Shown here: positions 1 to 64,000 of the stretch, piece after piece
How the letters are laid out: the number at the start of each line of letters is the position of its first letter
Numbering within the stretch: the first letter of the stretch is position 1
Source of the DNA: Leptotrichia sp. OH3620_COT-345
Lineage (GTDB): Bacteria; Fusobacteriota; Fusobacteriia; Fusobacteriales; Leptotrichiaceae
Reading direction: 5' to 3'
Length of the DNA: 64,000 nt
Assembly: GCF_003932895.1 (NCBI RefSeq)
Contig: NZ_RQYW01000008.1
Span: 1-64,000, forward strand
Notes under the pieces: model-generated
Database searches by the model: none
What the model saw: only the letters and a program-made list of their open reading frames with translations
Told to the model about the DNA's origin: nothing
Program-made: the position numbers and the translations under genes

Positions 1-623
1 ATTTAAATACATCATATGTTTCTATTCAATCTATACATTGTACACAAAGGAAAATTGTGTATACTGATTTAAATACATCATATGTTTCTATTCAATTCTG
101 TCATTAAAAAATCACAATCAAATTAATGACTGATTTAAATACATCATATGTTTCTATTCAATCCCTTTTTTTTGTCTTTTTTTCCATACTATACCTCTAT
201 TTAAATACATCATATGTTTCTATTCAATAAACATTGCTCTCATTGATGTCCCAGCTTTAGCCGTATTTAAATACATCATATGTTTCTATTCAATCAAGCT
301 ACACTTTAAGGAACACAAAATGCTCGTTAAATTTAAATACATCATATGTTTCTATTCAATCCCTCTAACACTTGCTAAAAAACCATTTTTACCTGATTTA
401 AATACATCATATGTTTCTATTCAATCTTAATTTTATTTTTTTATCAGTCATTAAATCATTAATTTAAATACATCATATGTTTCTATTCAATATAGTATAA
501 CTTCCTTATATTTTTCGGTCTTTGCTATTTAAATACATCATATGTTTCTATTCAATCAGCAACAAACAACACAATTTCTTTAGAGTTTCAATGATTTAAA
601 TACATCATATGTTTCTATTCAAT
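1..623 (-). CRISPR. CRISPR array, 10 repeats and 9 spacers, continues off the left edge
   Basis: Ten identical 30-bp repeats start at 1, 67, 133, 199, 265, 331, 396, 462, 527 and 594; they begin ATTTAAATAC and end TCTATTCAAT on the plus strand. The nine spacers are 35-37 bp and all different. The first base of the window is the first base of a repeat, so the array probably extends to the left. Read on the minus strand the repeat ends GATGTATTTAAAT, which from memory resembles clostridial type I-B repeats; 30-bp repeats with 36-bp spacers also fit type I-B. AT-rich, gene-free DNA with a promoter lies to the right, so transcription is inferred to run on the minus strand, with the newest spacer at 557-593. 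No cas genes are in the window, so the type is an inference. Confidence 0.97.
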
Positions 624-1410
624 GCCGATTTATTCTATTATCTCTAATATTTTTTATAAGGAAAAATCTCAATTATATCTGTATTATACACTTTTTTTTC
701 CCAACTAACAACATTTTTTTGAGAATTTATCTTTTCATATTTAAAAATCAGAGTTTTCATATAATTTATACCTCATTAGGTTGGGAATTCAATTTTATAA
801 ATAACTTCAAATGCTCATTATTATCTTAATATCTAAAATGTTTATATTATATTCTTCAGACTTTTAAAAATATTACTCATCTCAGTCCATAATTTTATAT
901 TCATTTTTAAAAAATAGAAACTTCAATTTTCTATATTAATAATAATACCTTTTCAATAATTTTAAGGATAACAAAAATTTTTATTCATCTTACTCATAAA
1001 AATCTAAAATAATTAATAAATATGATTTTTATATCGGACATATTTCTTTTAAACTCAAAAAATCTATTAGCTATTTTAAGAAAAAAAATTATCAAGATTT
1101 TCTTTTTATTAAAAATAAAAGTTAAAAACTTTTGGCATTAATTTATTTTACTTTTCTATATGCAAACTAAAAATGATTACATAAAAATTTTATCATTATC
1201 TGTATCTAAATCCCTAAAATTATTGTTAATACTTTCCTAAATTATATATTTTATTGTATATAATTTCTTAAAAGAAAATAAATTATACAATCTCTATAAG
1301 ATAAAAAAAAAATAAAAAATAAGATAAATAGCAAATTCATATTATTATATTTTTGAGATAAATATTAAGAAAAAAGTTTATATTTATACAAACAATTTAA
1401 ACATATTAAC
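624..1410 (-). other. AT-rich CRISPR leader and gene-free spacer
   Basis: About 790 bp with no open reading frame worth calling on either strand and extreme AT content. The part nearest the array, with a promoter at 683-711, is probably the CRISPR leader. I see nothing identifiable in the rest, about 720-1410. Confidence 0.55.
683..711 (-). promoter_or_regulatory. Probable CRISPR leader promoter
   Basis: On the minus strand a TTGTTA box (706-711) is followed after 17 bp by a perfect TATAAT (683-688). Transcription would start near 676, about 50 nt before the first repeat, and run into the array. It supports placing the leader on the right of the array. Confidence 0.55.
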
Positions 1411-1463
1411 TTAAAAAAGTTGTATTTAATTAAAGATCTACCTTTAACTAATACAACTTTTTA
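1411..1463 (-). terminator. Rho-independent terminator of groES-groEL
   Basis: Directly after the groEL stop codon, a stem of about 20 bp (1442-1462 pairing with 1414-1435; arms AAAAAGTTGTATT and AATACAACTTTTT) is followed on the minus strand by a run of T residues. It would end the chaperonin transcript before it enters the CRISPR leader. Confidence 0.85.
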
Positions 1464-1467
1464 TTTC

Positions 1468-3102
<1,635 letters not shown>

Positions 3103-3133
3103 CTAATTATAATATAAAAACTCTTAATTTTAT

Positions 3134-3397
3134 TTACTCAACTATTCCAAGTACATTATCTATATCTAATATAAGATAATTCTCATCTCCGTCCTTTACT
3201 TCAGTTCCTGAATATTTTTCAAAAATTACTTTGTCTCCTGCTTTTACATCTTCAACTTCTTTTCCTATTGCCAGAACTTCTCCTGTAATAGGCTTTTCTT
3301 TAGAAACCGTTCCCGGAAGAACTATTCCGCTTTTTGTTACTTCTTCCTGCTCAACCTGTTTTATCAAAACTCTTTTTCCTAAAGGTTTTATTTTCAT
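3134..3397 (-). CDS. groES: Co-chaperonin GroES (Hsp10)
   Basis: An 87-residue co-chaperonin that caps the GroEL ring. It has the family start MKIKPLGKRVLIK, a mobile-loop region (about residues 17-33) and the GDKVIFEKYSGTEVK strand motif. It is first gene of the groES-groEL operon, with an AGGAGG ribosome site 7 bp from the ATG and a CIRCE element plus promoter upstream. Identification is secure. Confidence 0.98.
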   Translation of the reverse strand: MKIKPLGKRVLIKQVEQEEVTKSGIVLPGTVSKEKPITGEVLAIGKEVEDVKAGDKVIFEKYSGTEVKDGDENYLILDIDNVLGIVE

Positions 3398-3463
3398 TGT
3401 CTCAATCCTCCTATTATTTTCTTTATTGATGAAAGTCTTTAATTTTTATACTTTCCTTTTGTT

Positions 3464-3490
3464 TTAGCACTCACTCTGATAGATTGCTAA
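3464..3490 (-). promoter_or_regulatory. CIRCE operator (HrcA site) of groES-groEL
   Basis: TTAGCACTC, nine spacer bases, then GATTGCTAA. This matches the CIRCE consensus TTAGCACTC-N9-GAGTGCTAA with a single change in the right arm. It lies just after the -10 box of the groES promoter, so HrcA binding would block initiation. The hrcA gene is not in the window. Confidence 0.93.
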
Positions 3491-3494
3491 CTAT

Positions 3495-3523
3495 ATAATA
3501 ATATATTTTTTTCTTTTTTTCAA
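3495..3523 (-). promoter_or_regulatory. Sigma-70-type promoter of groES-groEL
   Basis: On the minus strand TTGAAA (3518-3523) and TATTAT (3495-3500) are separated by 17 bp. The start point would fall at or just before the CIRCE element. Confidence 0.8.
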
Positions 3524-3533
3524 GTCTTTTTTT

Positions 3534-4358
3534 CTATTTTTTCAAATTTTTTTCAAGAACTGAATACAATATATCAAAACGCCACTGTCTTTCACATTTC
3601 ATTTCAGAATTTTCAAAATAAAACTTTTCAATAGACGGTATAAAAATCTCCGCAATTTCCCTACTGTTCAACCATAAGTCCATATTCCTGTTAAATTTCT
3701 TATTATGAGAAAAGGAATTACGGAAATAAGTATAATTTTCAGTATAGTAATAAGCTATTTCTTCAAAATGAATCAATGTACTTGTTTTCAAAGATTTTTC
3801 CTTCCACATATCCATATCCAGTAAATGTTCCGTTTTCAATCCCGACAAATCAAACATAAGAACATATTCCGATATATTTCCGACTGCTCAAGTATCAGGA
3901 TTAATGTCCAGAAAATCTGAAATAAGTTGTTTTGAAAAGCGATACATAAAATCAAGTTCATTTTTACTCCATACATTTTTCTTTTCAAAATAACATTTAT
4001 CCAAATTCAAAGAAACATCCATTCTTATATTTTCATTTTGGGCTGTAAATTCAAGTATTTTAGGTAAAAAATGCTTTATTTCAAAACCTGTTTCATCATA
4101 ATGTACCGCATCAAGATATTCCCATATAAGTTCTCTTGACAGTCTATTTACAGGAATTTCCAATAATTTTTTTACATTTTCCGAGCTTACACAGCAGGGA
4201 GTACAGACAGAAAGTTTTCCGTTTAAATCATAAAAAAAGATTTCATATGCTTCCTTTATCAGCTTTTTCATTTCATTGCTTACAAAAATTCCTGCTTTTC
4301 CGTTTCCGATACAATCTTCTGATTTTTCGGGTCTTGTTTTAATTTTAAACTTTTTCAT
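3534..4358 (-). pseudogene. Uncharacterised protein gene interrupted by an in-frame UGA
   Basis: Two open segments, 3888-4385 and 3534-3857, are in the same frame and separated only by one TGA (3888-3890) and 30 further bases, so they are parts of one gene of about 274 codons. The ATG at 4358 is preferred to 4385 because an AAAGGAT box lies about 9 bp before it. The protein has no signal peptide and is not recognised; it contains a CTPCC motif near residue 55. The UGA would be residue 157, between NPDT and AVGNISEY. The organism decodes UGA as Sec elsewhere, but there is no CxxU context and no hairpin with a GGU loop at about +19 as in the grdB genes. A recent nonsense mutation is more likely than a new selenoprotein, but both remain open. 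Confidence 0.6.
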
Positions 4359-4692
4359 TAATTGAAATATCCTTTTTAATATCAACTTTATCTATACTTA
4401 TAAAATCCCTGTCAGCTCTCCATTTCAATATCGTCTAATACTATATTTTTCTTATACTCTTTTACTTCTTTTGTACCTATTCCCTAATATTATTATCGCT
4501 TAATACCGTATTTCTTATTATACTTTACTTACAGGAAATTCATGATTTATTCCTACTCCACCTATAAATTTTCCGCCTGAACATTTATTGAAGCTCCTGT
4601 TAGCGTAAGTATATCATAATTTCATATATTTTGTCCTATATATTCATTTATTTTTACTATAAAAAGTTTATAAGGGATAATTGTTGTGTGTT

Positions 4693-4718
4693 CCAAACTT
4701 TTTTGAAAAAAAGTTTGG
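4693..4718 (-). terminator. Hairpin at the end of repeat copy A
   Basis: A perfect 12-bp inverted repeat (CCAAACTTTTTT and AAAAAAGTTTGG) separated by two bases. On the minus strand it lies about 290 bp beyond the stop of the Xaa-Pro peptidase gene and contains T runs, so it may act as a late terminator in either direction. Confidence 0.4.
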
Positions 4719-4730
4719 CAAAAAACTGTC

Positions 4731-4899
4731 AACACAAATTATTTGTAACTCAAAAACACTCCATTCACTAAAAAATCACAAACTTATTTCACTCAAACAA
4801 TGACTTTTCTTTACGCTCATTCCCATATTTTTTTCGTTGAAACAATTTAAATGTCGAATTTTCACTTACAATTTCAGTCCCCTTCAATATTCAAATTTT
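4731..4899 (-). repeat. Dispersed intergenic repeat, copy A
   Basis: Shares long stretches with 22409-22537 and 45966-46205, for example a block around CTCAAACAATGA followed by a CATATTTTTTTCGTTGAAA-like block, and a distal block around TTCAATATTCAAATTTTA. It lies downstream of a minus-strand gene and in the same orientation as the other copies. It does not encode a protein of convincing length. Confidence 0.75.
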
Positions 4900-5007
4900 A
4901 CTGTATGAAAAAATGTGAGGACAATTAAGCCCTCATAAAAAAATTCTTTTCTCAAAAAAATCTAGAAAATTTTTTATTCCAAATCTTTTTCCTAAAAATA
5001 TTGAATA

Positions 5008-6087
5008 TTAGTTATTTATTATTATAAGTTCTTTATTACTTTTATTTAAAATTTCACATCCGTCCTTTTTCACAACAACATCGTCTTCTATTCTTACTCC
5101 ACCCCAACCTTCAAAATAAAGTCCGGGTTCTGATGTAACTACCATATTTTCCTTTAATTCTATATGAGACATTCCTGATAAATATGGCAGTTCATGAACT
5201 TCAACTCCTATACCGTGTCCTAATCCATGACCGAAATATTGTCCATATCCTTTTTCAGTCAGAAAGTCTCTTACTGTCTTATCCACATTATCGGACATCA
5301 AACCTTCTTTTATTGTATTAATACCGAGCATCTGTGCTTCCAAAACAAGATTATATACTTCGTTATGTTTTTTAGTTATATTATTTCCGTAATAAATCGT
5401 TCTTGTCATATCCGATACATATCCATTATAATAAGCACCAAAATCCATCGTAATAAATTCTTCTTTCTGTATTTTCTTATCCGAAGCCACTCCGTGAGGC
5501 ATTGCAGATCTTACGCCGCTTGCTACAATTGTTTCAAATGATTTGTCGTCTGCTCCCATCTTTCTTTGAATATATTCCATATAAGCTGCTATTTCTTTTT
5601 CCGAAATCCCCTCTTTTATAATTTTCAGTACTTCACTAAATGCTATATCGCTTATTTCTACTGCTTTTTTAATTAAACTGATTTCCTCATCTGTTTTCAC
5701 CATTCTTTCCAGTAAAAGTTTATCCCCTATAGGAACAAGGTCTGCTTTAAATATTTCTTTTATTGTTTCATACAATGAAAATGTTACATTTTTATCTTCA
5801 AATCCTATTTTTTTAATACCCAGTTTTTCAGCATCTTGTCCTACAAATTTTAACGAACCTCTTGTTGTTTCTTTAAATTCAAATCCCATTTTTGAAACTT
5901 CTTCTTCAGCTTGGCTTCTATATCTGAAATCAGAATAAAAATAATTCCCTTTTTTAGTTACGAGAGCTACTCCTGTAGTCCCGGTAAATCCTGTAAAATA
6001 TCTTAAGTTGTATAAATCTGTCAAAAATATTCCGTCAAGATTCAATTCATTTAAAATTCTCGTTAATTTTTCAGTTCTTTTGTCCAT
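5008..6087 (-). CDS. Xaa-Pro aminopeptidase family metallopeptidase (M24)
   Basis: A 359-residue cytoplasmic peptidase of the M24 pita-bread family, the length of bacterial Xaa-Pro dipeptidases such as YqhT. It would remove an N-terminal residue or dipeptide next to proline. All five metal ligands can be seen: the two Asp in MDFGAYYNGYVSDMTRT, the His in GHGLGHGIGVEVHE, and the two Glu in TSEPGLYFEGWGGVRIEDD. An N-terminal creatinase-like domain fills about residues 1-125. The ATG has a GGAG box. Family assignment is firm; whether it acts as aminopeptidase P or as a prolidase is not decided by the sequence. Confidence 0.93.
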   Translation of the reverse strand: MDKRTEKLTRILNELNLDGIFLTDLYNLRYFTGFTGTTGVALVTKKGNYFYSDFRYRSQAEEEVSKMGFEFKETTRGSLKFVGQDAEKLGIKKIGFEDKNVTFSLYETIKEIFKADLVPIGDKLLLERMVKTDEEISLIKKAVEISDIAFSEVLKIIKEGISEKEIAAYMEYIQRKMGADDKSFETIVASGVRSAMPHGVASDKKIQKEEFITMDFGAYYNGYVSDMTRTIYYGNNITKKHNEVYNLVLEAQMLGINTIKEGLMSDNVDKTVRDFLTEKGYGQYFGHGLGHGIGVEVHELPYLSGMSHIELKENMVVTSEPGLYFEGWGGVRIEDDVVVKKDGCEILNKSNKELIIINN

Positions 6088-6350
6088 TTTTTTCTCCTTA
6101 TATTTAATATATTTAATTATTTAATTTTTATTTCAAATCTATATCAATTTTTTTGGGTACTATATTAATTTATACTTTTTTCATCTTAATTAAGATTGTT
6201 ATTTATATTTAATCTTTGATATCACATTAATTAATTTTATATCAAGTCAATTATCTTTTAAAATAATTATTTATGCCTGATTTTCTTTGACACCTTATTT
6301 ATAATCTGTCTGTTATACTACATATACTGTATAATATTTCAATCCTGTTC

Positions 6351-7958
6351 TTACCTTACCGTACTTTTATAATATTTTATTGCAAATTCAGCACATTTTA
6401 TACCGTCTACCGCTGCCGACATTATTCCTCCTGCATAACCTGCACCTTCTCCACAAGGCATAATCCCTTCAATATTTGAAAAAAATCTTTCATTTCGGAG
6501 AATTTTTACAGGTGAAGAGCTTCTACTTTCCACAGCTGTCAGTACTGTATCTTCATTCCCAAAACCTTTGATTTTCCTATCCATAGCTTTTATTCCCTCT
6601 TTCAAAGCTTTATTTATATAATCCGGAAAGCACTCATTCAAATTGGCAAATCTATATCCTCCCGCATAACTCGGTTTTATTGAACCTAACTTTTCCGATT
6701 TCTTATTTTTTACAAAATCTCCAAACAATTGAACAGGAGCTTTATAATCTTCTCCGCCAAGTTTAAACGCTTTTTCTTCAAGTTTTCTTTGAAATTCGAC
6801 TCCTGCAAGAACTCCTCCCTGTCCAAAATCCTCAGGATAAACATTTACAAGAACAGCTGAATTGGCATTTTCCAAATTTCTTTTTGAATAACTCATACCA
6901 TTTACTACAAGTCTTTTTTCTTCACTTGCGGCAGGTACAACCACTCCTCCGGGACACATACAGAAAGTATACACTCCTCTTCCATTTTCAGATTTGATAT
7001 TCAGCTTATATTCAGCAGGAGGCAGTATATCTGCAAACTTTCCATATTGTGCATGATTAATTACTGATTGCTTATGTTCTATCCTCACACCTACTGAAAA
7101 AGGTTTTCTTTCCATTTTTATATTTCTTTCATCCAACATATAAAAAGTATCTCTCGAACTATGCCCTATTGCTAATATGATAATATCTGTATCAATTTCA
7201 TATTTTTCGGAACTTTCTTTATTTTCATCAATAACTTGAACAACAGCTCCGGTTACTTTATTACTATTTCGATTTATTGATACAAGCTTATTTTGAAACC
7301 TATATTCTCCACCCAAATTTTCTATTTTCTTTCTTATATTTTTCATTATTCCTATTAATCTGTCTGTACCCACATGAGGTTTTGACATATACGCTATCTT
7401 TTTTTCAGCGCCTGCAAGTATAAACTCACTGTATATTTTTTGCATTCTGAAGTTATTTGTATTCGTAGTCAGTTTGCCGTCGGAAAATGTTCCTGCTCCT
7501 CCCTCTCCAAATTGTACATTGGAATACTTGTTAAGCTTTCCTCCTTTAAAAAAATTATATACATCTCTTTGTCTTTTTTCCACACTTTTTCCCTGTTCAA
7601 TTATAATTGGCTTTAACCCTGCCTCTGCCAGTACAAGTGCCGCAAAAATTCCTGCAGGACCGCTTCCCACAACTACAGGACGCTTCCTATCGTTAAGTTC
7701 AATTTTTTCTATAATATATTCCTGTTTTACTATTTCTCTTACATCAGGTAAATTTTTATATTTTTCTTCATCACTCAGTAATATATCCGCTGAATAAACA
7801 TAATGTACATTATTTTTATTTCTTGCATCTATTGCCTGTCCTGTTATTTCAAATTTCTTAAACTCCATTTCACTTATATTCAGTTTTTTCGCAGCAACCT
7901 TTTTTAAATCATCAATATTATGATTAATAGGCATTTTTATATTATTTATTCTTAACAT
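6351..7958 (-). CDS. FAD-dependent oxidoreductase of the COG2509 family
   Basis: A 535-residue predicted flavoprotein dehydrogenase. After an N-terminal domain of about 90 residues comes a Rossmann motif VVVGSGPAGIFAALVLAEAG (dinucleotide binding), then the family motif with FGEGGAGTFSDGKLTT near residue 150, and a C-terminal GEGAGYAGGIMSAAVDG second FAD contact. Reaction and substrate are unknown for this family. It is followed at 37 bp by another flavoprotein gene transcribed just before it, so the two may be co-transcribed. Family assignment firm, function open. Confidence 0.9.
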   Translation of the reverse strand: MLRINNIKMPINHNIDDLKKVAAKKLNISEMEFKKFEITGQAIDARNKNNVHYVYSADILLSDEEKYKNLPDVREIVKQEYIIEKIELNDRKRPVVVGSGPAGIFAALVLAEAGLKPIIIEQGKSVEKRQRDVYNFFKGGKLNKYSNVQFGEGGAGTFSDGKLTTNTNNFRMQKIYSEFILAGAEKKIAYMSKPHVGTDRLIGIMKNIRKKIENLGGEYRFQNKLVSINRNSNKVTGAVVQVIDENKESSEKYEIDTDIIILAIGHSSRDTFYMLDERNIKMERKPFSVGVRIEHKQSVINHAQYGKFADILPPAEYKLNIKSENGRGVYTFCMCPGGVVVPAASEEKRLVVNGMSYSKRNLENANSAVLVNVYPEDFGQGGVLAGVEFQRKLEEKAFKLGGEDYKAPVQLFGDFVKNKKSEKLGSIKPSYAGGYRFANLNECFPDYINKALKEGIKAMDRKIKGFGNEDTVLTAVESRSSSPVKILRNERFFSNIEGIMPCGEGAGYAGGIMSAAVDGIKCAEFAIKYYKSTVR

Positions 7959-7994
7959 ATTTTTCCTTTTCTTTAATTATCACTATTAAAAATT

Positions 7995-9212
7995 TTATTT
8001 TCCTGCATTTTTTCCTGCAGTATACCCTGAAGCCCATGCCCATTGAAGATTATATCCGCCACATTCTCCATATACATCAAGAATCTCCCCTGCAAAATAT
8101 AGTCCCTTTACTTTTCGAGATTCAAGAGTTTCAGTATTTATTTCATTTAAAGATACTCCTCCTGCAGTTACTTGAGCATTTTTAAATCCCGTTGTTTCCA
8201 AAATAGTTACTTTATATTTTTTTAGTATAGTACAGAGTTTTTTTAATTCCGAATCATTCAGTGAATTTACAGGTTTAGAAAGCTTTTCTATTCCTGACAT
8301 TTTAGACAAAAACTGTCCCAATTTTTTATTTATCATCCCGTTAAAAAACTGCTCCATTGTCAGATGAGAAAGTATTTCTTTTCTTTTTTGAAGTATTACA
8401 TATAATTCATTATAATTAAACTTAGGCATAAAATCAATTTCAAATTCAATATTTTTATAAAGGGGAAAAACGTAAGAAATATTAAATATCACATTTCCGG
8501 AAATTCCATAATCGGTAAAAAGCAGCTCACCGTTATAAGTACATATCTTTTTTCCATTTCCGTAAGCTGTAACTGTAGTATCAACTTTAATTCCCTGTAA
8601 CCCCTTCACCTGACACTTCTCTACTTTTAACTGTACAATAGAGGGAATAAGCTCTGTTATAGTATGTCCCAATTTTTCAGCTATTTCAAAACCTGATCCG
8701 TTTGAACCAAGTTCAGGATAAGACTTTCCTCCTGTAGCCAATATAACTTTGTCCGCTTCTATCTCTCTTTTATCTTCTGAATAAATTCTAAATCCTGAAT
8801 TTTTTTTTTCGATTTTTCTCACATAAAATTCCGTCTTTATTTCAATTCCTATTTTTTCAGCTTCAAATCTTAAAGAATCAACTACTGATGATGCCTGTCC
8901 ACTCATAGGATAAATTTTCCCTCTTTTCTCTTCATTACACATAATACCGAGTTCTTGAAAAAAATCCAAAGTATGTTCAGGAGTAAATCTGTCTAGTATA
9001 TTATTTACTGAATTGATATTTTCTCCGAAATAATTAGATATCGATGCTCCTATATTTGTTATGTTACATCTTCCATTCCCTGTAATTAGCAGTTTTTTTA
9101 ATACTCTTTCTTTTCTTTCAAGAATTACAACTTTTTTACCTGCTCTTCCTGCTGTAATTGCTCCAACAAATCCCGCAGCTCCCCCTCCGATAACTGCTAT
9201 TTCAGTCTTCAT
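7995..9212 (-). CDS. HI0933/YhiN-family flavoprotein (BaiN-like)
   Basis: A 405-residue flavoprotein. It opens with the FAD-binding motif IAVIGGGAAGFVGAITAGRAGK, continues with the family signature LITGNGRCNITN near residue 43, and ends with the second FAD site GEILDVYGECGGYNLQWAWASG. Homologues are called NAD(P)/FAD-dependent oxidoreductases; BaiN in gut clostridia was assigned to bile-acid reduction, but that role cannot be assumed here. It lies upstream of the COG2509 flavoprotein with a 36-bp gap. Family is certain; biological role unknown. Confidence 0.92.
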   Translation of the reverse strand: MKTEIAVIGGGAAGFVGAITAGRAGKKVVILERKERVLKKLLITGNGRCNITNIGASISNYFGENINSVNNILDRFTPEHTLDFFQELGIMCNEEKRGKIYPMSGQASSVVDSLRFEAEKIGIEIKTEFYVRKIEKKNSGFRIYSEDKREIEADKVILATGGKSYPELGSNGSGFEIAEKLGHTITELIPSIVQLKVEKCQVKGLQGIKVDTTVTAYGNGKKICTYNGELLFTDYGISGNVIFNISYVFPLYKNIEFEIDFMPKFNYNELYVILQKRKEILSHLTMEQFFNGMINKKLGQFLSKMSGIEKLSKPVNSLNDSELKKLCTILKKYKVTILETTGFKNAQVTAGGVSLNEINTETLESRKVKGLYFAGEILDVYGECGGYNLQWAWASGYTAGKNAGK

Positions 9213-9367
9213 AATATTCTCCGTTATTTTTTAATTAGTCATTTATTTTTTAAATACCGTTATTTTTTATTAATACGATGCACAATAATTATTTTATGAA
9301 CTTCCACATATTTTTTTACTTAAATTCTTAAATTTTTCAAAATTTATATTACTTGTTTTAAATACCG

Positions 9368-10588
9368 TTATTTTTCACTTATAATTTTTAATAATATTTC
9401 TATCTTTGATTTCCATGAATTTTTTCTTATTTCTTCAAGTAATTTTTCATCAATTTCCCTTTTTTCCAAAGACTTTTTCATCTGTTTTTCAACTCCTTTT
9501 ACAAGGCGTTTTACAAAGTCGGGCTTTTCAGCTTCTACAGCCTTATCTGTATCGTATATTGTAGGCATATCTATATATTCTATTATCCCTGAATTATTGA
9601 TTTTATCTCCAAGAAGTTCTATCAGTCCTGCAATATTTGTAGTCACTGCTCGAAGTCCGCTTCCCAGTGCTTCTACTGCTATCAGTCCCAATCCTTCAAA
9701 ATATGAGGGAAGAATAAATACATCCTTTTCCCTCATAACCTCAGCCACCGCCTGTTGATTCGGAAGGTTGTATATTTCTATATTTTTTATTCCTTTTACT
9801 GCATTTTCTATTTCTTTCCTATTTTCATCTTTAACTGCACCTACTAAAGTCAATTTTACATCTTCTCTTTTCTCGGAAATTATTTTAAAAGCTTTTATTA
9901 ATTCATAAAATCCTTTAGCCTGATCAAATTTTCCTATGTAAAGAAGTTCAATTTTATCTTTCTTTTCATATTTTTTAGGAGGATAAAACAGTTTTTCATT
10001 ATATCCTGCACCTAAATTAAATATTTTGTTTTTATCATACTTATAAATCTTTACTATATCATCTGTTTGTAAATCACTTAAGGAAAATATCATATTAATA
10101 TGTTCAAACCCTGAAACATACTTTTCTTTCATAATTCTATTTTTCTCAGCCTGTCTTAAATCAGTGTTATGACATATCGCAAAAATCTTTTTATCTTTAA
10201 AAATCTCACATACTATAGAAGTAAGTATCCATAAATGATGGGTAATTATTATGTCAGGATTGAATTCTTTCTTTGCCTGTCTCAGTTTTTCTGTAAAAAC
10301 CTTTCTCCACAACTTTATCATATTTTCAGACATTTCTGAATAAAGTGTATTTTCATAAGGCATTATGTCACTCATTCCTACTATGGGAAAAGGAAGATTT
10401 TCATTCTGAAATACAACTTCATACTGTTTTTCCTTTTTCAATATATTTATATCATATTCTTCTGTAGTTCCATACAGACATGTCTGTTCGATATTCCCGT
10501 AATTTTTCAATTCCTCAATGACATTTGTAAAATATACTCCGCTTCCTGTTTTTTGAGGTAACTGTGCTATTACATGAAGTATTCTCAT
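9368..10588 (-). CDS. Glycosyltransferase family 4 (GT-B fold)
   Basis: A 406-residue cytoplasmic glycosyltransferase. The N-terminal acceptor half starts MRILHVIAQLPQKTGSGVYFT; the C-terminal donor half has LLYIGKFDQAKGFYELIKAF near residue 215 and the nucleotide-sugar site PSYFEGLGLIAVEALGSG near residue 295. It stands alone with no polysaccharide cluster around it, so donor and acceptor cannot be named. The ATG start is followed directly by the first beta strand, as expected. Confidence 0.9.
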   Translation of the reverse strand: MRILHVIAQLPQKTGSGVYFTNVIEELKNYGNIEQTCLYGTTEEYDINILKKEKQYEVVFQNENLPFPIVGMSDIMPYENTLYSEMSENMIKLWRKVFTEKLRQAKKEFNPDIIITHHLWILTSIVCEIFKDKKIFAICHNTDLRQAEKNRIMKEKYVSGFEHINMIFSLSDLQTDDIVKIYKYDKNKIFNLGAGYNEKLFYPPKKYEKKDKIELLYIGKFDQAKGFYELIKAFKIISEKREDVKLTLVGAVKDENRKEIENAVKGIKNIEIYNLPNQQAVAEVMREKDVFILPSYFEGLGLIAVEALGSGLRAVTTNIAGLIELLGDKINNSGIIEYIDMPTIYDTDKAVEAEKPDFVKRLVKGVEKQMKKSLEKREIDEKLLEEIRKNSWKSKIEILLKIISEK

Positions 10589-10733
10589 TATAACATCTCC
10601 GTTTCTTTTATATCTTTAATTTTTTATTTATAAATTATTTAAAATCGGACTTATTTATTTTATAAACTGCTCAATACACTATATTTCTGATTTTAAACTT
10701 ATTTCGGTGTAAATTTCCTTTTGGTTTTTAAGC

Positions 10734-11666
10734 TTAATACATACTTTCCTTATAATTGATATATAGAACATCTCCTTCTTTTCTTATTTCTCCCGAATTC
10801 ATTTCCATCAAAACGAAGCTTTCTCTTTCTTCAGTTTCTACAATATATTCTATTAATGCTCCTTTAAAAACAGCTTCTTTTATAACCGCCTTTTTCCCTG
10901 ACTTTTCATATATTTTTATTTTTTCGGGTCTGATATACTTTCTGTCGTTAAGCTTATTTGATTTTCCCATAAACTCAAGGACAAATTCATTAACAGGATT
11001 ATTGTATAAATTTACAGGACTATCATTCTGTTCTATTTTTCCTTCATTCATTAAAATTACTTTATCGGCAATACTGAAAACATCTTCCTGATCATGAGTA
11101 ACGAGAATAACGGTCATATTAAAATTATTTACAAGATTCTTCAGTTCTTTTCTCATACTTCCTCTTAAATTTCTATCCAGATTTGAAAAAGGTTCATCCA
11201 TTAAAATTATTTCAGGATTTATTACAATACTCCTTGCAAGAGCAACTCTCTGTCTTTGTCCTCCTGATAATTCATGTATTTCTCTTTTTTCAAATCCTTT
11301 TAATCCCACATCCTGAATTATCTGCATTGCTTTTTCTTTTCTTGCCTTCTTGGAAATTTTTTTAAACTTTAAACCATATTCTATGTTTTCCAGAACATTT
11401 TTATGCCTAAAAAGCCCATATGATTGAAAAACTGTAGCAATATTCCTTTTTTCAGGACTGAAATACGTTATATCTTTACCGTCCAGTATTATTTTCCCTT
11501 TGTCAATTTTTATAAATCCGCCTATTGCATTTAATATTGTTGTTTTCCCACATCCTGAAGGTCCCAGTATACAGAGTATTTTCCCTTTTTCCAAAGAAAA
11601 AGTCACATTCCGAACAACCTCTTTCTTATTGTATGATTTTGTCAGATTTTTTATTTCCAGAAACAT
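10734..11666 (-). CDS. ABC transporter ATPase, Fe(III)-type importer (FbpC/AfuC-like)
   Basis: A 310-residue ATPase that powers the importer encoded by the two genes before it. Walker A GPSGCGKTT is near residue 36, the signature LSGGQRQRVALARS near residue 137, Walker B IILMDEPFSNLD near residue 157, and a regulatory C-terminal part follows. The start overlaps the permease gene by 41 bp, pointing to translational coupling. Iron(III) is the usual substrate of this gene set, but related systems carry 2-aminoethylphosphonate or polyamines. Confidence 0.9.
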   Translation of the reverse strand: MFLEIKNLTKSYNKKEVVRNVTFSLEKGKILCILGPSGCGKTTILNAIGGFIKIDKGKIILDGKDITYFSPEKRNIATVFQSYGLFRHKNVLENIEYGLKFKKISKKARKEKAMQIIQDVGLKGFEKREIHELSGGQRQRVALARSIVINPEIILMDEPFSNLDRNLRGSMRKELKNLVNNFNMTVILVTHDQEDVFSIADKVILMNEGKIEQNDSPVNLYNNPVNEFVLEFMGKSNKLNDRKYIRPEKIKIYEKSGKKAVIKEAVFKGALIEYIVETEERESFVLMEMNSGEIRKEGDVLYINYKESMY

Positions 11667-13293
11667 ACTTCCTCCTAATTTTTAAAAATATGTTCATAGA
11701 TGAAAACAATACATTAAAACTGAAACATATTACTATTATTATTAGTGCTATTACAGATGCAATATTATATTTTCCGCTGTTTATAGCATCAAACATTACA
11801 AGTGTCAAAACTTTCTGATTCGGACGAACTAAAAAAATTATTGTTCCTACTGTAGTCATTATACCGTTAAAATTATTCATCATACTTACTATAAATTTTT
11901 CAACTGAATTGGGAAGAATTATATCTTTAAAAATATAAAATTCTCCTGCTCCTAAATCTTTTCCGCTTAAAATTTCACTTTTATCAATATCTCCCATACT
12001 TACACCAAAAATTTTAATTGAAAAAGGAAGTTGCCTGAAAGTCATATTCAATATTACTATTAATGAAGTTCCTGTTATCTGTAAAGGATAATCATTAAAA
12101 GCAAGAATATACCCTATCCCAAAAAAAATTCCCGGGAATATATAAGGCATAGTACCTATAAAATCAAAAATCTTTAACATACTCTTATTTCTTATAATAA
12201 TATAATACTGAAGAAGCATTCCCAGAACACTCCCCGAAAAGGCTCCTATAAGAGAATAATATACACTTCTGAATACAGTTTTATCAATATAATCCCCTAT
12301 TTCCGCAAAATGTTCAAATGTAAAATACATTTTCCCTTTCCGATAGTCGGTAAAAGCGGATAAAATAATCGAACCGTATTGTAAAAACAGAAAAAATAGA
12401 AATAATAATGCCAAAAAAGCGATAAAATAAAAAATTTTCCCTTTTTTTTCTAAAAAAAATTCTGATATATCTGATTTTTCTATATTTTTTTCAATTATCT
12501 TTAAATTTTTCATATAAAAAACAAAAATAAAAAGCACAGGTATACAAAGTAAAATATTCATTGCAGATGCTTTTAATACATTTCCCTCGGAAATAAATGT
12601 AATATAAGATTCTGAAGCAAGAGTTTCAAATGCCCCTCCTATAATCAGAGGAGTTGAAAAATCCGATATACTTCTTATAAAACTCAAAATAGCAACTGTT
12701 TTTATACTCGGAAACAGTTCAGTCAGCAAAATATCAGAAATAATATTGCCGGTTTCCGCTCCAAAAGAACGGGCACTGTTTATCTGAGCCTTATCTATAT
12801 TATCTAAAGAAGATATTATTATTAAACTTCCCAATGAAATCAAACCTATACTTTGCATAAGAACTACTCCGTATAACCCATATGCATCAAATGACAAATT
12901 TAAAATTTCATGAGTTATAAATCCGCGTCTTCCAAATAATTTTATATATGCAAGGGAAGAAACAAAAGGAGGTGAAATCATTGTAATCATTAAAATAAAA
13001 GAAATAATTTTTCTACAAACACAACCGTAAATGTAACAGAAAATCCCTATTGAAACAGATACCACAACTGTAATAACAGTAGTGAAAATCCCCGTATAAA
13101 GAGAATTATAAAGTAAAATGTTTCCGTCTGATAAAAATTGAAATCCTTCTAAAGTAAAATATCCCTCATAAAAAAAACCTGAAATAAAAATTTTTAAAAA
13201 TGGAAATAATATGAAACAGATTATTAAGAAAATTATTAGTAATAATATGGGAATATCTGCGAATTTTAAAATTTTTTTCATAACTTTCCCCAC
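11626..13293 (-). CDS. ABC transporter permease, two-domain FbpB type
   Basis: A 555-residue inner-membrane protein with about 12 transmembrane segments in two homologous halves. Each half carries an ATPase-contacting EAA-like loop (the AQINSARSFGAETGNIISDILLTELFPSI stretch near residue 175 and SEILSGKDLGAGEFYIFKDIILPN near residue 435; described by position). Fused permeases of this kind are typical of FbpABC/AfuABC iron(III) importers. It is separated from the binding-protein gene by 6 bp and overlaps the ATPase gene. Confidence 0.9.
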   Translation of the reverse strand: MGKVMKKILKFADIPILLLIIFLIICFILFPFLKIFISGFFYEGYFTLEGFQFLSDGNILLYNSLYTGIFTTVITVVVSVSIGIFCYIYGCVCRKIISFILMITMISPPFVSSLAYIKLFGRRGFITHEILNLSFDAYGLYGVVLMQSIGLISLGSLIIISSLDNIDKAQINSARSFGAETGNIISDILLTELFPSIKTVAILSFIRSISDFSTPLIIGGAFETLASESYITFISEGNVLKASAMNILLCIPVLFIFVFYMKNLKIIEKNIEKSDISEFFLEKKGKIFYFIAFLALLFLFFLFLQYGSIILSAFTDYRKGKMYFTFEHFAEIGDYIDKTVFRSVYYSLIGAFSGSVLGMLLQYYIIIRNKSMLKIFDFIGTMPYIFPGIFFGIGYILAFNDYPLQITGTSLIVILNMTFRQLPFSIKIFGVSMGDIDKSEILSGKDLGAGEFYIFKDIILPNSVEKFIVSMMNNFNGIMTTVGTIIFLVRPNQKVLTLVMFDAINSGKYNIASVIALIIIVICFSFNVLFSSMNIFLKIRRKYVSGNKKSDKIIQ

Positions 13294-13299
13294 TTTATA

Positions 13300-14334
13300 T
13301 TACTTTCCTTTAGTCATTTTCTCCCATTTTTCCAAAATTTCCGCTCTTTTTGTTCCGAAAGTGGATAAATCCTCTTTTACAAATTTATCTTTCGGTAATC
13401 CGAGCTTATATCCTTTTGTTCCGTCTATTACCATTTGTGCTCCATCTTTTCCATCCAACTCCGCTATAAGCTGCTGAATTTCGGGTCTTAAAATAAAATC
13501 TTCAAATGCTTTCGCAAGTTCCAAATTTGGACTATTTTTAAATATTGCTACTCCTTCCGGCACCCAAAAAAGACCGTCAGTAGGATAAACAGCTGTTAAA
13601 TTATGCTTTTCCGCCACGTCAAACGAAGATTTGTCTATAGGGATAATTCCTATACCGAATTCTCCTGCAACAGTTTTTTCCTGAGGATCTTTCCCTCTTT
13701 TTCCATAAAACTTCACATTTTTATTTAATTTCTCCAAATATTCCCAACCTTTTTGTTCTCCATACATATCAAGAATTCCTTTTACATTTGCATAACTTGT
13801 TCCTGAAACCGCAGGATTAGCCATAATAATTTCATTTTTATATTTTGGATCTGCAATTTCTTCCCATGTGAAAGGAACAGGAAGCCCCTTTTCTTTTAAA
13901 ATATCATTATTTATAAGAAAACCTACTACTGTAATACCTTTGGAAATCCAATACCCTTCATTATCTTTATATCCTTCTTTAATATTTTCAAATCCTTTAG
14001 GTTTATACATCTCCAGAAGATTATCATTTTTAGCTTTCATAAAAGCATCTATTCCTCCTCCGAACCAGACATCTGCCATAGGTTTTCCACCTTCAGCTTT
14101 AATTTTAGCTATTACTTCTCCACTTGACATAGACAAAAATTGCACATCAGCCTTTGTTTCTTCAGAAAATTTATCAAATAGTTTTTTATATTTTTCTGAA
14201 GTTGCAATGACATTCAATGTTTTTCCCTCAAAATTTCCCCCTGTAATTTTCTCCTTTTTGGAACAACCGATTAATATAGCAATAATTACTGAAAAAAATA
14301 AAAATAATTTTTTTATTTGTTTTATATTTTTCAT
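13300..14334 (-). CDS. ABC transporter substrate-binding lipoprotein, Fe(III)-type (FbpA-like)
   Basis: A 344-residue exported lipoprotein: basic start, hydrophobic core, and lipobox LIGC with Cys24, followed by SKKEK. The body is a periplasmic-binding-protein fold of the FbpA/AfuA class (MADVWFGGGIDAFMKAK near residue 88, then TWEEIADPKYKNEI). The ligand may be ferric iron; the family also contains binders of other ligands and I cannot identify the iron-binding tyrosine pair with certainty. First gene of a three-gene operon under a good promoter. Confidence 0.88.
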   Translation of the reverse strand: MKNIKQIKKLFLFFSVIIAILIGCSKKEKITGGNFEGKTLNVIATSEKYKKLFDKFSEETKADVQFLSMSSGEVIAKIKAEGGKPMADVWFGGGIDAFMKAKNDNLLEMYKPKGFENIKEGYKDNEGYWISKGITVVGFLINNDILKEKGLPVPFTWEEIADPKYKNEIIMANPAVSGTSYANVKGILDMYGEQKGWEYLEKLNKNVKFYGKRGKDPQEKTVAGEFGIGIIPIDKSSFDVAEKHNLTAVYPTDGLFWVPEGVAIFKNSPNLELAKAFEDFILRPEIQQLIAELDGKDGAQMVIDGTKGYKLGLPKDKFVKEDLSTFGTKRAEILEKWEKMTKGK

Positions 14335-14367
14335 CTTTTCCCTCCTAAAGATATTTTATTTATATTC

Positions 14368-14396
14368 ATTCTACCCCCGTTTTTCTTAAATGTCAA
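14368..14396 (-). promoter_or_regulatory. Promoter of the Fe(III)-type ABC operon
   Basis: On the minus strand a perfect TTGACA (14391-14396), a 17-bp spacer and TAGAAT (14368-14373). An AGGAGG ribosome site follows about 8 bp before the ATG of the binding-protein gene. Confidence 0.8.
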
Positions 14397-14476
14397 CACA
14401 ATCTTTCAAATGAATAAGTTTATTTCCAAAATCTGATTTTTTCTTTTAAAATGTTAAAATAAATTATTTTCTAAAA

Positions 14477-14503
14477 CAAAAAAAACGAGCCGTGTGCTCG
14501 TTT
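14477..14503 (-). terminator. Terminator of the candidate small RNA
   Basis: An 8-bp stem (14483-14490 with 14496-14503), a five-base loop and a T tract on the minus strand. The flanking bases allow only weak function on the plus strand. Confidence 0.85.
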
Positions 14504-14551
14504 CTTGTATGAAAGAAGTCTAAATGTAGAGATGGGGCGTCTCTCTTAGAC
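14478..14551 (-). ncRNA. Candidate small RNA of about 75 nt with its own promoter and terminator
   Basis: A complete transcription unit with no ORF. The promoter at 14558-14586 would start RNA near 14551. The RNA first forms a stem GTCTAA/TTAGAC enclosing a second stem AGAGA/TCTCT with a C-rich loop CGCCCCA. It then ends in a perfect terminator hairpin (AAACGAGC/GCTCGTTT, loop of five) followed by a T run. It lies upstream of the Fe(III)-type ABC operon but has its own terminator before that operon's promoter, so it looks independent rather than a leader. I do not recognise it as 6S, 4.5S, tmRNA or a known riboswitch. The exposed CCCC could pair with G-rich ribosome sites; that is inference. 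Confidence 0.6.
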
Positions 14552-14557
14552 AAATAA

Positions 14558-14586
14558 GTTATACCATTCTTTTTGTCAATTGTCAA
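14558..14586 (-). promoter_or_regulatory. Promoter of the candidate small RNA
   Basis: On the minus strand TTGACA (14581-14586), exactly 17 bp, then TATAAC (14558-14563). A second TTGACA sits at 14574-14579 but is too close to the -10 to be used with it. Confidence 0.8.
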
Positions 14587-14758
14587 TAGAATTTTTAAAA
14601 TTTTTTTCCTTTTTTTGATTATAAAATTTCAAAATTACTTCACTTTTAGTAAAATCAAGGGGTCTTTTTTTTATCTTTTATAAAAATTTATTATCATTTT
14701 AATTTTTTTTAATTTATTCCCTCTATTTTATAAAATATGACCGTATATTCATTTATTT

Positions 14759-15694
14759 TTAAAATTCATCCAACCATTTTTTTGATAACTCATGTTCTCC
14801 TGCTATCACTTTTTCAAACTCTGATTTTAAAAGTTTAAAGTATTTTCCCGGATTTACTGTAGCTGAAAAATCAGGTGTGCCAATAGGTCTCCCATCCAGA
14901 GATTCTGCATACACTACTTTCATAGCAGTTCCTGTAACAAGAAGTTCATCAGCATTAAAAACCATAGACCTGTCTATTTTTCCTTTATGTATTTTATAAC
15001 CGTTGTATTCAAGGAGTTCAATCATTGACCTTACTGTAATTCCTTCAAGAGCATCAAAACCTGTATCAGGAACAATCACTTTATCTCTATATATTAAAAT
15101 AATATTAGCAACTGAAGCTTCCACTACATTTCCTGCATTATCAAACATCAAAGCCTCATCATAACCGTTTCTCTGAGCATCACTTGTAGCAAGGAAAGAA
15201 TTAATATAAGACCCTCCCGCCTTGGCTTTCGTAGGTATCGCCGCATCACTATATTTTCTGTATGTGGAGCTCATAAACTTTATTCCCCCGTTGTCGATAT
15301 TTACATAATCGGCAAGAGGAAGCAGATATATTGCCAATTCAAAATCAAGTCCTTTTTTCTTAGGTGATATTCTAGGCTGACTGCAAAATACAAAAGGTCG
15401 CATATAAAAATCTTCTTTTATGTCATTTTTTTCAACTAATTCTGAAATTATTTTTCTGAATTTTTCCCATGATATAAAATATTCAAATCCCAACATTTTA
15501 GAAGCATTCATTAATCTTATATAGTGGTCTTTCAATCTGAAAATATATACCTTGCCATTTCTGTAGTATCCTCTTATTCCTCCAAAACAAGTAGTTCCAT
15601 ACTGAAGACTGTGAGTCGCTATACTTACAGTCGCTTTTTCAAATTCAATTATTTCATTCTTGAAATATGCATATTTCATAAATTCATTATTCAT
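14759..15694 (-). CDS. ilvE: Branched-chain amino acid aminotransferase
   Basis: A 311-residue class IV PLP aminotransferase, which transfers the amino group between leucine, isoleucine or valine and 2-oxoglutarate in the cytoplasm. Family features include HSLQYGTTCFGGIRGYY near residue 28, MRPFVFC near residue 97, the likely PLP lysine in TKAKAGGSYINS near residue 160, and the phosphate-binding region DALEGITVRSMIELL near residue 215. It is a single gene, with no ilv biosynthetic genes nearby, so it may serve catabolism as well as synthesis. Confidence 0.93.
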   Translation of the reverse strand: MNNEFMKYAYFKNEIIEFEKATVSIATHSLQYGTTCFGGIRGYYRNGKVYIFRLKDHYIRLMNASKMLGFEYFISWEKFRKIISELVEKNDIKEDFYMRPFVFCSQPRISPKKKGLDFELAIYLLPLADYVNIDNGGIKFMSSTYRKYSDAAIPTKAKAGGSYINSFLATSDAQRNGYDEALMFDNAGNVVEASVANIILIYRDKVIVPDTGFDALEGITVRSMIELLEYNGYKIHKGKIDRSMVFNADELLVTGTAMKVVYAESLDGRPIGTPDFSATVNPGKYFKLLKSEFEKVIAGEHELSKKWLDEF

Positions 15695-15806
15695 TTAAGC
15701 CTCCGTAAAACTTCTCTTAAAATTTTTTCTGTATTTTATCACTTTTTCAATCATTAGTAAAATTAATTATAAATATAATATTTATAATTTTTATAAATTT
15801 TTATTT

Positions 15807-16898
15807 TTACAACACTTTTTTTATTTCTCCACCACCTACAAGTTCATTTTCTAAATAAAAAACTATATGTTGTCCTTCTGAATTTTCAGCATTTTTCTTA
15901 TCAAATTTAAAATATAATTTTTCTTTTCCATTTTTAATTTCCGATATAAGTTCTCCTTTTAAACCTTTTGAAGAAAATCTCGGTCTGGCGATAAGAACTT
16001 TGTTTAATAATTTCTCTATCTTATAATGAAATTTATGGTTTATTATTTCTATCCGGTTTATAAGAAGTTCATCAAAATCTCCTATTACGACTTCATTTGT
16101 ATCGGGACGGATTTCCAACACAAAAAAAGGTCTTCCCAAATTTAATCCCAGTCCCCGTCTTTGTCCTATAGTATATAACTGATAACCTTCATGTTCACCT
16201 ATTGTTTCCCCTTTTTTATTTATAAACTTCCCTTTTTCGACTGAATTTCCAAGTACATTTTTCAAAAACGGTATATAACCGTCAGGAGCAAAACATATTC
16301 CTTGACTGTCAGGCTTTGCATGAATGTGAATACCATTTTCTCTGGCTATTTTCCTAACCTCAGATTTTTCATATCCTGAAAGAGGAAATAAAAATCTTTC
16401 TATAACGGATCTATCTAAACGATACAGCATATATGACTGATCTTTCGGATTATTTTTATCCCATAAGAGTAAATCGCTCATGCTTTTTTTTGAATAATGT
16501 CCTGTGGCTATATATTTTATTCCCATTTTATCAGAAAATTCCACAATTTTATTTATTTTTACTTTTTCATCACATATTACACAAGGTGACGGAGTTTTAC
16601 CTGCATGATATGTTTCTACAAAATAATTCATAACTTCTTTCTGAAATTCTTCAGTTACATTTATAGTATAATGGGGAATTCCTAAAGTATAACATGTCAT
16701 TTTTGCATCAGATATATCATCTAAGGAACAACATGTTTTCCCTGAAATTTCAGACAGTTCGTCAGGAAGATGTTTTAATGTAACTCCTATCACATCATAG
16801 CCCTGTTCTTTTAATAAAAGAGCGGCAACAGAACTGTCTATACCGCCGCTCATCCCGACTACCACTCTTTTTAATTTATCCATTTTTTCTCTTTTCAT
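15807..16898 (-). CDS. mnmA: tRNA-specific 2-thiouridylase MnmA
   Basis: A 363-residue enzyme that thiolates U34 of Lys, Glu and Gln tRNAs using ATP and a persulfide sulfur. The PP-loop motif GMSGGIDSSVAALLL starts near residue 15. The catalytic cysteines fit SPCVICDEKVK near residue 108 and SQGICFAPDGYIPFL near residue 207, and IGQRRGLGLNLGRPFFV is present near residue 250. In most MnmA proteins the first site reads NPC..CN; here it is SPC..CD, a mild departure. The ATG at 16883 (residue 6) could also be the start, since neither ATG has a strong ribosome site. Confidence 0.93.
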   Translation of the reverse strand: MKREKMDKLKRVVVGMSGGIDSSVAALLLKEQGYDVIGVTLKHLPDELSEISGKTCCSLDDISDAKMTCYTLGIPHYTINVTEEFQKEVMNYFVETYHAGKTPSPCVICDEKVKINKIVEFSDKMGIKYIATGHYSKKSMSDLLLWDKNNPKDQSYMLYRLDRSVIERFLFPLSGYEKSEVRKIARENGIHIHAKPDSQGICFAPDGYIPFLKNVLGNSVEKGKFINKKGETIGEHEGYQLYTIGQRRGLGLNLGRPFFVLEIRPDTNEVVIGDFDELLINRIEIINHKFHYKIEKLLNKVLIARPRFSSKGLKGELISEIKNGKEKLYFKFDKKNAENSEGQHIVFYLENELVGGGEIKKVL

Positions 16899-16933
16899 AT
16901 TCTTAAATTCAATATATTATGTTTTTCAAATTT

Positions 16934-17572
16934 TTAATAACTTCTCATTACTTTGAAAATATTGTTATTTATTTTCCAATTATTCGCCTTTTTTTCAACT
17001 TTTACTATAAAATTATTTATTAAATATTTATTTTCTTTTGTAATTTTCGCATTTTCTTCTTCCATTAATTTAAAAACATCTTCAATCATTTTTTTCTGAA
17101 TCTTTTTTTCTACTTCCTCCATAGACAGATTCTTATTTTTTTCAAAATAGTCCATATCTCCAATGTTGCTTAACAGTTTTTCTTCTATTTTTTCCTGCAA
17201 TTTATCCATATTACCAAGTATATCAGGAGTTTTTACAATTATAGTTAAATAAGCTTTATGAGGTGATACGTAATTAATTTCTGAAACTTCAACTTTAGTG
17301 TATTTAAAAACCGTTTCAAAAACTTTTGTTATCATTTCTTTCTGTATACCTTCCAGATTTTCAACAGAAGACAACATATCAAAATTCATACTTTGAGCTA
17401 TTTTACTTCCTATGAATTCTTTTTTTATTTCTTCTAAAATCTTCTGATTTTCATTTTTCAGTTCTTCTTTTGAAATAGTAAATGTAGGCTCTACAACCAC
17501 GCTTATATTTTTTTCATTTGAAAATAGTGACATACACATTAATAAACAAAACAGCATCACAATTTTTTTCAT
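16934..17572 (-). CDS. Exported protein of unknown function, paralogue of the 45206 gene
   Basis: A 212-residue protein with a clear signal peptide (MKKIVMLFCLLMCMSLFSNE), no lipobox. The mature part is rich in Lys, Glu and Asn with long predicted helices. It ends in a beta-like stretch (NNFIVKVEKKANNWKINNN), reminiscent of the 'effect of variable, then WKI' ending of NTF2/DUF4878-type lipoproteins. It resembles the product of 45206-45826 in layout: signal peptide, an IEYIS/INYVS-like strand, a KAKVTLK/KAYLTIIVK-like strand, then helices and a final W[KR]I. It lies 35 bp after mnmA's stop on the same strand, going upstream. Function unknown. Confidence 0.8.
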   Translation of the reverse strand: MKKIVMLFCLLMCMSLFSNEKNISVVVEPTFTISKEELKNENQKILEEIKKEFIGSKIAQSMNFDMLSSVENLEGIQKEMITKVFETVFKYTKVEVSEINYVSPHKAYLTIIVKTPDILGNMDKLQEKIEEKLLSNIGDMDYFEKNKNLSMEEVEKKIQKKMIEDVFKLMEEENAKITKENKYLINNFIVKVEKKANNWKINNNIFKVMRSY

Positions 17573-17602
17573 AAAAATCCCTCTTTCAATATAAAATTTT
17601 AT

Positions 17603-18365
17603 TTATTTTTTTACCGCTCTTGTCATAATAAATGAAGGAATATTCAATTTGTGCAGCCTTCCTGTTCCGTTTGTATCTTCATCAATATCAGTCAAAATAA
17701 ATCCCTCTTTCAGCTGTCCCCCTATCTGTTCTGTCAATTATGGGAAAACTGTATTCCTCCATCTTCTTCCTCCAGCTGTTTTCTGTTATTTTCATTTATT
17801 AGCGGATTAAAAGGCAAACTGTTAATAATTTTTTCTTCACTGACATCTACAATATAGTTTATTCCTATATCTAACCCGCACAGTAGAATGCCGCCTTTTT
17901 TCAGTATACGATAACATTCCTTAAATAACGGCTCAACTTTTTCTATATAACAGTTACTGACAGGATGAAAAATAATATCAAAACATTCATCTTCAAAAGA
18001 AAGTGTTTTACTCATGTCAGCTTTTACTATTCCGACTTCACATCCTTACCTTTCGGGAATCTCTCTTTCAGTTTCAAGCTGCCTGTCAGAATAATCCAAA
18101 ACCGTACATTTAACACCGAGTGCTAAAAAACAGGAATTTGCTGACCTCCTCCTGAAACCAGCCCTAAAAGTTTTTTATTTTTCAGTTCTCCAAACCGCTC
18201 ATGCGGCACAAACTTTATAGGAGTCAGCAATATATTCCATTTTCCTTTTTCAGCATTTACATATGCCTGATAATCTATAGGCTTTATCCATTCCCAAGCT
18301 TCTTCTATCCGGCGATTAATTACTTCAGCATTAATATACCGGTAATCTTTATTCATTATAATCAC
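17603..18365 (-). pseudogene. Decayed SAM-dependent class I methyltransferase
   Basis: Pieces of one protein are spread over different frames. 18123-18365 gives the N-terminal part ending in the SAM motif (LLGLVSGGGQQIPVF). After a frameshift the next piece reads LALGVKCTVLDYSDRQLE, interrupted by a TAA. The piece at 17734-18015 holds FEDECFDIIFHPVSNCYI and YRILKKGGILLCGLD, typical of methyltransferases. A second frameshift leads to the C-terminal piece ending at 17603. Two frameshifts and one nonsense codon exclude simple sequencing error as the whole explanation. The nearest living relatives would be small class I methyltransferases of unknown substrate. Confidence 0.88.
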
Positions 18366-18402
18366 ATTTTCTCATAACTTTTTAAAGAATTATCTGAAAA
18401 TA

Positions 18403-21087
18403 TTATTTTACTACTATATTTACAAGTTTATCAGGTACAACTATAACTTTTACTATTTCTTTTCCTTCTATAAACTTTTTCGTCTTTTCTGAAGCAAAAG
18501 CCAGTTTTTCAGCCTCTTCTTTAGAAAAACCTATTTTTATAGGTACCATATCTCTAACTTTTCCGTTTATCTGAATAACAAGATTTATTTTATTTTCTTT
18601 TGTTAATTCCTCATCAAATATAGGCCACTCTTCTTCAAAAGTATAAGTTTTGTTTCCTGTCATTTCCCAAAGTTCATCAGCTATATGAGGTGCAAAAGGT
18701 GAAATCAGCAGAATTACTTTTTCCAGTACTTCTTTCCATATTTTTTGTGATTCAGAAGAAACATTATTTTTTTCTATTACCTCCTGTTTATATGTAGTCA
18801 TATCGTTCAGCAATTCCATGACAGCGGCTATTGCCGTATTAAAATGAAAATCGTCTTCTATACTTTCAGTAACCTTTTTCACTGTCTGATGTAATTTTTT
18901 TTGTATTTCTTCATCTTTTTCATTTCTTTTATCCATATCAATATTATAATTATTTTCTTTATCAGCATTTTTATCAGCAAAATGTATCGTATCTGAAATA
19001 AGCAGATAGAGTCTGTTTATAAATCTGTATGCTCCTGCAAGTCCGTTCATATTCCATTCAAGTTCCTTTTCAGGAGGTGCCGCAAATAAAGTAAACACTC
19101 TTGCAGGATCCGCTCCATACTGCTTCACTATTTCTTCGGGATCCATACCGTTATTTTTGGATTTACTCATTTTTTCAACTTTTACTGTCAATTCTTCTCC
19201 CGTTTCTTTCAAAAAAGCTTTTCCATCTTTCATTTCAACATCTTCAGCAAAGTAATATTTTCTTTCATTTGAAGAATAATAAGACGGACCGAGAACCATT
19301 CCCTGAGTTAAAAGCCTTTTAAACGGTTCGCTTGTTTTTACCAATCCCATATCTCTCAAGACTTTATGGAAAAATCTCGCATATAAAAGGTGCATTACGG
19401 CATGCTCTATTCCTCCTATATACTGATTCACCGGAGTCCAGTTATCCGCATATTCCTTTTCAAAAGGTTTTTCATTATTATGAGCATCCAAATATCTGAG
19501 ATAATACCATGAAGAATCGACAAAAGTATCCATTGTATCTGTTTCCCTTCTTCCTTTTCTCCCATCAGGTAATGTTACATTTTTAAAGTCTTCGGAAGTT
19601 TCAAGGGGATTTCCTTTTCCGCTAAATTCAATATCGGTAGGTAATTTAACAGGAAGATTTTCAATTTTCTCCAAATGAATATTTCCATCTTCATCATAAA
19701 TTACGGGAATCGGCGTTCCCCAATATCTCTGTCTGCTTATTAACCAATCATGAAGCCTATAATTTACCGTTTTCTTTCCTTTTCTCTCTTTTTCAAGTTT
19801 TTCTGTTATTTTTATTTTTGCTTCGTTATTATTCAATCCGTTAAATTCTTCCGAATTAACTAAAATTCCGTCAAATCCGTAAGCTTTTTTCATTTCTTGA
19901 AGATTCAATTCTTCACAATTACCATCTTTATCAATAGGATTAATTACAACTTTTTTAGGAAGTCCGTATTTTTCAGCAAACATAAAATCCCTTTCATCAT
20001 GAGCAGGAACTGCCATAACTGCTCCTGTTCCATAATCAGTCAAAACATAATTTCCTATCCATAAAGGAATTTTCTCATTATTGACAGGATTTATGACATA
20101 AAGTCCTGTAAATACACCTTCTTTTTCTTTGTCGTCAGCTGTACGGTTTATTTTATCTTCATTAATCATATTTTCCACTTGATTTTTCAAAGAAGGATTT
20201 TCTTTCAATACAATTTCTTCTACAACAGAATGTTCAGGTGCTATTACTGCATAAGTCACTCCGAATAAAGTATCAGTTCTTGTAGTAAATACAGGTATTA
20301 TAATATTTCCTTCATCATCAATATTTAATCCACTTTCTTTATTTTTTTCCTTACTCCCCAGCTTATAATCAAGTATGAAGTCGATTTCACTCCCCATAGA
20401 TTTTCCTATCCAGTTTTTCTGCATTGTCAATACCTGCTCAGGCCAATACCCTCTTAATTCTTCATGCCCCTGTAACAATTCTTCAGCATAATCAGTAATT
20501 TTCAAATACCACTGGGATAATTCTTTCTGAATTACATCTGTTTTTGAATGTCTCCAACATTTTCCATTTTCTACCTGCTCATTTGCTAACACTGTATTAC
20601 ATTCAGGGCACCAGTTTACATAGGATTTTTTCTTATATACAAGACCTTTTTTGTACATCTCTATAAAGAAAAGCTGATTCCATTTATAATACTCAGGGGT
20701 ATACGTACTTATTTCTCTGTCCCAATCGTATGAAAGCCCCATTAATTTCAATTGTCTTCTCATATTATCGATATTATTTTTAGTCCATTGACCCGGATGA
20801 GCTCCATTGTCTATAGCGGCATTTTCAGCAGGAAGTCCGAAACTGTCCCAACCGAAAGGATGCAGCACATTGAAACCTTTCATTTTCTTATATCTTGCAA
20901 CGGCATCCCCTATTGAATAATTTCTTAAATGTCCCACATGAAGTTTTCCTGAAGGATAAGCAAACATTTCCAAAACATAATAGTTTTCTTTACCATCAAT
21001 TTTATTTTTATTTTTAAAAATATTTTCACTATGCCATTTTTCCTGCCATTTCTTTTCAATTTGTCCGGGTTTATATTCTCTTACCAT
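18403..21087 (-). CDS. leuS: Leucyl-tRNA synthetase
   Basis: Charges tRNA-Leu with leucine; about 894 residues from the chosen start. The HIGH-type motif is in PSGKLHVGHLRNYSIGD, followed by GWDSFGLPAENAA; an editing (CP1) domain with TTRTDTLFGVTYAVIAPEH follows; the KMSKS loop is VEKMSKSKNNGMDPE. The C-terminal half has the anticodon-binding domain. The ATG at 21105 lies inside the ribosome site region, while the ATG at 21087 has GGAGG five bases upstream, so 21087 is chosen. No T-box leader is visible. Identification is secure. Confidence 0.97.
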   Translation of the reverse strand: MVREYKPGQIEKKWQEKWHSENIFKNKNKIDGKENYYVLEMFAYPSGKLHVGHLRNYSIGDAVARYKKMKGFNVLHPFGWDSFGLPAENAAIDNGAHPGQWTKNNIDNMRRQLKLMGLSYDWDREISTYTPEYYKWNQLFFIEMYKKGLVYKKKSYVNWCPECNTVLANEQVENGKCWRHSKTDVIQKELSQWYLKITDYAEELLQGHEELRGYWPEQVLTMQKNWIGKSMGSEIDFILDYKLGSKEKNKESGLNIDDEGNIIIPVFTTRTDTLFGVTYAVIAPEHSVVEEIVLKENPSLKNQVENMINEDKINRTADDKEKEGVFTGLYVINPVNNEKIPLWIGNYVLTDYGTGAVMAVPAHDERDFMFAEKYGLPKKVVINPIDKDGNCEELNLQEMKKAYGFDGILVNSEEFNGLNNNEAKIKITEKLEKERKGKKTVNYRLHDWLISRQRYWGTPIPVIYDEDGNIHLEKIENLPVKLPTDIEFSGKGNPLETSEDFKNVTLPDGRKGRRETDTMDTFVDSSWYYLRYLDAHNNEKPFEKEYADNWTPVNQYIGGIEHAVMHLLYARFFHKVLRDMGLVKTSEPFKRLLTQGMVLGPSYYSSNERKYYFAEDVEMKDGKAFLKETGEELTVKVEKMSKSKNNGMDPEEIVKQYGADPARVFTLFAAPPEKELEWNMNGLAGAYRFINRLYLLISDTIHFADKNADKENNYNIDMDKRNEKDEEIQKKLHQTVKKVTESIEDDFHFNTAIAAVMELLNDMTTYKQEVIEKNNVSSESQKIWKEVLEKVILLISPFAPHIADELWEMTGNKTYTFEEEWPIFDEELTKENKINLVIQINGKVRDMVPIKIGFSKEEAEKLAFASEKTKKFIEGKEIVKVIVVPDKLVNIVVK

Positions 21088-21159
21088 TTTTCCTCCATAT
21101 CTCATTTTGTAATATTTTTAAATTTCATCTGCTGTTATTTATTTTATCAATTTACTTTT

Positions 21160-21864
21160 TCAAAATTTTTTTGTCATTTCAGCCAAAACTATTCCACCTG
21201 CAACTGATACATTAAGAGAATTTATCCGTCCTCTTAAATGTATTTTCAATATTTTGTCGCAGTGTTCTCTTACTTTTTTTCTCATACCGTTTCCTTCACT
21301 TCCCAAAACAAGGCAAACTTTATCCGGATAAGTTTCTTCATAGTAAAACTTTTCTCCATCAGCTTCAGTTCCATAAACAGCATATCCGTATTTTTTAAAT
21401 TTATCAATTGTATCTGAAATATTTGTCACTTTTACGATATCCATATGCTCTATTGCTCCTGTAGATGATTTTACTACCGTCTCGGTAACTTTTACACTGT
21501 TTCTATCCTGAATTATAATACCGTCAGCTCCGAAGCATTCGGCACTTCTTATTATTGCTCCGAAATTTCTCGGATCCTGTACCTGATCCAAAATGATTAC
21601 TGCCGATTTGTCCTTTGCCAATATCTTCTCGAAAAATTCGGAAAGCTCCAGATAATAGTCAAATTCTGAAATTAATGCAACTACTCCTTGAGAATTTTCA
21701 CTTCTTCTGTCAGTATAAAATATTTTTATATTTCTTCTACTTGCCAAATTAAGTATTTCTTTTATCGTATCCTTTTTCACACCTTTATAAACTTCTATTT
21801 TCTCTATATTTTTATTTGATTTGAGAATTTCCGTAACAGGATTTATTCCAATAACTTTTTCCAT
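21160..21864 (-). CDS. rlmB: 23S rRNA (guanosine-2'-O)-methyltransferase RlmB-type (SpoU family)
   Basis: About 234 residues, with an N-terminal substrate-binding domain (VIGINPVTEILKSN) and a SPOUT knot domain with the three SpoU motifs: ILDQVQDPRNFGAIIRSAECFG, LVLGSEGNGMRKKVREHCD and LNVSVAGGIVLAE (given by position as each is familiar). It would methylate a guanosine ribose of 23S rRNA. The reading frame extends to a TTG at 21882, but the first ATG is 21864. Neither has a good ribosome site; the only strong one belongs to a nine-codon ORF directly upstream, suggesting coupling. Confidence 0.9.
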   Translation of the reverse strand: MEKVIGINPVTEILKSNKNIEKIEVYKGVKKDTIKEILNLASRRNIKIFYTDRRSENSQGVVALISEFDYYLELSEFFEKILAKDKSAVIILDQVQDPRNFGAIIRSAECFGADGIIIQDRNSVKVTETVVKSSTGAIEHMDIVKVTNISDTIDKFKKYGYAVYGTEADGEKFYYEETYPDKVCLVLGSEGNGMRKKVREHCDKILKIHLRGRINSLNVSVAGGIVLAEMTKKF

Positions 21865-21868
21865 ATTT

Positions 21869-21895
21869 TTATGATATATCAATATTGAATATCAT
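21869..21895 (-). CDS. Possible 8-residue leader ORF of rlmB
   Basis: AAAGGAG, a short gap, ATG, then MIFNIDIS and TAA; the stop lies four bases before the rlmB ATG. The arrangement fits translation by re-initiation or coupling. The peptide itself has no obvious meaning. Confidence 0.35.
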   Translation of the reverse strand: MIFNIDIS

Positions 21896-22224
21896 ATTCT
21901 CCTTTCTTTAATTTTGAGATTATCAGATATTACTTTTTAATAAATACAACATTATATCTCAAAATTACTGTATTGTTTTTTATTTTTAAGTCCTCTGTTC
22001 CTCTGTATTATCCATTTTTATTATATTTACTACTCCTTATTTTTTCTCTATTTTTTTAAAATTCCGATAAAACATAAAATTATAATTTCTTTTTTTGACT
22101 TTTTTATTTATTATAATCCATTTATCACTTTTTTTCCACTTTATTTTCAAAAAAATAATTTCTCATTTTATTTTTAATTATAGTAATGTATTATATAAAT
22201 AATAAATATTTCAGAAAGTATAAT

Positions 22225-22326
22225 ATGAAAAAATACGTCAGTTTATTACTTCTTATTTATAGTTTTATTATATTCGGGTCAAATGAAAAAGAGGAGTTAA
22301 AGTTCGAAACCAAAAATAACACCTAA
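22225..22326 (+). pseudogene. 33-residue signal-peptide-like ORF, likely truncated gene
   Basis: Reads MKKYVSLLLLIYSFIIFGSN and then a short charged tail ending in TAA. The start looks like a normal Sec signal peptide, but only about 15 residues follow. There is at best a weak AGAAAG ribosome site. It is probably the remaining 5' end of a lost exported-protein gene; a genuine small exported peptide cannot be excluded. Confidence 0.35.
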
Positions 22327-22360
22327 CGAAGTACTTTTCAATTACCTACATTAGGTGTTA
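22317..22360 (+). terminator. Inverted repeat after the truncated ORF
   Basis: TAACACCTAA (22317-22326) and TTAGGTGTTA (22351-22360) are perfect 10-base arms around a 24-base loop. The first arm contains the stop codon of the 33-codon ORF. No T run follows, so terminator activity is uncertain. Confidence 0.35.
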
Positions 22361-22408
22361 CATTTGCTTTGATAATCCATCTATAAAAAATTTGATAAAA
22401 ACGTACCA

Positions 22409-22537
22409 ACTCAAATTATTTCATACTTAAAAATATTCCATACATTGAAAAATCAAAAACTCGTTCCACTCAAACAGTAATTTTTCTTTACACTCATTCC
22501 TGTATTTTTTTGTTGAAATAATTTAAATGTTGAAATT
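22409..22537 (-). repeat. Dispersed intergenic repeat, copy B
   Basis: The same block order as copies A and C (CTCAAATTATTTC, then ACTCAAACAGTAA, then TTTACACTCATTCC, then TTTTTTTGTTGAAATAATTT) with scattered substitutions. It lies downstream of the minus-strand selA gene. Confidence 0.7.
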
Positions 22538-22684
22538 TTATATCTACTATCCTAATAAAAAATATATCTTTATTCTTTTTTATTCCTTTTCTAATCCTCC
22601 CAACATGCAAAATTTTCCCAAAAATTTTTGCAGTTGTTAACAGAAAGGTAAGAATGACAATAAGTACTTATGAAAAAAACATTT

Positions 22685-24067
22685 CTATTTTAAATCTTTT
22701 TTAGAAAGACTCTCCACCACTATTCCAAATTCATCTTCTCTTAAAGTTCTCATATCAAGAATAATACTGTTTTCTTTAATTCTTGTAATAATCGGGATTT
22801 TTTCTTCAAGAAGCTTTTTCTCTATTTCTGTCGAAGACTTTATATTATGAGTTAATTTTACCGCTATACTTTCTAAATAACTGCTCGGATAACTTCCCCC
22901 TCCTACTTCTGCCCGTTCTTCAATTATTTCAGATAAAAATCCGGTATTCTTCAACTGTTTTACAAAATTTTTCGCTTTTTTCAGAAGCTTTTCCTTTGAA
23001 ATAGAAATCATATGTAATGTAGGTATTTCTTTTAAAGCCTCATTTTTATCCAAATACAGTTTAAGGGTTGCTTCCAATGCTGCAATGGTCATTTTATCCA
23101 CACGCAATGCACGTGTAAGCTGATTTTTCTTCATTTCTTCTATATAATTTTTTTTACCTACAATTATTCCTGCCTGAGGCCCTCCTAAAAGTTTATCTCC
23201 ACTGAAAGTCACTACATCCATTCCACTATCCAGCACTTCTTTTACAGTAGGTTCATAAGGCAGTCCGTATTCTCTGAAATCTATAAATTGCCCGCTTCCT
23301 AAATCATTTATGGCTATAAGTCCATGCTCATGAGCAAGCTCTGCGACTTCTTTGTTAGTTACTTCTTTTGTAAATCCTGTTATTTTATAATTACTTGTAT
23401 GTACTTTCAACAATGCTGCCGTATTTTCATTAATTGCACTAATATAGTCTTTCAAGTGAGTTTTATTTGTTGTTCCTATTTCATTAGGAATTCCTCCGCT
23501 TAACTTTATAATTTCAGGTATTCTGAACGCTCCCCCTATTTCAACAAGTTCTCCTCTTGATACGATTATTTCCCTATCTTTTGACAATGTATTAAGAGTA
23601 AGCATTACAGCTGCGGCATTATTATTTACCACAAGAACATCTTCAGCTCCCGTCAGTCTTTTAATAATATCCGTCAAATGATTATAACGACTTCCTCTTT
23701 TTTTCCCTTCAATATCAAATTCAAGATTAGAATAATTAAACGCTGTTTCTGTTAAATGTTCTTTTACTCGATCACTTAACAGGCTACGTCCAAGATTTGT
23801 ATGTAATATTGTTCCTGTTGCATTAATAACACGTCTTAAAGAAAATCTATCCTGTTTTTTTACTTCCTCCATCAGTTTCTTGATAATTTCCTCCATCGAT
23901 GGAATCTCGGCTAATTTACCCTGTAGTACATTCACTTTAATATTATCTATTTCTTTTTTCAAAATATCTTTTACAAATATTTCAGGATGTTCATCTAATA
24001 GTTGTTTTACCGTATCTGTTAATAAAACTTTATTTATAGACGGTATCTTTGATAGCAGATGTTTCAT
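22685..24067 (-). CDS. selA: L-seryl-tRNA(Sec) selenium transferase SelA
   Basis: A 460-residue PLP enzyme of normal length that turns seryl-tRNA(Sec) into selenocysteinyl-tRNA(Sec) using selenophosphate. The N-terminal tRNA-binding domain is followed by NATGTILHTNLGRSLL, the EIGTTNKTH motif, NDLGSGQFID, and the PLP lysine K292 in FSGDKLLGGPQAG. The ATG has an AAGGAG box. It is the last gene of the selenium cassette and follows selB by 62 bp. Identification is secure. Confidence 0.98.
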   Translation of the reverse strand: MKHLLSKIPSINKVLLTDTVKQLLDEHPEIFVKDILKKEIDNIKVNVLQGKLAEIPSMEEIIKKLMEEVKKQDRFSLRRVINATGTILHTNLGRSLLSDRVKEHLTETAFNYSNLEFDIEGKKRGSRYNHLTDIIKRLTGAEDVLVVNNNAAAVMLTLNTLSKDREIIVSRGELVEIGGAFRIPEIIKLSGGIPNEIGTTNKTHLKDYISAINENTAALLKVHTSNYKITGFTKEVTNKEVAELAHEHGLIAINDLGSGQFIDFREYGLPYEPTVKEVLDSGMDVVTFSGDKLLGGPQAGIIVGKKNYIEEMKKNQLTRALRVDKMTIAALEATLKLYLDKNEALKEIPTLHMISISKEKLLKKAKNFVKQLKNTGFLSEIIEERAEVGGGSYPSSYLESIAVKLTHNIKSSTEIEKKLLEEKIPIITRIKENSIILDMRTLREDEFGIVVESLSKKDLK

Positions 24068-24129
24068 TTTTTCTCCTTTATGATATTTATATATTTCAGA
24101 AAAATCACTCCAACCTTTTTGTAATTTCC

Positions 24130-26007
24130 TTATTTTCCTAAAATTCTGTAATCTTCCACTCTTTTTGTTATTCCCTGTCTATCCATATATTCAAGAATAG
24201 GCAATGCATACTTTCTACTGGAGCCTGTCACATCACGGAATTCTGCCAATGTCAATTTTTTATTATTTTCAAAGTGTTTTAACACTTTTTTTTCAGCTTC
24301 TTCAAATACTTTGGTATGAATAACAATATCATCATCCAATTTTATAAGAGTAGCCCCTACAAGAGAATTCAATAATTCGTTTGACTTCCTGTCACCTTTT
24401 GTAATCTCTTTTATACCCGGCGGTGTAAATTTACTTTCTAAAAGTATTTTTTCTATACGTTCTTTTTCTTTCAGTTGAGCAGGATCATATTTTACCTCAA
24501 AATCATAGAGAGAAATAAAGTTTCCTTGAGCTTTTAAATTTTTATTATTTATAAGTAATTCCATTATTGCAGCAAGTTCTTTCTGATTTATTTTAAATTT
24601 TGAAAATAACTCGGCTTTGTATATTCCCGGTTTCAGCTTATATTTTTCATGATAATCTCTTATTATACCTGAAATTTTTTCACGGATTTCTTCATATTTT
24701 TTATTATGTATATATCCTGACGGCATTCTGTGCACTATGCCTTCCTCTATCAGTTCTAATAAATCTGCCGCTACACTGTCCATATTTTGTTCAAGTTCTT
24801 TGGAAATTTCCTCTGTTGTAATCAGATAATTATGAGCAGTTAAAATGTAGTTTGAAATCAGGTCCTTACTATTACCCTGTAATCTGACTTTCAGTTTATT
24901 CAGGATTTCTTCATTAAACCTGCTATGTTTTTTTGGAGCGGCATCTAAAACCACTCCTCCTCCCACAGTAATCATAGGCGAATAAGTTCTTATAATAAAT
25001 TTATCATAATTTTTCACTGAGACTTCTTCTTCGAGTCGGAATTGGGCAAATCCGCTTTTTCCAGCCTCAAGGACTTCACTTCCAAGAGGAACTATCCTTG
25101 CCATTACTTCAGAAGTTCCTATATATAACCTCACTCTGTCCCACAACTCAAGCTCTGAATCAGAATTGTTTATTATTTTTACTTCAGTATCAAGCATATA
25201 TGTCTGAGTTAATGTATCAGGAGTTGCCAGTGTACACCCTCTACCCGCATCCTCCATTTTTACATTACTCAAACTTATTGCCGTTCTTTGCCCTGCATAA
25301 GCGGTCTTTACATCTGACTTATGTACCTGAATGTTTCTGACTTTTGTTTTAATATTTTTAGGATAAATTTCCAATTCATCTCCCACTGAAATTTCTCCTT
25401 CAGTTAAAGTCCCTGTAACTACTGTTCCAAATCCTTTCACTTGAAAGGCTCTGTCAACATTCAGCCTTGCATTTTTACTTTTTTTCATTTCAGCTACTTT
25501 TTCCGTTTGAATATCAATTTCTTTAAGAAGTAAATCTATCCCTTTTCCGCTTATGGAATCTACTTCAATTATAGGACTGCCTTCAAGAGAAGTTCCTTTT
25601 ATGAAGTCTTCTATTTCCTCTTTGACCAGTTCCCTGTACCCGTCTTCTGCCAAATCAGCCTTTGTCATTACTATTATATAATTTTCCACACCCAGCAGAG
25701 AAAGTATGTCCGCATGCTCTCTCGTCTGAGGCATTATTCCCTCTCTCGAATCTACTAAAAGCAATACAAGATTAATCCCACTCACTCCTGCAAGCATATT
25801 TTTTATAAATTTTTCATGTCCCGGGACATCAACGACTCCGCATCTTTTTCCACTCGGCAAATCAAAATAGGCAAATCCGAGATTAATTGACATTCCACGT
25901 TCTTTCTCTTCTGCCGTCGTATCGGTTTCAATTCCGCTGAGAGCTTTAATCAAAGTCGTCTTTCCATGATCAATATGCCCTGCTGTTCCTATTATTATAT
26001 TGCTCAT
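24130..26007 (-). CDS. selB: Selenocysteine-specific elongation factor SelB
   Basis: A 625-residue GTPase that brings Sec-tRNA to UGA codons marked by a SECIS hairpin. The G1 motif GTAGHIDHGKTT is at the N terminus; DVPGHEKFIKNML (G3) and MTKADL (G4) follow; then come the EF-Tu-like domains, an extra domain IV, and C-terminal winged-helix repeats that bind the SECIS (DLLELIEEGIVHRMPSG and PILEYMDRQGITKRVEDY). Its SECIS partners in this window are grdA, the three grdB-type genes and selD. Confidence 0.98.
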   Translation of the reverse strand: MSNIIIGTAGHIDHGKTTLIKALSGIETDTTAEEKERGMSINLGFAYFDLPSGKRCGVVDVPGHEKFIKNMLAGVSGINLVLLLVDSREGIMPQTREHADILSLLGVENYIIVMTKADLAEDGYRELVKEEIEDFIKGTSLEGSPIIEVDSISGKGIDLLLKEIDIQTEKVAEMKKSKNARLNVDRAFQVKGFGTVVTGTLTEGEISVGDELEIYPKNIKTKVRNIQVHKSDVKTAYAGQRTAISLSNVKMEDAGRGCTLATPDTLTQTYMLDTEVKIINNSDSELELWDRVRLYIGTSEVMARIVPLGSEVLEAGKSGFAQFRLEEEVSVKNYDKFIIRTYSPMITVGGGVVLDAAPKKHSRFNEEILNKLKVRLQGNSKDLISNYILTAHNYLITTEEISKELEQNMDSVAADLLELIEEGIVHRMPSGYIHNKKYEEIREKISGIIRDYHEKYKLKPGIYKAELFSKFKINQKELAAIMELLINNKNLKAQGNFISLYDFEVKYDPAQLKEKERIEKILLESKFTPPGIKEITKGDRKSNELLNSLVGATLIKLDDDIVIHTKVFEEAEKKVLKHFENNKKLTLAEFRDVTGSSRKYALPILEYMDRQGITKRVEDYRILGK

Positions 26008-26048
26008 ATATTTTCCCTCTTTCTCAAATATTATAACTTTTCAATAAA

Positions 26049-26321
26049 TTATTTCTCATCTTCATACAATAGTTCTATCTCTCTCTTCATTCCCGTCTTT
26101 TTAGAATAATATAACGCTCTGTATCTTATATTTTGATTTTCCAACATTTTTATAAGATTACTGAAGTTATTCCATCCTGTTTTTAACATAAAACCGCAAC
26201 CTAAAGAAATATCAGGATGTACAGGAACAAGATCGGCATCGACATTTTGTGATAGACAAATATTATCCGCTTTTATTGAATCATGAGTATCATAAAATAC
26301 TACCAATCCTTCTTTTATCAT
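26049..26321 (-). CDS. DUF3343 protein (putative Se/S carrier-like)
   Basis: A 90-residue cytoplasmic protein matching the DUF3343 family, which Pfam names putative Se/S carrier protein-like. It has EGLVVFYDTHDSIKAD at the start and a conserved-looking core HPDISLGCGFMLKTGW near residue 35 with one cysteine that could carry selenium or sulfur. It begins 8 bp after the yedF stop and sits between yedF and selB, which strengthens the link to selenium. The exact role is unproven. Confidence 0.85.
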   Translation of the reverse strand: MIKEGLVVFYDTHDSIKADNICLSQNVDADLVPVHPDISLGCGFMLKTGWNNFSNLIKMLENQNIRYRALYYSKKTGMKREIELLYEDEK

Positions 26322-26329
26322 ATCTGCAC

Positions 26330-26944
26330 CTACGGATGAATTACTTTATTTTTTCGCATATCTTCTACAATAAAATACATATTTGTCGGTTTTCCTATTG
26401 CAATTTCTACATTATAATATTCAAGACATACTCCACAACAAACAATTTCTACACCTTTATTTTCAAGCTCTTTTAATTCGGATAATACATGACTTCTATT
26501 TTTATCCACAAGTATTGCTCCTTCATTATAAAAAACTATTTTTTTCGGTAATACTTCCTGTTCGGACAGAGCATATAAATATGCTTTTATGAGCTTATTT
26601 CCAAGTTCGTCACTTCCATGTCCCATCGTTTTTTTGTTAATTACCGTTATATAATTATTATTGAATGTTTTAATATTTTTTTCATTTCCGTCTTTCTGAA
26701 TAATATTATTTTCAGTAACATTTACAATTTTTTTACTTGATATTGTGACTTTATATTCTTCATCGGATATTTTTTCAAAATTAAAACTGTAGTCCAACTG
26801 AGTTGCAAGTTTTTCCAAATTTTGAGTGGCAATAACATTATCTACTGTTGTTTCTACGATATCATATTCAGTCAGAAGTTTTTTTGTCTCTATTACAGGC
26901 AGAGGACATGCCATTCCTTTCGCATTCAATTCATATTTTTTCAT
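26330..26944 (-). CDS. yedF: Sulfurtransferase-like selenium metabolism protein YedF
   Basis: A 204-residue protein with an N-terminal TusA/SirA domain carrying the conserved CPLPVIETKKLL motif (catalytic-type Cys14) and a C-terminal DsrE-like domain with YNEGAILV and VEIVCCGVCLEYY, rich in cysteine. Such two-domain YedF proteins are found with selD in many Sec users and may deliver selenium to SelD; this is an inference from context in the family. It follows selD by about 108 bp in the same direction. Confidence 0.9.
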   Translation of the reverse strand: MKKYELNAKGMACPLPVIETKKLLTEYDIVETTVDNVIATQNLEKLATQLDYSFNFEKISDEEYKVTISSKKIVNVTENNIIQKDGNEKNIKTFNNNYITVINKKTMGHGSDELGNKLIKAYLYALSEQEVLPKKIVFYNEGAILVDKNRSHVLSELKELENKGVEIVCCGVCLEYYNVEIAIGKPTNMYFIVEDMRKNKVIHP

Positions 26945-27052
26945 TTTCTTTTCTCCTTATAATTAATCATTTTGTTTTTTAGTTATAGGATTTTTTTATT
27001 TTCTAAATCTTTCTTATTTAAAATTTCGTTACATTAACTTACATATTAAAGC

Positions 27053-28078
27053 TTATAAAACTATTACATCTTTATACTGTCTTTCTGTAACTTTTCCCAC
27101 TATTGCACTTTTAATTTCAAGTTTGTTCAGTTTTTCCAAGAGTTCTTCTCCATATTCTGAAGGAACACTTATAAGCAATCCCCCTGATGTCTGAGGATCA
27201 TACAATATTTCTTCCAGTGCAAAATCTTTTATTTTAAATTCCACTTTATCCTGTAAATAATTTCTGTTCAACTGCCCTCCCGAAGTAATTATAAATTCTC
27301 CTGCACAATGATGTGCTTCAGGCAGCATAGGTATATTTTCAGAAAAAATTTCTGCCGAATATTTATTATCCAACATTTCCGTAAGATGTCCCAGAAATCC
27401 GAAACCTGTTATATCGGTACAGCTGTTTACAGGATAATCGTTCATAATTTCAGCCGCATACTTATTCAGTGTAGTCATTTGTCTGACACAGATATTAAAT
27501 GTTTCTTCAGAGCATTCATTTATCATATATGCTGAATTAATAATACTCACTCCTAAAGGTTTCGTAACTATAAGAACGTCTCCCGGCTTACAGCTGTTGT
27601 TCATCAGTATTTTATCAGGATGAATAATTCCTGTGACTGACAGCCCGTATTTCGGTGTAACATCATGGATAGAATGTCCTCCTGCAAGAACTCCTCCCGC
27701 TTCATGTACTTTTTCCGCTCCTCCTTTTAATATTTGACGCAATACTTCCATATCCATTTTTTCAGGGAAAGCTACTATATTTAAAGCAGATATGACTTTG
27801 CCGCCCATTGCATAAATATCACTAAGTGCGTTTGTAGCTGCAATCTGTCCGTATAAATAAGGATCATTAATCATTGTAGTAAAAAAGTCCAATGTCTGGA
27901 TAATAGCTTTGTCATCTGATATTCTGTATACTGCGGCATCGTCTGAAGAGTCATACCCTACTATAAGGTCTTTATCTTCTTTTTTAGGTAACCCCTTTAA
28001 TAAATCTGAAAGAGCTCCCGGCCCGATCTTGGAGTTTCATCCGCCACAGACTGTCATGTTCAACTTTTTATTTTCCAT
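27053..28078 (-). CDS. selD: Selenophosphate synthetase SelD, itself a selenoprotein
   Basis: Makes selenophosphate from selenide and ATP. The frame runs from the ATG at 28078 (GGGAGGAG box upstream) through an in-frame TGA at 28037-28039, giving 341 residues with Sec14 in MTVCGGUNSKIGPGAL. The Sec/Cys at this place is the known catalytic residue of SelD, and Sec-containing forms are common. DSSDDAAVY, GGHSIHDVTPKYGLSVTG and CTDITGFGFLGHLTEML are further family motifs. A weak hairpin (CTCC/GGGAG) follows the TGA as possible SECIS. Automatic calling starts it wrongly at 27892. Confidence 0.96.
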
Positions 28079-28160
28079 ACATTCTCCTCCCAAATTACTT
28101 TGACTTTATTCAAATTATAATTTTATTATAACATTTATTCCTTCCTTTTCAAAGTATTAT

Positions 28161-28196
28161 AAAACAAAAACACCGCTTTAAACTAATGATAGGCGG
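28161..28196 (-). terminator. Possible terminator between selC and selD
   Basis: On the minus strand CCGCCT and GCGG-type arms (28091-28096 region of the line, 28173-28178 with 28191-28196) close a loop of about 12 bases and are followed by TGTTTTTGTTTTA. It could end the tRNA-Sec transcript. Confidence 0.5.
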
Positions 28197-28236
28197 CATT
28201 TAAACAAATATCTATTTTCGATTTCTTTTTTTTAAT

Positions 28237-28333
28237 TGGCGGGAATGTGTGGGAATCGAACCCACCTAAGAGGCTCTTAACCCCTCACACCGGTTTTGAA
28301 GACCGGAGAGCACACCAGAACTCATCCACTCCC
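28237..28333 (-). tRNA. selC: tRNA-Sec (anticodon UCA), selC
   Basis: A 97-base minus-strand tRNA starting GGGAGTGG and ending ACATTCCCGCCA with the CCA encoded. It has the anticodon stem-loop CCGGTCTTCAAAACCGG with anticodon TCA at 28297-28299. It has a long variable arm (GTGTGAGGGGTTAAGAGCCTC region) and a T arm GTGGGTTCGATTCCCAC. Length, long acceptor and variable arms and UCA anticodon identify tRNA-Sec. It lies upstream of selD and has its own promoter. Confidence 0.97.
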
Positions 28334-28350
28334 ATTTTATAATTAACATA

Positions 28351-28379
28351 ATTATACACTATAAATTATCGAAAATCAA
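28351..28379 (-). promoter_or_regulatory. Promoter of selC
   Basis: TTGATT (28374-28379), 17 bp, and a perfect TATAAT (28351-28356) on the minus strand. The start would be near 28344, about ten bases before the mature tRNA. Confidence 0.75.
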
Positions 28380-28601
28380 TATAAAAATTTCAACTTTTTT
28401 ATTTCAAAATACCGCATTTCTCATATAGTTTATTTAGTATCATTCCTTATTTAAGAAAAAAACTTTTCAGTTTAAAAATTACATTTAAACCTAATTATAT
28501 ATCCTCAATTTTTTTAAAAATTCAAATTAAAAAATCAAAATATATTTTTTATTTGTAATTAAAAATTTAAAATTATTTCAAATAAAAATATTCATTTATT
28601 C

Positions 28602-29438
28602 TTATTTTATAAATTTTTTTGTCAAAGCTGATATTATGTCAACAATATAGACTGAAATAAGATAACATAGTAAATACAATGATATTTCCGAATATTTAAA
28701 ATGGCTCATTGCAAGTTTAAACTGTAATCCCAAACCTCCTGCCCCCACAAATCCCACTATGAGAGTAGCCCGTATTATATTTTCCATCCTATATAAAATA
28801 TAATTTATAAATTTCGGCATGACATCGGGTAAAATCCCATAAAATAAGATCTGTAACTGTCCCGCCCCATTAAGAGTCATATTCTGTATAGGCTTTTTAT
28901 CCATATCTTCTATAACTTCTCCGCATAACTTTCCAAGCACTCCCATATTATGGAGAGCCAGAGCTAAAGCTCCGGGCAAAATCCCAGGTTTAAGTATAAA
29001 TATTAAAATCATTGCCCACATAAGTTCAGGAATTGCCCTAGTTATAAGAAACACTGTCTTACTTATATAAAAGAGAATATAATGTCTATGTTTATGAAGT
29101 GACAATTTCCCACTAACCGTGTTTGCAGCGAAAGGAAGGACAAAAATCATCATTCCTATGGAAGCGATTCCTGTAGCCAATATTCCTGTTTCAAAAGTCT
29201 TTATTGTAAGATACAATGCCTGTTTCCACATTTCAATATCAAGAAATGCAGGATTTTTTTCATTTTCTCCCAACAATCTCCGAAAAAATCTGTTTAGATA
29301 AACCGGATTCCTTGAATTAAAAAGATTTGATATGCTTTCCGAAGCATCTGAAAAAACATAAATCCACGAAACTAATATTAACAGACAGAAAATTGAAAAG
29401 GAATACTTTATAAATTGTCTATTTCTGATTTTTTCCAT
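28602..29438 (-). CDS. PhnE-type ABC permease, putative selenium-oxyanion importer (2)
   Basis: A 278-residue inner-membrane protein with about six segments and the PhnE-like loop (GAGQLQILFYGILPDVMPKFINY near residue 205). It also has VGFVGAGGLGLQFKLAM, typical of phosphonate-type permeases. Its ATG follows the TAA of the first permease gene with no gap, so the two subunits are coupled. Last gene of the four-gene operon that reads towards selC-selD. Confidence 0.85.
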   Translation of the reverse strand: MEKIRNRQFIKYSFSIFCLLILVSWIYVFSDASESISNLFNSRNPVYLNRFFRRLLGENEKNPAFLDIEMWKQALYLTIKTFETGILATGIASIGMMIFVLPFAANTVSGKLSLHKHRHYILFYISKTVFLITRAIPELMWAMILIFILKPGILPGALALALHNMGVLGKLCGEVIEDMDKKPIQNMTLNGAGQLQILFYGILPDVMPKFINYILYRMENIIRATLIVGFVGAGGLGLQFKLAMSHFKYSEISLYLLCYLISVYIVDIISALTKKFIK

Positions 29439-30224
29439 TTATCCTATTCTCCTTCTTATTTCATATCCCCATTTATCTATTCCGAGTATCATCATAATCA
29501 AAAAAAACATAAATGTCCATACCTGACTGTATTTTAAATCCTGAAGAGACAGCTGTATCTGAAATCCTATCCCTCCAAGCCCTATAAATGATAAAACCGA
29601 AGATGAACGCACAGCACATTCAAGTCTATACATTGTGTAGCTGAACATATTAGGAAAAGCTAAAGGCAGGTATCCGTAAAATAATGTCTGAAATTTCCCC
29701 GCTCCTGAAATTTTCAAGGCAGTTACAGGAAATTGAGGAGTTTCTTTTAAAATATCCGCAAAAATTTTTCCTAAATATCCTGCATAAGGTATAGCTAAAG
29801 CAAAAACCGCCCCTACAGGATTAAGACCTACTGCTGCAACAAAAATCCAAGCCCATATCAGTTCATGTATAGCACGTAAAAATCCTATTATTCCTCTTGT
29901 CAGTAAAATAATATATTTATTTGAAAAAATTATACCCGATGCCAAAACTCCTAAAGGAAATGCCACCAATAAAGCAAGAGATATACTCATAAGTGCATAA
30001 GTAAAAGTTTTCCAGCAAGATATTAAAGCAAGTATAATAATATCAATAGATAAATCAGGAGAAAGTAAAGAGGAAAACATAGCTTTCAGTGTCCTGTATC
30101 CTCCTGTATGAAACATTCCTCCGTTTCCGTTTATATTTGACAAATTTATTAAAAAAACTGTAACTAAGATAAATGTCAGTATTTTCCTTCTATTATTGAA
30201 AATATTTTTTTTTATTCTATTCAT
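29439..30224 (-). CDS. PhnE-type ABC permease, putative selenium-oxyanion importer (1)
   Basis: A 261-residue membrane protein with about six segments, homologous to the following permease (GAGKFQTLFYGYLPLAFPNMFSY and LSFIGLGGIGFQIQLSL). Its start overlaps the ATPase gene by 8 bp. Together the two permeases would form the membrane pore of the importer. Confidence 0.85.
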   Translation of the reverse strand: MNRIKKNIFNNRRKILTFILVTVFLINLSNINGNGGMFHTGGYRTLKAMFSSLLSPDLSIDIIILALISCWKTFTYALMSISLALLVAFPLGVLASGIIFSNKYIILLTRGIIGFLRAIHELIWAWIFVAAVGLNPVGAVFALAIPYAGYLGKIFADILKETPQFPVTALKISGAGKFQTLFYGYLPLAFPNMFSYTMYRLECAVRSSSVLSFIGLGGIGFQIQLSLQDLKYSQVWTFMFFLIMMILGIDKWGYEIRRRIG

Positions 30225-30966
30225 TTATTTCACCTTCATAAAGAGCATTGATCATACCGTTGTCAACATTCTCTACTTTATCATCAAAAACTATTTTTCC
30301 TGCTTTCATTCCTATTATTCTGTCAAAAAACTGTCTTGAGTATTCTATTGAGTGCATACTCGCAATGAGAGTCTTATTTTCAGTTTTAGCCAGTTCTGTT
30401 ATAAGTCTAAGCACATTTTCCGCATTGGCGGGGTCTAGGGAGGAAACAGGCTCATCCGCCAAAACAAGTAAAGGATTCTGGACAAGCAGACGGGCAATAG
30501 CCGCTCTCTGCTTCTGTCCTCCTGATAATTCCGAAGTAGACTCATATATTTTATCTTCTATCCCCATTTTTCTAAGTGCAGCTTTTGCATATTCAATATC
30601 TTGAGGATAAAATAAAGAAATAAATGACTTGAAAAATCCCCATTCATTAAATCTCCCTATCAGAACATTGTGTACGACATTTATATTTTCGACCAAATCA
30701 AACTGTTGTCTTAACATTCCGACTTTTTTAGCTGATTGCTTACTATTCATTTCCGTTATCCGTTTCTTATCTATCAGTATTTCCCCTTCATCAGGTTTTA
30801 ATATTCCTACAATTAAATTCATCAAAGTGGATTTTCCTGCCCCGCTCGGTCCTATAAGTGCTACAATTTCTCCTCTATCCACACTTAAATTTACATTTTC
30901 CAGAACCGTTCCTCCGTTAAATTTTTTTGTTACTTTTTTTATATCCAATACATTTTTATTATCCAT
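30217..30966 (-). CDS. PhnC-type ABC transporter ATPase
   Basis: A 249-residue ATPase with Walker A GPSGAGKSTLMN near residue 38, signature LSGGQKQRAAIARLL near residue 145, and Walker B LLVLADEPVSSLDPANAE near residue 167. The sequence is of the phosphonate-importer (PhnC) class. It sits between the binding protein (8 bp away) and the permeases. Confidence 0.9.
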   Translation of the reverse strand: MDNKNVLDIKKVTKKFNGGTVLENVNLSVDRGEIVALIGPSGAGKSTLMNLIVGILKPDEGEILIDKKRITEMNSKQSAKKVGMLRQQFDLVENINVVHNVLIGRFNEWGFFKSFISLFYPQDIEYAKAALRKMGIEDKIYESTSELSGGQKQRAAIARLLVQNPLLVLADEPVSSLDPANAENVLRLITELAKTENKTLIASMHSIEYSRQFFDRIIGMKAGKIVFDDKVENVDNGMINALYEGEINE

Positions 30967-30974
30967 TTTCCCCT

Positions 30975-31877
30975 CTATTTTATAATTCCAAGAGATTTTG
31001 CAACTTTTTCAATATCTTTATAATTATCATTTTTAGTAGGTATGAATTTATCGGTAGAGAGTAAGTTCAATACTTCAGAATCTCCTGCTTTCATATTTAG
31101 TAGAGCCTGTTTCATTTTTTCCTTTGTACCTTCTCCGAATTTTTTATCCACATCATTTATTGTCCATTGATAATCGTAAAATTCAGGAGTAATATAAAAC
31201 ACCTCCACTTTATCCGTATTCACTTTCTTTTCCTTCACAGCTTTATCCCAGTACTGTTTATTTACTGCACCTGCCTGTACACTTCCGGCTTCTACAAGTC
31301 CGTATGTTTTATCATGGGAACCGCTGTAAATAGGAGATCCGTCAAAGTCTTTATCAGGATTTATCCCTTCTTTTTCAAGAAAAAATCTCGGCATTAAATG
31401 TCCTGAAGTGGAACTTTCACTTCCAAAGGCAAAACTGTGACCTTTAACATCATTTAAGGAAGATATCTGTAATCCTTTCTGTTTTATAAACACTGATTGA
31501 AATTTTTCATCGCCGGGTCTTTGGGCTACAGCTTCAGATTCAGGTACAAGAGAACGTGCCTGTACTCCTGTCAATCCTCCGAACCATACCATATCTATTT
31601 CTCCCCGCTCAAATGCCGTAACAACTGCTGCATAATCCACAACAGGAATATATTCCACTTTCATTCCCGTTTTTTCACTTAAATATTTTGCAAAATCTCC
31701 AAATCCTCTTGTAAGCTCCCCTTGGTCAAAGTCAGGAATTGCACTTATCTTAAAAATTTTTTCACTGCTTTCCGTTCCTTTATCTTTATTCTCACTTTTA
31801 TTTCCGCATGCAACCGTTACAAGCATCAGCAACAAACTTCCAAATAAAAAAATAATTCTTTTCATTTTTCTTTCCAT
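30975..31877 (-). CDS. Putative selenate/phosphonate-type substrate-binding lipoprotein
   Basis: A 300-residue lipoprotein with lipobox VACG and Cys24. The start KISAIPDFDQGELTRGF, the VDYAAVVTAFERGEIDMVWFGGLTGVQA region (by position, residues 80-107) and GSESSTSGHLMPRFFLE match PhnD-like proteins. From memory they match best the subfamily annotated as putative selenate ABC transporter binding protein, which tends to lie near selD. Here the operon lies directly upstream of selC-selD-selB-selA on the same strand, which supports selenium uptake. Phosphonate or phosphite remain alternatives. GGAGG lies 7 bp before the ATG. Confidence 0.8.
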   Translation of the reverse strand: MERKMKRIIFLFGSLLLMLVTVACGNKSENKDKGTESSEKIFKISAIPDFDQGELTRGFGDFAKYLSEKTGMKVEYIPVVDYAAVVTAFERGEIDMVWFGGLTGVQARSLVPESEAVAQRPGDEKFQSVFIKQKGLQISSLNDVKGHSFAFGSESSTSGHLMPRFFLEKEGINPDKDFDGSPIYSGSHDKTYGLVEAGSVQAGAVNKQYWDKAVKEKKVNTDKVEVFYITPEFYDYQWTINDVDKKFGEGTKEKMKQALLNMKAGDSEVLNLLSTDKFIPTKNDNYKDIEKVAKSLGIIK

Positions 31878-31954
31878 TTATAATTCCTCCAAATTTTATA
31901 CTTTTTTATCTTGTCATTTAAAATTGTACCAGCAAAAAAAATTTTCACAAAAAT

Positions 31955-32323
31955 CTATAATTTTTTAATTTTCCAAATCGAATAGACTGAATAAATATAA
32001 ATTATAATCAAATATTTTCCTGTTTCAAGCTCTTCAGCATAAATTTTCACATTTTTTACTTTATCAATCTCCTCTTCAAAAAACATCATAATTCAAAGAT
32101 TCATACAAGTTATTTATATTTTTCCTTTAAACAATTTTTTGTTTTGGCTAAAGGCAAATATATGTATATTCCGAAATTACTAATTTATTTCCTTTGCATT
32201 CTTTAGGTATAAATATTAATCCTTCATATTTTTTAAATATTTCAATAGGAAACTTTTTTTCACAGCTTCACTTAATACAGGAAAAAATATATTTTTTTGT
32301 AAACTTTATAATAATTTAGACAT
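31955..32323 (-). pseudogene. Decayed gene of unknown family
   Basis: A strong AGGAGG box and ATG at 32323 open a frame that stops after MSKLL. Beyond it, protein-like stretches continue in shifting frames: SLQKNIFFPVLSEAVKK, then FKKYEGLIFIPKECKGNKL, then VISEYTYI, and finally a 44-residue frame with EEIDKVKNVKIYAEELETGKY up to the TAG at 31955. The pieces read well as one protein of about 120 residues broken by several indels and stops. The family is not recognised. Confidence 0.65.
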
Positions 32324-32560
32324 AACTGTTCCTCCTTAAATTTATAAATTTTATAATATGATTAAAGCACTATAAAATAAAAAATTTTGAAAAAACAGCA
32401 TGAAACGGTTTTTTAAGTAACAGACAGAACAGATATCGACAATACAAGCCGATTTCAAGAAAATATTACATATAATTAAATTTGAAGTTATGATATGATT
32501 TTATATGATTTTTAAAAGCTCTGAAAGTCTTTATAATTTATAAATGACCTCACTTAAATA

Positions 32561-32746
32561 TTATTCAAAATAAAAACAGGAAGAAACTGCCGACAATACA
32601 GTCATCTTATCATAACTTCCACATAAAGAACAACCTGCTCTTTTTAACTCCGGTAATACTCAGGAGCATAAAGCAAAATTACCTGAAATTCTCAGGATTT
32701 CTAAATTTTCTTTAATCTGTGTTATTCTAAAATTATCCGTCATCAT
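32561..32746 (-). pseudogene. Small ORF with in-frame UGA and GGU-loop hairpin, copy 1
   Basis: AAAGGAGG precedes ATG at 32746. The frame reads 28 residues up to NFALCS, then TGA (32660-32662), then VLPELKRAGCSLCG and on to TAA at 32561. After the TGA by 24 bases lies an 8-bp stem AAAGAGCA/TGTTCTTT with loop GGT (32625-32643), the loop type seen in the grdB SECIS hairpins. The same stem-loop and flanks recur at 39183-39341. Reading beyond the TAA, the frame stays protein-like but meets more stops, so a decayed gene is the more cautious reading; a small selenoprotein is the exciting one. Confidence 0.4.
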
Positions 32747-32957
32747 GCTGTTTCTTCCTCCTTTCTATATTTTAAGTGTACTTTTTAAATATTATAGTCT
32801 TATTTTACCCTATTATATTAAATAAAGCAATTTTTTTCTTTGTATATTAAAATTAAAAATTTTATAAAACATCTGAAAACTCTGGTATTTTACTATAAAC
32901 CTTTTTTCATATTTTTTGAAAAAATAATAATCCAAATAAAAAATATACTGAAACTAT

Positions 32958-33013
32958 GTATTTTCATTTACAATTTACCTTAATCTCAGCTCTTTTTCGA
33001 CATTCAAATTTGG
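32958..33013 (-). repeat. Fragment of the dispersed intergenic repeat, copy D
   Basis: Matches only the distal part of copy A: a TTTTCATTTACAATTT-like block and a CAGCTCTTTTTCGACATTCA-like block. It again lies downstream of a minus-strand gene and in the same orientation. Confidence 0.5.
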
Positions 33014-33160
33014 TAACACAAAAAATATTTAAAGTAAGCATTGTAAAAACATCTTTTTTTATTTTTACAGCGAATAAATATTTTTAAGTGTATATAAAAT
33101 TTGAGTTAAGCAGTTTTTTTAATACAATTTTTTGAAAAAAAGGTTGTAAAGTCGGTTCCC

Positions 33161-33790
33161 CTACTTCACATAATATTCTTCAGGTATAACTTCTCCCGAT
33201 TTCAGTATACATTTTACCCATTCTTTTTTTATTTCCCAAAGGTTTGCCTGAACTTCTCTAGTATTCCATTTATCTATATCAAACACTCTATTCCAGCTTT
33301 CTTTTATTTTTCTCTCTTCCAAAGGAAATTTCCCCGCATATCTTCCTGTAAGAAATTCATACGTATTTGCAAAACCTTTTCTTTCCATTTCTTTTTCATA
33401 TTTTTCAAGGTCTTCATTATTAAAAGGAACATAGTGATGATTAATTACATAATCCCATTTAAAAGAGTTGAAATATATAATTTCCTCATCAGGAACTTCG
33501 AGTACATATATTATTTCATTTTCAATGGGTCTCATACAGACATCCGAACTGACGGTACACCATATCTGATATTGTACATCTTCAGGTTTTTTTATTCTTT
33601 TACTTGCAGCTCCTACAAACCAGTCATAAGCTTTCAGTATCATCGGAGCAATATCTTCAAGATGTTCTTCAACATATTCTCTCTTATTTATAAATCTTCC
33701 GTCACGTTCAAGAATATCAAGCGATTTTGCATTCTGACAAGTAAATAAAAGACTTTTTCCATTTTTTGAATTGGGATTTTTCATAAACAT
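33161..33790 (-). CDS. DUF3841 domain protein
   Basis: A 209-residue cytoplasmic protein that fits the DUF3841 family: LLFTCQNAKSLDILERDGRF at the N terminus, AYDWFVGAASKRI near residue 54, and a region with VLEVPDEEIIYFNSFKWDYVINHHY near residue 90 (given by position). The DUF has no assigned function. The gene is isolated, with an intergenic graveyard after it and the divergent pst operon before it. The ATG has a GGAG box. Confidence 0.8.
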   Translation of the reverse strand: MFMKNPNSKNGKSLLFTCQNAKSLDILERDGRFINKREYVEEHLEDIAPMILKAYDWFVGAASKRIKKPEDVQYQIWCTVSSDVCMRPIENEIIYVLEVPDEEIIYFNSFKWDYVINHHYVPFNNEDLEKYEKEMERKGFANTYEFLTGRYAGKFPLEERKIKESWNRVFDIDKWNTREVQANLWEIKKEWVKCILKSGEVIPEEYYVK

Positions 33791-33899
33791 ACATCTCCTT
33801 TATCTGATTTTACTTTAAAAATCGGACTTTATATGTCTCCTGTATAACTTAACTTTAACATAAAAAATATACTCTGTCAAAAAATTGTGAAATAAAAAT

Positions 33900-33928
33900 T
33901 TTGATTTTTTATTTTTGTAGGGTATAAT
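33900..33928 (+). promoter_or_regulatory. Promoter of the pst operon
   Basis: TTTGAT (33900-33905) or TTGATT (33901-33906) with a perfect TATAAT (33923-33928), spacer 17 or 16 bp. AGGAGGG lies 7 bp before the pstS ATG. No PHO box could be recognised. Confidence 0.7.
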
Positions 33929-33961
33929 GAAGAAAATAAATAATCATACAGGAGGGTAAAT

Positions 33962-34864
33962 ATGAAAAAAATATTAACAATATCGGCATTATTCTTATTA
34001 ACAATTATAAGTTGCGGAAATAAAAATACACAGGAAAAAGAAATGAAAAAAAATGATATTAACACACAAATAAGCTTCAGCGGTTCTTCTACATTAGCTC
34101 CGGTTATTAGTAAAATTTCAACAAATTTTATAGAAAAATACATTACTTGGGACAAAGCTGACTCTTCATTACCTGTTGAAAATATTACGATATATGTGTC
34201 TGCAGGAGGCTCAGGAGCAGGCGTGAAAGCTGTTCTTGATGATGTTGCAAATTTCGGAATGCTAGCACGAGATATAAAAGATACTGAAAAAGAGAAAATA
34301 AAAGACTTAAAGATATTTACACTTGGAATAGATGCCTTAACAATTTCGGTAAATCCTGAAAATAAATTTATTCAGTTAAAAGACGGAAATATTACAAAAG
34401 AAGAAATCGTGAAAATATTTTCAGGAGAGTATAAAAAGTGGAGTGACATTGACAAGTCATTACCTGATGAAGAGATAGTTGTTGTAACACGTGATTTAAG
34501 CGGAGGAGCTCATGAAGTTTTTCAGAAAAGTATAATGAAAGATATACCTGTGAAAGAAGGGGCTATTCAAGCACCAACAATGGGAGCATTAGTTGTTAAA
34601 ATAATTGAAAATAAAAATGCTATAGGGTATGCTTCATATGGGATAACAAATCAAAACACAGGAAAACTTATACCTTTAAAAGTAGACGGTGTAGAGCCTA
34701 CCGATGAAAATATTATTAATAAATCTTATTATATTTCAAGACCTTTAATAATAATGAAAAAAGGAGAGTTAACAAAAACTGAAAAATTATTTCTGGATTT
34801 TCTAAAAACTGAAGAAAATCAAAAAATTATAAAAGATATGGGATTTATTCCTATTTCTGAATAA
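33962..34864 (+). CDS. pstS: Phosphate ABC transporter, phosphate-binding lipoprotein PstS
   Basis: A 300-residue lipoprotein (lipobox IISC, Cys19). The phosphate-binding motifs of PstS can be seen: SFSGSSTLAPVISKIS near residue 38, YVSAGGSGAGVKAVL near residue 78 and TRDLSGGAHEVFQKSI near residue 180. It captures inorganic phosphate outside the membrane for PstCAB. First gene of a four-gene operon on the plus strand. Confidence 0.93.
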   Translation: MKKILTISALFLLTIISCGNKNTQEKEMKKNDINTQISFSGSSTLAPVISKISTNFIEKYITWDKADSSLPVENITIYVSAGGSGAGVKAVLDDVANFGMLARDIKDTEKEKIKDLKIFTLGIDALTISVNPENKFIQLKDGNITKEEIVKIFSGEYKKWSDIDKSLPDEEIVVVTRDLSGGAHEVFQKSIMKDIPVKEGAIQAPTMGALVVKIIENKNAIGYASYGITNQNTGKLIPLKVDGVEPTDENIINKSYYISRPLIIMKKGELTKTEKLFLDFLKTEENQKIIKDMGFIPISE

Positions 34865-34907
34865 ACTCCATTGTACAAATTTCATATATAGATAATGAGG
34901 TAAAAAA

Positions 34908-35771
34908 GTGAAAAAATTTTTTAAATATTCCATATATTTATTCACTGGATTGTCTATACTTATATTATTGATATTACTAATATATCTGTTCTCAGAAGCT
35001 TTTCCTTTTTTCAAAGAACAGAAAATACTGAATTTCATATTAGGTAAAAGCTGGAGAGCGAGTGAACCGAAACAAAGTTTTCAAATATTTAATATTTTGT
35101 ATGCGGGTTTTTATATTTCCATCCTTGCCTGTATAATATCATTTCCGATTTCATACGGAGTTTCAATGTATATATGTTTTTATTCAAAAGGTGTAACGAA
35201 AAAAATAATCATATGGACAGTAAATATCCTTTCAGGAATCCCTTCCGTAATATATGGCTTCTTCGGGCTGACTATTATACTGAAAGTCCTTGAAAAAAAT
35301 TTTTCTATGTCAACAGGAGAATCAGTCATTGCAGGAGGATTGATTCTTTCAATAATGATTATTCCTTTTTTTGTGGGAAACTGTATGGAAAGCATAAAAA
35401 CGGTTAAAAAAAAATTTCAAAAAGATTCGGATTCTTTAGGTGTTACAAAGGAATATTTTATAAGGAAAATCGTTTTTAAAGAAACAAGGCTTTCAATAAT
35501 AACATCTTTTCTTCTTGCTTTTGCAAGAGCCACAGGAGAAACAATGGCTGTCATGATGGTAATCGGCAATTCTCCTCAAACCCCCAAGCTTCTTTCCAAA
35601 GCTGAAACTATCCCTGCCTTAATTGCATTGGAAATCGGAATGAGTGAAGTAGGAAGTAAGCATTATTCAGCATTATTTGCTTCGGCTTTTGTATTATTAT
35701 TCACGGTAATAATAATTAATATAATATTTTTTATTTTAAACGGAATGAGGAAAACATATGTTGAAAAATAA
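34908..35771 (+). CDS. pstC: Phosphate ABC transporter permease PstC
   Basis: A 287-residue inner-membrane permease with about six segments. The motif SGIPSVIYGFFGL near residue 108 and the EAA-like loop DSDSLGVTKEYFIRKIVFKE near residue 172 (position) fit PstC, and ATGETMAVMMVIGNSP is the typical phosphate-permease motif. Its end overlaps pstA by 14 bp. Confidence 0.92.
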   Translation: MKKFFKYSIYLFTGLSILILLILLIYLFSEAFPFFKEQKILNFILGKSWRASEPKQSFQIFNILYAGFYISILACIISFPISYGVSMYICFYSKGVTKKIIIWTVNILSGIPSVIYGFFGLTIILKVLEKNFSMSTGESVIAGGLILSIMIIPFFVGNCMESIKTVKKKFQKDSDSLGVTKEYFIRKIVFKETRLSIITSFLLAFARATGETMAVMMVIGNSPQTPKLLSKAETIPALIALEIGMSEVGSKHYSALFASAFVLLFTVIIINIIFFILNGMRKTYVEK

Positions 35772-36618
35772 GGATTTAATCATAAAAATATGGATTTATA
35801 CATCTGTTGCCGTTGTGTTCTATATTATCTGGAGTATACTTTATTTCATTCTGTCCAATGGTATTACTGAAATAAGTCTTGATTTTATTACAAAAAATCC
35901 TGAAGGCACTCCTCTCGGAACTGAAGGAGGTATAAAAGGAGCAATTACAGGTTCTGTTTTTCTAATGGTTATAGCCGTTATATTTTCTACAATATTTGGG
36001 GTCAGTTGCGCTGTATACAACACTGTTTATTGTAATTCAAGAATAATCAACACCTCAATCAGATTAATAATACAGTGTATAGCCTCTATTCCATCAATAA
36101 TTACAGGACTGTTCGTATACGGATTTTTCATAGTTACTTTTGATATACCGAAAAGTATGCTGACAGCAGGGATTGCTCTCGGAATTATGATTTTTCCTTT
36201 TGTAGAAACAAGAATTGAAAAAGCCATTTTAAATATTGACCGTCAAATTATACAGGAAAGCAATTCCTTGGGAATTGAAAAGGATTATATGTGTAAAAAA
36301 CTGATATTTCCTATTATAAAAAATGAAATTATTTCTACTGCAATACTGGGAGGAAGTTATGCCATAGGAGCAACTGCTCCTCTTCTTTTAACAGGAGCGG
36401 TATTTATAGGTGGAAATTCTACTGAACTCCTAAGCCCTGTAATGGCTTTGCCTTTTCACCTTCATATGCTTTTAGGACAAACTTCTCAACATGAAAAAGC
36501 CTATGCTACAGCTTTTGTATTAATATGTATTCTTATAATTCTGCATATTTTATCTGAAATTATAATAAGCCGATTAGGAGGGAAAATTGTTGAATATATT
36601 GAAAATAGAAAACGTTAA
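35758..36618 (+). CDS. pstA: Phosphate ABC transporter permease PstA
   Basis: A 286-residue inner-membrane permease, partner of PstC. It has IASIPSIITGLFVYGFF near residue 110, ESNSLGIEKDYMCKKLIFP as EAA-type loop near residue 178, and the GATAPLLLTGAVFIGG motif near residue 215. It overlaps pstC at the start and pstB by 32 bp at the end. Confidence 0.92.
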   Translation: MLKNKDLIIKIWIYTSVAVVFYIIWSILYFILSNGITEISLDFITKNPEGTPLGTEGGIKGAITGSVFLMVIAVIFSTIFGVSCAVYNTVYCNSRIINTSIRLIIQCIASIPSIITGLFVYGFFIVTFDIPKSMLTAGIALGIMIFPFVETRIEKAILNIDRQIIQESNSLGIEKDYMCKKLIFPIIKNEIISTAILGGSYAIGATAPLLLTGAVFIGGNSTELLSPVMALPFHLHMLLGQTSQHEKAYATAFVLICILIILHILSEIIISRLGGKIVEYIENRKR

Positions 36619-37237
36619 CATTTTTTATGGTGAAAAAGAAATTTTAAAAAATATCAATATCAGTGTTAAAAAAAATGAAATACTTTGTATCATGGGACCG
36701 TCAGGTTGCGGTAAATCCACATTACTATCTCTGATTAACGGATTTTTAACGGAAAATGGCGGAAAATATACAGGAACTGTTATTTTAAATGGAGAAAATA
36801 TAAAATCTTTAAAATTAACAGATTTAAGAAAAAAAGTTTCGACTCTATTTCAAAATTCTATACCTTTTCCATTATCCATAGAAAATAACATCTTATACCC
36901 TATGGAATTTTATAAAAAACGAATAAAAAATAAAAAGGAACAGGTTGCGGAATATTTAAAAAAAGTAAATCTTTACAATGAAGTCAAGGATAATCTTAAA
37001 ATGTTCGCAAACAAATTATCAGGAGGTCAGAAACAAAGACTCTGTATTGCAAGAATGCTGGCAACGGATCCTATCATTTTAATTTTTGACGAACCATGTT
37101 CTTCTTTGGATCTTGAAAATTCATTAATAATTGAAAGATTGATAAAAAAATTATCTGAAAAATATACAATAATTTTAACCACACACAATATTGAACAGGC
37201 AAAAAGACTATCGGATAAAATTATTACTATTAAATAA
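36587..37237 (+). CDS. pstB: Phosphate ABC transporter ATPase PstB
   Basis: A 216-residue ATPase, shorter than the usual 250 or so. Walker A GPSGCGKSTLLSLING is near residue 34, signature LSGGQKQRLCIARML near residue 145, Walker B LIFDEPCSSLD near residue 168. The start is a TTG (36587, or a second TTG at 36590) with AGGAGGG seven bases upstream; no ATG is available. No phoU gene follows, which is unusual for a pst operon; a terminator comes next. Confidence 0.9.
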   Translation: MLNILKIENVNIFYGEKEILKNINISVKKNEILCIMGPSGCGKSTLLSLINGFLTENGGKYTGTVILNGENIKSLKLTDLRKKVSTLFQNSIPFPLSIENNILYPMEFYKKRIKNKKEQVAEYLKKVNLYNEVKDNLKMFANKLSGGQKQRLCIARMLATDPIILIFDEPCSSLDLENSLIIERLIKKLSEKYTIILTTHNIEQAKRLSDKIITIK

Positions 37238-37242
37238 GAAAA

Positions 37243-37268
37243 ATAAATGAAGGCTTCATTTTTTACCC
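37243..37268 (+). terminator. Bidirectional terminator between pstB and the DUF4091 gene
   Basis: AAATGAAG and CTTCATTT arms close to each other, followed by T residues on the plus strand and by ATTTATTTTT-like sequence on the minus strand. It serves the two convergent transcription units. Confidence 0.75.
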
Positions 37269-37286
37269 TCATTTATGCTTATCACA

Positions 37287-38993
37287 TTATTTATCTTCTA
37301 AAAATTTTATTAAATTATTTCTTACTTTCCTATATTTTTCAATATCAGGATAAGTATCCATTTTAATATCTCCATTTTCTGTTTTCAAAAGATTTTTTAT
37401 TGATAATTCATTTTTTAAATGTTCACTTAAATCTCCATGCTTATGTTCCAACTGTTTGAAAATATTAAAATCCTGTATTCCATAAAGCATATTTTTTTCT
37501 CTTAAACTGTGTAACGGCTTCATGTTTTTCCCCGGATATACAAAAAACATGTCCCCCGCCGACCATTTTTCCTTTTTATAAGAAATGTCCGAAAATACAT
37601 CTTCAACATATAAACCATATGCCCACCGCAACATCCCTTTCATTTTGAACAAATATGTATACAATCCTGTCAATCTGGTTTCTATTAAAGGACTCTTTAT
37701 GAAAATATTAAATGTATCGGGAAAACAACATGAATACCATGTCATTTTAAAGCTGTTTTCTTTTAATTTTTCATAAGCAAGATTATCTTCTTTATAATAT
37801 TCTCCTAGAAGAAGAGTATTTATGGAAAAACTTTCAAGGCTCTCTTCATATTTTTCAAAAAATCCCGAAGTATGGATTGCATATTTAAACTGTAGCTTTT
37901 CCTTAATACACGAGCTTAGAAAATCTGAATATCTTTTAAATACTTCTATTGAATTAGGTTCATCTCCTATTATTTTAGTTTTCGTTAAATAATTTTTATC
38001 TTTAAAATGCCGAAACAATGTTTTCAGATAATCTGCCAGCTCAGATTTATCACGTATATAATCCATAACTTCTTTATCTTCATCATAAAAGCTTATTCTT
38101 ATAGGATCAGAGTAATCCTGAAGAGGAGAACCAAAATCATAACCATGCCAATTCCCTATAAGACCGAACAAATTTATTTCTTCACTTATCCCACATTTAT
38201 AACAAATATCAATGTATCTGTCCAAATTTGAGAAATCAAGGTTTAATTTTCCATTTTTCTTTGAAACTTTTATAATATTATATTCATACAAACGTGACGG
38301 ATTTTTATCTATATCAAAACATTTCTGCCCTGCCCATGGAAAATCCGAAACTATAAGATTAATGACTTTCTGACCTAATTTTGCCAATTCTTTTAAATAA
38401 TTTTCAATTACTAAAAAATGTTCTTTTGAAAAATATTTTAGATTATACGCCCTTGCCCATGAACATGGATGTTGCCACAAATCCAGAAAAAAATCATTAT
38501 TTTTTAGAGAATAGTCTATTATATCTATTATTATATCCTTTTCTTCTATAAGCCTTTCCTTTTTATATCCGTCACTTTCAAAAAGTTTTACATTTACTGT
38601 AAGTTTATCTTTCTGAAAATTTTCGGGTATTTTCCCTTGTATAAATATAGGTACTTCTCCTGCCGGGTAAACTCTACTTTGTTCAGACAAAATTATATCA
38701 GCTATTTCAATTCCGTCATCATCTTTTACATAATCTATAAGACTGGGATAAACGGCGGAAGATTCCGAATTTACCTCCAAACGATATCTATGACTTAATC
38801 CCCACCATGGCAAATCCATATCCCTGTTTATATTCAAACAGGATTTATATGGAAAATTTATTGCAACAAAAAAACCGAATTCTTCATTCTTTACAACTTC
38901 AAGTTTCAAAAGTTTATTATCGTTATTAAATTTTCTGAGATTATGAAGTGTATTATCCCTATAAAAATTATGTGTACTGTTATAAAATTTCAT
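37287..38993 (-). CDS. DUF4091 / GH123-like glycoside hydrolase
   Basis: A 568-residue protein without a visible signal peptide, so probably cytoplasmic. The N-terminal part is beta-rich. The centre forms a barrel with GDEPNS near residue 345. The C-terminal part carries the DUF4091 pattern: GMLRWAYGLYVEDVFS, then WSAGDMFFVYPGKN and PLHSLREKNMLYGIQD. DUF4091 is the C-terminal region of GH123-type beta-N-acetylgalactosaminidases and relatives. The DEP motif could hold catalytic acids. It is divergent from the sugar ABC importer, so it probably cleaves a sugar brought in by that system. GGAGG before the ATG. Confidence 0.75.
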   Translation of the reverse strand: MKFYNSTHNFYRDNTLHNLRKFNNDNKLLKLEVVKNEEFGFFVAINFPYKSCLNINRDMDLPWWGLSHRYRLEVNSESSAVYPSLIDYVKDDDGIEIADIILSEQSRVYPAGEVPIFIQGKIPENFQKDKLTVNVKLFESDGYKKERLIEEKDIIIDIIDYSLKNNDFFLDLWQHPCSWARAYNLKYFSKEHFLVIENYLKELAKLGQKVINLIVSDFPWAGQKCFDIDKNPSRLYEYNIIKVSKKNGKLNLDFSNLDRYIDICYKCGISEEINLFGLIGNWHGYDFGSPLQDYSDPIRISFYDEDKEVMDYIRDKSELADYLKTLFRHFKDKNYLTKTKIIGDEPNSIEVFKRYSDFLSSCIKEKLQFKYAIHTSGFFEKYEESLESFSINTLLLGEYYKEDNLAYEKLKENSFKMTWYSCCFPDTFNIFIKSPLIETRLTGLYTYLFKMKGMLRWAYGLYVEDVFSDISYKKEKWSAGDMFFVYPGKNMKPLHSLREKNMLYGIQDFNIFKQLEHKHGDLSEHLKNELSIKNLLKTENGDIKMDTYPDIEKYRKVRNNLIKFLEDK

Positions 38994-39103
38994 ATTTTTT
39001 CCTCCTTTGAGAAAATGTGAATATAAAAATGAAATGTTTCTTTATCTATCCGTATGTTATAACATAACCTTTTAAAAGTCAATATAAAAAGAAAAAGACA
39101 ATA

Positions 39104-39132
39104 TTGCATTATTGAACATTATAGGGTATAAT
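39104..39132 (+). promoter_or_regulatory. Promoter ahead of UGA ORF copy 2 and the sugar importer
   Basis: TTGCAT (39104-39109), 17 bp, perfect TATAAT (39127-39132). The transcript would start near 39139, 40 bases before the ribosome site of the UGA ORF, giving a leader of about 420 bases to the importer genes if it continues. Confidence 0.65.
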
Positions 39133-39182
39133 AAAACTGTAAATATATTTTAAAATACTTAGTTGAAAAAGGAGGAGAAAAG

Positions 39183-39341
39183 TTGGACATCTTCAGTTTT
39201 AAAATAATATATGTTAAAAACAACCGAAAAAATACCGAGTTTATTAGCCTGTTATATTCCTGAACAGTATTTTTAAAAGAGCAGGTTGTTCTTTCTGTAA
39301 AGTTTCGAAATAAGATGTCTTTTATTACCGCTTTTTCTTAA
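39183..39341 (+). pseudogene. Small ORF with in-frame UGA and GGU-loop hairpin, copy 2
   Basis: AAAGGAGG precedes a TTG at 39183. The frame reads 26 residues to SLLYS, then TGA (39261-39263), then TVFLKEQVVLSVKF and on to TAA at 39341. Twenty bases after the TGA begins the loop of an 8-bp hairpin AAAGAGCA-GGT-TGTTCTTT (39276-39294), identical to that of the minus-strand copy at 32625-32643. The flanks are also alike, but the indels between the copies are not multiples of three. Either both are ruins of one gene family, or the hairpin is what is conserved. Confidence 0.4.
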
Positions 39342-39559
39342 GTTTCAGTATATCTCTCCTTTTATTCAGGTAAAGATTTCATTTCTGTAAAAAGTCATAT
39401 AAAAGCTTCTTATCTACAAAATCATTCTTTTAAAATTTTAGGTAATTTCTGTTTTATATCATCAAAAATACAATTATTTTAAAATTTGTGTACACTTTTT
39501 TTCTGAAAGTTTTGTTTTTATATTTTTTATAAATATTTTTAGGAAGGAAACGATAATTT

Positions 39560-40420
39560 ATGAAAAAGAACACCAAAGGTCTACTTTTACTATTACCGGG
39601 ATTATTTTTGCTTTTAATTTCAGTTATAATCCCGATAATCTGGACATTCCGTTATAGTCTGAAATACTACAATCTGACAGAACCCTATAACGAAAAATTC
39701 ATTTGGTTTGACAATTATATAAAAATTTTCAAAGACCCGCATTTTTATAATGCACTTTATAACAGTTTCATAATTCTTTTATTAGTTATGGTCATAGGAC
39801 TTATATTAAGTATAATAACAGGTCTGACTTTAAACAAAAAAACAAAAATAAGTCCTCTATTAACTGCACTTGCAATTATTCCTTGGGCAATGCCCCCAAT
39901 AGTAAATGGAATAATGTGGAAATTTATTTTTTTTCCGGGCTATGGATTTATGAACAAAATTCTACTTAACTTAAACCTTATAAATAAGCCCGTTTCATGG
40001 ACAGATAACAGATACTTATTTTTATTTGTAATTTCAGTAGTTGTGGCATGGAGAATTATCCCTTTTTCATCTCTTGTAATACTAGCTAATTTACAAAATA
40101 TTCCTGAAAGCTATTATGATACTTTATACGTTTTCGGGGGAAGTAAGTTTCAGGCATTCAGGTTTATAACATTACCTATGTTACTTCCATCCATAGGAGT
40201 AGTCCTTATAAATCTGACTACGACAGCATTCAATATTTTTGATGAAGTTATTGCCATATCGGGCTATCAGTTTGAAGTCCAGACCTTACTTGTTTATAAT
40301 TATTCAAATACATTCAATTTTCTTGATTTCGGCTACGGAAGTGCTATTTCTTATGTAGTAATGTTTATATCAGGAATCTTTGGATATTTTTATGTGAAAA
40401 ATATGGCTTATGAAAAATAA
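39560..40420 (+). CDS. Sugar ABC transporter permease, MalF type
   Basis: A 286-residue membrane protein with about six segments, shorter than E. coli MalF and like the common carbohydrate-uptake-1 permeases. The EAA loop is YYDTLYVFGGSKFQAFRFITLP near residue 193 (position). First of a group of permease, permease, GNAT_C gene and binding protein; no ATPase gene is present, so a shared MsmK/UgpC-type ATPase elsewhere must drive it. Confidence 0.9.
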   Translation: MKKNTKGLLLLLPGLFLLLISVIIPIIWTFRYSLKYYNLTEPYNEKFIWFDNYIKIFKDPHFYNALYNSFIILLLVMVIGLILSIITGLTLNKKTKISPLLTALAIIPWAMPPIVNGIMWKFIFFPGYGFMNKILLNLNLINKPVSWTDNRYLFLFVISVVVAWRIIPFSSLVILANLQNIPESYYDTLYVFGGSKFQAFRFITLPMLLPSIGVVLINLTTTAFNIFDEVIAISGYQFEVQTLLVYNYSNTFNFLDFGYGSAISYVVMFISGIFGYFYVKNMAYEK

Positions 40421-40434
40421 GAAAGGATTAACTT

Positions 40435-41280
40435 ATGAAAGAAACAAAAAAAGAAAAATTTATTTACTATATTACCGTTTTTTTTATAATTCTTTTTTGT
40501 GCAGGACCTATTTTCTGGTGCTTCTTAATAAGTATAACACCTGAAGGGGATCTTCTCAAAAATAGTATGAAAATTTTTCCCGATACAGTTACATTTATTA
40601 ATTATAAAAATTTATTAAACAGTCAAAGTAAAGAAAGTGCAGCTCTTTTAAACGGGCTGTCAAATAGTGTATATCTGACCGTTATTACTGTTCTAACAGG
40701 TGTACCTTTATCGGTTATTACAGGCTATGCCCTTGCCCGATATAATTTCAAATATAAAAATTTTATTACCGGATTTATTTTAATGACCGTAGTAATACCT
40801 GTATTTACTACAATTATTCCTATTTATTCCTTTTTTACTGAACATTCAATGCTTGATAGTATGTTTTGGACATCCATAATATTTATATCTGCATTTATTC
40901 CTTTAAATACATGGATAATAATGAACTATTTCAGGGAACTTCCTGAAGATTTATGGGAAGCTGCAGCTTTAGAAGGAGCAAATGAAAAACAGTTGTTTTT
41001 CCAAATAGGACTTCCACTAGCTAAGCCTGTAATCCTGACTTCTATATTAATAATGTTCCTGATGTCATGGAAACAGTACATTATACCTATGCTATTATTG
41101 TCTTCTCATAATAACAAAGTTCTGACACTCATAATGTCCGAATTTATGACAAGAGATGCTGTTAATTACAGTATTATTGCGATGTCAGGAATAATTACAA
41201 TAATTCCTCCTTTATTGGCAGGTATAATATTCAGGAAAAATTTGATTTCAGGTTTGACAGCAGGTTCAATAAAAGAATAA
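40435..41280 (+). CDS. Sugar ABC transporter permease, MalG type
   Basis: A 281-residue membrane protein, partner of the preceding permease. The EAA loop is LPEDLWEAAALEGANEKQLFFQ (near residue 165), the LNTWIIMNYF segment precedes it, and TGYALARYNFKYK near residue 97 is typical of MalG-like proteins. Spacing of 14 bp to the gene before it shows co-transcription. Confidence 0.9.
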   Translation: MKETKKEKFIYYITVFFIILFCAGPIFWCFLISITPEGDLLKNSMKIFPDTVTFINYKNLLNSQSKESAALLNGLSNSVYLTVITVLTGVPLSVITGYALARYNFKYKNFITGFILMTVVIPVFTTIIPIYSFFTEHSMLDSMFWTSIIFISAFIPLNTWIIMNYFRELPEDLWEAAALEGANEKQLFFQIGLPLAKPVILTSILIMFLMSWKQYIIPMLLLSSHNNKVLTLIMSEFMTRDAVNYSIIAMSGIITIIPPLLAGIIFRKNLISGLTAGSIKE

Positions 41281-41304
41281 AAATTTTGAATAGGAGTGTA
41301 TATA

Positions 41305-42048
41305 ATGAGAAACGTTGAATTGTCAAAATTAAATAACAAAAATTATGAAAAAATATACAATAATGAAACAATCGCATATAAGTTTCTTACAAAAAAAGCC
41401 GAAACCTACACAAAATTTTTATACAAAAAAGAAAAATTATCCGATGAAATATATAAGGATAATATAAAAGATATTACCATCTGGTCGGATAAATATAAAA
41501 GAGAAAAAGGAAATATAGGTTTATATGAAGAAAATGCGAAATGGATAAACAGTATCCTTGAAATGAAAGTAATAAAACTTGGACGGCTTCAGTTTGAAAT
41601 ATGTGAGCATATAGATGAAAAGCTCCGTCTTATAATAGGAAATATTAAAGATTTTCTTTTTGTAAATGTTCACATCAGAGAAGGAGAAAAACTTCTTCCT
41701 GATTTATGTGAAATTTCATACAAAAGAGCATTGGAATATTATAAATCAAAAGGATTGACTTTTTCAGGAACAGTTTTTATATGTCATTCGTGGTTACTTA
41801 ATCCTGATTTAAAAACACTTCTTCCTGAAAATAGTAATATTATCCAATTTCAAAAAAGATATACTTTTCTTTTTTTTGATGAAAAAGGCAAAATACCTCA
41901 AATTCTCCAGAGAGTTTACGGACAAACTGAGAAAGAAATTAAAATGTGGCAGCAAAATACAGTTTTACAAGTAAATTTAAAAAAAGCTTGGCAAAGCGGA
42001 CAGCGTTTTCCTATGACAAAAGGATATTTTATTATACCATCTTTATAA
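41305..42048 (+). CDS. GNAT_C-domain (acyltransferase-like) protein
   Basis: About 247 cytoplasmic residues. The C-terminal half matches the GNAT-like C-terminal domain: FVNVHIREGEKLLPDLCEISYKRA (position about 130-153), GTVFICHSWLLNPDLKTLLP and SNIIQFQKRYTF. The N-terminal half is a divergent helical region. The frame opens with a GTG at 41296 inside the ribosome site; the ATG at 41305, eight bases after AGGAG, is the likely start. It is embedded in a sugar importer operon, so its target may be a sugar or glycan intermediate; this is inference. Confidence 0.75.
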   Translation: MRNVELSKLNNKNYEKIYNNETIAYKFLTKKAETYTKFLYKKEKLSDEIYKDNIKDITIWSDKYKREKGNIGLYEENAKWINSILEMKVIKLGRLQFEICEHIDEKLRLIIGNIKDFLFVNVHIREGEKLLPDLCEISYKRALEYYKSKGLTFSGTVFICHSWLLNPDLKTLLPENSNIIQFQKRYTFLFFDEKGKIPQILQRVYGQTEKEIKMWQQNTVLQVNLKKAWQSGQRFPMTKGYFIIPSL

Positions 42049-42099
42049 AAATACTATAAAATAGAAACCTAAATTTATTTATAAATATTTTTATAATAT

Positions 42100-42121
42100 A
42101 AAGTCTCACAGTAAAGACTTT
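42100..42121 (+). terminator. Stem-loop between the GNAT_C gene and the binding-protein gene
   Basis: AAAGTCT (42100-42106) and AGACTTT (42115-42121) with an 8-base loop. No T run follows. It may protect the 5' end of the binding-protein mRNA or give partial termination. Confidence 0.35.
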
Positions 42122-42157
42122 AAAGATACTGAAATATATTATACAAGGAGGAAAAAA

Positions 42158-43441
42158 ATGTTAAAAAGAAAAGCAGGATTGGTTACAGTAATAATTTTAC
42201 TTATGAGTTTTTTCATTTCTTGCCAATCCAAAAAAAATGAAGAAACAAAAAAAGAAAGCACAGAAAGCAAAGAAGGGAGTGAAATAACTTTGATGATACC
42301 CGATTGGGGAGCTCCTACTGATGAAATGTTGGCTGAATTTAAAGCTGAAACGGGAATTACCGTTAAAGTGTTACCCACAGCATGGGATGATACAAAAAGT
42401 AAAATTTCTATTGCCGCAGCAGGAAAAAAAGCTGCAGCAGATGTTATTGAAGTAGACTGGTCATGGGTTGGTGAATTTCAAAGTGCAGGCTGGCTCGAAC
42501 CTCTTGAAGTGGATGAAACTACACAGAAAGATATACCGTCTATTTCCTATTTCAAAGTGGATAACAAGATATATGCTGTCCCTTATGCAAACGGATTAAG
42601 ATTAGCATACATAAACAAAGAAATGTTCTCTAAAGCGGGAATCAATAATTTTCCGAAAACCTGGGTCGAAATGGAAGCAGCTTTTGATAAGCTGAAACAA
42701 AATAAAGTTGTGGAATATCCTATGCAGTTCCCTCTTAATGCTGAAGAAAAAACTACTACATCATTTGTCACTTTAGCATATACAAGAAACGGGAAAATAT
42801 TCAATGCTGATGATACTTTGAATAAAGAAAGTGCGTTAGATGCTCTGAAATTGATAAAAATGTATTTGGATAAAGGATATATAAATCCTTCCAGTGTGTC
42901 CACACCGGGCATCGACACATTCAGAGGTATTAATAACGCTTTAGGTGCTTTTCTAATAGGGCCTACATCTTTCATCACAAGTTCAAATGATCCTAAAGTA
43001 TCCAAAGTTGTCGGTCAGATTACTACTGTTCCTGTACCGGGAATCAATGATTCTGCCAAAGAAACTATTACATTTACTGAAGCAGTAGGTGTATCTTCTT
43101 ATTCTCAAAATAAAGAAGCTGCAAAAAAATTTGTTGAATGGTTCTCAAGATCTGATGTTCAGCTTAAACTTAACAAAGCTATAAATAATACTCCTACAAG
43201 AACAAGTGTAATAGAACAGATGGTAAAAGAAGGTATTATCAAAACTCCGGGTTCAATAGTAGAGCAATCCAAAATAGTTGCTTCACCTTTCCCTAACGGT
43301 GTACCGAAATATTATACAAAAATGAGTACGGAAATGTTTAATATTATTAACCAGTTAGGACAGGGAAAACTTACACCTGAAGAAGCTGCAGATAAAATGG
43401 AAGAAAAAGTAAATGAACTTGTAAAACAGAATAAAAAATAA
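42158..43441 (+). CDS. Sugar ABC transporter substrate-binding lipoprotein
   Basis: A 427-residue lipoprotein of the extracellular solute-binding family 1. The signal peptide ends in FISC (Cys22) and is followed by a Lys/Glu-rich linker. The body has the family pattern TLMIPDWGAPTDEMLAEFKAE, ADVIEVDWSWVGEFQSAGWLEPL and a C-terminal helix with LTPEEAADKMEEKVNELV. It delivers its sugar to the two upstream permeases. AAGGAGG precedes the ATG. A strong terminator follows. Confidence 0.9.
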   Translation: MLKRKAGLVTVIILLMSFFISCQSKKNEETKKESTESKEGSEITLMIPDWGAPTDEMLAEFKAETGITVKVLPTAWDDTKSKISIAAAGKKAAADVIEVDWSWVGEFQSAGWLEPLEVDETTQKDIPSISYFKVDNKIYAVPYANGLRLAYINKEMFSKAGINNFPKTWVEMEAAFDKLKQNKVVEYPMQFPLNAEEKTTTSFVTLAYTRNGKIFNADDTLNKESALDALKLIKMYLDKGYINPSSVSTPGIDTFRGINNALGAFLIGPTSFITSSNDPKVSKVVGQITTVPVPGINDSAKETITFTEAVGVSSYSQNKEAAKKFVEWFSRSDVQLKLNKAINNTPTRTSVIEQMVKEGIIKTPGSIVEQSKIVASPFPNGVPKYYTKMSTEMFNIINQLGQGKLTPEEAADKMEEKVNELVKQNKK

Positions 43442-43453
43442 TAATAAATAAAA

Positions 43454-43482
43454 ATGGAGGATATTATTCCTCCATATTTTTT
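43454..43482 (+). terminator. Terminator of the sugar importer operon
   Basis: ATGGAGGA and TCCTCCAT form a perfect 8-bp stem around a 6-base loop and are followed by ATTTTTT. Confidence 0.9.
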
Positions 43483-43935
43483 AATCGTAATATATGAAGA
43501 TTTTGAAAATACGGCATATCAGTAAAAAATATTTATTCCGATATTACATTTTTCAAATACTTTATTTGAAAAAAATATTTGATATTCTTATAAATTTCAG
43601 TTTATTTTAATATTAAAATGATATAATAATTATATAAATAATTCTTCTGATAACATAAAAAACAGCATACTTATAATCGGTTTAAAAATCATATTGAAAT
43701 ATAGTAATCAGTTAATCTATATCTTATTAATTTATTATATTTAATTCAGTTTTATTATATAAAAACCGAAACTGCACATAATCCTTTTAAAAGTCGGAAA
43801 ATATATTCATTTATATTTTTATAAATTTTGGAAAATCAGTAAAAATTATTATTTATAACTTGAAAATAACTGTCACTTTATAAAACAGATTTAAAAATCT
43901 AAAAAGTAAAGTCAAAATAAGAAGGAGTTCCTAAG
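43483..43935. other. AT-rich intergenic region
   Basis: About 450 bp without ORFs or clear repeats. An AAGGAG box before 43936 marks the start of the next gene; I find no convincing promoter. Confidence 0.5.
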
Positions 43936-44319
43936 ATGAAAAGTAAAAAGAGCTTTTTCCTGTTACTGCTGATATTTACCATATCTTTTTTTCAACTTAC
44001 AAAAGCTGATGAAATAACGACAGAAACTTTGAATATGAATATAACCAATACAAATATAAAAATTTCCATTTATAATGTAAAAAAAATATTAACTTCCCAT
44101 TCAGGGTTATCTGAAAAAGATATAAAAATAACGAAACTCATATTGAAAAAGGAGAAAAGAATACTTTTTTATGAAATAAGATTTTTAACCAAAAATAAAA
44201 GATACAATTATAATATTGATGCAAACACCGGAAAAATCTTAAAATATAGTGAAGAAAATAAAATCCCTATTAAAGAAAAAATAAACATTTTTGATATTAT
44301 AAAGATACCTTTTAATTAA
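43936..44319 (+). CDS. Exported PepSY-domain protein
   Basis: A 127-residue protein with a signal peptide (to about residue 24, cleavage after TKA). The mature part fits one PepSY domain: a helix with VKKILTSHSGLSEKDIKI and then RILFYEIRFLTKNKRYNYNIDANTGKILKYSEE (by position 75-107), with the characteristic YNIDANTGKIL ending. PepSY domains are thought to bind or inhibit peptidases or act as extracellular sensors. First of three small exported genes in tandem. Confidence 0.8.
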   Translation: MKSKKSFFLLLLIFTISFFQLTKADEITTETLNMNITNTNIKISIYNVKKILTSHSGLSEKDIKITKLILKKEKRILFYEIRFLTKNKRYNYNIDANTGKILKYSEENKIPIKEKINIFDIIKIPFN

Positions 44320-44341
44320 AAAGAATGTACAGGAGAAAAAA

Positions 44342-45169
44342 ATGAAAAAGACTTTATTAAAAATGATTTTGATAATTTTATTTATAATTCCGACTTTTTC
44401 GTCTGAAAGAAAAAATACTAATGACGACCAATGGTATGGGGAACAACTGAAAGAATTTCTTGAAACTGGAAAACATATAAACATATATACGCAGTTGGCA
44501 ATAGCAAGAAATAATTACGTTGCTCTCGATACCGAAGAAATCCTTTTAAAATCCGTAGAAAAGAATAAGAATAATTACATCGCATTAATGCTGCTTGGGA
44601 TATACTATGTCAATATAGAGGAAAACTATAAAAAGGCTGAAGAATATTTCAAAAAAGCAATTAAAACTGCTCCATACAATAAAAGAGTATTCCCAAGTTA
44701 TAAAGCACTGGCAATAATATATAATGCTTTGGAAATGAAAAATGAAGCCGAAGCCGAATATAAAAAAATGATTCAAATATTCCCTGAACATCCTGAAGGT
44801 TACTATGGAACTGCCGTTATTAATTATAATAAAAAAAATTACAAAGAAGCCGTTATTAATTCGCAAAAAGCAATAGAACTCTATAAAAACAATATTTCTG
44901 AAAAATATTTTTATTTAACGCCTGACGAACAGGAAAAAGGTATAATAAATTCACAGAGAATAATATTTTACTCTTATTTAAAAAACAATAATTATGAACA
45001 AGGATTTGATGAGTTTTTTTTAGTATACCCTTCTTTAAAAAAAGTATTCAGCAATAAAGATGTATTTAATATTCTCAGATTTATTTCTATTGAAAATGAA
45101 AAAATAAAAAACAGTCATAAATCACTTTACAAAAAAAATATTGAAAAATTTAAAAAATTAGGAATATAA
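44342..45169 (+). CDS. Exported TPR-repeat protein
   Basis: A 275-residue protein with a short signal peptide (MKKTLLKMILIILFIIPTFSS). Tetratricopeptide repeats follow, the clearest being NYKKAEEYFKKAIKTAPYN near residue 97, EAEAEYKKMIQIFPEHPEGYYG and NYKEAVINSQKAIELYKN. TPRs mediate protein contacts; the partner is unknown. It follows the PepSY gene by 22 bp, so they probably form an operon. Confidence 0.8.
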   Translation: MKKTLLKMILIILFIIPTFSSERKNTNDDQWYGEQLKEFLETGKHINIYTQLAIARNNYVALDTEEILLKSVEKNKNNYIALMLLGIYYVNIEENYKKAEEYFKKAIKTAPYNKRVFPSYKALAIIYNALEMKNEAEAEYKKMIQIFPEHPEGYYGTAVINYNKKNYKEAVINSQKAIELYKNNISEKYFYLTPDEQEKGIINSQRIIFYSYLKNNNYEQGFDEFFLVYPSLKKVFSNKDVFNILRFISIENEKIKNSHKSLYKKNIEKFKKLGI

Positions 45170-45205
45170 TATATAAAAAGTAAATAAAAAAAGGAGTGTA
45201 TCACT

Positions 45206-45826
45206 ATGAAAAGATTTTTGATTTTATTAACAATTTTAATTACAATACAAGGGTTTTCAGTACAGTATACAATAATAAAAAGTCCTCTTGTAACTTATTC
45301 AAAAGAAACATTTAGAAAGGAAAATGCCGAGCTTGAAAAATCAGTAACTGAGTTTTCTTCAACAGAGGGTATCAAAAAAATGGCAAAACTGTATTCTTTG
45401 GAACATTTTAAAAGGACGGGAGATTTAGTATTTTTTTATAATTCTGCCGTAGCTTTGGGAAATTCCATAGCACAGAGTAATGTCGAAAGCTCTATAAAAA
45501 TAGAAAAAATAGAATACATTTCAAATACAAAAGCAAAAGTTACATTAAAAAGCAAAATAAAAGATATCAGTCTGCTTTCTGAAAAAGAAATCGAAACAAT
45601 AAGAAATACTGTCGAACAAAAAGTTGAAAAAAAGATAGGTTACAGTTTAGAGCAATGGAAAAATAAAATAACGTCCCAAAAAGAAGCAGAAAAAGTTTTT
45701 TCAGCATATTCCGAAATCTTAGGGGAAGTTCTGGGAAACAAGCTTAAAACTGTAAAACAAACTAAAATACAGATTAAATCCTATACATTTGAAAAAATCG
45801 ATGGAAAATGGAGAATAGCTAATTAA
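45206..45826 (+). CDS. Exported protein of unknown function, paralogue of the 16934 gene
   Basis: A 206-residue protein with signal peptide MKRFLILLTILITIQGFSV. The mature part contains a KIEYISNTKAKVTLKSKIKD strand pair and ends SYTFEKIDGKWRIAN, a pattern of NTF2-like/DUF4878-type exported proteins (measured effect plus W-I ending). The layout is like that of 16934-17572. GGAGTG lies before the ATG; it follows the TPR gene by 36 bp. Confidence 0.75.
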   Translation: MKRFLILLTILITIQGFSVQYTIIKSPLVTYSKETFRKENAELEKSVTEFSSTEGIKKMAKLYSLEHFKRTGDLVFFYNSAVALGNSIAQSNVESSIKIEKIEYISNTKAKVTLKSKIKDISLLSEKEIETIRNTVEQKVEKKIGYSLEQWKNKITSQKEAEKVFSAYSEILGEVLGNKLKTVKQTKIQIKSYTFEKIDGKWRIAN

Positions 45827-45852
45827 AATTTCTTCTGAAAAATAAGTTTTCC

Positions 45853-45880
45853 GTGAGGGAGAGGGTGCGCTGCCGCCCTT
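45853..45880 (+). terminator. GC-rich stem-loop after the exported-protein genes
   Basis: GGGAGAGGG-TGCG, a short loop, then CGC-CCTTCC give an imperfect stem followed by TTATTACTATTTTTTT. It probably ends the 43936-45826 operon. Confidence 0.5.
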
Positions 45881-45965
45881 CCTTATTACTATTTTTTTCT
45901 ACACTTTTAAAAAAACTTAACAAGATATTACCATTTTTTTGTAAAAAGGTTGAACCAAAAAACTC

Positions 45966-46205
45966 CCAAACCCAAATTATTTCTAACTCAAAAACACTCC
46001 GTTCACTAAAAAATTACAAACTCACTTCGCTCAAACAATGATTTCTCTTTACGTTCATTCACATATTTTTTTCGTTAAAATAATTTGAATATCGGGTTTT
46101 AAATTATAATTTAAGTGTATACTTCTATTATTACAATCTAACTGTACTGTTTTTTAAAGCTATTTTCTTTATACTTCAGCTCTCCTTCAACATTCAAATC
46201 TTATT
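45966..46205 (-). repeat. Dispersed intergenic repeat, copy C
   Basis: The longest copy. The proximal block (46,000-46,090) is nearly identical to copy A (AAAAACACTCCGTTCACTAA, CGCTCAAACAATGATT, CATATTTTTTTCGTT). The distal block (46187-46205, TCCTTCAACATTCAAATCTT) is separated by an unrelated insert of about 90 bp. It lies downstream of the minus-strand EamA gene. Confidence 0.75.
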
Positions 46206-46246
46206 GCATAAAAAATACATAGAAAAATTTTTTTAATGAAGGAAAA

Positions 46247-47233
46247 TTAACTCTTCTTAAATAAATCTATCGAATTTAAAGCTATAAAACCAATTCCTAT
46301 TACCATTATAACCGCTCCAATCCAAACTTCCGGAGAAAGCAACCAACCTTCTTCTCCCATAATAACTCTAATTACAATCCAACAGAAAAACGGTCCCCAA
46401 AATGAAGAAGCATTACATGCCATTCCCAATGCAGCTCCGCATATGGAGTTTCCTTTATACCATAACGAAAAAGCAAAAAGAGTAAAAAATCCGTTTATAA
46501 TAAAGAAAATAACTGATGAAGTATCCGTCACTGCCTGTACTGCCATTTGTAAAGTCGCTGTCATACTGCCGTTAAAGAAACTGAGAACAGGTAACAAAAT
46601 AAATAAATTAAATATTCCTGAAATTGTCTGTCTGACTGTAATCCCTATTTCATAATCAATAAAAGTTGTACTGTATCCGGCAACAATTCCTTCGAGTCCC
46701 CAGCCGAAAGCAGCAATAAATGCAATAATTAATCCTAAAATCAGATTATTTCCTGCTGTTCCGTTAATACTGCTCATCCCGATCAGAAGTCCGGCAAAAA
46801 CGCAGACTATCACACCAAAAATTTTTCTTTTATTCAATTCCTGTTTCAATATTATTTTTCCAAGCAATGCACCGGTAGCCGGTGTCAGTGCCGTTATGGG
46901 TATAACTAAAAAACCTGCAAGCTGAAAGGCGATTATATATGCTATTCCCGCAATGGGGCCTCCTATTGCTGCTGCAAACAAGATTTTCCCTTCTTTTGAC
47001 CTGATGCATTCAAAAAAGTTACGGCTTTTCTTTTTCTTTATAATAATTATCCATGCCCAGACTGCACTTATCAAATCATTTAAAGTAGCTCCCAGCGCTC
47101 CTACAATGTAAATAACTGCAAATTCCGACAGTAAAGTATTTACTCCTTTCCATTCACTCCAGATTCCCTTGTTCATTCCTACCGAAATAAATGCCGAATA
47201 AAATCCGTAACACATTCCTGCAAGAACCGACAC
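46247..47233 (-). CDS. EamA/DMT-family membrane transporter
   Basis: A 328-residue protein with about ten transmembrane segments in two halves, of the drug/metabolite transporter superfamily; substrate unknown. It contains GPIAGIAYIIAFQLAGFLVIPITALTPATGALLGKIILKQ (positions about 96-135), the typical fifth-segment end of an EamA repeat. The chosen GTG at 47233 has AGGAA 8 bp upstream, but the in-frame open region continues upstream to an ATT at about 47324 directly after AAGGAT. The first segment (TGISIGIIVSVLAGM) would be complete only with an upstream start. It is the first gene downstream of the grd island. Confidence 0.8.
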   Translation of the reverse strand: MSVLAGMCYGFYSAFISVGMNKGIWSEWKGVNTLLSEFAVIYIVGALGATLNDLISAVWAWIIIIKKKKSRNFFECIRSKEGKILFAAAIGGPIAGIAYIIAFQLAGFLVIPITALTPATGALLGKIILKQELNKRKIFGVIVCVFAGLLIGMSSINGTAGNNLILGLIIAFIAAFGWGLEGIVAGYSTTFIDYEIGITVRQTISGIFNLFILLPVLSFFNGSMTATLQMAVQAVTDTSSVIFFIINGFFTLFAFSLWYKGNSICGAALGMACNASSFWGPFFCWIVIRVIMGEEGWLLSPEVWIGAVIMVIGIGFIALNSIDLFKKS

Positions 47234-47363
47234 AATAATTCCTATACTGATACCCGTTTTTTTATTTTCTATTCCGTTTTCCTTATTCCTGATTATTTTA
47301 TTTATGATGTGCTTTCTTCCAATAAATCCTTATTTATAGAAGAGTTTTCTCAAAATAAAAATT

Positions 47364-47433
47364 ATATTTTAAAACTCCCGAATAATCATTAGCAGAATAA
47401 AAGTACTATGATTAAACGGGAGTTTTAAAATAT
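47364..47433. terminator. Large perfect inverted repeat between the EamA gene and grdH
   Basis: Arms ATATTTTAAAACTCCCG (47364-47380) and CGGGAGTTTTAAAATAT (47417-47433) are 17-base perfect complements. After a 2x2 mismatch a second 7-bp stem TAATCAT/ATGATTA follows. It lies 70 bp after the grdH stop and probably ends the grd transcript; the size and symmetry would also fit a palindromic insertion. Confidence 0.65.
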
Positions 47434-47505
47434 CAGTTATAGTATATTTCAAATTAAATCTTTATTTGAAACAGTTTCAGTTTTTCCTGTTTTACTGTAT
47501 AATTT

Positions 47506-48813
47506 CTATACCTTAAATACAGTTTGTCCGTCTACTTCTTTAGTCAAAGCATCTAATGCCACTGAAACTCTGTGTTCTCTCAGTTCATACTGCTCTTCTT
47601 TAGATGTAGCAGGATCTCCTAAAGGATAAGGAATAGATATAGTAGGTACTATTTTATTTACTCCTACTGTAAGAGCAACCGGTACTAAGTTACACATTTG
47701 AACTATAGGTATCCCAGCTTTTTCAATTTCTTTAACAATCGTTGCACCGCAACGTGTACAAGTACCTCAAGTGGAAACCATTATAACGCCGTCTACATTA
47801 TCGGCTTTTAAATGTTCCAACATTTCTTTACCCATTCTCGAAGCTTCTGCCTGAGTAGTTCCGGTACCTACTGTACTGTAGAAATAGTCATGAAGCTTTC
47901 CGTAAACTCCTTTTTTCAATAAATCTTTCATTACATCTAAAGGTACAATTACATTTGGATCATTGTCGGCAGCAGCAGGGTCAAATCCTGCATGAATAGT
48001 CTTAAATTCTCCCGATTTAAGTCTATCCATTTTTGATATATCGTATCTTCCCCATCTTGTAGCAGAAGCGGATTGTATTCTGTCCGGATTATCTACAGGA
48101 ACTATACCTCCTGTTGTTAAAACTGCAATTTTAGCACTTTTTAAATCTTTTATAGGTGCTGCAACAGGAACGGAATCTTTTTTAGGTATAGGAAGTTCAG
48201 TCTGAAACTCTTCACCTTTAAGTTTTTTGATAAGCATATCTACACCACGTTTAGCAGCACTTACTTTGGAGTCAAGCCATACCTGGTGTCTTATTCCTCT
48301 TGCAAAATAACCGTTTTCTTCAGCTCCTCCTGTTTCTTCATTTTTAAGAACTTTGTCTATATATTTTGTAACCGCTTCAGCATCATTTTTCATAGAAGCG
48401 GCTGAACGTCCTCCTTCAAATATAGGTATTTCCTTTTTAAACATTTCCACTCCCGGATTTTCTACGTTCATGGAAGTCACTACAGGAACATTATATTTTT
48501 CCTTAATTGCTTTACAGATGTTTCCACAAGCCACTCCATATCTTCCGGCTTGAAATGCAGGTCCTGCTATAAACACGTCAAAATCCAGATCTTTTATTAA
48601 TTCCAATATCTCAGCTATTGCTTCATCTTTATTTGACCCCATATAGTTGTCACCGCAAATAATTGTATGAGTAATTTGAGCTTCTTTCATTGCTGCATTG
48701 AAAGCCATTCCCGGACCCACAACTCCTTCCTGTAACACAGGTTTGAAATCAGCCTTGTCCTCTCCTCCTATTCCTCCAAAAAATTGATTTATATAAAGAA
48801 TTGCCTTTTTCAT
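47506..48813 (-). CDS. grdH: Betaine-type reductase component B selenoprotein (GrdH-like)
   Basis: A GrdB-family subunit of substrate-specific protein B, 435 residues when the TGA at 47767-47769 is read as Sec349. The Sec lies in VSTUGTCTRCGATIVKEIEK, where GrdB-type proteins always carry it. Sec attacks the substrate carbon to give Se-carboxymethyl-Sec, later passed to GrdA. N-terminal motif ILYINQFFGGIGGEDKAD. It is co-transcribed with the grdI-like gene (46 bp) and a BCCT transporter, so betaine is the likely substrate. Conventional calling splits it in two. Confidence 0.92.
47740..47769 (-). promoter_or_regulatory. SECIS-like hairpin of grdH
   Basis: Twelve bases after the UGA a perfect stem CGTTGC/GCAACG with loop GGT (47740-47754). 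The loop begins 19 bases after the UGA, the same place as in the E. coli fdhF SECIS known to bind SelB. Confidence 0.8.
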
Positions 48814-48859
48814 ATTTTCTTTTCCTCCTATATAATGAGTTTTATATTTTTTAAATATC

Positions 48860-50188
48860 TTAAAATTCTTTCATAGTTTTTATAGACCAACCCGCTATAG
48901 CATCACCGCAGAACATAGCATTGTTTTCCATAATGATAGAACCGTCTTCTTTCACACTTGAGCCCAGTATTTCATCATGAGCCCATCCTCCTGATAAACC
49001 GTCTCTTGCCAGTGATTGAAGTTCTCCTATAACTTTTTTAGCTGCAGGAAGTTTTATAAGTTCAGACACATTTCCTGTAGAAACAAGTGCATTTGCTTTC
49101 TCATCAAGCACAACTAACGGTTGACTCGCACCATCTCTACCTGTACATTCATTACTTATACCCACTACTTTAACTCCTACATCTTCCAGTGCTACTATAC
49201 ATCTGATATAGTCTGTATCAGGATTTCCATATCCTTCTTCTGTAACTATAGCCCCGTCAGCTCCTAAAGCTTTTGCTAAATTAGCTACGAAAATTGCCGA
49301 TCTTTCTTTCTGTTCCAATGAAACATTCAAGTTTGAAAGTATAACTCCTAAGAAATTTATAGATTTACCGTGCTCATTGTATAATTCTTTAATTGTAGGA
49401 AAATTCTGCATATCATATGTTGACCATTTAGATGAAGCAGGCATGAATGAACCTGATATAATAGCTCCGTCAAGTATTTCATTAGGATTTACAAATGAAG
49501 GTACGTAATGGTTCAAATCCCAACCATATATTAAATCATTATATCCCATTTCTTCCATTTGTGACTGTGGCTGCATTACAAGTACTACACTCGGTAATTT
49601 TTCCACATCTGAATTTCTGTTTCTTACAGCTTCAAAATTGTATTCTTCTATATCACTGGACGTTTCAGACAATACACATTTAGCAAGATATTCAGCAAAT
49701 TTATGACTTGCCCATCTGATTGCTCTGTTTTTTTTCTGTTGCTCATGTCTTTCAAATTCTTCGTCAGTATCCGCAACTAAACATATATTTATAAGCTCTC
49801 CGTATATAGTATACTTCTGCCCTTCTCCCGACATATCGATCAAACCGTCTCCGAATGACCCCCAGTGCATACCTACACCAAGTACGGAAACTCCTTTAAG
49901 AGCATATAGATCTCCTTCACCGCATGGAGAAAGCTCTCCTGTTACTCCCGGAAACGTAGCTCTCCCGTCTTTTCTTGCACGAGGTTCTACAGCTTCTTTA
50001 ACAGGTACAATACGTATATCTTCTCCCGGTTTTGCGATTTCTATATCTACATTTGTAATATGCTTATCTTCTTTTATAAAGTTTATAGCTTCTTCCTTGT
50101 TTATATATAAAACTTTATTTTCGTATTTTGTCTTATCTCCAAATACAACATCTTCTACATGAAAATTATGGATTCTTAATTTTTTCAT
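48860..50188 (-). CDS. grdI: GrdE-family component B subunit lacking the pyruvoyl cysteine (GrdI-like)
   Basis: A 442-residue member of the GrdE/G/I family. In glycine-type subunits the chain is cleaved before a Cys in DGAIVSGNC to make a pyruvoyl group that binds the amine. Here the matching segment reads DGAIISGSFMPASSK, with Phe248 in place of Cys, so cleavage and pyruvoyl formation appear impossible. Betaine, a quaternary amine, cannot form a Schiff base, and the purified betaine protein B is reported with uncleaved 45- and 48-kDa subunits. With the BCCT gene upstream, a betaine reductase role fits well. AGGAGG precedes the ATG. Confidence 0.88.
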   Translation of the reverse strand: MKKLRIHNFHVEDVVFGDKTKYENKVLYINKEEAINFIKEDKHITNVDIEIAKPGEDIRIVPVKEAVEPRARKDGRATFPGVTGELSPCGEGDLYALKGVSVLGVGMHWGSFGDGLIDMSGEGQKYTIYGELINICLVADTDEEFERHEQQKKNRAIRWASHKFAEYLAKCVLSETSSDIEEYNFEAVRNRNSDVEKLPSVVLVMQPQSQMEEMGYNDLIYGWDLNHYVPSFVNPNEILDGAIISGSFMPASSKWSTYDMQNFPTIKELYNEHGKSINFLGVILSNLNVSLEQKERSAIFVANLAKALGADGAIVTEEGYGNPDTDYIRCIVALEDVGVKVVGISNECTGRDGASQPLVVLDEKANALVSTGNVSELIKLPAAKKVIGELQSLARDGLSGGWAHDEILGSSVKEDGSIIMENNAMFCGDAIAGWSIKTMKEF

Positions 50189-50205
50189 CTGTTCCTCCTA
50201 AATTA

Positions 50206-51705
50206 TTATTTTAATTGATTATATTGTTCATCTTCTTTTAGTGCTTTCATTATTGATATTATAGTCAGTAGCATTATAAATGCGAATGGAAATGCCGCTA
50301 CAATGGATATCGTTTGCAACATTGTAAGACCATTTGCCGAACCTACCATTAATGATAATGCCAAAGCTGACTGTACTATTCCCCATACTAATTTCTTTGA
50401 GTTAGGCGGATTCAAATCACCGTTATGTGATAACATTCCCAAAACGAATGTCGCCGAATTCGCGGAAGTAATAAAGAATGTAAACAGTAAAGCTATAGCT
50501 ATTACAGATATTACATTTCCTAATGTTATATTATTTATAACAATAAAGAATGCTGTCGATGCATTATTTGCAGCTTCTACAAGAATTTCCTTTCCCATTG
50601 AGAAATCTATTGCACCGAAAATAGAGAACCAGAAAAATGATACTACTGACGGTACAATAAGTACACCGCTTATAAATTCCTTAATAGTACGACCTTTTGA
50701 TATTCTCGCTATGAAAGTTCCTGTAAATGGTGCCCATGCAATCCACCATGCCCAGTAAAACAAAGTCCATAATCCATACCAGTCAGTTTTACTGAATGCA
50801 CCTATTTCAAATGTATTGGATAGTAAACTCTGTAAATAATTTCCTGTGCTTTCTCCAAAAATATTAAGTATATCAATAGTCGGTCCAAATATAATTGACA
50901 GTCCAAGCAGTGCTACAACTAAAATCATATTTAGGTTGGAAATTAATTTTATTCCTTTATCAATACCTGTTACAGCTGTCCATGTATATATAATAGTAAT
51001 AATTACTACTATAGCTATCTGTATAGTAGAATTTTCAGGTACTTTAAACATAAAATTCAGACCACTGTTTATCTGATATGTTCCCAATCCTAAAGATGTT
51101 GCCATTCCCGCTGCCGTAGCAAATATTGCCAATATATCAATCAGCTTCCCGATATATCCGTTAGCCTTTTCTTCCCCTATAAGCGGTATAAATAAGCTAC
51201 TTATCAATCCGGGCTTATTTCTTCTGAACTGCATATATGCAAGTCCCAGACCCAATATACTGTAATTAGCCCATGGATGTAAGCCCCAATGAAGGAATGA
51301 CTTAGTCATAGCAAATTTTGCAGCATCTACTGACATTGAATCATAACCTACAGGATTGACATAATGATAAAGAGGCTCATATATACCGTAAAAAACCAGT
51401 CCTATTCCCATTCCTGCAGAAAACAGCATAGCAAACCACGAGATATTACTATATTCAGGCTTGGAATCATCAGGACCTAATTTCATATCCTTATACTTGC
51501 TGAAATATGCTATCCAAACAGCAAAAACTATAAAACATGTCATTGCTATTGTATAAAACCATCCGAAATTACGAACTATCCCTTTCAGAAGCATATTACC
51601 AAACGTCTCAAATCCTTTCGGAAATACAAGACCGCATAACACAACAATAGTTATAATCGAAACCGAAATTATATAAACTGAATTGTCTTTTGTTTTTTCG
51701 CTCAT
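50206..51705 (-). CDS. BCCT-family transporter (betaine/choline/carnitine type)
   Basis: A 499-residue protein with 12 transmembrane segments. The BCCT motif GMGIGLVFYGIYEPLYHYVN is near residue 90, and the aromatic box for quaternary ammonium binding is seen in WTLFYWAWWIAWAPFTGTFIARISKGRT near residue 310 (by position). It couples uptake of a betaine-type substrate to sodium or protons. It lies 17 bp before grdI, in the same operon, which is the main evidence for the substrate of that reductase. Confidence 0.92.
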   Translation of the reverse strand: MSEKTKDNSVYIISVSIITIVVLCGLVFPKGFETFGNMLLKGIVRNFGWFYTIAMTCFIVFAVWIAYFSKYKDMKLGPDDSKPEYSNISWFAMLFSAGMGIGLVFYGIYEPLYHYVNPVGYDSMSVDAAKFAMTKSFLHWGLHPWANYSILGLGLAYMQFRRNKPGLISSLFIPLIGEEKANGYIGKLIDILAIFATAAGMATSLGLGTYQINSGLNFMFKVPENSTIQIAIVVIITIIYTWTAVTGIDKGIKLISNLNMILVVALLGLSIIFGPTIDILNIFGESTGNYLQSLLSNTFEIGAFSKTDWYGLWTLFYWAWWIAWAPFTGTFIARISKGRTIKEFISGVLIVPSVVSFFWFSIFGAIDFSMGKEILVEAANNASTAFFIVINNITLGNVISVIAIALLFTFFITSANSATFVLGMLSHNGDLNPPNSKKLVWGIVQSALALSLMVGSANGLTMLQTISIVAAFPFAFIMLLTIISIMKALKEDEQYNQLK

Positions 51706-51890
51706 ATCTCTTCGTATGATTTATCTATTTAAAAATTACAATATTAAAATCACACATCTCCTTTTCTTTTAGTTTGTTGTGAATTTTTACCGTATGATCA
51801 GTCGACAATATTTTAAATTATCAAACCGCATTTAGTTTTATCATTTATTACTCAGTATGAACTTTTCATTTTATATAAAATTGTTTATAT

Positions 51891-52283
51891 CTAAATTATA
51901 CGTGGAATAATATTATCTATTACCGATAAATCTATGGTTTTAAAATCTTCCGTTACTTTCCTTTCATAATTTTCAGGAGTACGGGCTATATCTTGCCATT
52001 GCCTGAAAGTCTCTATACATTTTTCTATAAGGAGTATGTCTTTTGTATTATCTTCCCCATCATTCCTAGGATACACCATTACGGATCTGTAAGGCGTCTG
52101 ATTAGGTTTAAGACTTGATGCCTGAGGATGAGTCAGAAGGATATATCTGTCATAAACAAAATTTCTCACTTTAATTAAAACTTCCTCATATTTTTCTACA
52201 AAGACACATTGTAGCATATTTTTATATTTTTCATAGACTTTATCGTTATTAGTAACAAGTATCACCTTTTCTATATTCCACAT
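51891..52283 (-). CDS. grdX: GrdX family protein
   Basis: A 130-residue cytoplasmic protein that matches GrdX, a small family found with glycine/betaine reductase genes. N-terminal KVILVTNNDKVYEKY, then DRYILLTHPQASSLKPNQTPYRS and a C-terminal IDNIIP. Its role is unknown. It heads the BCCT-grdI-grdH operon and has AAGGAG before the ATG; the gap to the BCCT gene is about 185 bp. Confidence 0.85.
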   Translation of the reverse strand: MWNIEKVILVTNNDKVYEKYKNMLQCVFVEKYEEVLIKVRNFVYDRYILLTHPQASSLKPNQTPYRSVMVYPRNDGEDNTKDILLIEKCIETFRQWQDIARTPENYERKVTEDFKTIDLSVIDNIIPRII

Positions 52284-52310
52284 TAAATATTCTCCTTCTT
52301 ACTTATAATT

Positions 52311-52334
52311 ATGTAAATACTGTCTCCTTTACAT
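52311..52334. promoter_or_regulatory. Inverted repeat upstream of grdX
   Basis: ATGTAAA and TTTACAT arms separated by 10 bases, just upstream of the grdX ribosome site and a few bases beyond a TATAAT-like box (52335-52340 region). It could be an operator or simply a weak hairpin. Confidence 0.3.
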
Positions 52335-52387
52335 TATATTTTATATTTCAATAATCTCTTTTTAAAATATCAAAGCAACTATATTTG

Positions 52388-52426
52388 AAAAAATTCCCCT
52401 ATCACCTGTATGACAGGGGATTTTTT
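52388..52426 (-). terminator. Bidirectional terminator between the YkvI gene and grdX
   Basis: AATTCCCCT and AGGGGATTT arms around a loop that can itself pair (TCA/TGA); T runs follow on both strands. It ends the grdG-grdF-ykvI operon. Confidence 0.85.
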
Positions 52427-52472
52427 CAATATTAAAAGTATAAAATTTTACTTTTTATAAAATGATCTCATA

Positions 52473-53606
52473 CTACTTCTTTTTGTTAATGAAATCTTTA
52501 AAATTTTTCCAAAGCATAAATAATATAAGAACTGCTCCTACATAACCATTTAAAACATATATTATATTTACCAGAACTCTAAAAGGTAGAAATAATCCTA
52601 CTATTAAACCTATCAAAGCAAGTAATATAGTAAGTATTTTAAATCTTGCCGTTCCTTCTTCTGAAAATCTTGATACCGGATTATAAAGTAAAGGTACAGC
52701 AGTAGTATATATTCCGGCAAAGACTACCATTGCAAATATTGCAGAAAAAGGCTTCCAAATTTTTGTAGCAAGTATAAGATTAGGTATTGCCGCATTCCAT
52801 ACATGTACACCGTTTTCGCCTAAGTTTATGTTTGAAATCTGTGCAAAGGAAACAAGTCCTATAGCTATACATACTGCAAGTGTCCCACCTATTATACCAT
52901 AATTAAGATCTTTTTTACTGTTTTTAGAAGCAAGTGCCGAAGTGAAGCTTGCAAACCATAAAAGAACAAATCCTGAATAGGACAGTCCTGATATAAGCCA
53001 ATTTGCCCCTGCATTTTTAATGCTTTCACCTGCTGCTCCTCCTTCATAAGCTGAAGTTTTTATAATTTCCAATCCCTCTGGGATACTTCCTCCATCTCTT
53101 ATACATGTAATAAGACCAATTGTAATACATAATACTACTATTATAGGACCTACAATACCTATAGCATCCACAAGTGAATTTAATCCTCCTACAACCGTTA
53201 TAACAGTTATAACAGTCAGTACAGTTGCTCCTACCCAAATCGGCAATCCATATGCCTGATTAAGTGTCGATGCAGCTCCACCAACCATTACCCAGAATGA
53301 CATATAGCAAAATAATGTCGAATAATAATCACAAAATGTTCCTATGTAATTTCCGCAATAATATTTATATATGTCATTGGCTTTTTCAAATTTTTGTTCA
53401 GAACCTGCTTTCGCAAAGCTAAAATTGTAATATAGAAATGTTATCAGAAAAACTGCAATAACTAAGAGACTGTTCATTCCATAAGCAGTGTAATATTGTA
53501 TTATCTCCTGTCCTGTTGCAAATCCCGAACCGATAGTAAACGCAATAACTGCTCCTGCAAGTATTACGACTCTTTTCCAGTTTACCAACTGTTTATCTTC
53601 TCCCAT
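52473..53606 (-). CDS. YkvI-family membrane transporter
   Basis: A 377-residue inner-membrane protein with about ten to eleven segments. The start VNWKRVVILAGAVIAFTIGSGFATGQEIIQYY matches YkvI-type putative amino acid transporters of the LeuT-like superfamily (GSGFATGQE motif near residue 22). The substrate is unknown; co-transcription with grdF (38 bp away) suggests sarcosine, glycine or a related amine. Confidence 0.85.
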   Translation of the reverse strand: MGEDKQLVNWKRVVILAGAVIAFTIGSGFATGQEIIQYYTAYGMNSLLVIAVFLITFLYYNFSFAKAGSEQKFEKANDIYKYYCGNYIGTFCDYYSTLFCYMSFWVMVGGAASTLNQAYGLPIWVGATVLTVITVITVVGGLNSLVDAIGIVGPIIVVLCITIGLITCIRDGGSIPEGLEIIKTSAYEGGAAGESIKNAGANWLISGLSYSGFVLLWFASFTSALASKNSKKDLNYGIIGGTLAVCIAIGLVSFAQISNINLGENGVHVWNAAIPNLILATKIWKPFSAIFAMVVFAGIYTTAVPLLYNPVSRFSEEGTARFKILTILLALIGLIVGLFLPFRVLVNIIYVLNGYVGAVLILFMLWKNFKDFINKKK

Positions 53607-53643
53607 ATATCGATTCCTCCTGCTATTATTTTAGTTTAAAATT

Positions 53644-54963
53644 CTAAAAGTCATCTTTTTCAAAAACAGTCTGTTCTGTAACCGGAGTCTGTAATACTTT
53701 GAGAGCTCTTCTAACCATACGTTTACGTATTTTTTTAGAATCTTCCTCACCTTGTGTAGGATCACCAAGAGGATAAGGTATTCCTACACCGGGAATAATT
53801 CTATTTGCACCTATTGTAAGTGAAATCGGAACTACTGTTGCCATATGAACTACAGGTATTCCATATTTTTCAATTCCTTTTACCATCGTTGCACCGCAAC
53901 GTGTACAAGTACCTCAGGTACTTACAAGGATAACCGCATCTACATGTTCATCAATAAGTTTCTGCCCTATTTCAGTTCCGAATTTCGCAGCTGAACCTGT
54001 AGCAGTCCCGGTACCTGTTGTGGAATAAAAAATATTGTAAAGTTCTCCGAATTCTCCATCTTTTTCCATTTCTCTCAATACATCAAGAGGAACTACAAGA
54101 TTAGGATTTTCCATAACAAACTGACGATCATATCCTCCGTGAATTGTAGTAAAATCTTTTGCCGATAATTCACTCATTCCTTCTATAGAATAAGAACCGA
54201 ATTTAGTAGCATTTGAAGATTCTATGTGGTCAGGGTTTCCGGTAGGAACCACTCCTCCTGACGTTACTATAGCTATTTTAGCTTTTTTAATATCTTTAAC
54301 AGGTTCTGCAGGATCTACTCTATCAAACTTAGGCATAGGAAGATCCGTTTCAAATTCCTCACCTTTCATTTTCTTAACAAGCATTTTTACTGCCCTTGCT
54401 GAAGCTCTTTCATCGGCGAAATAATTAACTCTTATTCCTCTTTCATGATAACCTTCAATTGAAGGTCCCAATATTTCTTCACCTTTTGCCATTTTCTTAA
54501 CAAGAGCAGCAACATTTTCTACGGACTTTTTCATATCAGCTGCAGAATTTCCGGTTTTAACTATAATAACATCTTTACGGAACATATCTACTCCCGGATT
54601 TTCTTCGTATGCTGCAGTAACTACAGGTATTCCTAAATTTTCTTCCACAGCTTTACATATAGTTCCACAAGCGACTCCATAACGTCCCGCATTAAATGCA
54701 GGTCCTGCTACAAAGACATCAGGAGTAAATTTTTTTATCATTTCCAAAACAGTTTCAGTAGCCTTTTCCAAATTTTCACCGAAGTAGTTATCTCCACATA
54801 TAATTGTAGCTACTACTTCATATTCATCGCCCAATGCAGTTTGAAGTGCCATTCCCGGACCTACCGGACCTTCTTTTACTTCAGGTTTATGATCGGCTTT
54901 TTCTTCTCCACCTATACCGGCAAAAAATTGATTTATATAATGTACTACTTTATATTTTTTCAT
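53644..54963 (-). CDS. grdF: Second-substrate reductase component B selenoprotein (GrdF-like)
   Basis: A GrdB-family selenoprotein of 439 residues; the TGA at 53914-53916 is Sec350 in VSTUGTCTRCGATMVKGIEK. The ATG at 54963 would lie 9 bp closer to the gene, and its AGGAGG box is properly spaced, unlike the ATG at 54972. It pairs with the GrdE-type gene just upstream (15 bp). The neighbouring AGCS and YkvI transporters suggest sarcosine or glycine; the family sequence alone does not decide between GrdF and a second GrdB. Confidence 0.9.
53887..53916 (-). promoter_or_regulatory. SECIS-like hairpin of grdF
   Basis: CGTTGC-GGT-GCAACG at 53887-53901, twelve bases after the UGA; identical to the grdH hairpin. 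Confidence 0.8.
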
Positions 54964-54977
54964 AATTTTCATCCTCC

Positions 54978-56267
54978 TTAATATCCTCTTGCAGCAAGAC
55001 GATTAAATCCATTTGCTATTGTAGATGCTATTATAATTTGAATTTCCGCTTCAAATGAGCCGTCTTCATTAACACATCCGGCCCAACCACCGATTTGACT
55101 TTCTATGTATTCCATAGTTCCTATTACTTTATCCATAACAGGGAACTGTAAAGTAGCATTCCCCTGACCGCATGAAGCAAGTGCAGTAGCTTCTTCACAA
55201 GTATCGGCAAGTGACTGAGATTTCCCATCTTTTCCTGGAAATTCATCTGTTACAAGAACTACTTTAACCCCTTTTCTTTCTACCTTACGACAGTTCATCA
55301 TAAGATCCGTATCAGGGTTTCCGTATCCTTCTTCAGTTATAATAACTCCATCAAGACCCATCCATTCAGCAAGTTTTGCAACCATATCCGAATGACGTTC
55401 CTTATCTGCAAGAAAGACATTTTCATTAGTCAGGATAACTCCCATAAAATTTATGTCTTTTCCATGATGCTTATAACAGTCCTCAATAACGGGATTATGG
55501 AAATGGTGATATGTAGTAACTTTATCACATGGAGCAACACAGTTACCTGAAACTATCGCTCCATCCATAATTTCTGTAGGATACATAAATGTAGGAACAA
55601 ATTGTTTTGCATCTACTCCATAGTAATAAGTGTCGTGCAGAAGTCCTTGAGATTGCAGCATATGAACATACCCTACTTTAGGAAGATCAGGATACATAGC
55701 AGCCTGTTCAAATACAGGTTTTGTTTCATATACTTCTAAAACATCAGGCTCAAGGTTTCTTGCCGTTTCCCCTAAAAATGCAGCTACTTTAAGTCCCGCT
55801 ATACGTCCGGCTTTTTCATACACATGTGTTTCCAAACCTGCTTTAGGCTCTATAACTACACAAAGATTTACTGTTTGCGAAAAAGGACAGTAATCTGCGG
55901 CAGGACCGCTCATATCTATTACACCTTCCTGAAAACCTACTATACGCCCTACAGTAAGTACACAGCATCCGTCAAGAGTATGTGTTCTTCCTTCTCCAAC
56001 TGTAGGACTTACTTTTCCGATTACTCCCGGAAATATTTCTCCTCCTCCACTTACTTTAACACGAGGTTCTATCACATCTTTTACAGGCGTTATTCTTGTT
56101 TTTTCTCCCGGTCTTGCTATATCAAGCTTACATCCTATAAGTTTATCATCCTCCAGAACCAGTTTTTCAACTTCTTCCTTATTCACATAAAGAATATGAT
56201 TTTCAACATAAGTTCTATCTGAAAACTGAATGTCATTTATTTTGATTTTTCCTAATTCTAGTTTCAT
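54978..56267 (-). CDS. grdG: GrdE-family component B subunit (GrdG-like)
   Basis: A 429-residue proprotein. The segment MDGAIVSGNCVAPCDK contains Cys243, expected to be cleaved to an N-terminal chain and a pyruvoyl-carrying chain, as in the glycine and sarcosine enzymes. Other family motifs: IARPGEKTRITPVKDVIEPRV and TEEGYGNPDTDLMMNCRK. The pair grdG-grdF is downstream of the AGCS transporter in one operon. The name assumes sarcosine; a second glycine set is the alternative. Confidence 0.88.
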   Translation of the reverse strand: MKLELGKIKINDIQFSDRTYVENHILYVNKEEVEKLVLEDDKLIGCKLDIARPGEKTRITPVKDVIEPRVKVSGGGEIFPGVIGKVSPTVGEGRTHTLDGCCVLTVGRIVGFQEGVIDMSGPAADYCPFSQTVNLCVVIEPKAGLETHVYEKAGRIAGLKVAAFLGETARNLEPDVLEVYETKPVFEQAAMYPDLPKVGYVHMLQSQGLLHDTYYYGVDAKQFVPTFMYPTEIMDGAIVSGNCVAPCDKVTTYHHFHNPVIEDCYKHHGKDINFMGVILTNENVFLADKERHSDMVAKLAEWMGLDGVIITEEGYGNPDTDLMMNCRKVERKGVKVVLVTDEFPGKDGKSQSLADTCEEATALASCGQGNATLQFPVMDKVIGTMEYIESQIGGWAGCVNEDGSFEAEIQIIIASTIANGFNRLAARGY

Positions 56268-56360
56268 TTGATATTACCTCCTCGTAGTAATATAATCATA
56301 ATTTTTTGTTTATTTTTTTCTGATATAAAATTATCAGTAGTTATAATAAACTGTTTAAAC

Positions 56361-57785
56361 CTATTCATCTTTATAATCGTAATGTACATCTCCTTCTGTA
56401 TATTTCTTGTTGTAGTCTTTTAATAATGCTCTGACTTCAAATGATAGCCAGACAATAGCTATTAAGTTCGGAAGAACCATAAGACTATTGAAAATATCAG
56501 CTAAAGACCATACTAATTCCACTTCCTGTAATGATCCGACTATTATACAGACTATTACTATTATTCTATATGGAAGTAAGGCCGATTTTCCGAATAAATA
56601 TTTAATATTGGATTCACCAAAATAATACCATCCTATTATAGTTGTAAATGCAAAAAATGCAAGACACACTGCCAATAAGATTGCTCCGGGTTCACCAAAG
56701 GATATTTTAAAAGCTCCCTGAGTAAGTTGAGCTCCCTTTAGGTATTTTCCATCAGCTCCCTGAACATTATACGCTCCTGTTACAAGGATAGATAAAGCTG
56801 TAGCAGAACATACAACTACAGTATCTATAAACACTCCTACTATAGCTGATAGTCCCTGTTCTGCCGGGTGTTTAACATGTGCTACTGCATGGGCATGAGG
56901 TGTAGAACCCATTCCTGCTTCATTTGAAAACAACCCTCTTGCAATACCCTTTTGAACTGCTGATTTTACTGCTACTCCTAAAATTCCTCCTGCCGCTGCA
57001 GTAGGAGTAAAAGCACTTTGTAATATCCATATAAATGTAGGAATTACTTTATCATGAAACATAAACAAAACTGCAATACTTGCAAATATATACACTGTTG
57101 CCATAACCGGAACTACCAATTCGGCAAACTTTGCAATTCTCTGCATTCCTCCCAAAAAGATTAATGCAGCAAGAACTGCCACTATAAGTCCTATTATTCC
57201 CGGATTTATACTTTCCAGTCCGCTTATTCCTTTAATTCCCGATGCTATGGAGTTTGCCTGAACCGCATTTCCCATAAAGCCTAATGCCAAAATTATAGAT
57301 ATTGCAAAAAATCCTGCCAAAAATTTACCGAATATTCCCGTTTTTTTCAAACCGTGAGATATGTAATATGCCGGACCTCCCACTAATTCTCCATTAATTT
57401 TAGTTCTATATTTCTGAGCTAAAGCAGCTTCAGTAAAAATGGTTCCCATTCCGAGAAAAGCTGAAACCCACATCCAGAAAATCGCTCCGGGTCCTCCTGC
57501 TGTTATGGCTGTTGCAACTCCGGCAACATTCCCTGTTCCCACTTGTGCCGCAATTGCAGTGGCAAGTGCCTGAAACGATGACATGGATCCTTCTTTGGAA
57601 TTTTTCTGTTTTTTAAACAGACCTCCAAATACTATTCCTAAAGCTCTCGGAAATTTTGTTACTTGAGGAAATCCTAAAATAATACTTAAAAAAGCTCCCG
57701 CTCCCAATAATCCCCACATCAGGATATTACTGGCAATAAAATCATTTATTGTATTTATCAGATTTACTAACTGTTCGTAACCCAT
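56361..57785 (-). CDS. Sodium:alanine/glycine symporter (AGCS family)
   Basis: A membrane protein of about 474 residues with 10-11 segments. AGCS motifs: GAGAFLSIILGFPQVTKFPRAL near the N terminus, FQALATAIAAQVGTGNVAGVATAI near residue 75, and the signature GLFSNEAGMGSTPHAHA near residue 290. The family imports alanine and glycine with sodium. An in-frame GTG lies 9 bp upstream; the ATG at 57785 is spaced 8 bp from GGGAG and is chosen. First gene of the grdG-grdF operon, so it likely feeds that reductase. Confidence 0.92.
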   Translation of the reverse strand: MGYEQLVNLINTINDFIASNILMWGLLGAGAFLSIILGFPQVTKFPRALGIVFGGLFKKQKNSKEGSMSSFQALATAIAAQVGTGNVAGVATAITAGGPGAIFWMWVSAFLGMGTIFTEAALAQKYRTKINGELVGGPAYYISHGLKKTGIFGKFLAGFFAISIILALGFMGNAVQANSIASGIKGISGLESINPGIIGLIVAVLAALIFLGGMQRIAKFAELVVPVMATVYIFASIAVLFMFHDKVIPTFIWILQSAFTPTAAAGGILGVAVKSAVQKGIARGLFSNEAGMGSTPHAHAVAHVKHPAEQGLSAIVGVFIDTVVVCSATALSILVTGAYNVQGADGKYLKGAQLTQGAFKISFGEPGAILLAVCLAFFAFTTIIGWYYFGESNIKYLFGKSALLPYRIIVIVCIIVGSLQEVELVWSLADIFNSLMVLPNLIAIVWLSFEVRALLKDYNKKYTEGDVHYDYKDE

Positions 57786-57870
57786 ATTCTTCACTCCCTA
57801 CATAAACTCTATTAAATTCATGTATGGAAAAACGACAGTTCAAAATTATTTTGCAGTAAAATTTATATTT

Positions 57871-57898
57871 ATTATAATTTTCATTTGTGTGTAATCAA
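57871..57898 (-). promoter_or_regulatory. Promoter of the AGCS-grdG-grdF-ykvI operon
   Basis: TTGATT (57893-57898), 16 bp, TATAAT (57871-57876) on the minus strand, with a 5' leader of about 80 bases. I looked for a glycine riboswitch here and found none. Confidence 0.65.
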
Positions 57899-58000
57899 AG
57901 TATCCATAATTAATATTTCCAACTTCCGCAAATCCATACAGAGATATTGTTAATTTTTTAACTAAATATTTACATAATATAAATATAGGGTATCATAATT

Positions 58001-58045
58001 CAAAAACCGAACCTATAATAACCTTAATTTTATAGGTTCTTTTTT
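58001..58045 (-). terminator. Terminator after grdD
   Basis: GAACCTATAA and TTATAGGTTC-type arms (58009-58018 and 58030-58039) with a loop of about 11; T runs on both sides allow function in both directions. It ends the grdEABCD transcript. Confidence 0.8.
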
Positions 58046-58058
58046 ATGTTTTTGGCTA

Positions 58059-59201
58059 TTATGATAACAACCCTTCAGTTTTTAAAATTTCTTTAGACTT
58101 TTCCTTATTTCCTTTACTTACTAAAATGATAGGACCTGTACATCCCATTCCACTTTCGGCATAAATGTTGTGTTTCCACAATAATTTTGCGGCATCTTCC
58201 AGATCCATAATATCAACACCTGAAATTTGAGATGTTACAACTTCTTTCTCAGGCATCTTTATTTCCTCTGAAGGCTTTGTATCCTGTTTTTTATTTTTCA
58301 TTTCAGAGAAAATTTTGTCCAATCCTGCATTCTGTGCTTTTTTATATTCTTCCCTTGCTTTTTCATTAACTTTTCCTAAAGCTACTTCATAACCATATTG
58401 TAAAGCTTTTGCAACAACAGGAGAACCTGAAGCTCTTGAAAGAATTAATATTCTTCTGTCATAATTTTCACCTACTCCAGGACCATATCCGTATCCCTGA
58501 GCCTCATAATCTCCTCCTGTAGTATATGAAGAGAAAATTTTCATAAAAAGATTTCCTGTTAATGAATCAGTAACCATTACATCAGGAGTTCCCATCAATA
58601 AATCATTACCTCTCATCACTGCTCCTCCATCAGCTCTCTGAGATTCGGTAAATTTAAAATCATACCCGTTTTTCTGAAGTTCAAGCAATACTTTTTCAGT
58701 CTGTCTTGCACCTTCTATGTTTATAATTCCCACTGTTGGCTGTTTTATTCCGGCTGATTTTGCAGTGGCTATTCCATATATCGCATTTCTTACCATTGCT
58801 TCCACTCTATCAGTTGCCGATGTACCTGTAGTAGTTGCTATAAACATCTCATTTCCTTTCCCCGGAGTTATTACTCTACCTACTGTGGAAACTCCAATAG
58901 GAAAATTATAGTGCATTGTAACACATGAGGATATTTCTCCTTTGTCCAACAACTCTTCCATTATTTTATGTGCTTCGTCTTCAGAATCGGTTTCATAGCT
59001 TTTAAAATCTTTATGACCTTTTCCTATTAAAACTATATCAAACAAATTATTTTTAGCCAGCTGTGCTCCTTTTATAACATTGTCAACACCGTGTTCACTA
59101 CCTAAAGTTGTTATTCCTACTTTTATTTTTTCTCCGAAATTCCCTGTTTCAATAGCCTCCGCTACTTCCAACAACACTTCGGAAATTATTTTTTTACTCA
59201 T
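58059..59201 (-). CDS. grdD: Glycine reductase component C, GrdD
   Basis: About 380 residues. With GrdC it forms protein C, which accepts the carboxymethyl group from GrdA as an acetyl thioester and releases acetyl phosphate, a source of ATP. Family motifs: VGITTLGSEHGVDNVIKGAQLA, FIATTTGTSATDRVEAMVRNAIYGIATAKSAG (by position) and a C-terminal GMGCTGPIILVSKGN with a conserved Cys. The start at 59201 is preferred because GGGGTGAT lies before it; the longer frame overlaps grdC. Shared by all three substrate sets, judging from the single copy here. Confidence 0.93.
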   Translation of the reverse strand: MSKKIISEVLLEVAEAIETGNFGEKIKVGITTLGSEHGVDNVIKGAQLAKNNLFDIVLIGKGHKDFKSYETDSEDEAHKIMEELLDKGEISSCVTMHYNFPIGVSTVGRVITPGKGNEMFIATTTGTSATDRVEAMVRNAIYGIATAKSAGIKQPTVGIINIEGARQTEKVLLELQKNGYDFKFTESQRADGGAVMRGNDLLMGTPDVMVTDSLTGNLFMKIFSSYTTGGDYEAQGYGYGPGVGENYDRRILILSRASGSPVVAKALQYGYEVALGKVNEKAREEYKKAQNAGLDKIFSEMKNKKQDTKPSEEIKMPEKEVVTSQISGVDIMDLEDAAKLLWKHNIYAESGMGCTGPIILVSKGNKEKSKEILKTEGLLS

Positions 59202-59211
59202 TGTATCACCC

Positions 59212-60729
59212 CTACTCTTCTGCAATATTCTGAGCAAGTTTTTTAATTGATTCAGCTATTATCTTTTTAATTTCATCTTTAGACACTGAACTTTCTTCGG
59301 CTTTCATCCCTGTATTTCTTTCAGCTATGAATGATACACCGTCAAATAAGTTTGTCATTCTTCCTAAGAACAGACTTCCTTTTCCAACAATCATAGCTCT
59401 GTTTTTATTTCCTGTAGTCAAATCATCACAAAGGAATCCCACATAAGGTACTCCCGATGGAATATGTCCTTGTGTTGGAGCCCATCCCGGCAATCCTTTT
59501 TCTTCTATAAATGATTTCAAGTTGGCTTTTTCCATTTCTTTACGTAATACAGCCAGAGCTCCTATCATTTTATAGTTTGCTTCAGGTACATTCCCTGCAC
59601 CCGCCGCCATTGTTATATCAGGATTCTGCATTTCTACGGAGTAAACATCTACATCTGTTATTTTTAATCCTGCCTTATCTAGTCCCGGAGTTACCAATGC
59701 TGATATAACAGCTTGTGGAGAAGATCCTGTTCCTACATTGTGTTTTCCTACTAAATCAGTTCTGATTATTGGATTTACACCATCATTTTCCGAAATAAGA
59801 ACTGCAAATCCTCCAAGTACGTCTTCCAGTACGGGTATTCCTTTCTTAACATGATCTTTAGCGTTCATTCCAAGTTTTGCAGTTGCTCCTCCTGCAACTA
59901 CCATAACATTTTTATAAACACCTGATTTAACTAAAGCGGCAGCACTTATCAACGCATGCGTAGGTGCCGCACAGAAACCTCTCAAATCAGACCCTGTGGC
60001 ATTTGTAAGGTTGGCAGCTTCAGCTATAGCTTTGGCGAAGTTTCCTCCTCCACGCTGATTCACATCCCCACATGCTTCTTCTGAACATTCTATAACATAA
60101 TCTATATCCTGAGGATTTACTTTGGAAGCTTTTAGCAGTTCCAACGCAGATATTATACCTGATGCTTTTACTACAAGATTTTCAAACATTACATGTGAAT
60201 TCAAGTTAGGATCTACATCATGGGCTCTTTTAACATATCCCACAACTTTTCCGTCATGTACCAGTGGTTGATCCGCATCGCTCATATCACTGATATCCGA
60301 ACCTTTTAACTGTCCGAATAAATGAGACAGTTCACTAAAATTTTTTTCTACTTTCGGTAATACTTCTTTTATAAATTCCTCTGACAACTTTACTAAATCA
60401 AAAGCATCAGATAATTTCATTATTGCTAAAAATTCATCTTGAGGAACTATCTGACCGAATTTTCCGTAACGATCCCCTTTCTGATCTTTTATATCATACC
60501 AAGGCATCGGATAAGTGTTCAATTCTTCAGGAGTTTTTTTCCCTATGTACACTTGATTCGGCAAATAATTAACTACTTCTTCGTATGTTCTTATATGATT
60601 TTTTATATTTTGCAAAAATTCCGAATCAGGATTTGTTATTTTTTCTATTGAACATGTCGAACCGCTTTCAATCATGTCCGGAGTATGAACTAGCACATAT
60701 CCTGCTCCTTTAAATACTGGATAATTCAT
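59212..60729 (-). CDS. grdC: Glycine reductase component C, GrdC
   Basis: A 505-residue thiolase/KAS III-like subunit of protein C. The N-terminal NYPVFKGAGYVLVHTPDMI is typical; the nucleophile region is DLRGFCAAPTHALISAAAL near residue 250 with the acetyl-accepting Cys. GWAPTQGHIPSGVPYVGF near residue 425 also fits. It lies 10 bp before grdD. Upstream of its ATG there is a strong hairpin instead of an ordinary ribosome site. Confidence 0.95.
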   Translation of the reverse strand: MNYPVFKGAGYVLVHTPDMIESGSTCSIEKITNPDSEFLQNIKNHIRTYEEVVNYLPNQVYIGKKTPEELNTYPMPWYDIKDQKGDRYGKFGQIVPQDEFLAIMKLSDAFDLVKLSEEFIKEVLPKVEKNFSELSHLFGQLKGSDISDMSDADQPLVHDGKVVGYVKRAHDVDPNLNSHVMFENLVVKASGIISALELLKASKVNPQDIDYVIECSEEACGDVNQRGGGNFAKAIAEAANLTNATGSDLRGFCAAPTHALISAAALVKSGVYKNVMVVAGGATAKLGMNAKDHVKKGIPVLEDVLGGFAVLISENDGVNPIIRTDLVGKHNVGTGSSPQAVISALVTPGLDKAGLKITDVDVYSVEMQNPDITMAAGAGNVPEANYKMIGALAVLRKEMEKANLKSFIEEKGLPGWAPTQGHIPSGVPYVGFLCDDLTTGNKNRAMIVGKGSLFLGRMTNLFDGVSFIAERNTGMKAEESSVSKDEIKKIIAESIKKLAQNIAEE

Positions 60730-60739
60730 ATTTTTATTT

Positions 60740-60761
60740 AGGGAAGGGCTATCCCTTCCCT
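60740..60761 (-). promoter_or_regulatory. Hairpin in the translation start region of grdC
   Basis: AGGGAAGGG and CCCTTCCCT form a perfect 9-bp stem with a 4-base loop, between an AAAGGAG box and the grdC ATG. There is no T run, so it is not a standard terminator. Folding would bring AAAGGAG to within about 12 bases of the ATG; alternatively the stem hides the G-rich arm. Confidence 0.6.
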
Positions 60762-60784
60762 ATCTCCTTTCTGAATTATAAGAT

Positions 60785-62095
60785 TTAATTTTCGAACACT
60801 GTCTGGCTTGTCACTTCTGTAGTCAGTGCTTTTAATGCTTTATCAACTAATTTTCTTCTTAATTTTTTTTCTTCTTCTTTTTCTAATGTTGGATTCCCCA
60901 ACGGATGAGGTATCGCTATAGTCGGAACGATTCTGTTTGCTCCAACTGTAAGAGAAATAGGTACAACTGTACACATATGAACTACAGGTATTCCTGCTCT
61001 CTCTATTTCTTTTGCCATCGTTGCTCCGCAACGCGTACAAGTACCTCAAGTAGACGTTAAAATAACAGCATCTACTCCATCAGCTACTAATTTGGCACCA
61101 ATTTCCGCTGCAAATGCTTTCGCATTGGCAACTGCCGTCCCGTTACCTACAGTAGTATAAAATTTTTCATGTAACTCTCCTACTGCACCTTCCTTTACTA
61201 AATCACGTAATACATCTACCGGCAATACACGATCTGAATCCAAATTGGCATATACAGGATCGTATCCTCCATGAGCTGTTTCATGTGTTTCTTCAGTTAA
61301 ATTCTCAAAGTCCTTCAAGAAATATTCTCCATATTTTGAGGCTGAAGAGGATTCAATATGATCAGGATTCCCTTTAGGTACAATTCCTCCTGATGTCACT
61401 AAAGCGATCTTCGCCTTGGATAAATCTTTAACTGCCGCATTAGGCTCGACACGGTCAAAATTAGGCATCGGATATTCAGTTTCAAAAGATTCACCTTTTA
61501 TTTTCTTTATAAGCATATCCACTGCACGCTTTGAACCTCTTTCTTCATGAAAGAAATTCACTCTCACTCCTCTCGGAATATACCCTTCTTCTCCCGGAGA
61601 AAGAATTTTTTCGCCTTTAGACAACTTTTGAGCAAATTTCGCCAATTTCGGCAGAGCATTTCTCATACCTGCTGCACTATCCGATGTTTCAATAATATAT
61701 ACATCTTTTTTATACATATCCACACCCGGATTTTCAATATACATAGCAGTTACAGACGGTATGTGCAATTTATCCTGAACAAGTTTAGTAATTGTTCCTG
61801 CGGCAACTCCATAACGACCTGCATTAAATGCCGGACCTGCAATAAATAACTGAGGTTCTAGATTTTTTATCATTTCCAGTAGAGTAATTTGCACTTTTTC
61901 CAGATTTTCATTGAAATAGCTGTCACCACATACTATCGTTCCCACTATCTCAAAATCTTCTCCTAATTGTCCTTGTAATTGTTGTGATATTGGCGGAAGT
62001 TCCTTTCTAAGTTCCGGTTCGATATGGGCTTTTTCTTCTCCTCCAACTCCTGCAAAGAATTGGTTTATATAATGTACTACTTTTATTTTAGACAT
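60785..62095 (-). CDS. grdB: Glycine reductase component B selenoprotein GrdB
   Basis: A 436-residue selenoprotein, exactly the usual length, when the TGA at 61046-61048 is read as Sec350 in TSTUGTCTRCGATMAKEIER. It carries the glycine-specific active site together with GrdE and gives Se-carboxymethyl-Sec for transfer to GrdA. N terminus KVVHYINQFFAGVGGEEKAH. AGGAGGTAA precedes the ATG. Position between grdA and grdC matches known glycine reductase operons. Confidence 0.95.
61019..61048 (-). promoter_or_regulatory. SECIS-like hairpin of grdB
   Basis: CGTTGC-GGA-GCAACG at 61019-61033, twelve bases after the UGA. Same stem as in grdF and grdH, but the third loop base is A. Confidence 0.75.
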
Positions 62096-62129
62096 TTTGC
62101 ATTACCTCCTTAAAATTATCTAAACCGGA

Positions 62130-62591
62130 TTACTCCCCACGCACTTCTTTCATTTCTTTTGAAATTTCTTCAACATCCAATACCATTTCCATCATTCCTA
62201 CCTGTTCTTCATAAACAGAAGGGTCAACTTGTTCTTTCATCGCTTCTTCTACAATATGGTATACACCAAGATTTAATGCAACTCCTGCTAAAGGCCCTGC
62301 AAAAGTAGGATCTCCAACAGTTACTGTTTCAGCTGCTAGACCAGCAGCTTCGGCTTCTGATGCACCTAATAAAACTACAACGTTTTCTGCACCGAATTTT
62401 TCGGCAGCTTCTTTAACACGTTTTTGGTTTTCTAAGTCCATCGCACCTGCAGCCGTTCAGACAAAGCATTCTGTAGATGAAAATACTACTTCTGCTCCGT
62501 CTATAGTTTTTACACATTCTTCGATAGCTAATCCGGGTATTCCGTCTCTATCGCCGATAATAATTACTTTTTTATCTTTAAGACTACTCAT
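62130..62591 (-). CDS. grdA: Glycine reductase selenoprotein A, GrdA
   Basis: A 153-residue selenoprotein; the TGA at 62457-62459 is Sec45 in [18 protein letters not shown]. The CxxU pair is the redox centre that takes the carboxymethyl group from protein B and hands it to protein C, and is later reduced by thioredoxin. [21 protein letters not shown] is at the N terminus. Conventional calling starts it at 62441 and loses the active site. GGAGG lies before the ATG at 62591. Confidence 0.96.
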
Positions 62592-62672
62592 TATCTTTCC
62601 TCCTAATTTATATATTTTTTGTTTATTATCTATAATTATTTAATTGAAAATTAGTTTTACTACACATCAGCA

Positions 62673-63959
62673 TTAGTAAGTCTTTGCACTTAAGTATCCA
62701 AATCCTGTTTCATTTGTAGCTCCTGTAATTGCCTGAATTTCCACTTCAATAGTTCCGTCTTGTCTCAACGAATCTTGATTTCCTCCTGCAATTACATTTA
62801 CCACATCTATATGTCCGATTACTTTATCCAATTTTGGTAATACTATTACCTGATTGGCATTTCCTCCTGTTACTACTGCATCAGCTTTCGGATCAGCATC
62901 TGCAAGACTTTGGCTTGCTCCATCCTGTCCTGCATACTCATCAGTTACAATAACAGTTTTTACACCTTCATTTTCAATTTTTTTACAGTTCATTATCAAG
63001 TCGGTATCAGGATTACCGAATCCTTCTTGAGAAACAATAGCAGCATCCAAGCCTAAATATTTTGTAAACTTCGCTGTCCAATTTGATGATCTTTCTTTAT
63101 CTGCCAGATAAACATTCTCATTTGTTATGATTACACCTAGGAAATTAATTTCCTTTCCGTGTTTTTCATACAACTCTTCTATTACTCCGTTATTCAAATG
63201 AACGTAAGTAGGATTTTTATCACATGCAGACACACAATTTCCACTTACTATCGCTCCATCCATAATTTCTGTAGGATAAAGAAGTGTAGGAACTATCTGT
63301 TTTGCATCTACTCCGTATACGTAAGTATCATGCAACAAACCCTGTGTCTGAAGCATATACACATATCCCACTTTAGGCAAATCAGGATACTCGGCTATCT
63401 GCTCAAGTAAAGGTTTTGTTTCATATACTTTTACTTCTTCCGGTTCCAAATTTCTTGCCAATTCCCCCAAATATCTAGCTGCTTTAAATCCTATATAACG
63501 TACAGCTTTCTCATGCTCATGCTGCTTTACTCCTTCTGCCGGTTCAGCAATAACAACTAAATTATTTAACTTTGAGAATGGTGTGTATTCAGCTCCAATT
63601 CCGGTCATATCAATAATACCTTCTTGGAAACCTACAATTTTACCTGTAGTTACTACAGCCATACCTTTAAGGGCTATTGTTTTCCCTTCTCCTACAGTAT
63701 CCACTTTTGATAAAATACCGGGAAATATTCCTCCACGACCTTCAGTCTTTACACGTGGTTCAATTACATCCTTTACAGGAGTAATACGTATGCTTTCTCC
63801 CGGTCGAGCTATTTCGAGATCCACAGATACGATTGCTTCATCATTCCATATTTCCTTAATAAGTTCTTCCTTATTGACATATAAAACATTTTTTTCAATT
63901 TTTGATTCTGAAGCAAATTGAATATCTTTTATATGAATCTTTCCTAATTCAAGACGCAC
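62673..63959 (-). CDS. grdE: Glycine reductase component B subunits alpha/beta, GrdE
   Basis: A 428-residue proprotein of standard length. Cys242 in MDGAIVSGNCVSACDK is at exactly the position known to be cleaved to form the pyruvoyl group in clostridial GrdE. It uses a GTG start (63959) with GGAGG nine bases upstream. First gene visible of grdE-grdA-grdB-grdC-grdD; the thioredoxin genes that often precede it would lie beyond the right edge. Confidence 0.96.
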   Translation of the reverse strand: MRLELGKIHIKDIQFASESKIEKNVLYVNKEELIKEIWNDEAIVSVDLEIARPGESIRITPVKDVIEPRVKTEGRGGIFPGILSKVDTVGEGKTIALKGMAVVTTGKIVGFQEGIIDMTGIGAEYTPFSKLNNLVVIAEPAEGVKQHEHEKAVRYIGFKAARYLGELARNLEPEEVKVYETKPLLEQIAEYPDLPKVGYVYMLQTQGLLHDTYVYGVDAKQIVPTLLYPTEIMDGAIVSGNCVSACDKNPTYVHLNNGVIEELYEKHGKEINFLGVIITNENVYLADKERSSNWTAKFTKYLGLDAAIVSQEGFGNPDTDLIMNCKKIENEGVKTVIVTDEYAGQDGASQSLADADPKADAVVTGGNANQVIVLPKLDKVIGHIDVVNVIAGGNQDSLRQDGTIEVEIQAITGATNETGFGYLSAKTY

Positions 63960-64000
63960 GCTTAAATTCCTCCTTTACTTTGTAAAATAAGTAACATTTA

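Follow-up and report, generated by a model that had tools for sequence, protein, structure and literature searches.

The window, by which we mean the whole 64,000-nucleotide stretch of DNA that was analyzed, contains an intact open reading frame at 48860–50188 on the minus strand that encodes a PF09338 protein of 442 amino acids, with coordinates and strand exactly as previously described. Around it, the gene order is grdE-grdA-grdB-grdC-grdD, an AGCS symporter, grdG-grdF, a putative transporter, grdX, a BCCT transporter gene, grdI (the gene of interest) and grdH. These features, together with the selenocysteine machinery, are listed below.

22703..28333, minus strand: selenocysteine machinery, whole region
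22703-24052, minus strand: selA
24142-25998, minus strand: selB
27158-28060, minus strand: selD, with an in-frame TGA
28237-28333, minus strand: tRNA-Sec
47506..48813, minus strand: grdH, betaine reductase selenoprotein B, 435 amino acids (NF040795 betaine_GrdH, 800.6 bits, cut-off 775), with Sec349 read through TGA at 47769-47767
47729..47766, minus strand: SECIS element immediately after the UGA of grdH (Rfam RF01990 SECIS_4, 59.3 bits, gathering 38)
48860..50188, minus strand: grdI, betaine-specific protein B alpha subunit (PF09338, 597.9 bits over 3-440; GrdI clade; 66% identity to Eubacterium acidaminophilum GrdI)
49447-49445, minus strand: Phe248 codon TTC, aligned with the Cys from which GrdE/GrdG form the pyruvoyl group (from the sequence and column counts)
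50206..51705, minus strand: BCCT-family betaine transporter (PF02028, 598.3 bits; NF047988, the NCBIfam 'glycine betaine' equivalog, 615.6 bits, just under its cut-off of 650)
51891..52283, minus strand: grdX-family gene (NF038093, 133.5 bits, cut-off 40)
53643..54972, minus strand: grdF, sarcosine selenoprotein B, Sec353 (TGA 53916-53914; SECIS 53876-53913)
54978..56267, minus strand: grdG, sarcosine protein B alpha pro-protein, SGNC kept with Cys243 (NF040793, 874.7 bits, cut-off 780)
58059..59237, minus strand: open reading frame that we take to be grdD, shared protein C subunit, from family knowledge and position (Pfam FA_synthesis)
59212..60729, minus strand: open reading frame that is presumably grdC, shared protein C subunit, on the same grounds (Pfam ACP_syn_III and DUF5940)
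60784..62095, minus strand: grdB, glycine selenoprotein B, Sec350 (TGA 61048-61046; SECIS 61008-61045)
62130..62591, minus strand: grdA, selenoprotein A, in-frame TGA 62459-62457 (direct sequence reading)
62673..63959, minus strand: grdE, glycine protein B alpha pro-protein, SGNC kept with Cys242 (PF09338, 709.1 bits)

As in grdH, a SECIS_4 element directly follows the UGA in both grdB and grdF. Because selD carries an in-frame TGA, SelD of the window is probably itself a selenoprotein.

Residues 240-248 of the window GrdI read DGAIISGSF, while GrdG and GrdE of the same window have DGAIVSGNC at the equivalent site, and the aligned translations thus uphold the preliminary description of this difference between the three paralogues. 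The Cys of SGNC is residue 243 in GrdG and 242 in GrdE, and its column is occupied by Phe248 in GrdI; GrdI also has Ser252 in place of the second Cys that is conserved in GrdE/GrdG. The pyruvoyl-bearing peptide of Clostridioides difficile GrdE spans amino acids 242-266 (PMC9908766) and so also starts at residue 242, which indicates that the column compared here is the correct one. GrdE (glycine reductase) and GrdG (sarcosine reductase) share with GrdI the PF09338 family, the length and the protein B role, at 40-41% identity within the locus. However, they are pro-proteins with an Asn-Cys cleavage site, the Cys of which becomes the pyruvoyl group, whereas this processing site is absent from the window GrdI, which has Ser247-Phe248 in its place and lacks the second Cys. 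No NCBIfam model claims the window GrdI itself, and the sarcosine_GrdG model gives it 324.5 bits against a cut-off of 780. Its membership in the GrdI group is instead apparent from a full-length PF09338 match within the GrdI clade, the Ser-Phe/Tyr site, the loss of the second Cys, and the GrdH and BCCT neighbors. The clade, the GrdH neighbor scoring above its NCBIfam cut-off, and the adjacent BCCT gene all bear out the earlier assignment of this paralogue to betaine.

An alignment-based scan of species genomes yielded 80 named GrdI loci (from Bacillota, Fusobacteriota, Spirochaetota, Synergistota and others), and further family members were retrieved from Fusobacteriota and Synergistota, as well as from selected genomes. 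The resulting 198 distinct family sequences include 92 with Ser-Phe and 2 with Ser-Tyr (the GrdI group, n = 94), as well as 90 with Asn-Cys (the GrdE/GrdG type). Cys is thus present in 90/90 GrdE/GrdG-type sequences and Phe or Tyr in 94/94 GrdI sequences at the same column; we note that the two sets are delimited by the motif itself, and that a tree of whole sequences splits them identically. In this tree, all sampled Phe/Tyr sequences form one clade with a support of 98, apart from the Cys clade. As the 94 distinct GrdI sequences come from several phyla and all have Phe/Tyr in this column, the Cys-less site is neither a sequencing error nor a chance event. It is fixed in GrdI and has already been published as a hallmark of this subunit; the window adds one more member to the group, from a Leptotrichiaceae genome.

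The genomic context follows the same division. A GrdH-like gene stands beside GrdI in 79 of the 80 loci, and a BCCT gene is found within 6 kb of GrdI in 34 of the 35 loci with full flanks, compared to 0 of 20 GrdE/GrdG-type control loci (most with similar flanks, a few shortened by contig ends). The link drawn in the preliminary description between the BCCT gene adjoining the window GrdI and betaine therefore holds across the sampled loci. Among the GrdH-like sequences, the Ser before Sec (STUG), which has been proposed as a formylglycine precursor (PMC10838667), is replaced by Ala in 8/95 cases, compared to 0/73 GrdB/GrdF-like sequences (raw counts, uncorrected for relatedness); examples of GrdH neighbors of GrdI with this Ala are found at loci L051, L053, L054, L101 and L207-L209.

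Some family members depart further at this site. Two GrdI copies, L108 5884-7326 (Gudongella) and L161 3008-4345 (Acidaminobacter hydrogenoformans), have Tyr in place of Phe248 as well as the substitution P250C (SYMCCSSK), and possibly act on a changed substrate; both genomes also hold a copy with SF. Separately, the uncharacterized GrdE-family subfamilies L212/L217, L213/L218, L155, L156, L219 and L222/L223 have SSHN, TTAHC, SGNY, CMMY, PGGF and NQGG, respectively, at the pyruvoyl site, with a GrdB-like gene adjoining them wherever this was looked at. More than one change of the pyruvoyl column has thus taken place in the GrdE family.

The protein B of betaine reductase has been purified from E. 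acidaminophilum, and this organism thus provides a characterized point of comparison. We identified its genome among genomes of the order by a 100% match of its megaplasmid grdG at the same coordinates, and found two GrdE (SGNC), two GrdG (SGNC) and one GrdI (SGSF), in agreement with the two glycine, two sarcosine and one betaine gene clusters of the genome paper (PMC4056300). The sole GrdI of this organism thus has SGSF and no Cys, so that the alignment proposed in the preliminary description, in which a characterized GrdI retaining Cys would have spoken against the idea, came out in its favor. Like the window protein, E. acidaminophilum GrdI has 442 amino acids and DGAIISGSFMPCSSKWS at the site, and it shares the neighboring grdH and BCCT genes, which come after it in E. 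acidaminophilum; at 66% identity, the two differ only by ordinary orthologue divergence. The sarcosine and glycine clusters adjoin grdI in the window, but lie apart from it in E. acidaminophilum.

The closest relative of the window GrdI in the tree is that of Parvimonas parva (81% identity, SGSF shared), which belongs to another phylum, the Bacillota. The window protein groups with Parvimonas and other Bacillota, away from other Fusobacteriota GrdI, and monophyly of Fusobacteriota GrdI is rejected (p-AU 4.2e-6). Considering also that grd genes are confined to a few genera within the Leptotrichiaceae, the window GrdI was probably acquired horizontally from Bacillota. The nearest relative of the window GrdE, from Peptostreptococcus canis, is also from Bacillota. 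We note that GrdI homologues (66% identity) are located on megaplasmids of Enterococcus raffinosus and E. gilvus, in the latter in the order grdA-grdC-grdD-grdI-grdH-BCCT.

The pyruvoyl group of GrdE is derived from Cys (PMC9908766), and the point that GrdI without this Cys has no Cys-derived pyruvoyl group, which suits betaine, is right, but was already known. The preliminary description went further and proposed that the substrate is held differently. Published opinions differ as to whether substrate binding is a function of the GrdE pyruvoyl at all, such that the absent Cys alone does not imply a new binding mode; in the view of Andreesen, a carbonyl of GrdB binds glycine, and the GrdE pyruvoyl keeps GrdB active (PMC9908766). 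That GrdI may hold its substrate in another way is nevertheless plausible.

In the mechanism that we favor, GrdI and GrdH would form the betaine-specific substrate component, and betaine would be imported by the adjacent BCCT transporter. The nitrogen of betaine is quaternary, which precludes a Schiff base, yet betaine already carries a good leaving group, which would make a direct attack possible: the selenolate of GrdH Sec349 would attack the methylene carbon, with release of trimethylamine, and the resulting carboxymethyl-selenoether would pass to GrdA and then to GrdC/GrdD, to give acetyl phosphate. GrdI would accordingly be no pro-protein, as the literature also has it (PMC10838667), and, having lost both conserved cysteines, would remain a single chain of 48.8 kDa. 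We infer that this direct displacement chemistry operates in this organism.

Aromatic residues of GrdI offer one candidate for how betaine could be held. Alignment columns identify F9, H108, Y216, W223, F248 and F426 as near-invariant aromatics of GrdI that differ in GrdE/GrdG, with W109 and W255 mostly conserved in GrdI. We tentatively suggest, at somewhat less than even confidence, that Phe248 and the GrdI-only aromatics Tyr216 and Trp223, perhaps with His108, Trp109 and Trp255, line a cation-π pocket for the trimethylammonium group. The AF2 model of GrdI has a pLDDT of 86; neither a sequence search nor a fold search (no match at E ≤ 0.001) returned a solved structure of a family relative, and our literature search found no published aromatic-cage model and no glycine reductase structure.

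The preliminary description also held that self-cleavage should fail without the Cys. This stands insofar as the residue that becomes the pyruvoyl of GrdE is gone, but the loss of Cys alone leaves a serine-derived pyruvoyl possible, and serine-derived pyruvoyl groups are the usual kind. GrdI could thus process itself at Gly246-Ser247 or Ser252-Ser253, like classic pyruvoyl decarboxylases, with the carbonyl serving GrdH or keeping it active rather than holding betaine. The contrast between serine-derived and Cys-derived pyruvoyl groups is drawn in the literature (PMC9908766), and the site in GrdI has three new invariant or near-invariant serines: Gly246 and Ser247 are invariant in 94/94 GrdI sequences, making a serine-derived carbonyl formally possible, with Ser247 standing where Asn is fixed in GrdE/GrdG, and Ser252/Ser253 are present in 93/94. 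However, Ser252/Ser253 are missing from the copy at locus L102, and betaine lacks an amine with which a carbonyl could condense. Moreover, the subunit of purified betaine protein B is reportedly of ~48 kDa, which corresponds to the uncut 48.8 kDa calculated for the window protein. As GrdI is, moreover, described in print as no pro-protein (PMC10838667), we consider such processing very unlikely.

Substrates other than betaine must also be weighed, as FarE (fluoroacetate reductase), described in work concerned with Synergistota, is likewise a Cys-less PF09338 protein that is not a pro-protein and acts on a substrate without a condensable amine (PMC10838667), and several Cys-less subfamilies exist. 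GrdI could accordingly act on another small acid that is independent of a Schiff base, such as fluoroacetate or another quaternary or halogenated acetate. Unlike GrdI, however, FarE has WRYW at the site, forms a distant clade of its own and has other partner genes (the neighbors of the window GrdI being grdH and the BCCT gene, not farA/farB), and the window GrdI scores only 175 bits with the FarE model NF053623, the cut-off of which is 675. On the strength of this score, the motif and the tree, we reject membership of the window GrdI in FarE, and an alternative acid is highly improbable. By comparison, a Lachnospiraceae bacterium A77_70 protein (L157 3202-4530) scores 911.7 bits with this FarE model. 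Finally, since GrdE and GrdG of the locus are 40-41% identical to it, the window GrdI might be taken for a decayed or misread copy of one of them that lost its Cys by mutation. The frame of 442 amino acids is intact, though, orthologues in several phyla are 65-98% identical to it, and both the substitution, found in all orthologues, and the partner genes are conserved; we therefore reject this reading on the basis of conservation, and give it practically no credence.

Taken as a whole, the best explanation, which we hold with high confidence, is that the gene is grdI, encoding the betaine-specific alpha subunit of protein B of the selenium-dependent glycine/sarcosine/betaine reductase, with direct displacement as its probable chemistry. 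GrdI and GrdH convert betaine to trimethylamine, which is relevant to gut and vaginal chemistry and to methane production. The comparison also provides a one-column test for a Cys-derived pyruvoyl in protein B subunits, as Cys marks GrdE/GrdG and Phe/Tyr marks GrdI, while FarE and additional subfamilies have yet other residues there; with GrdI as the counterpart, the role of the GrdE pyruvoyl itself becomes testable.
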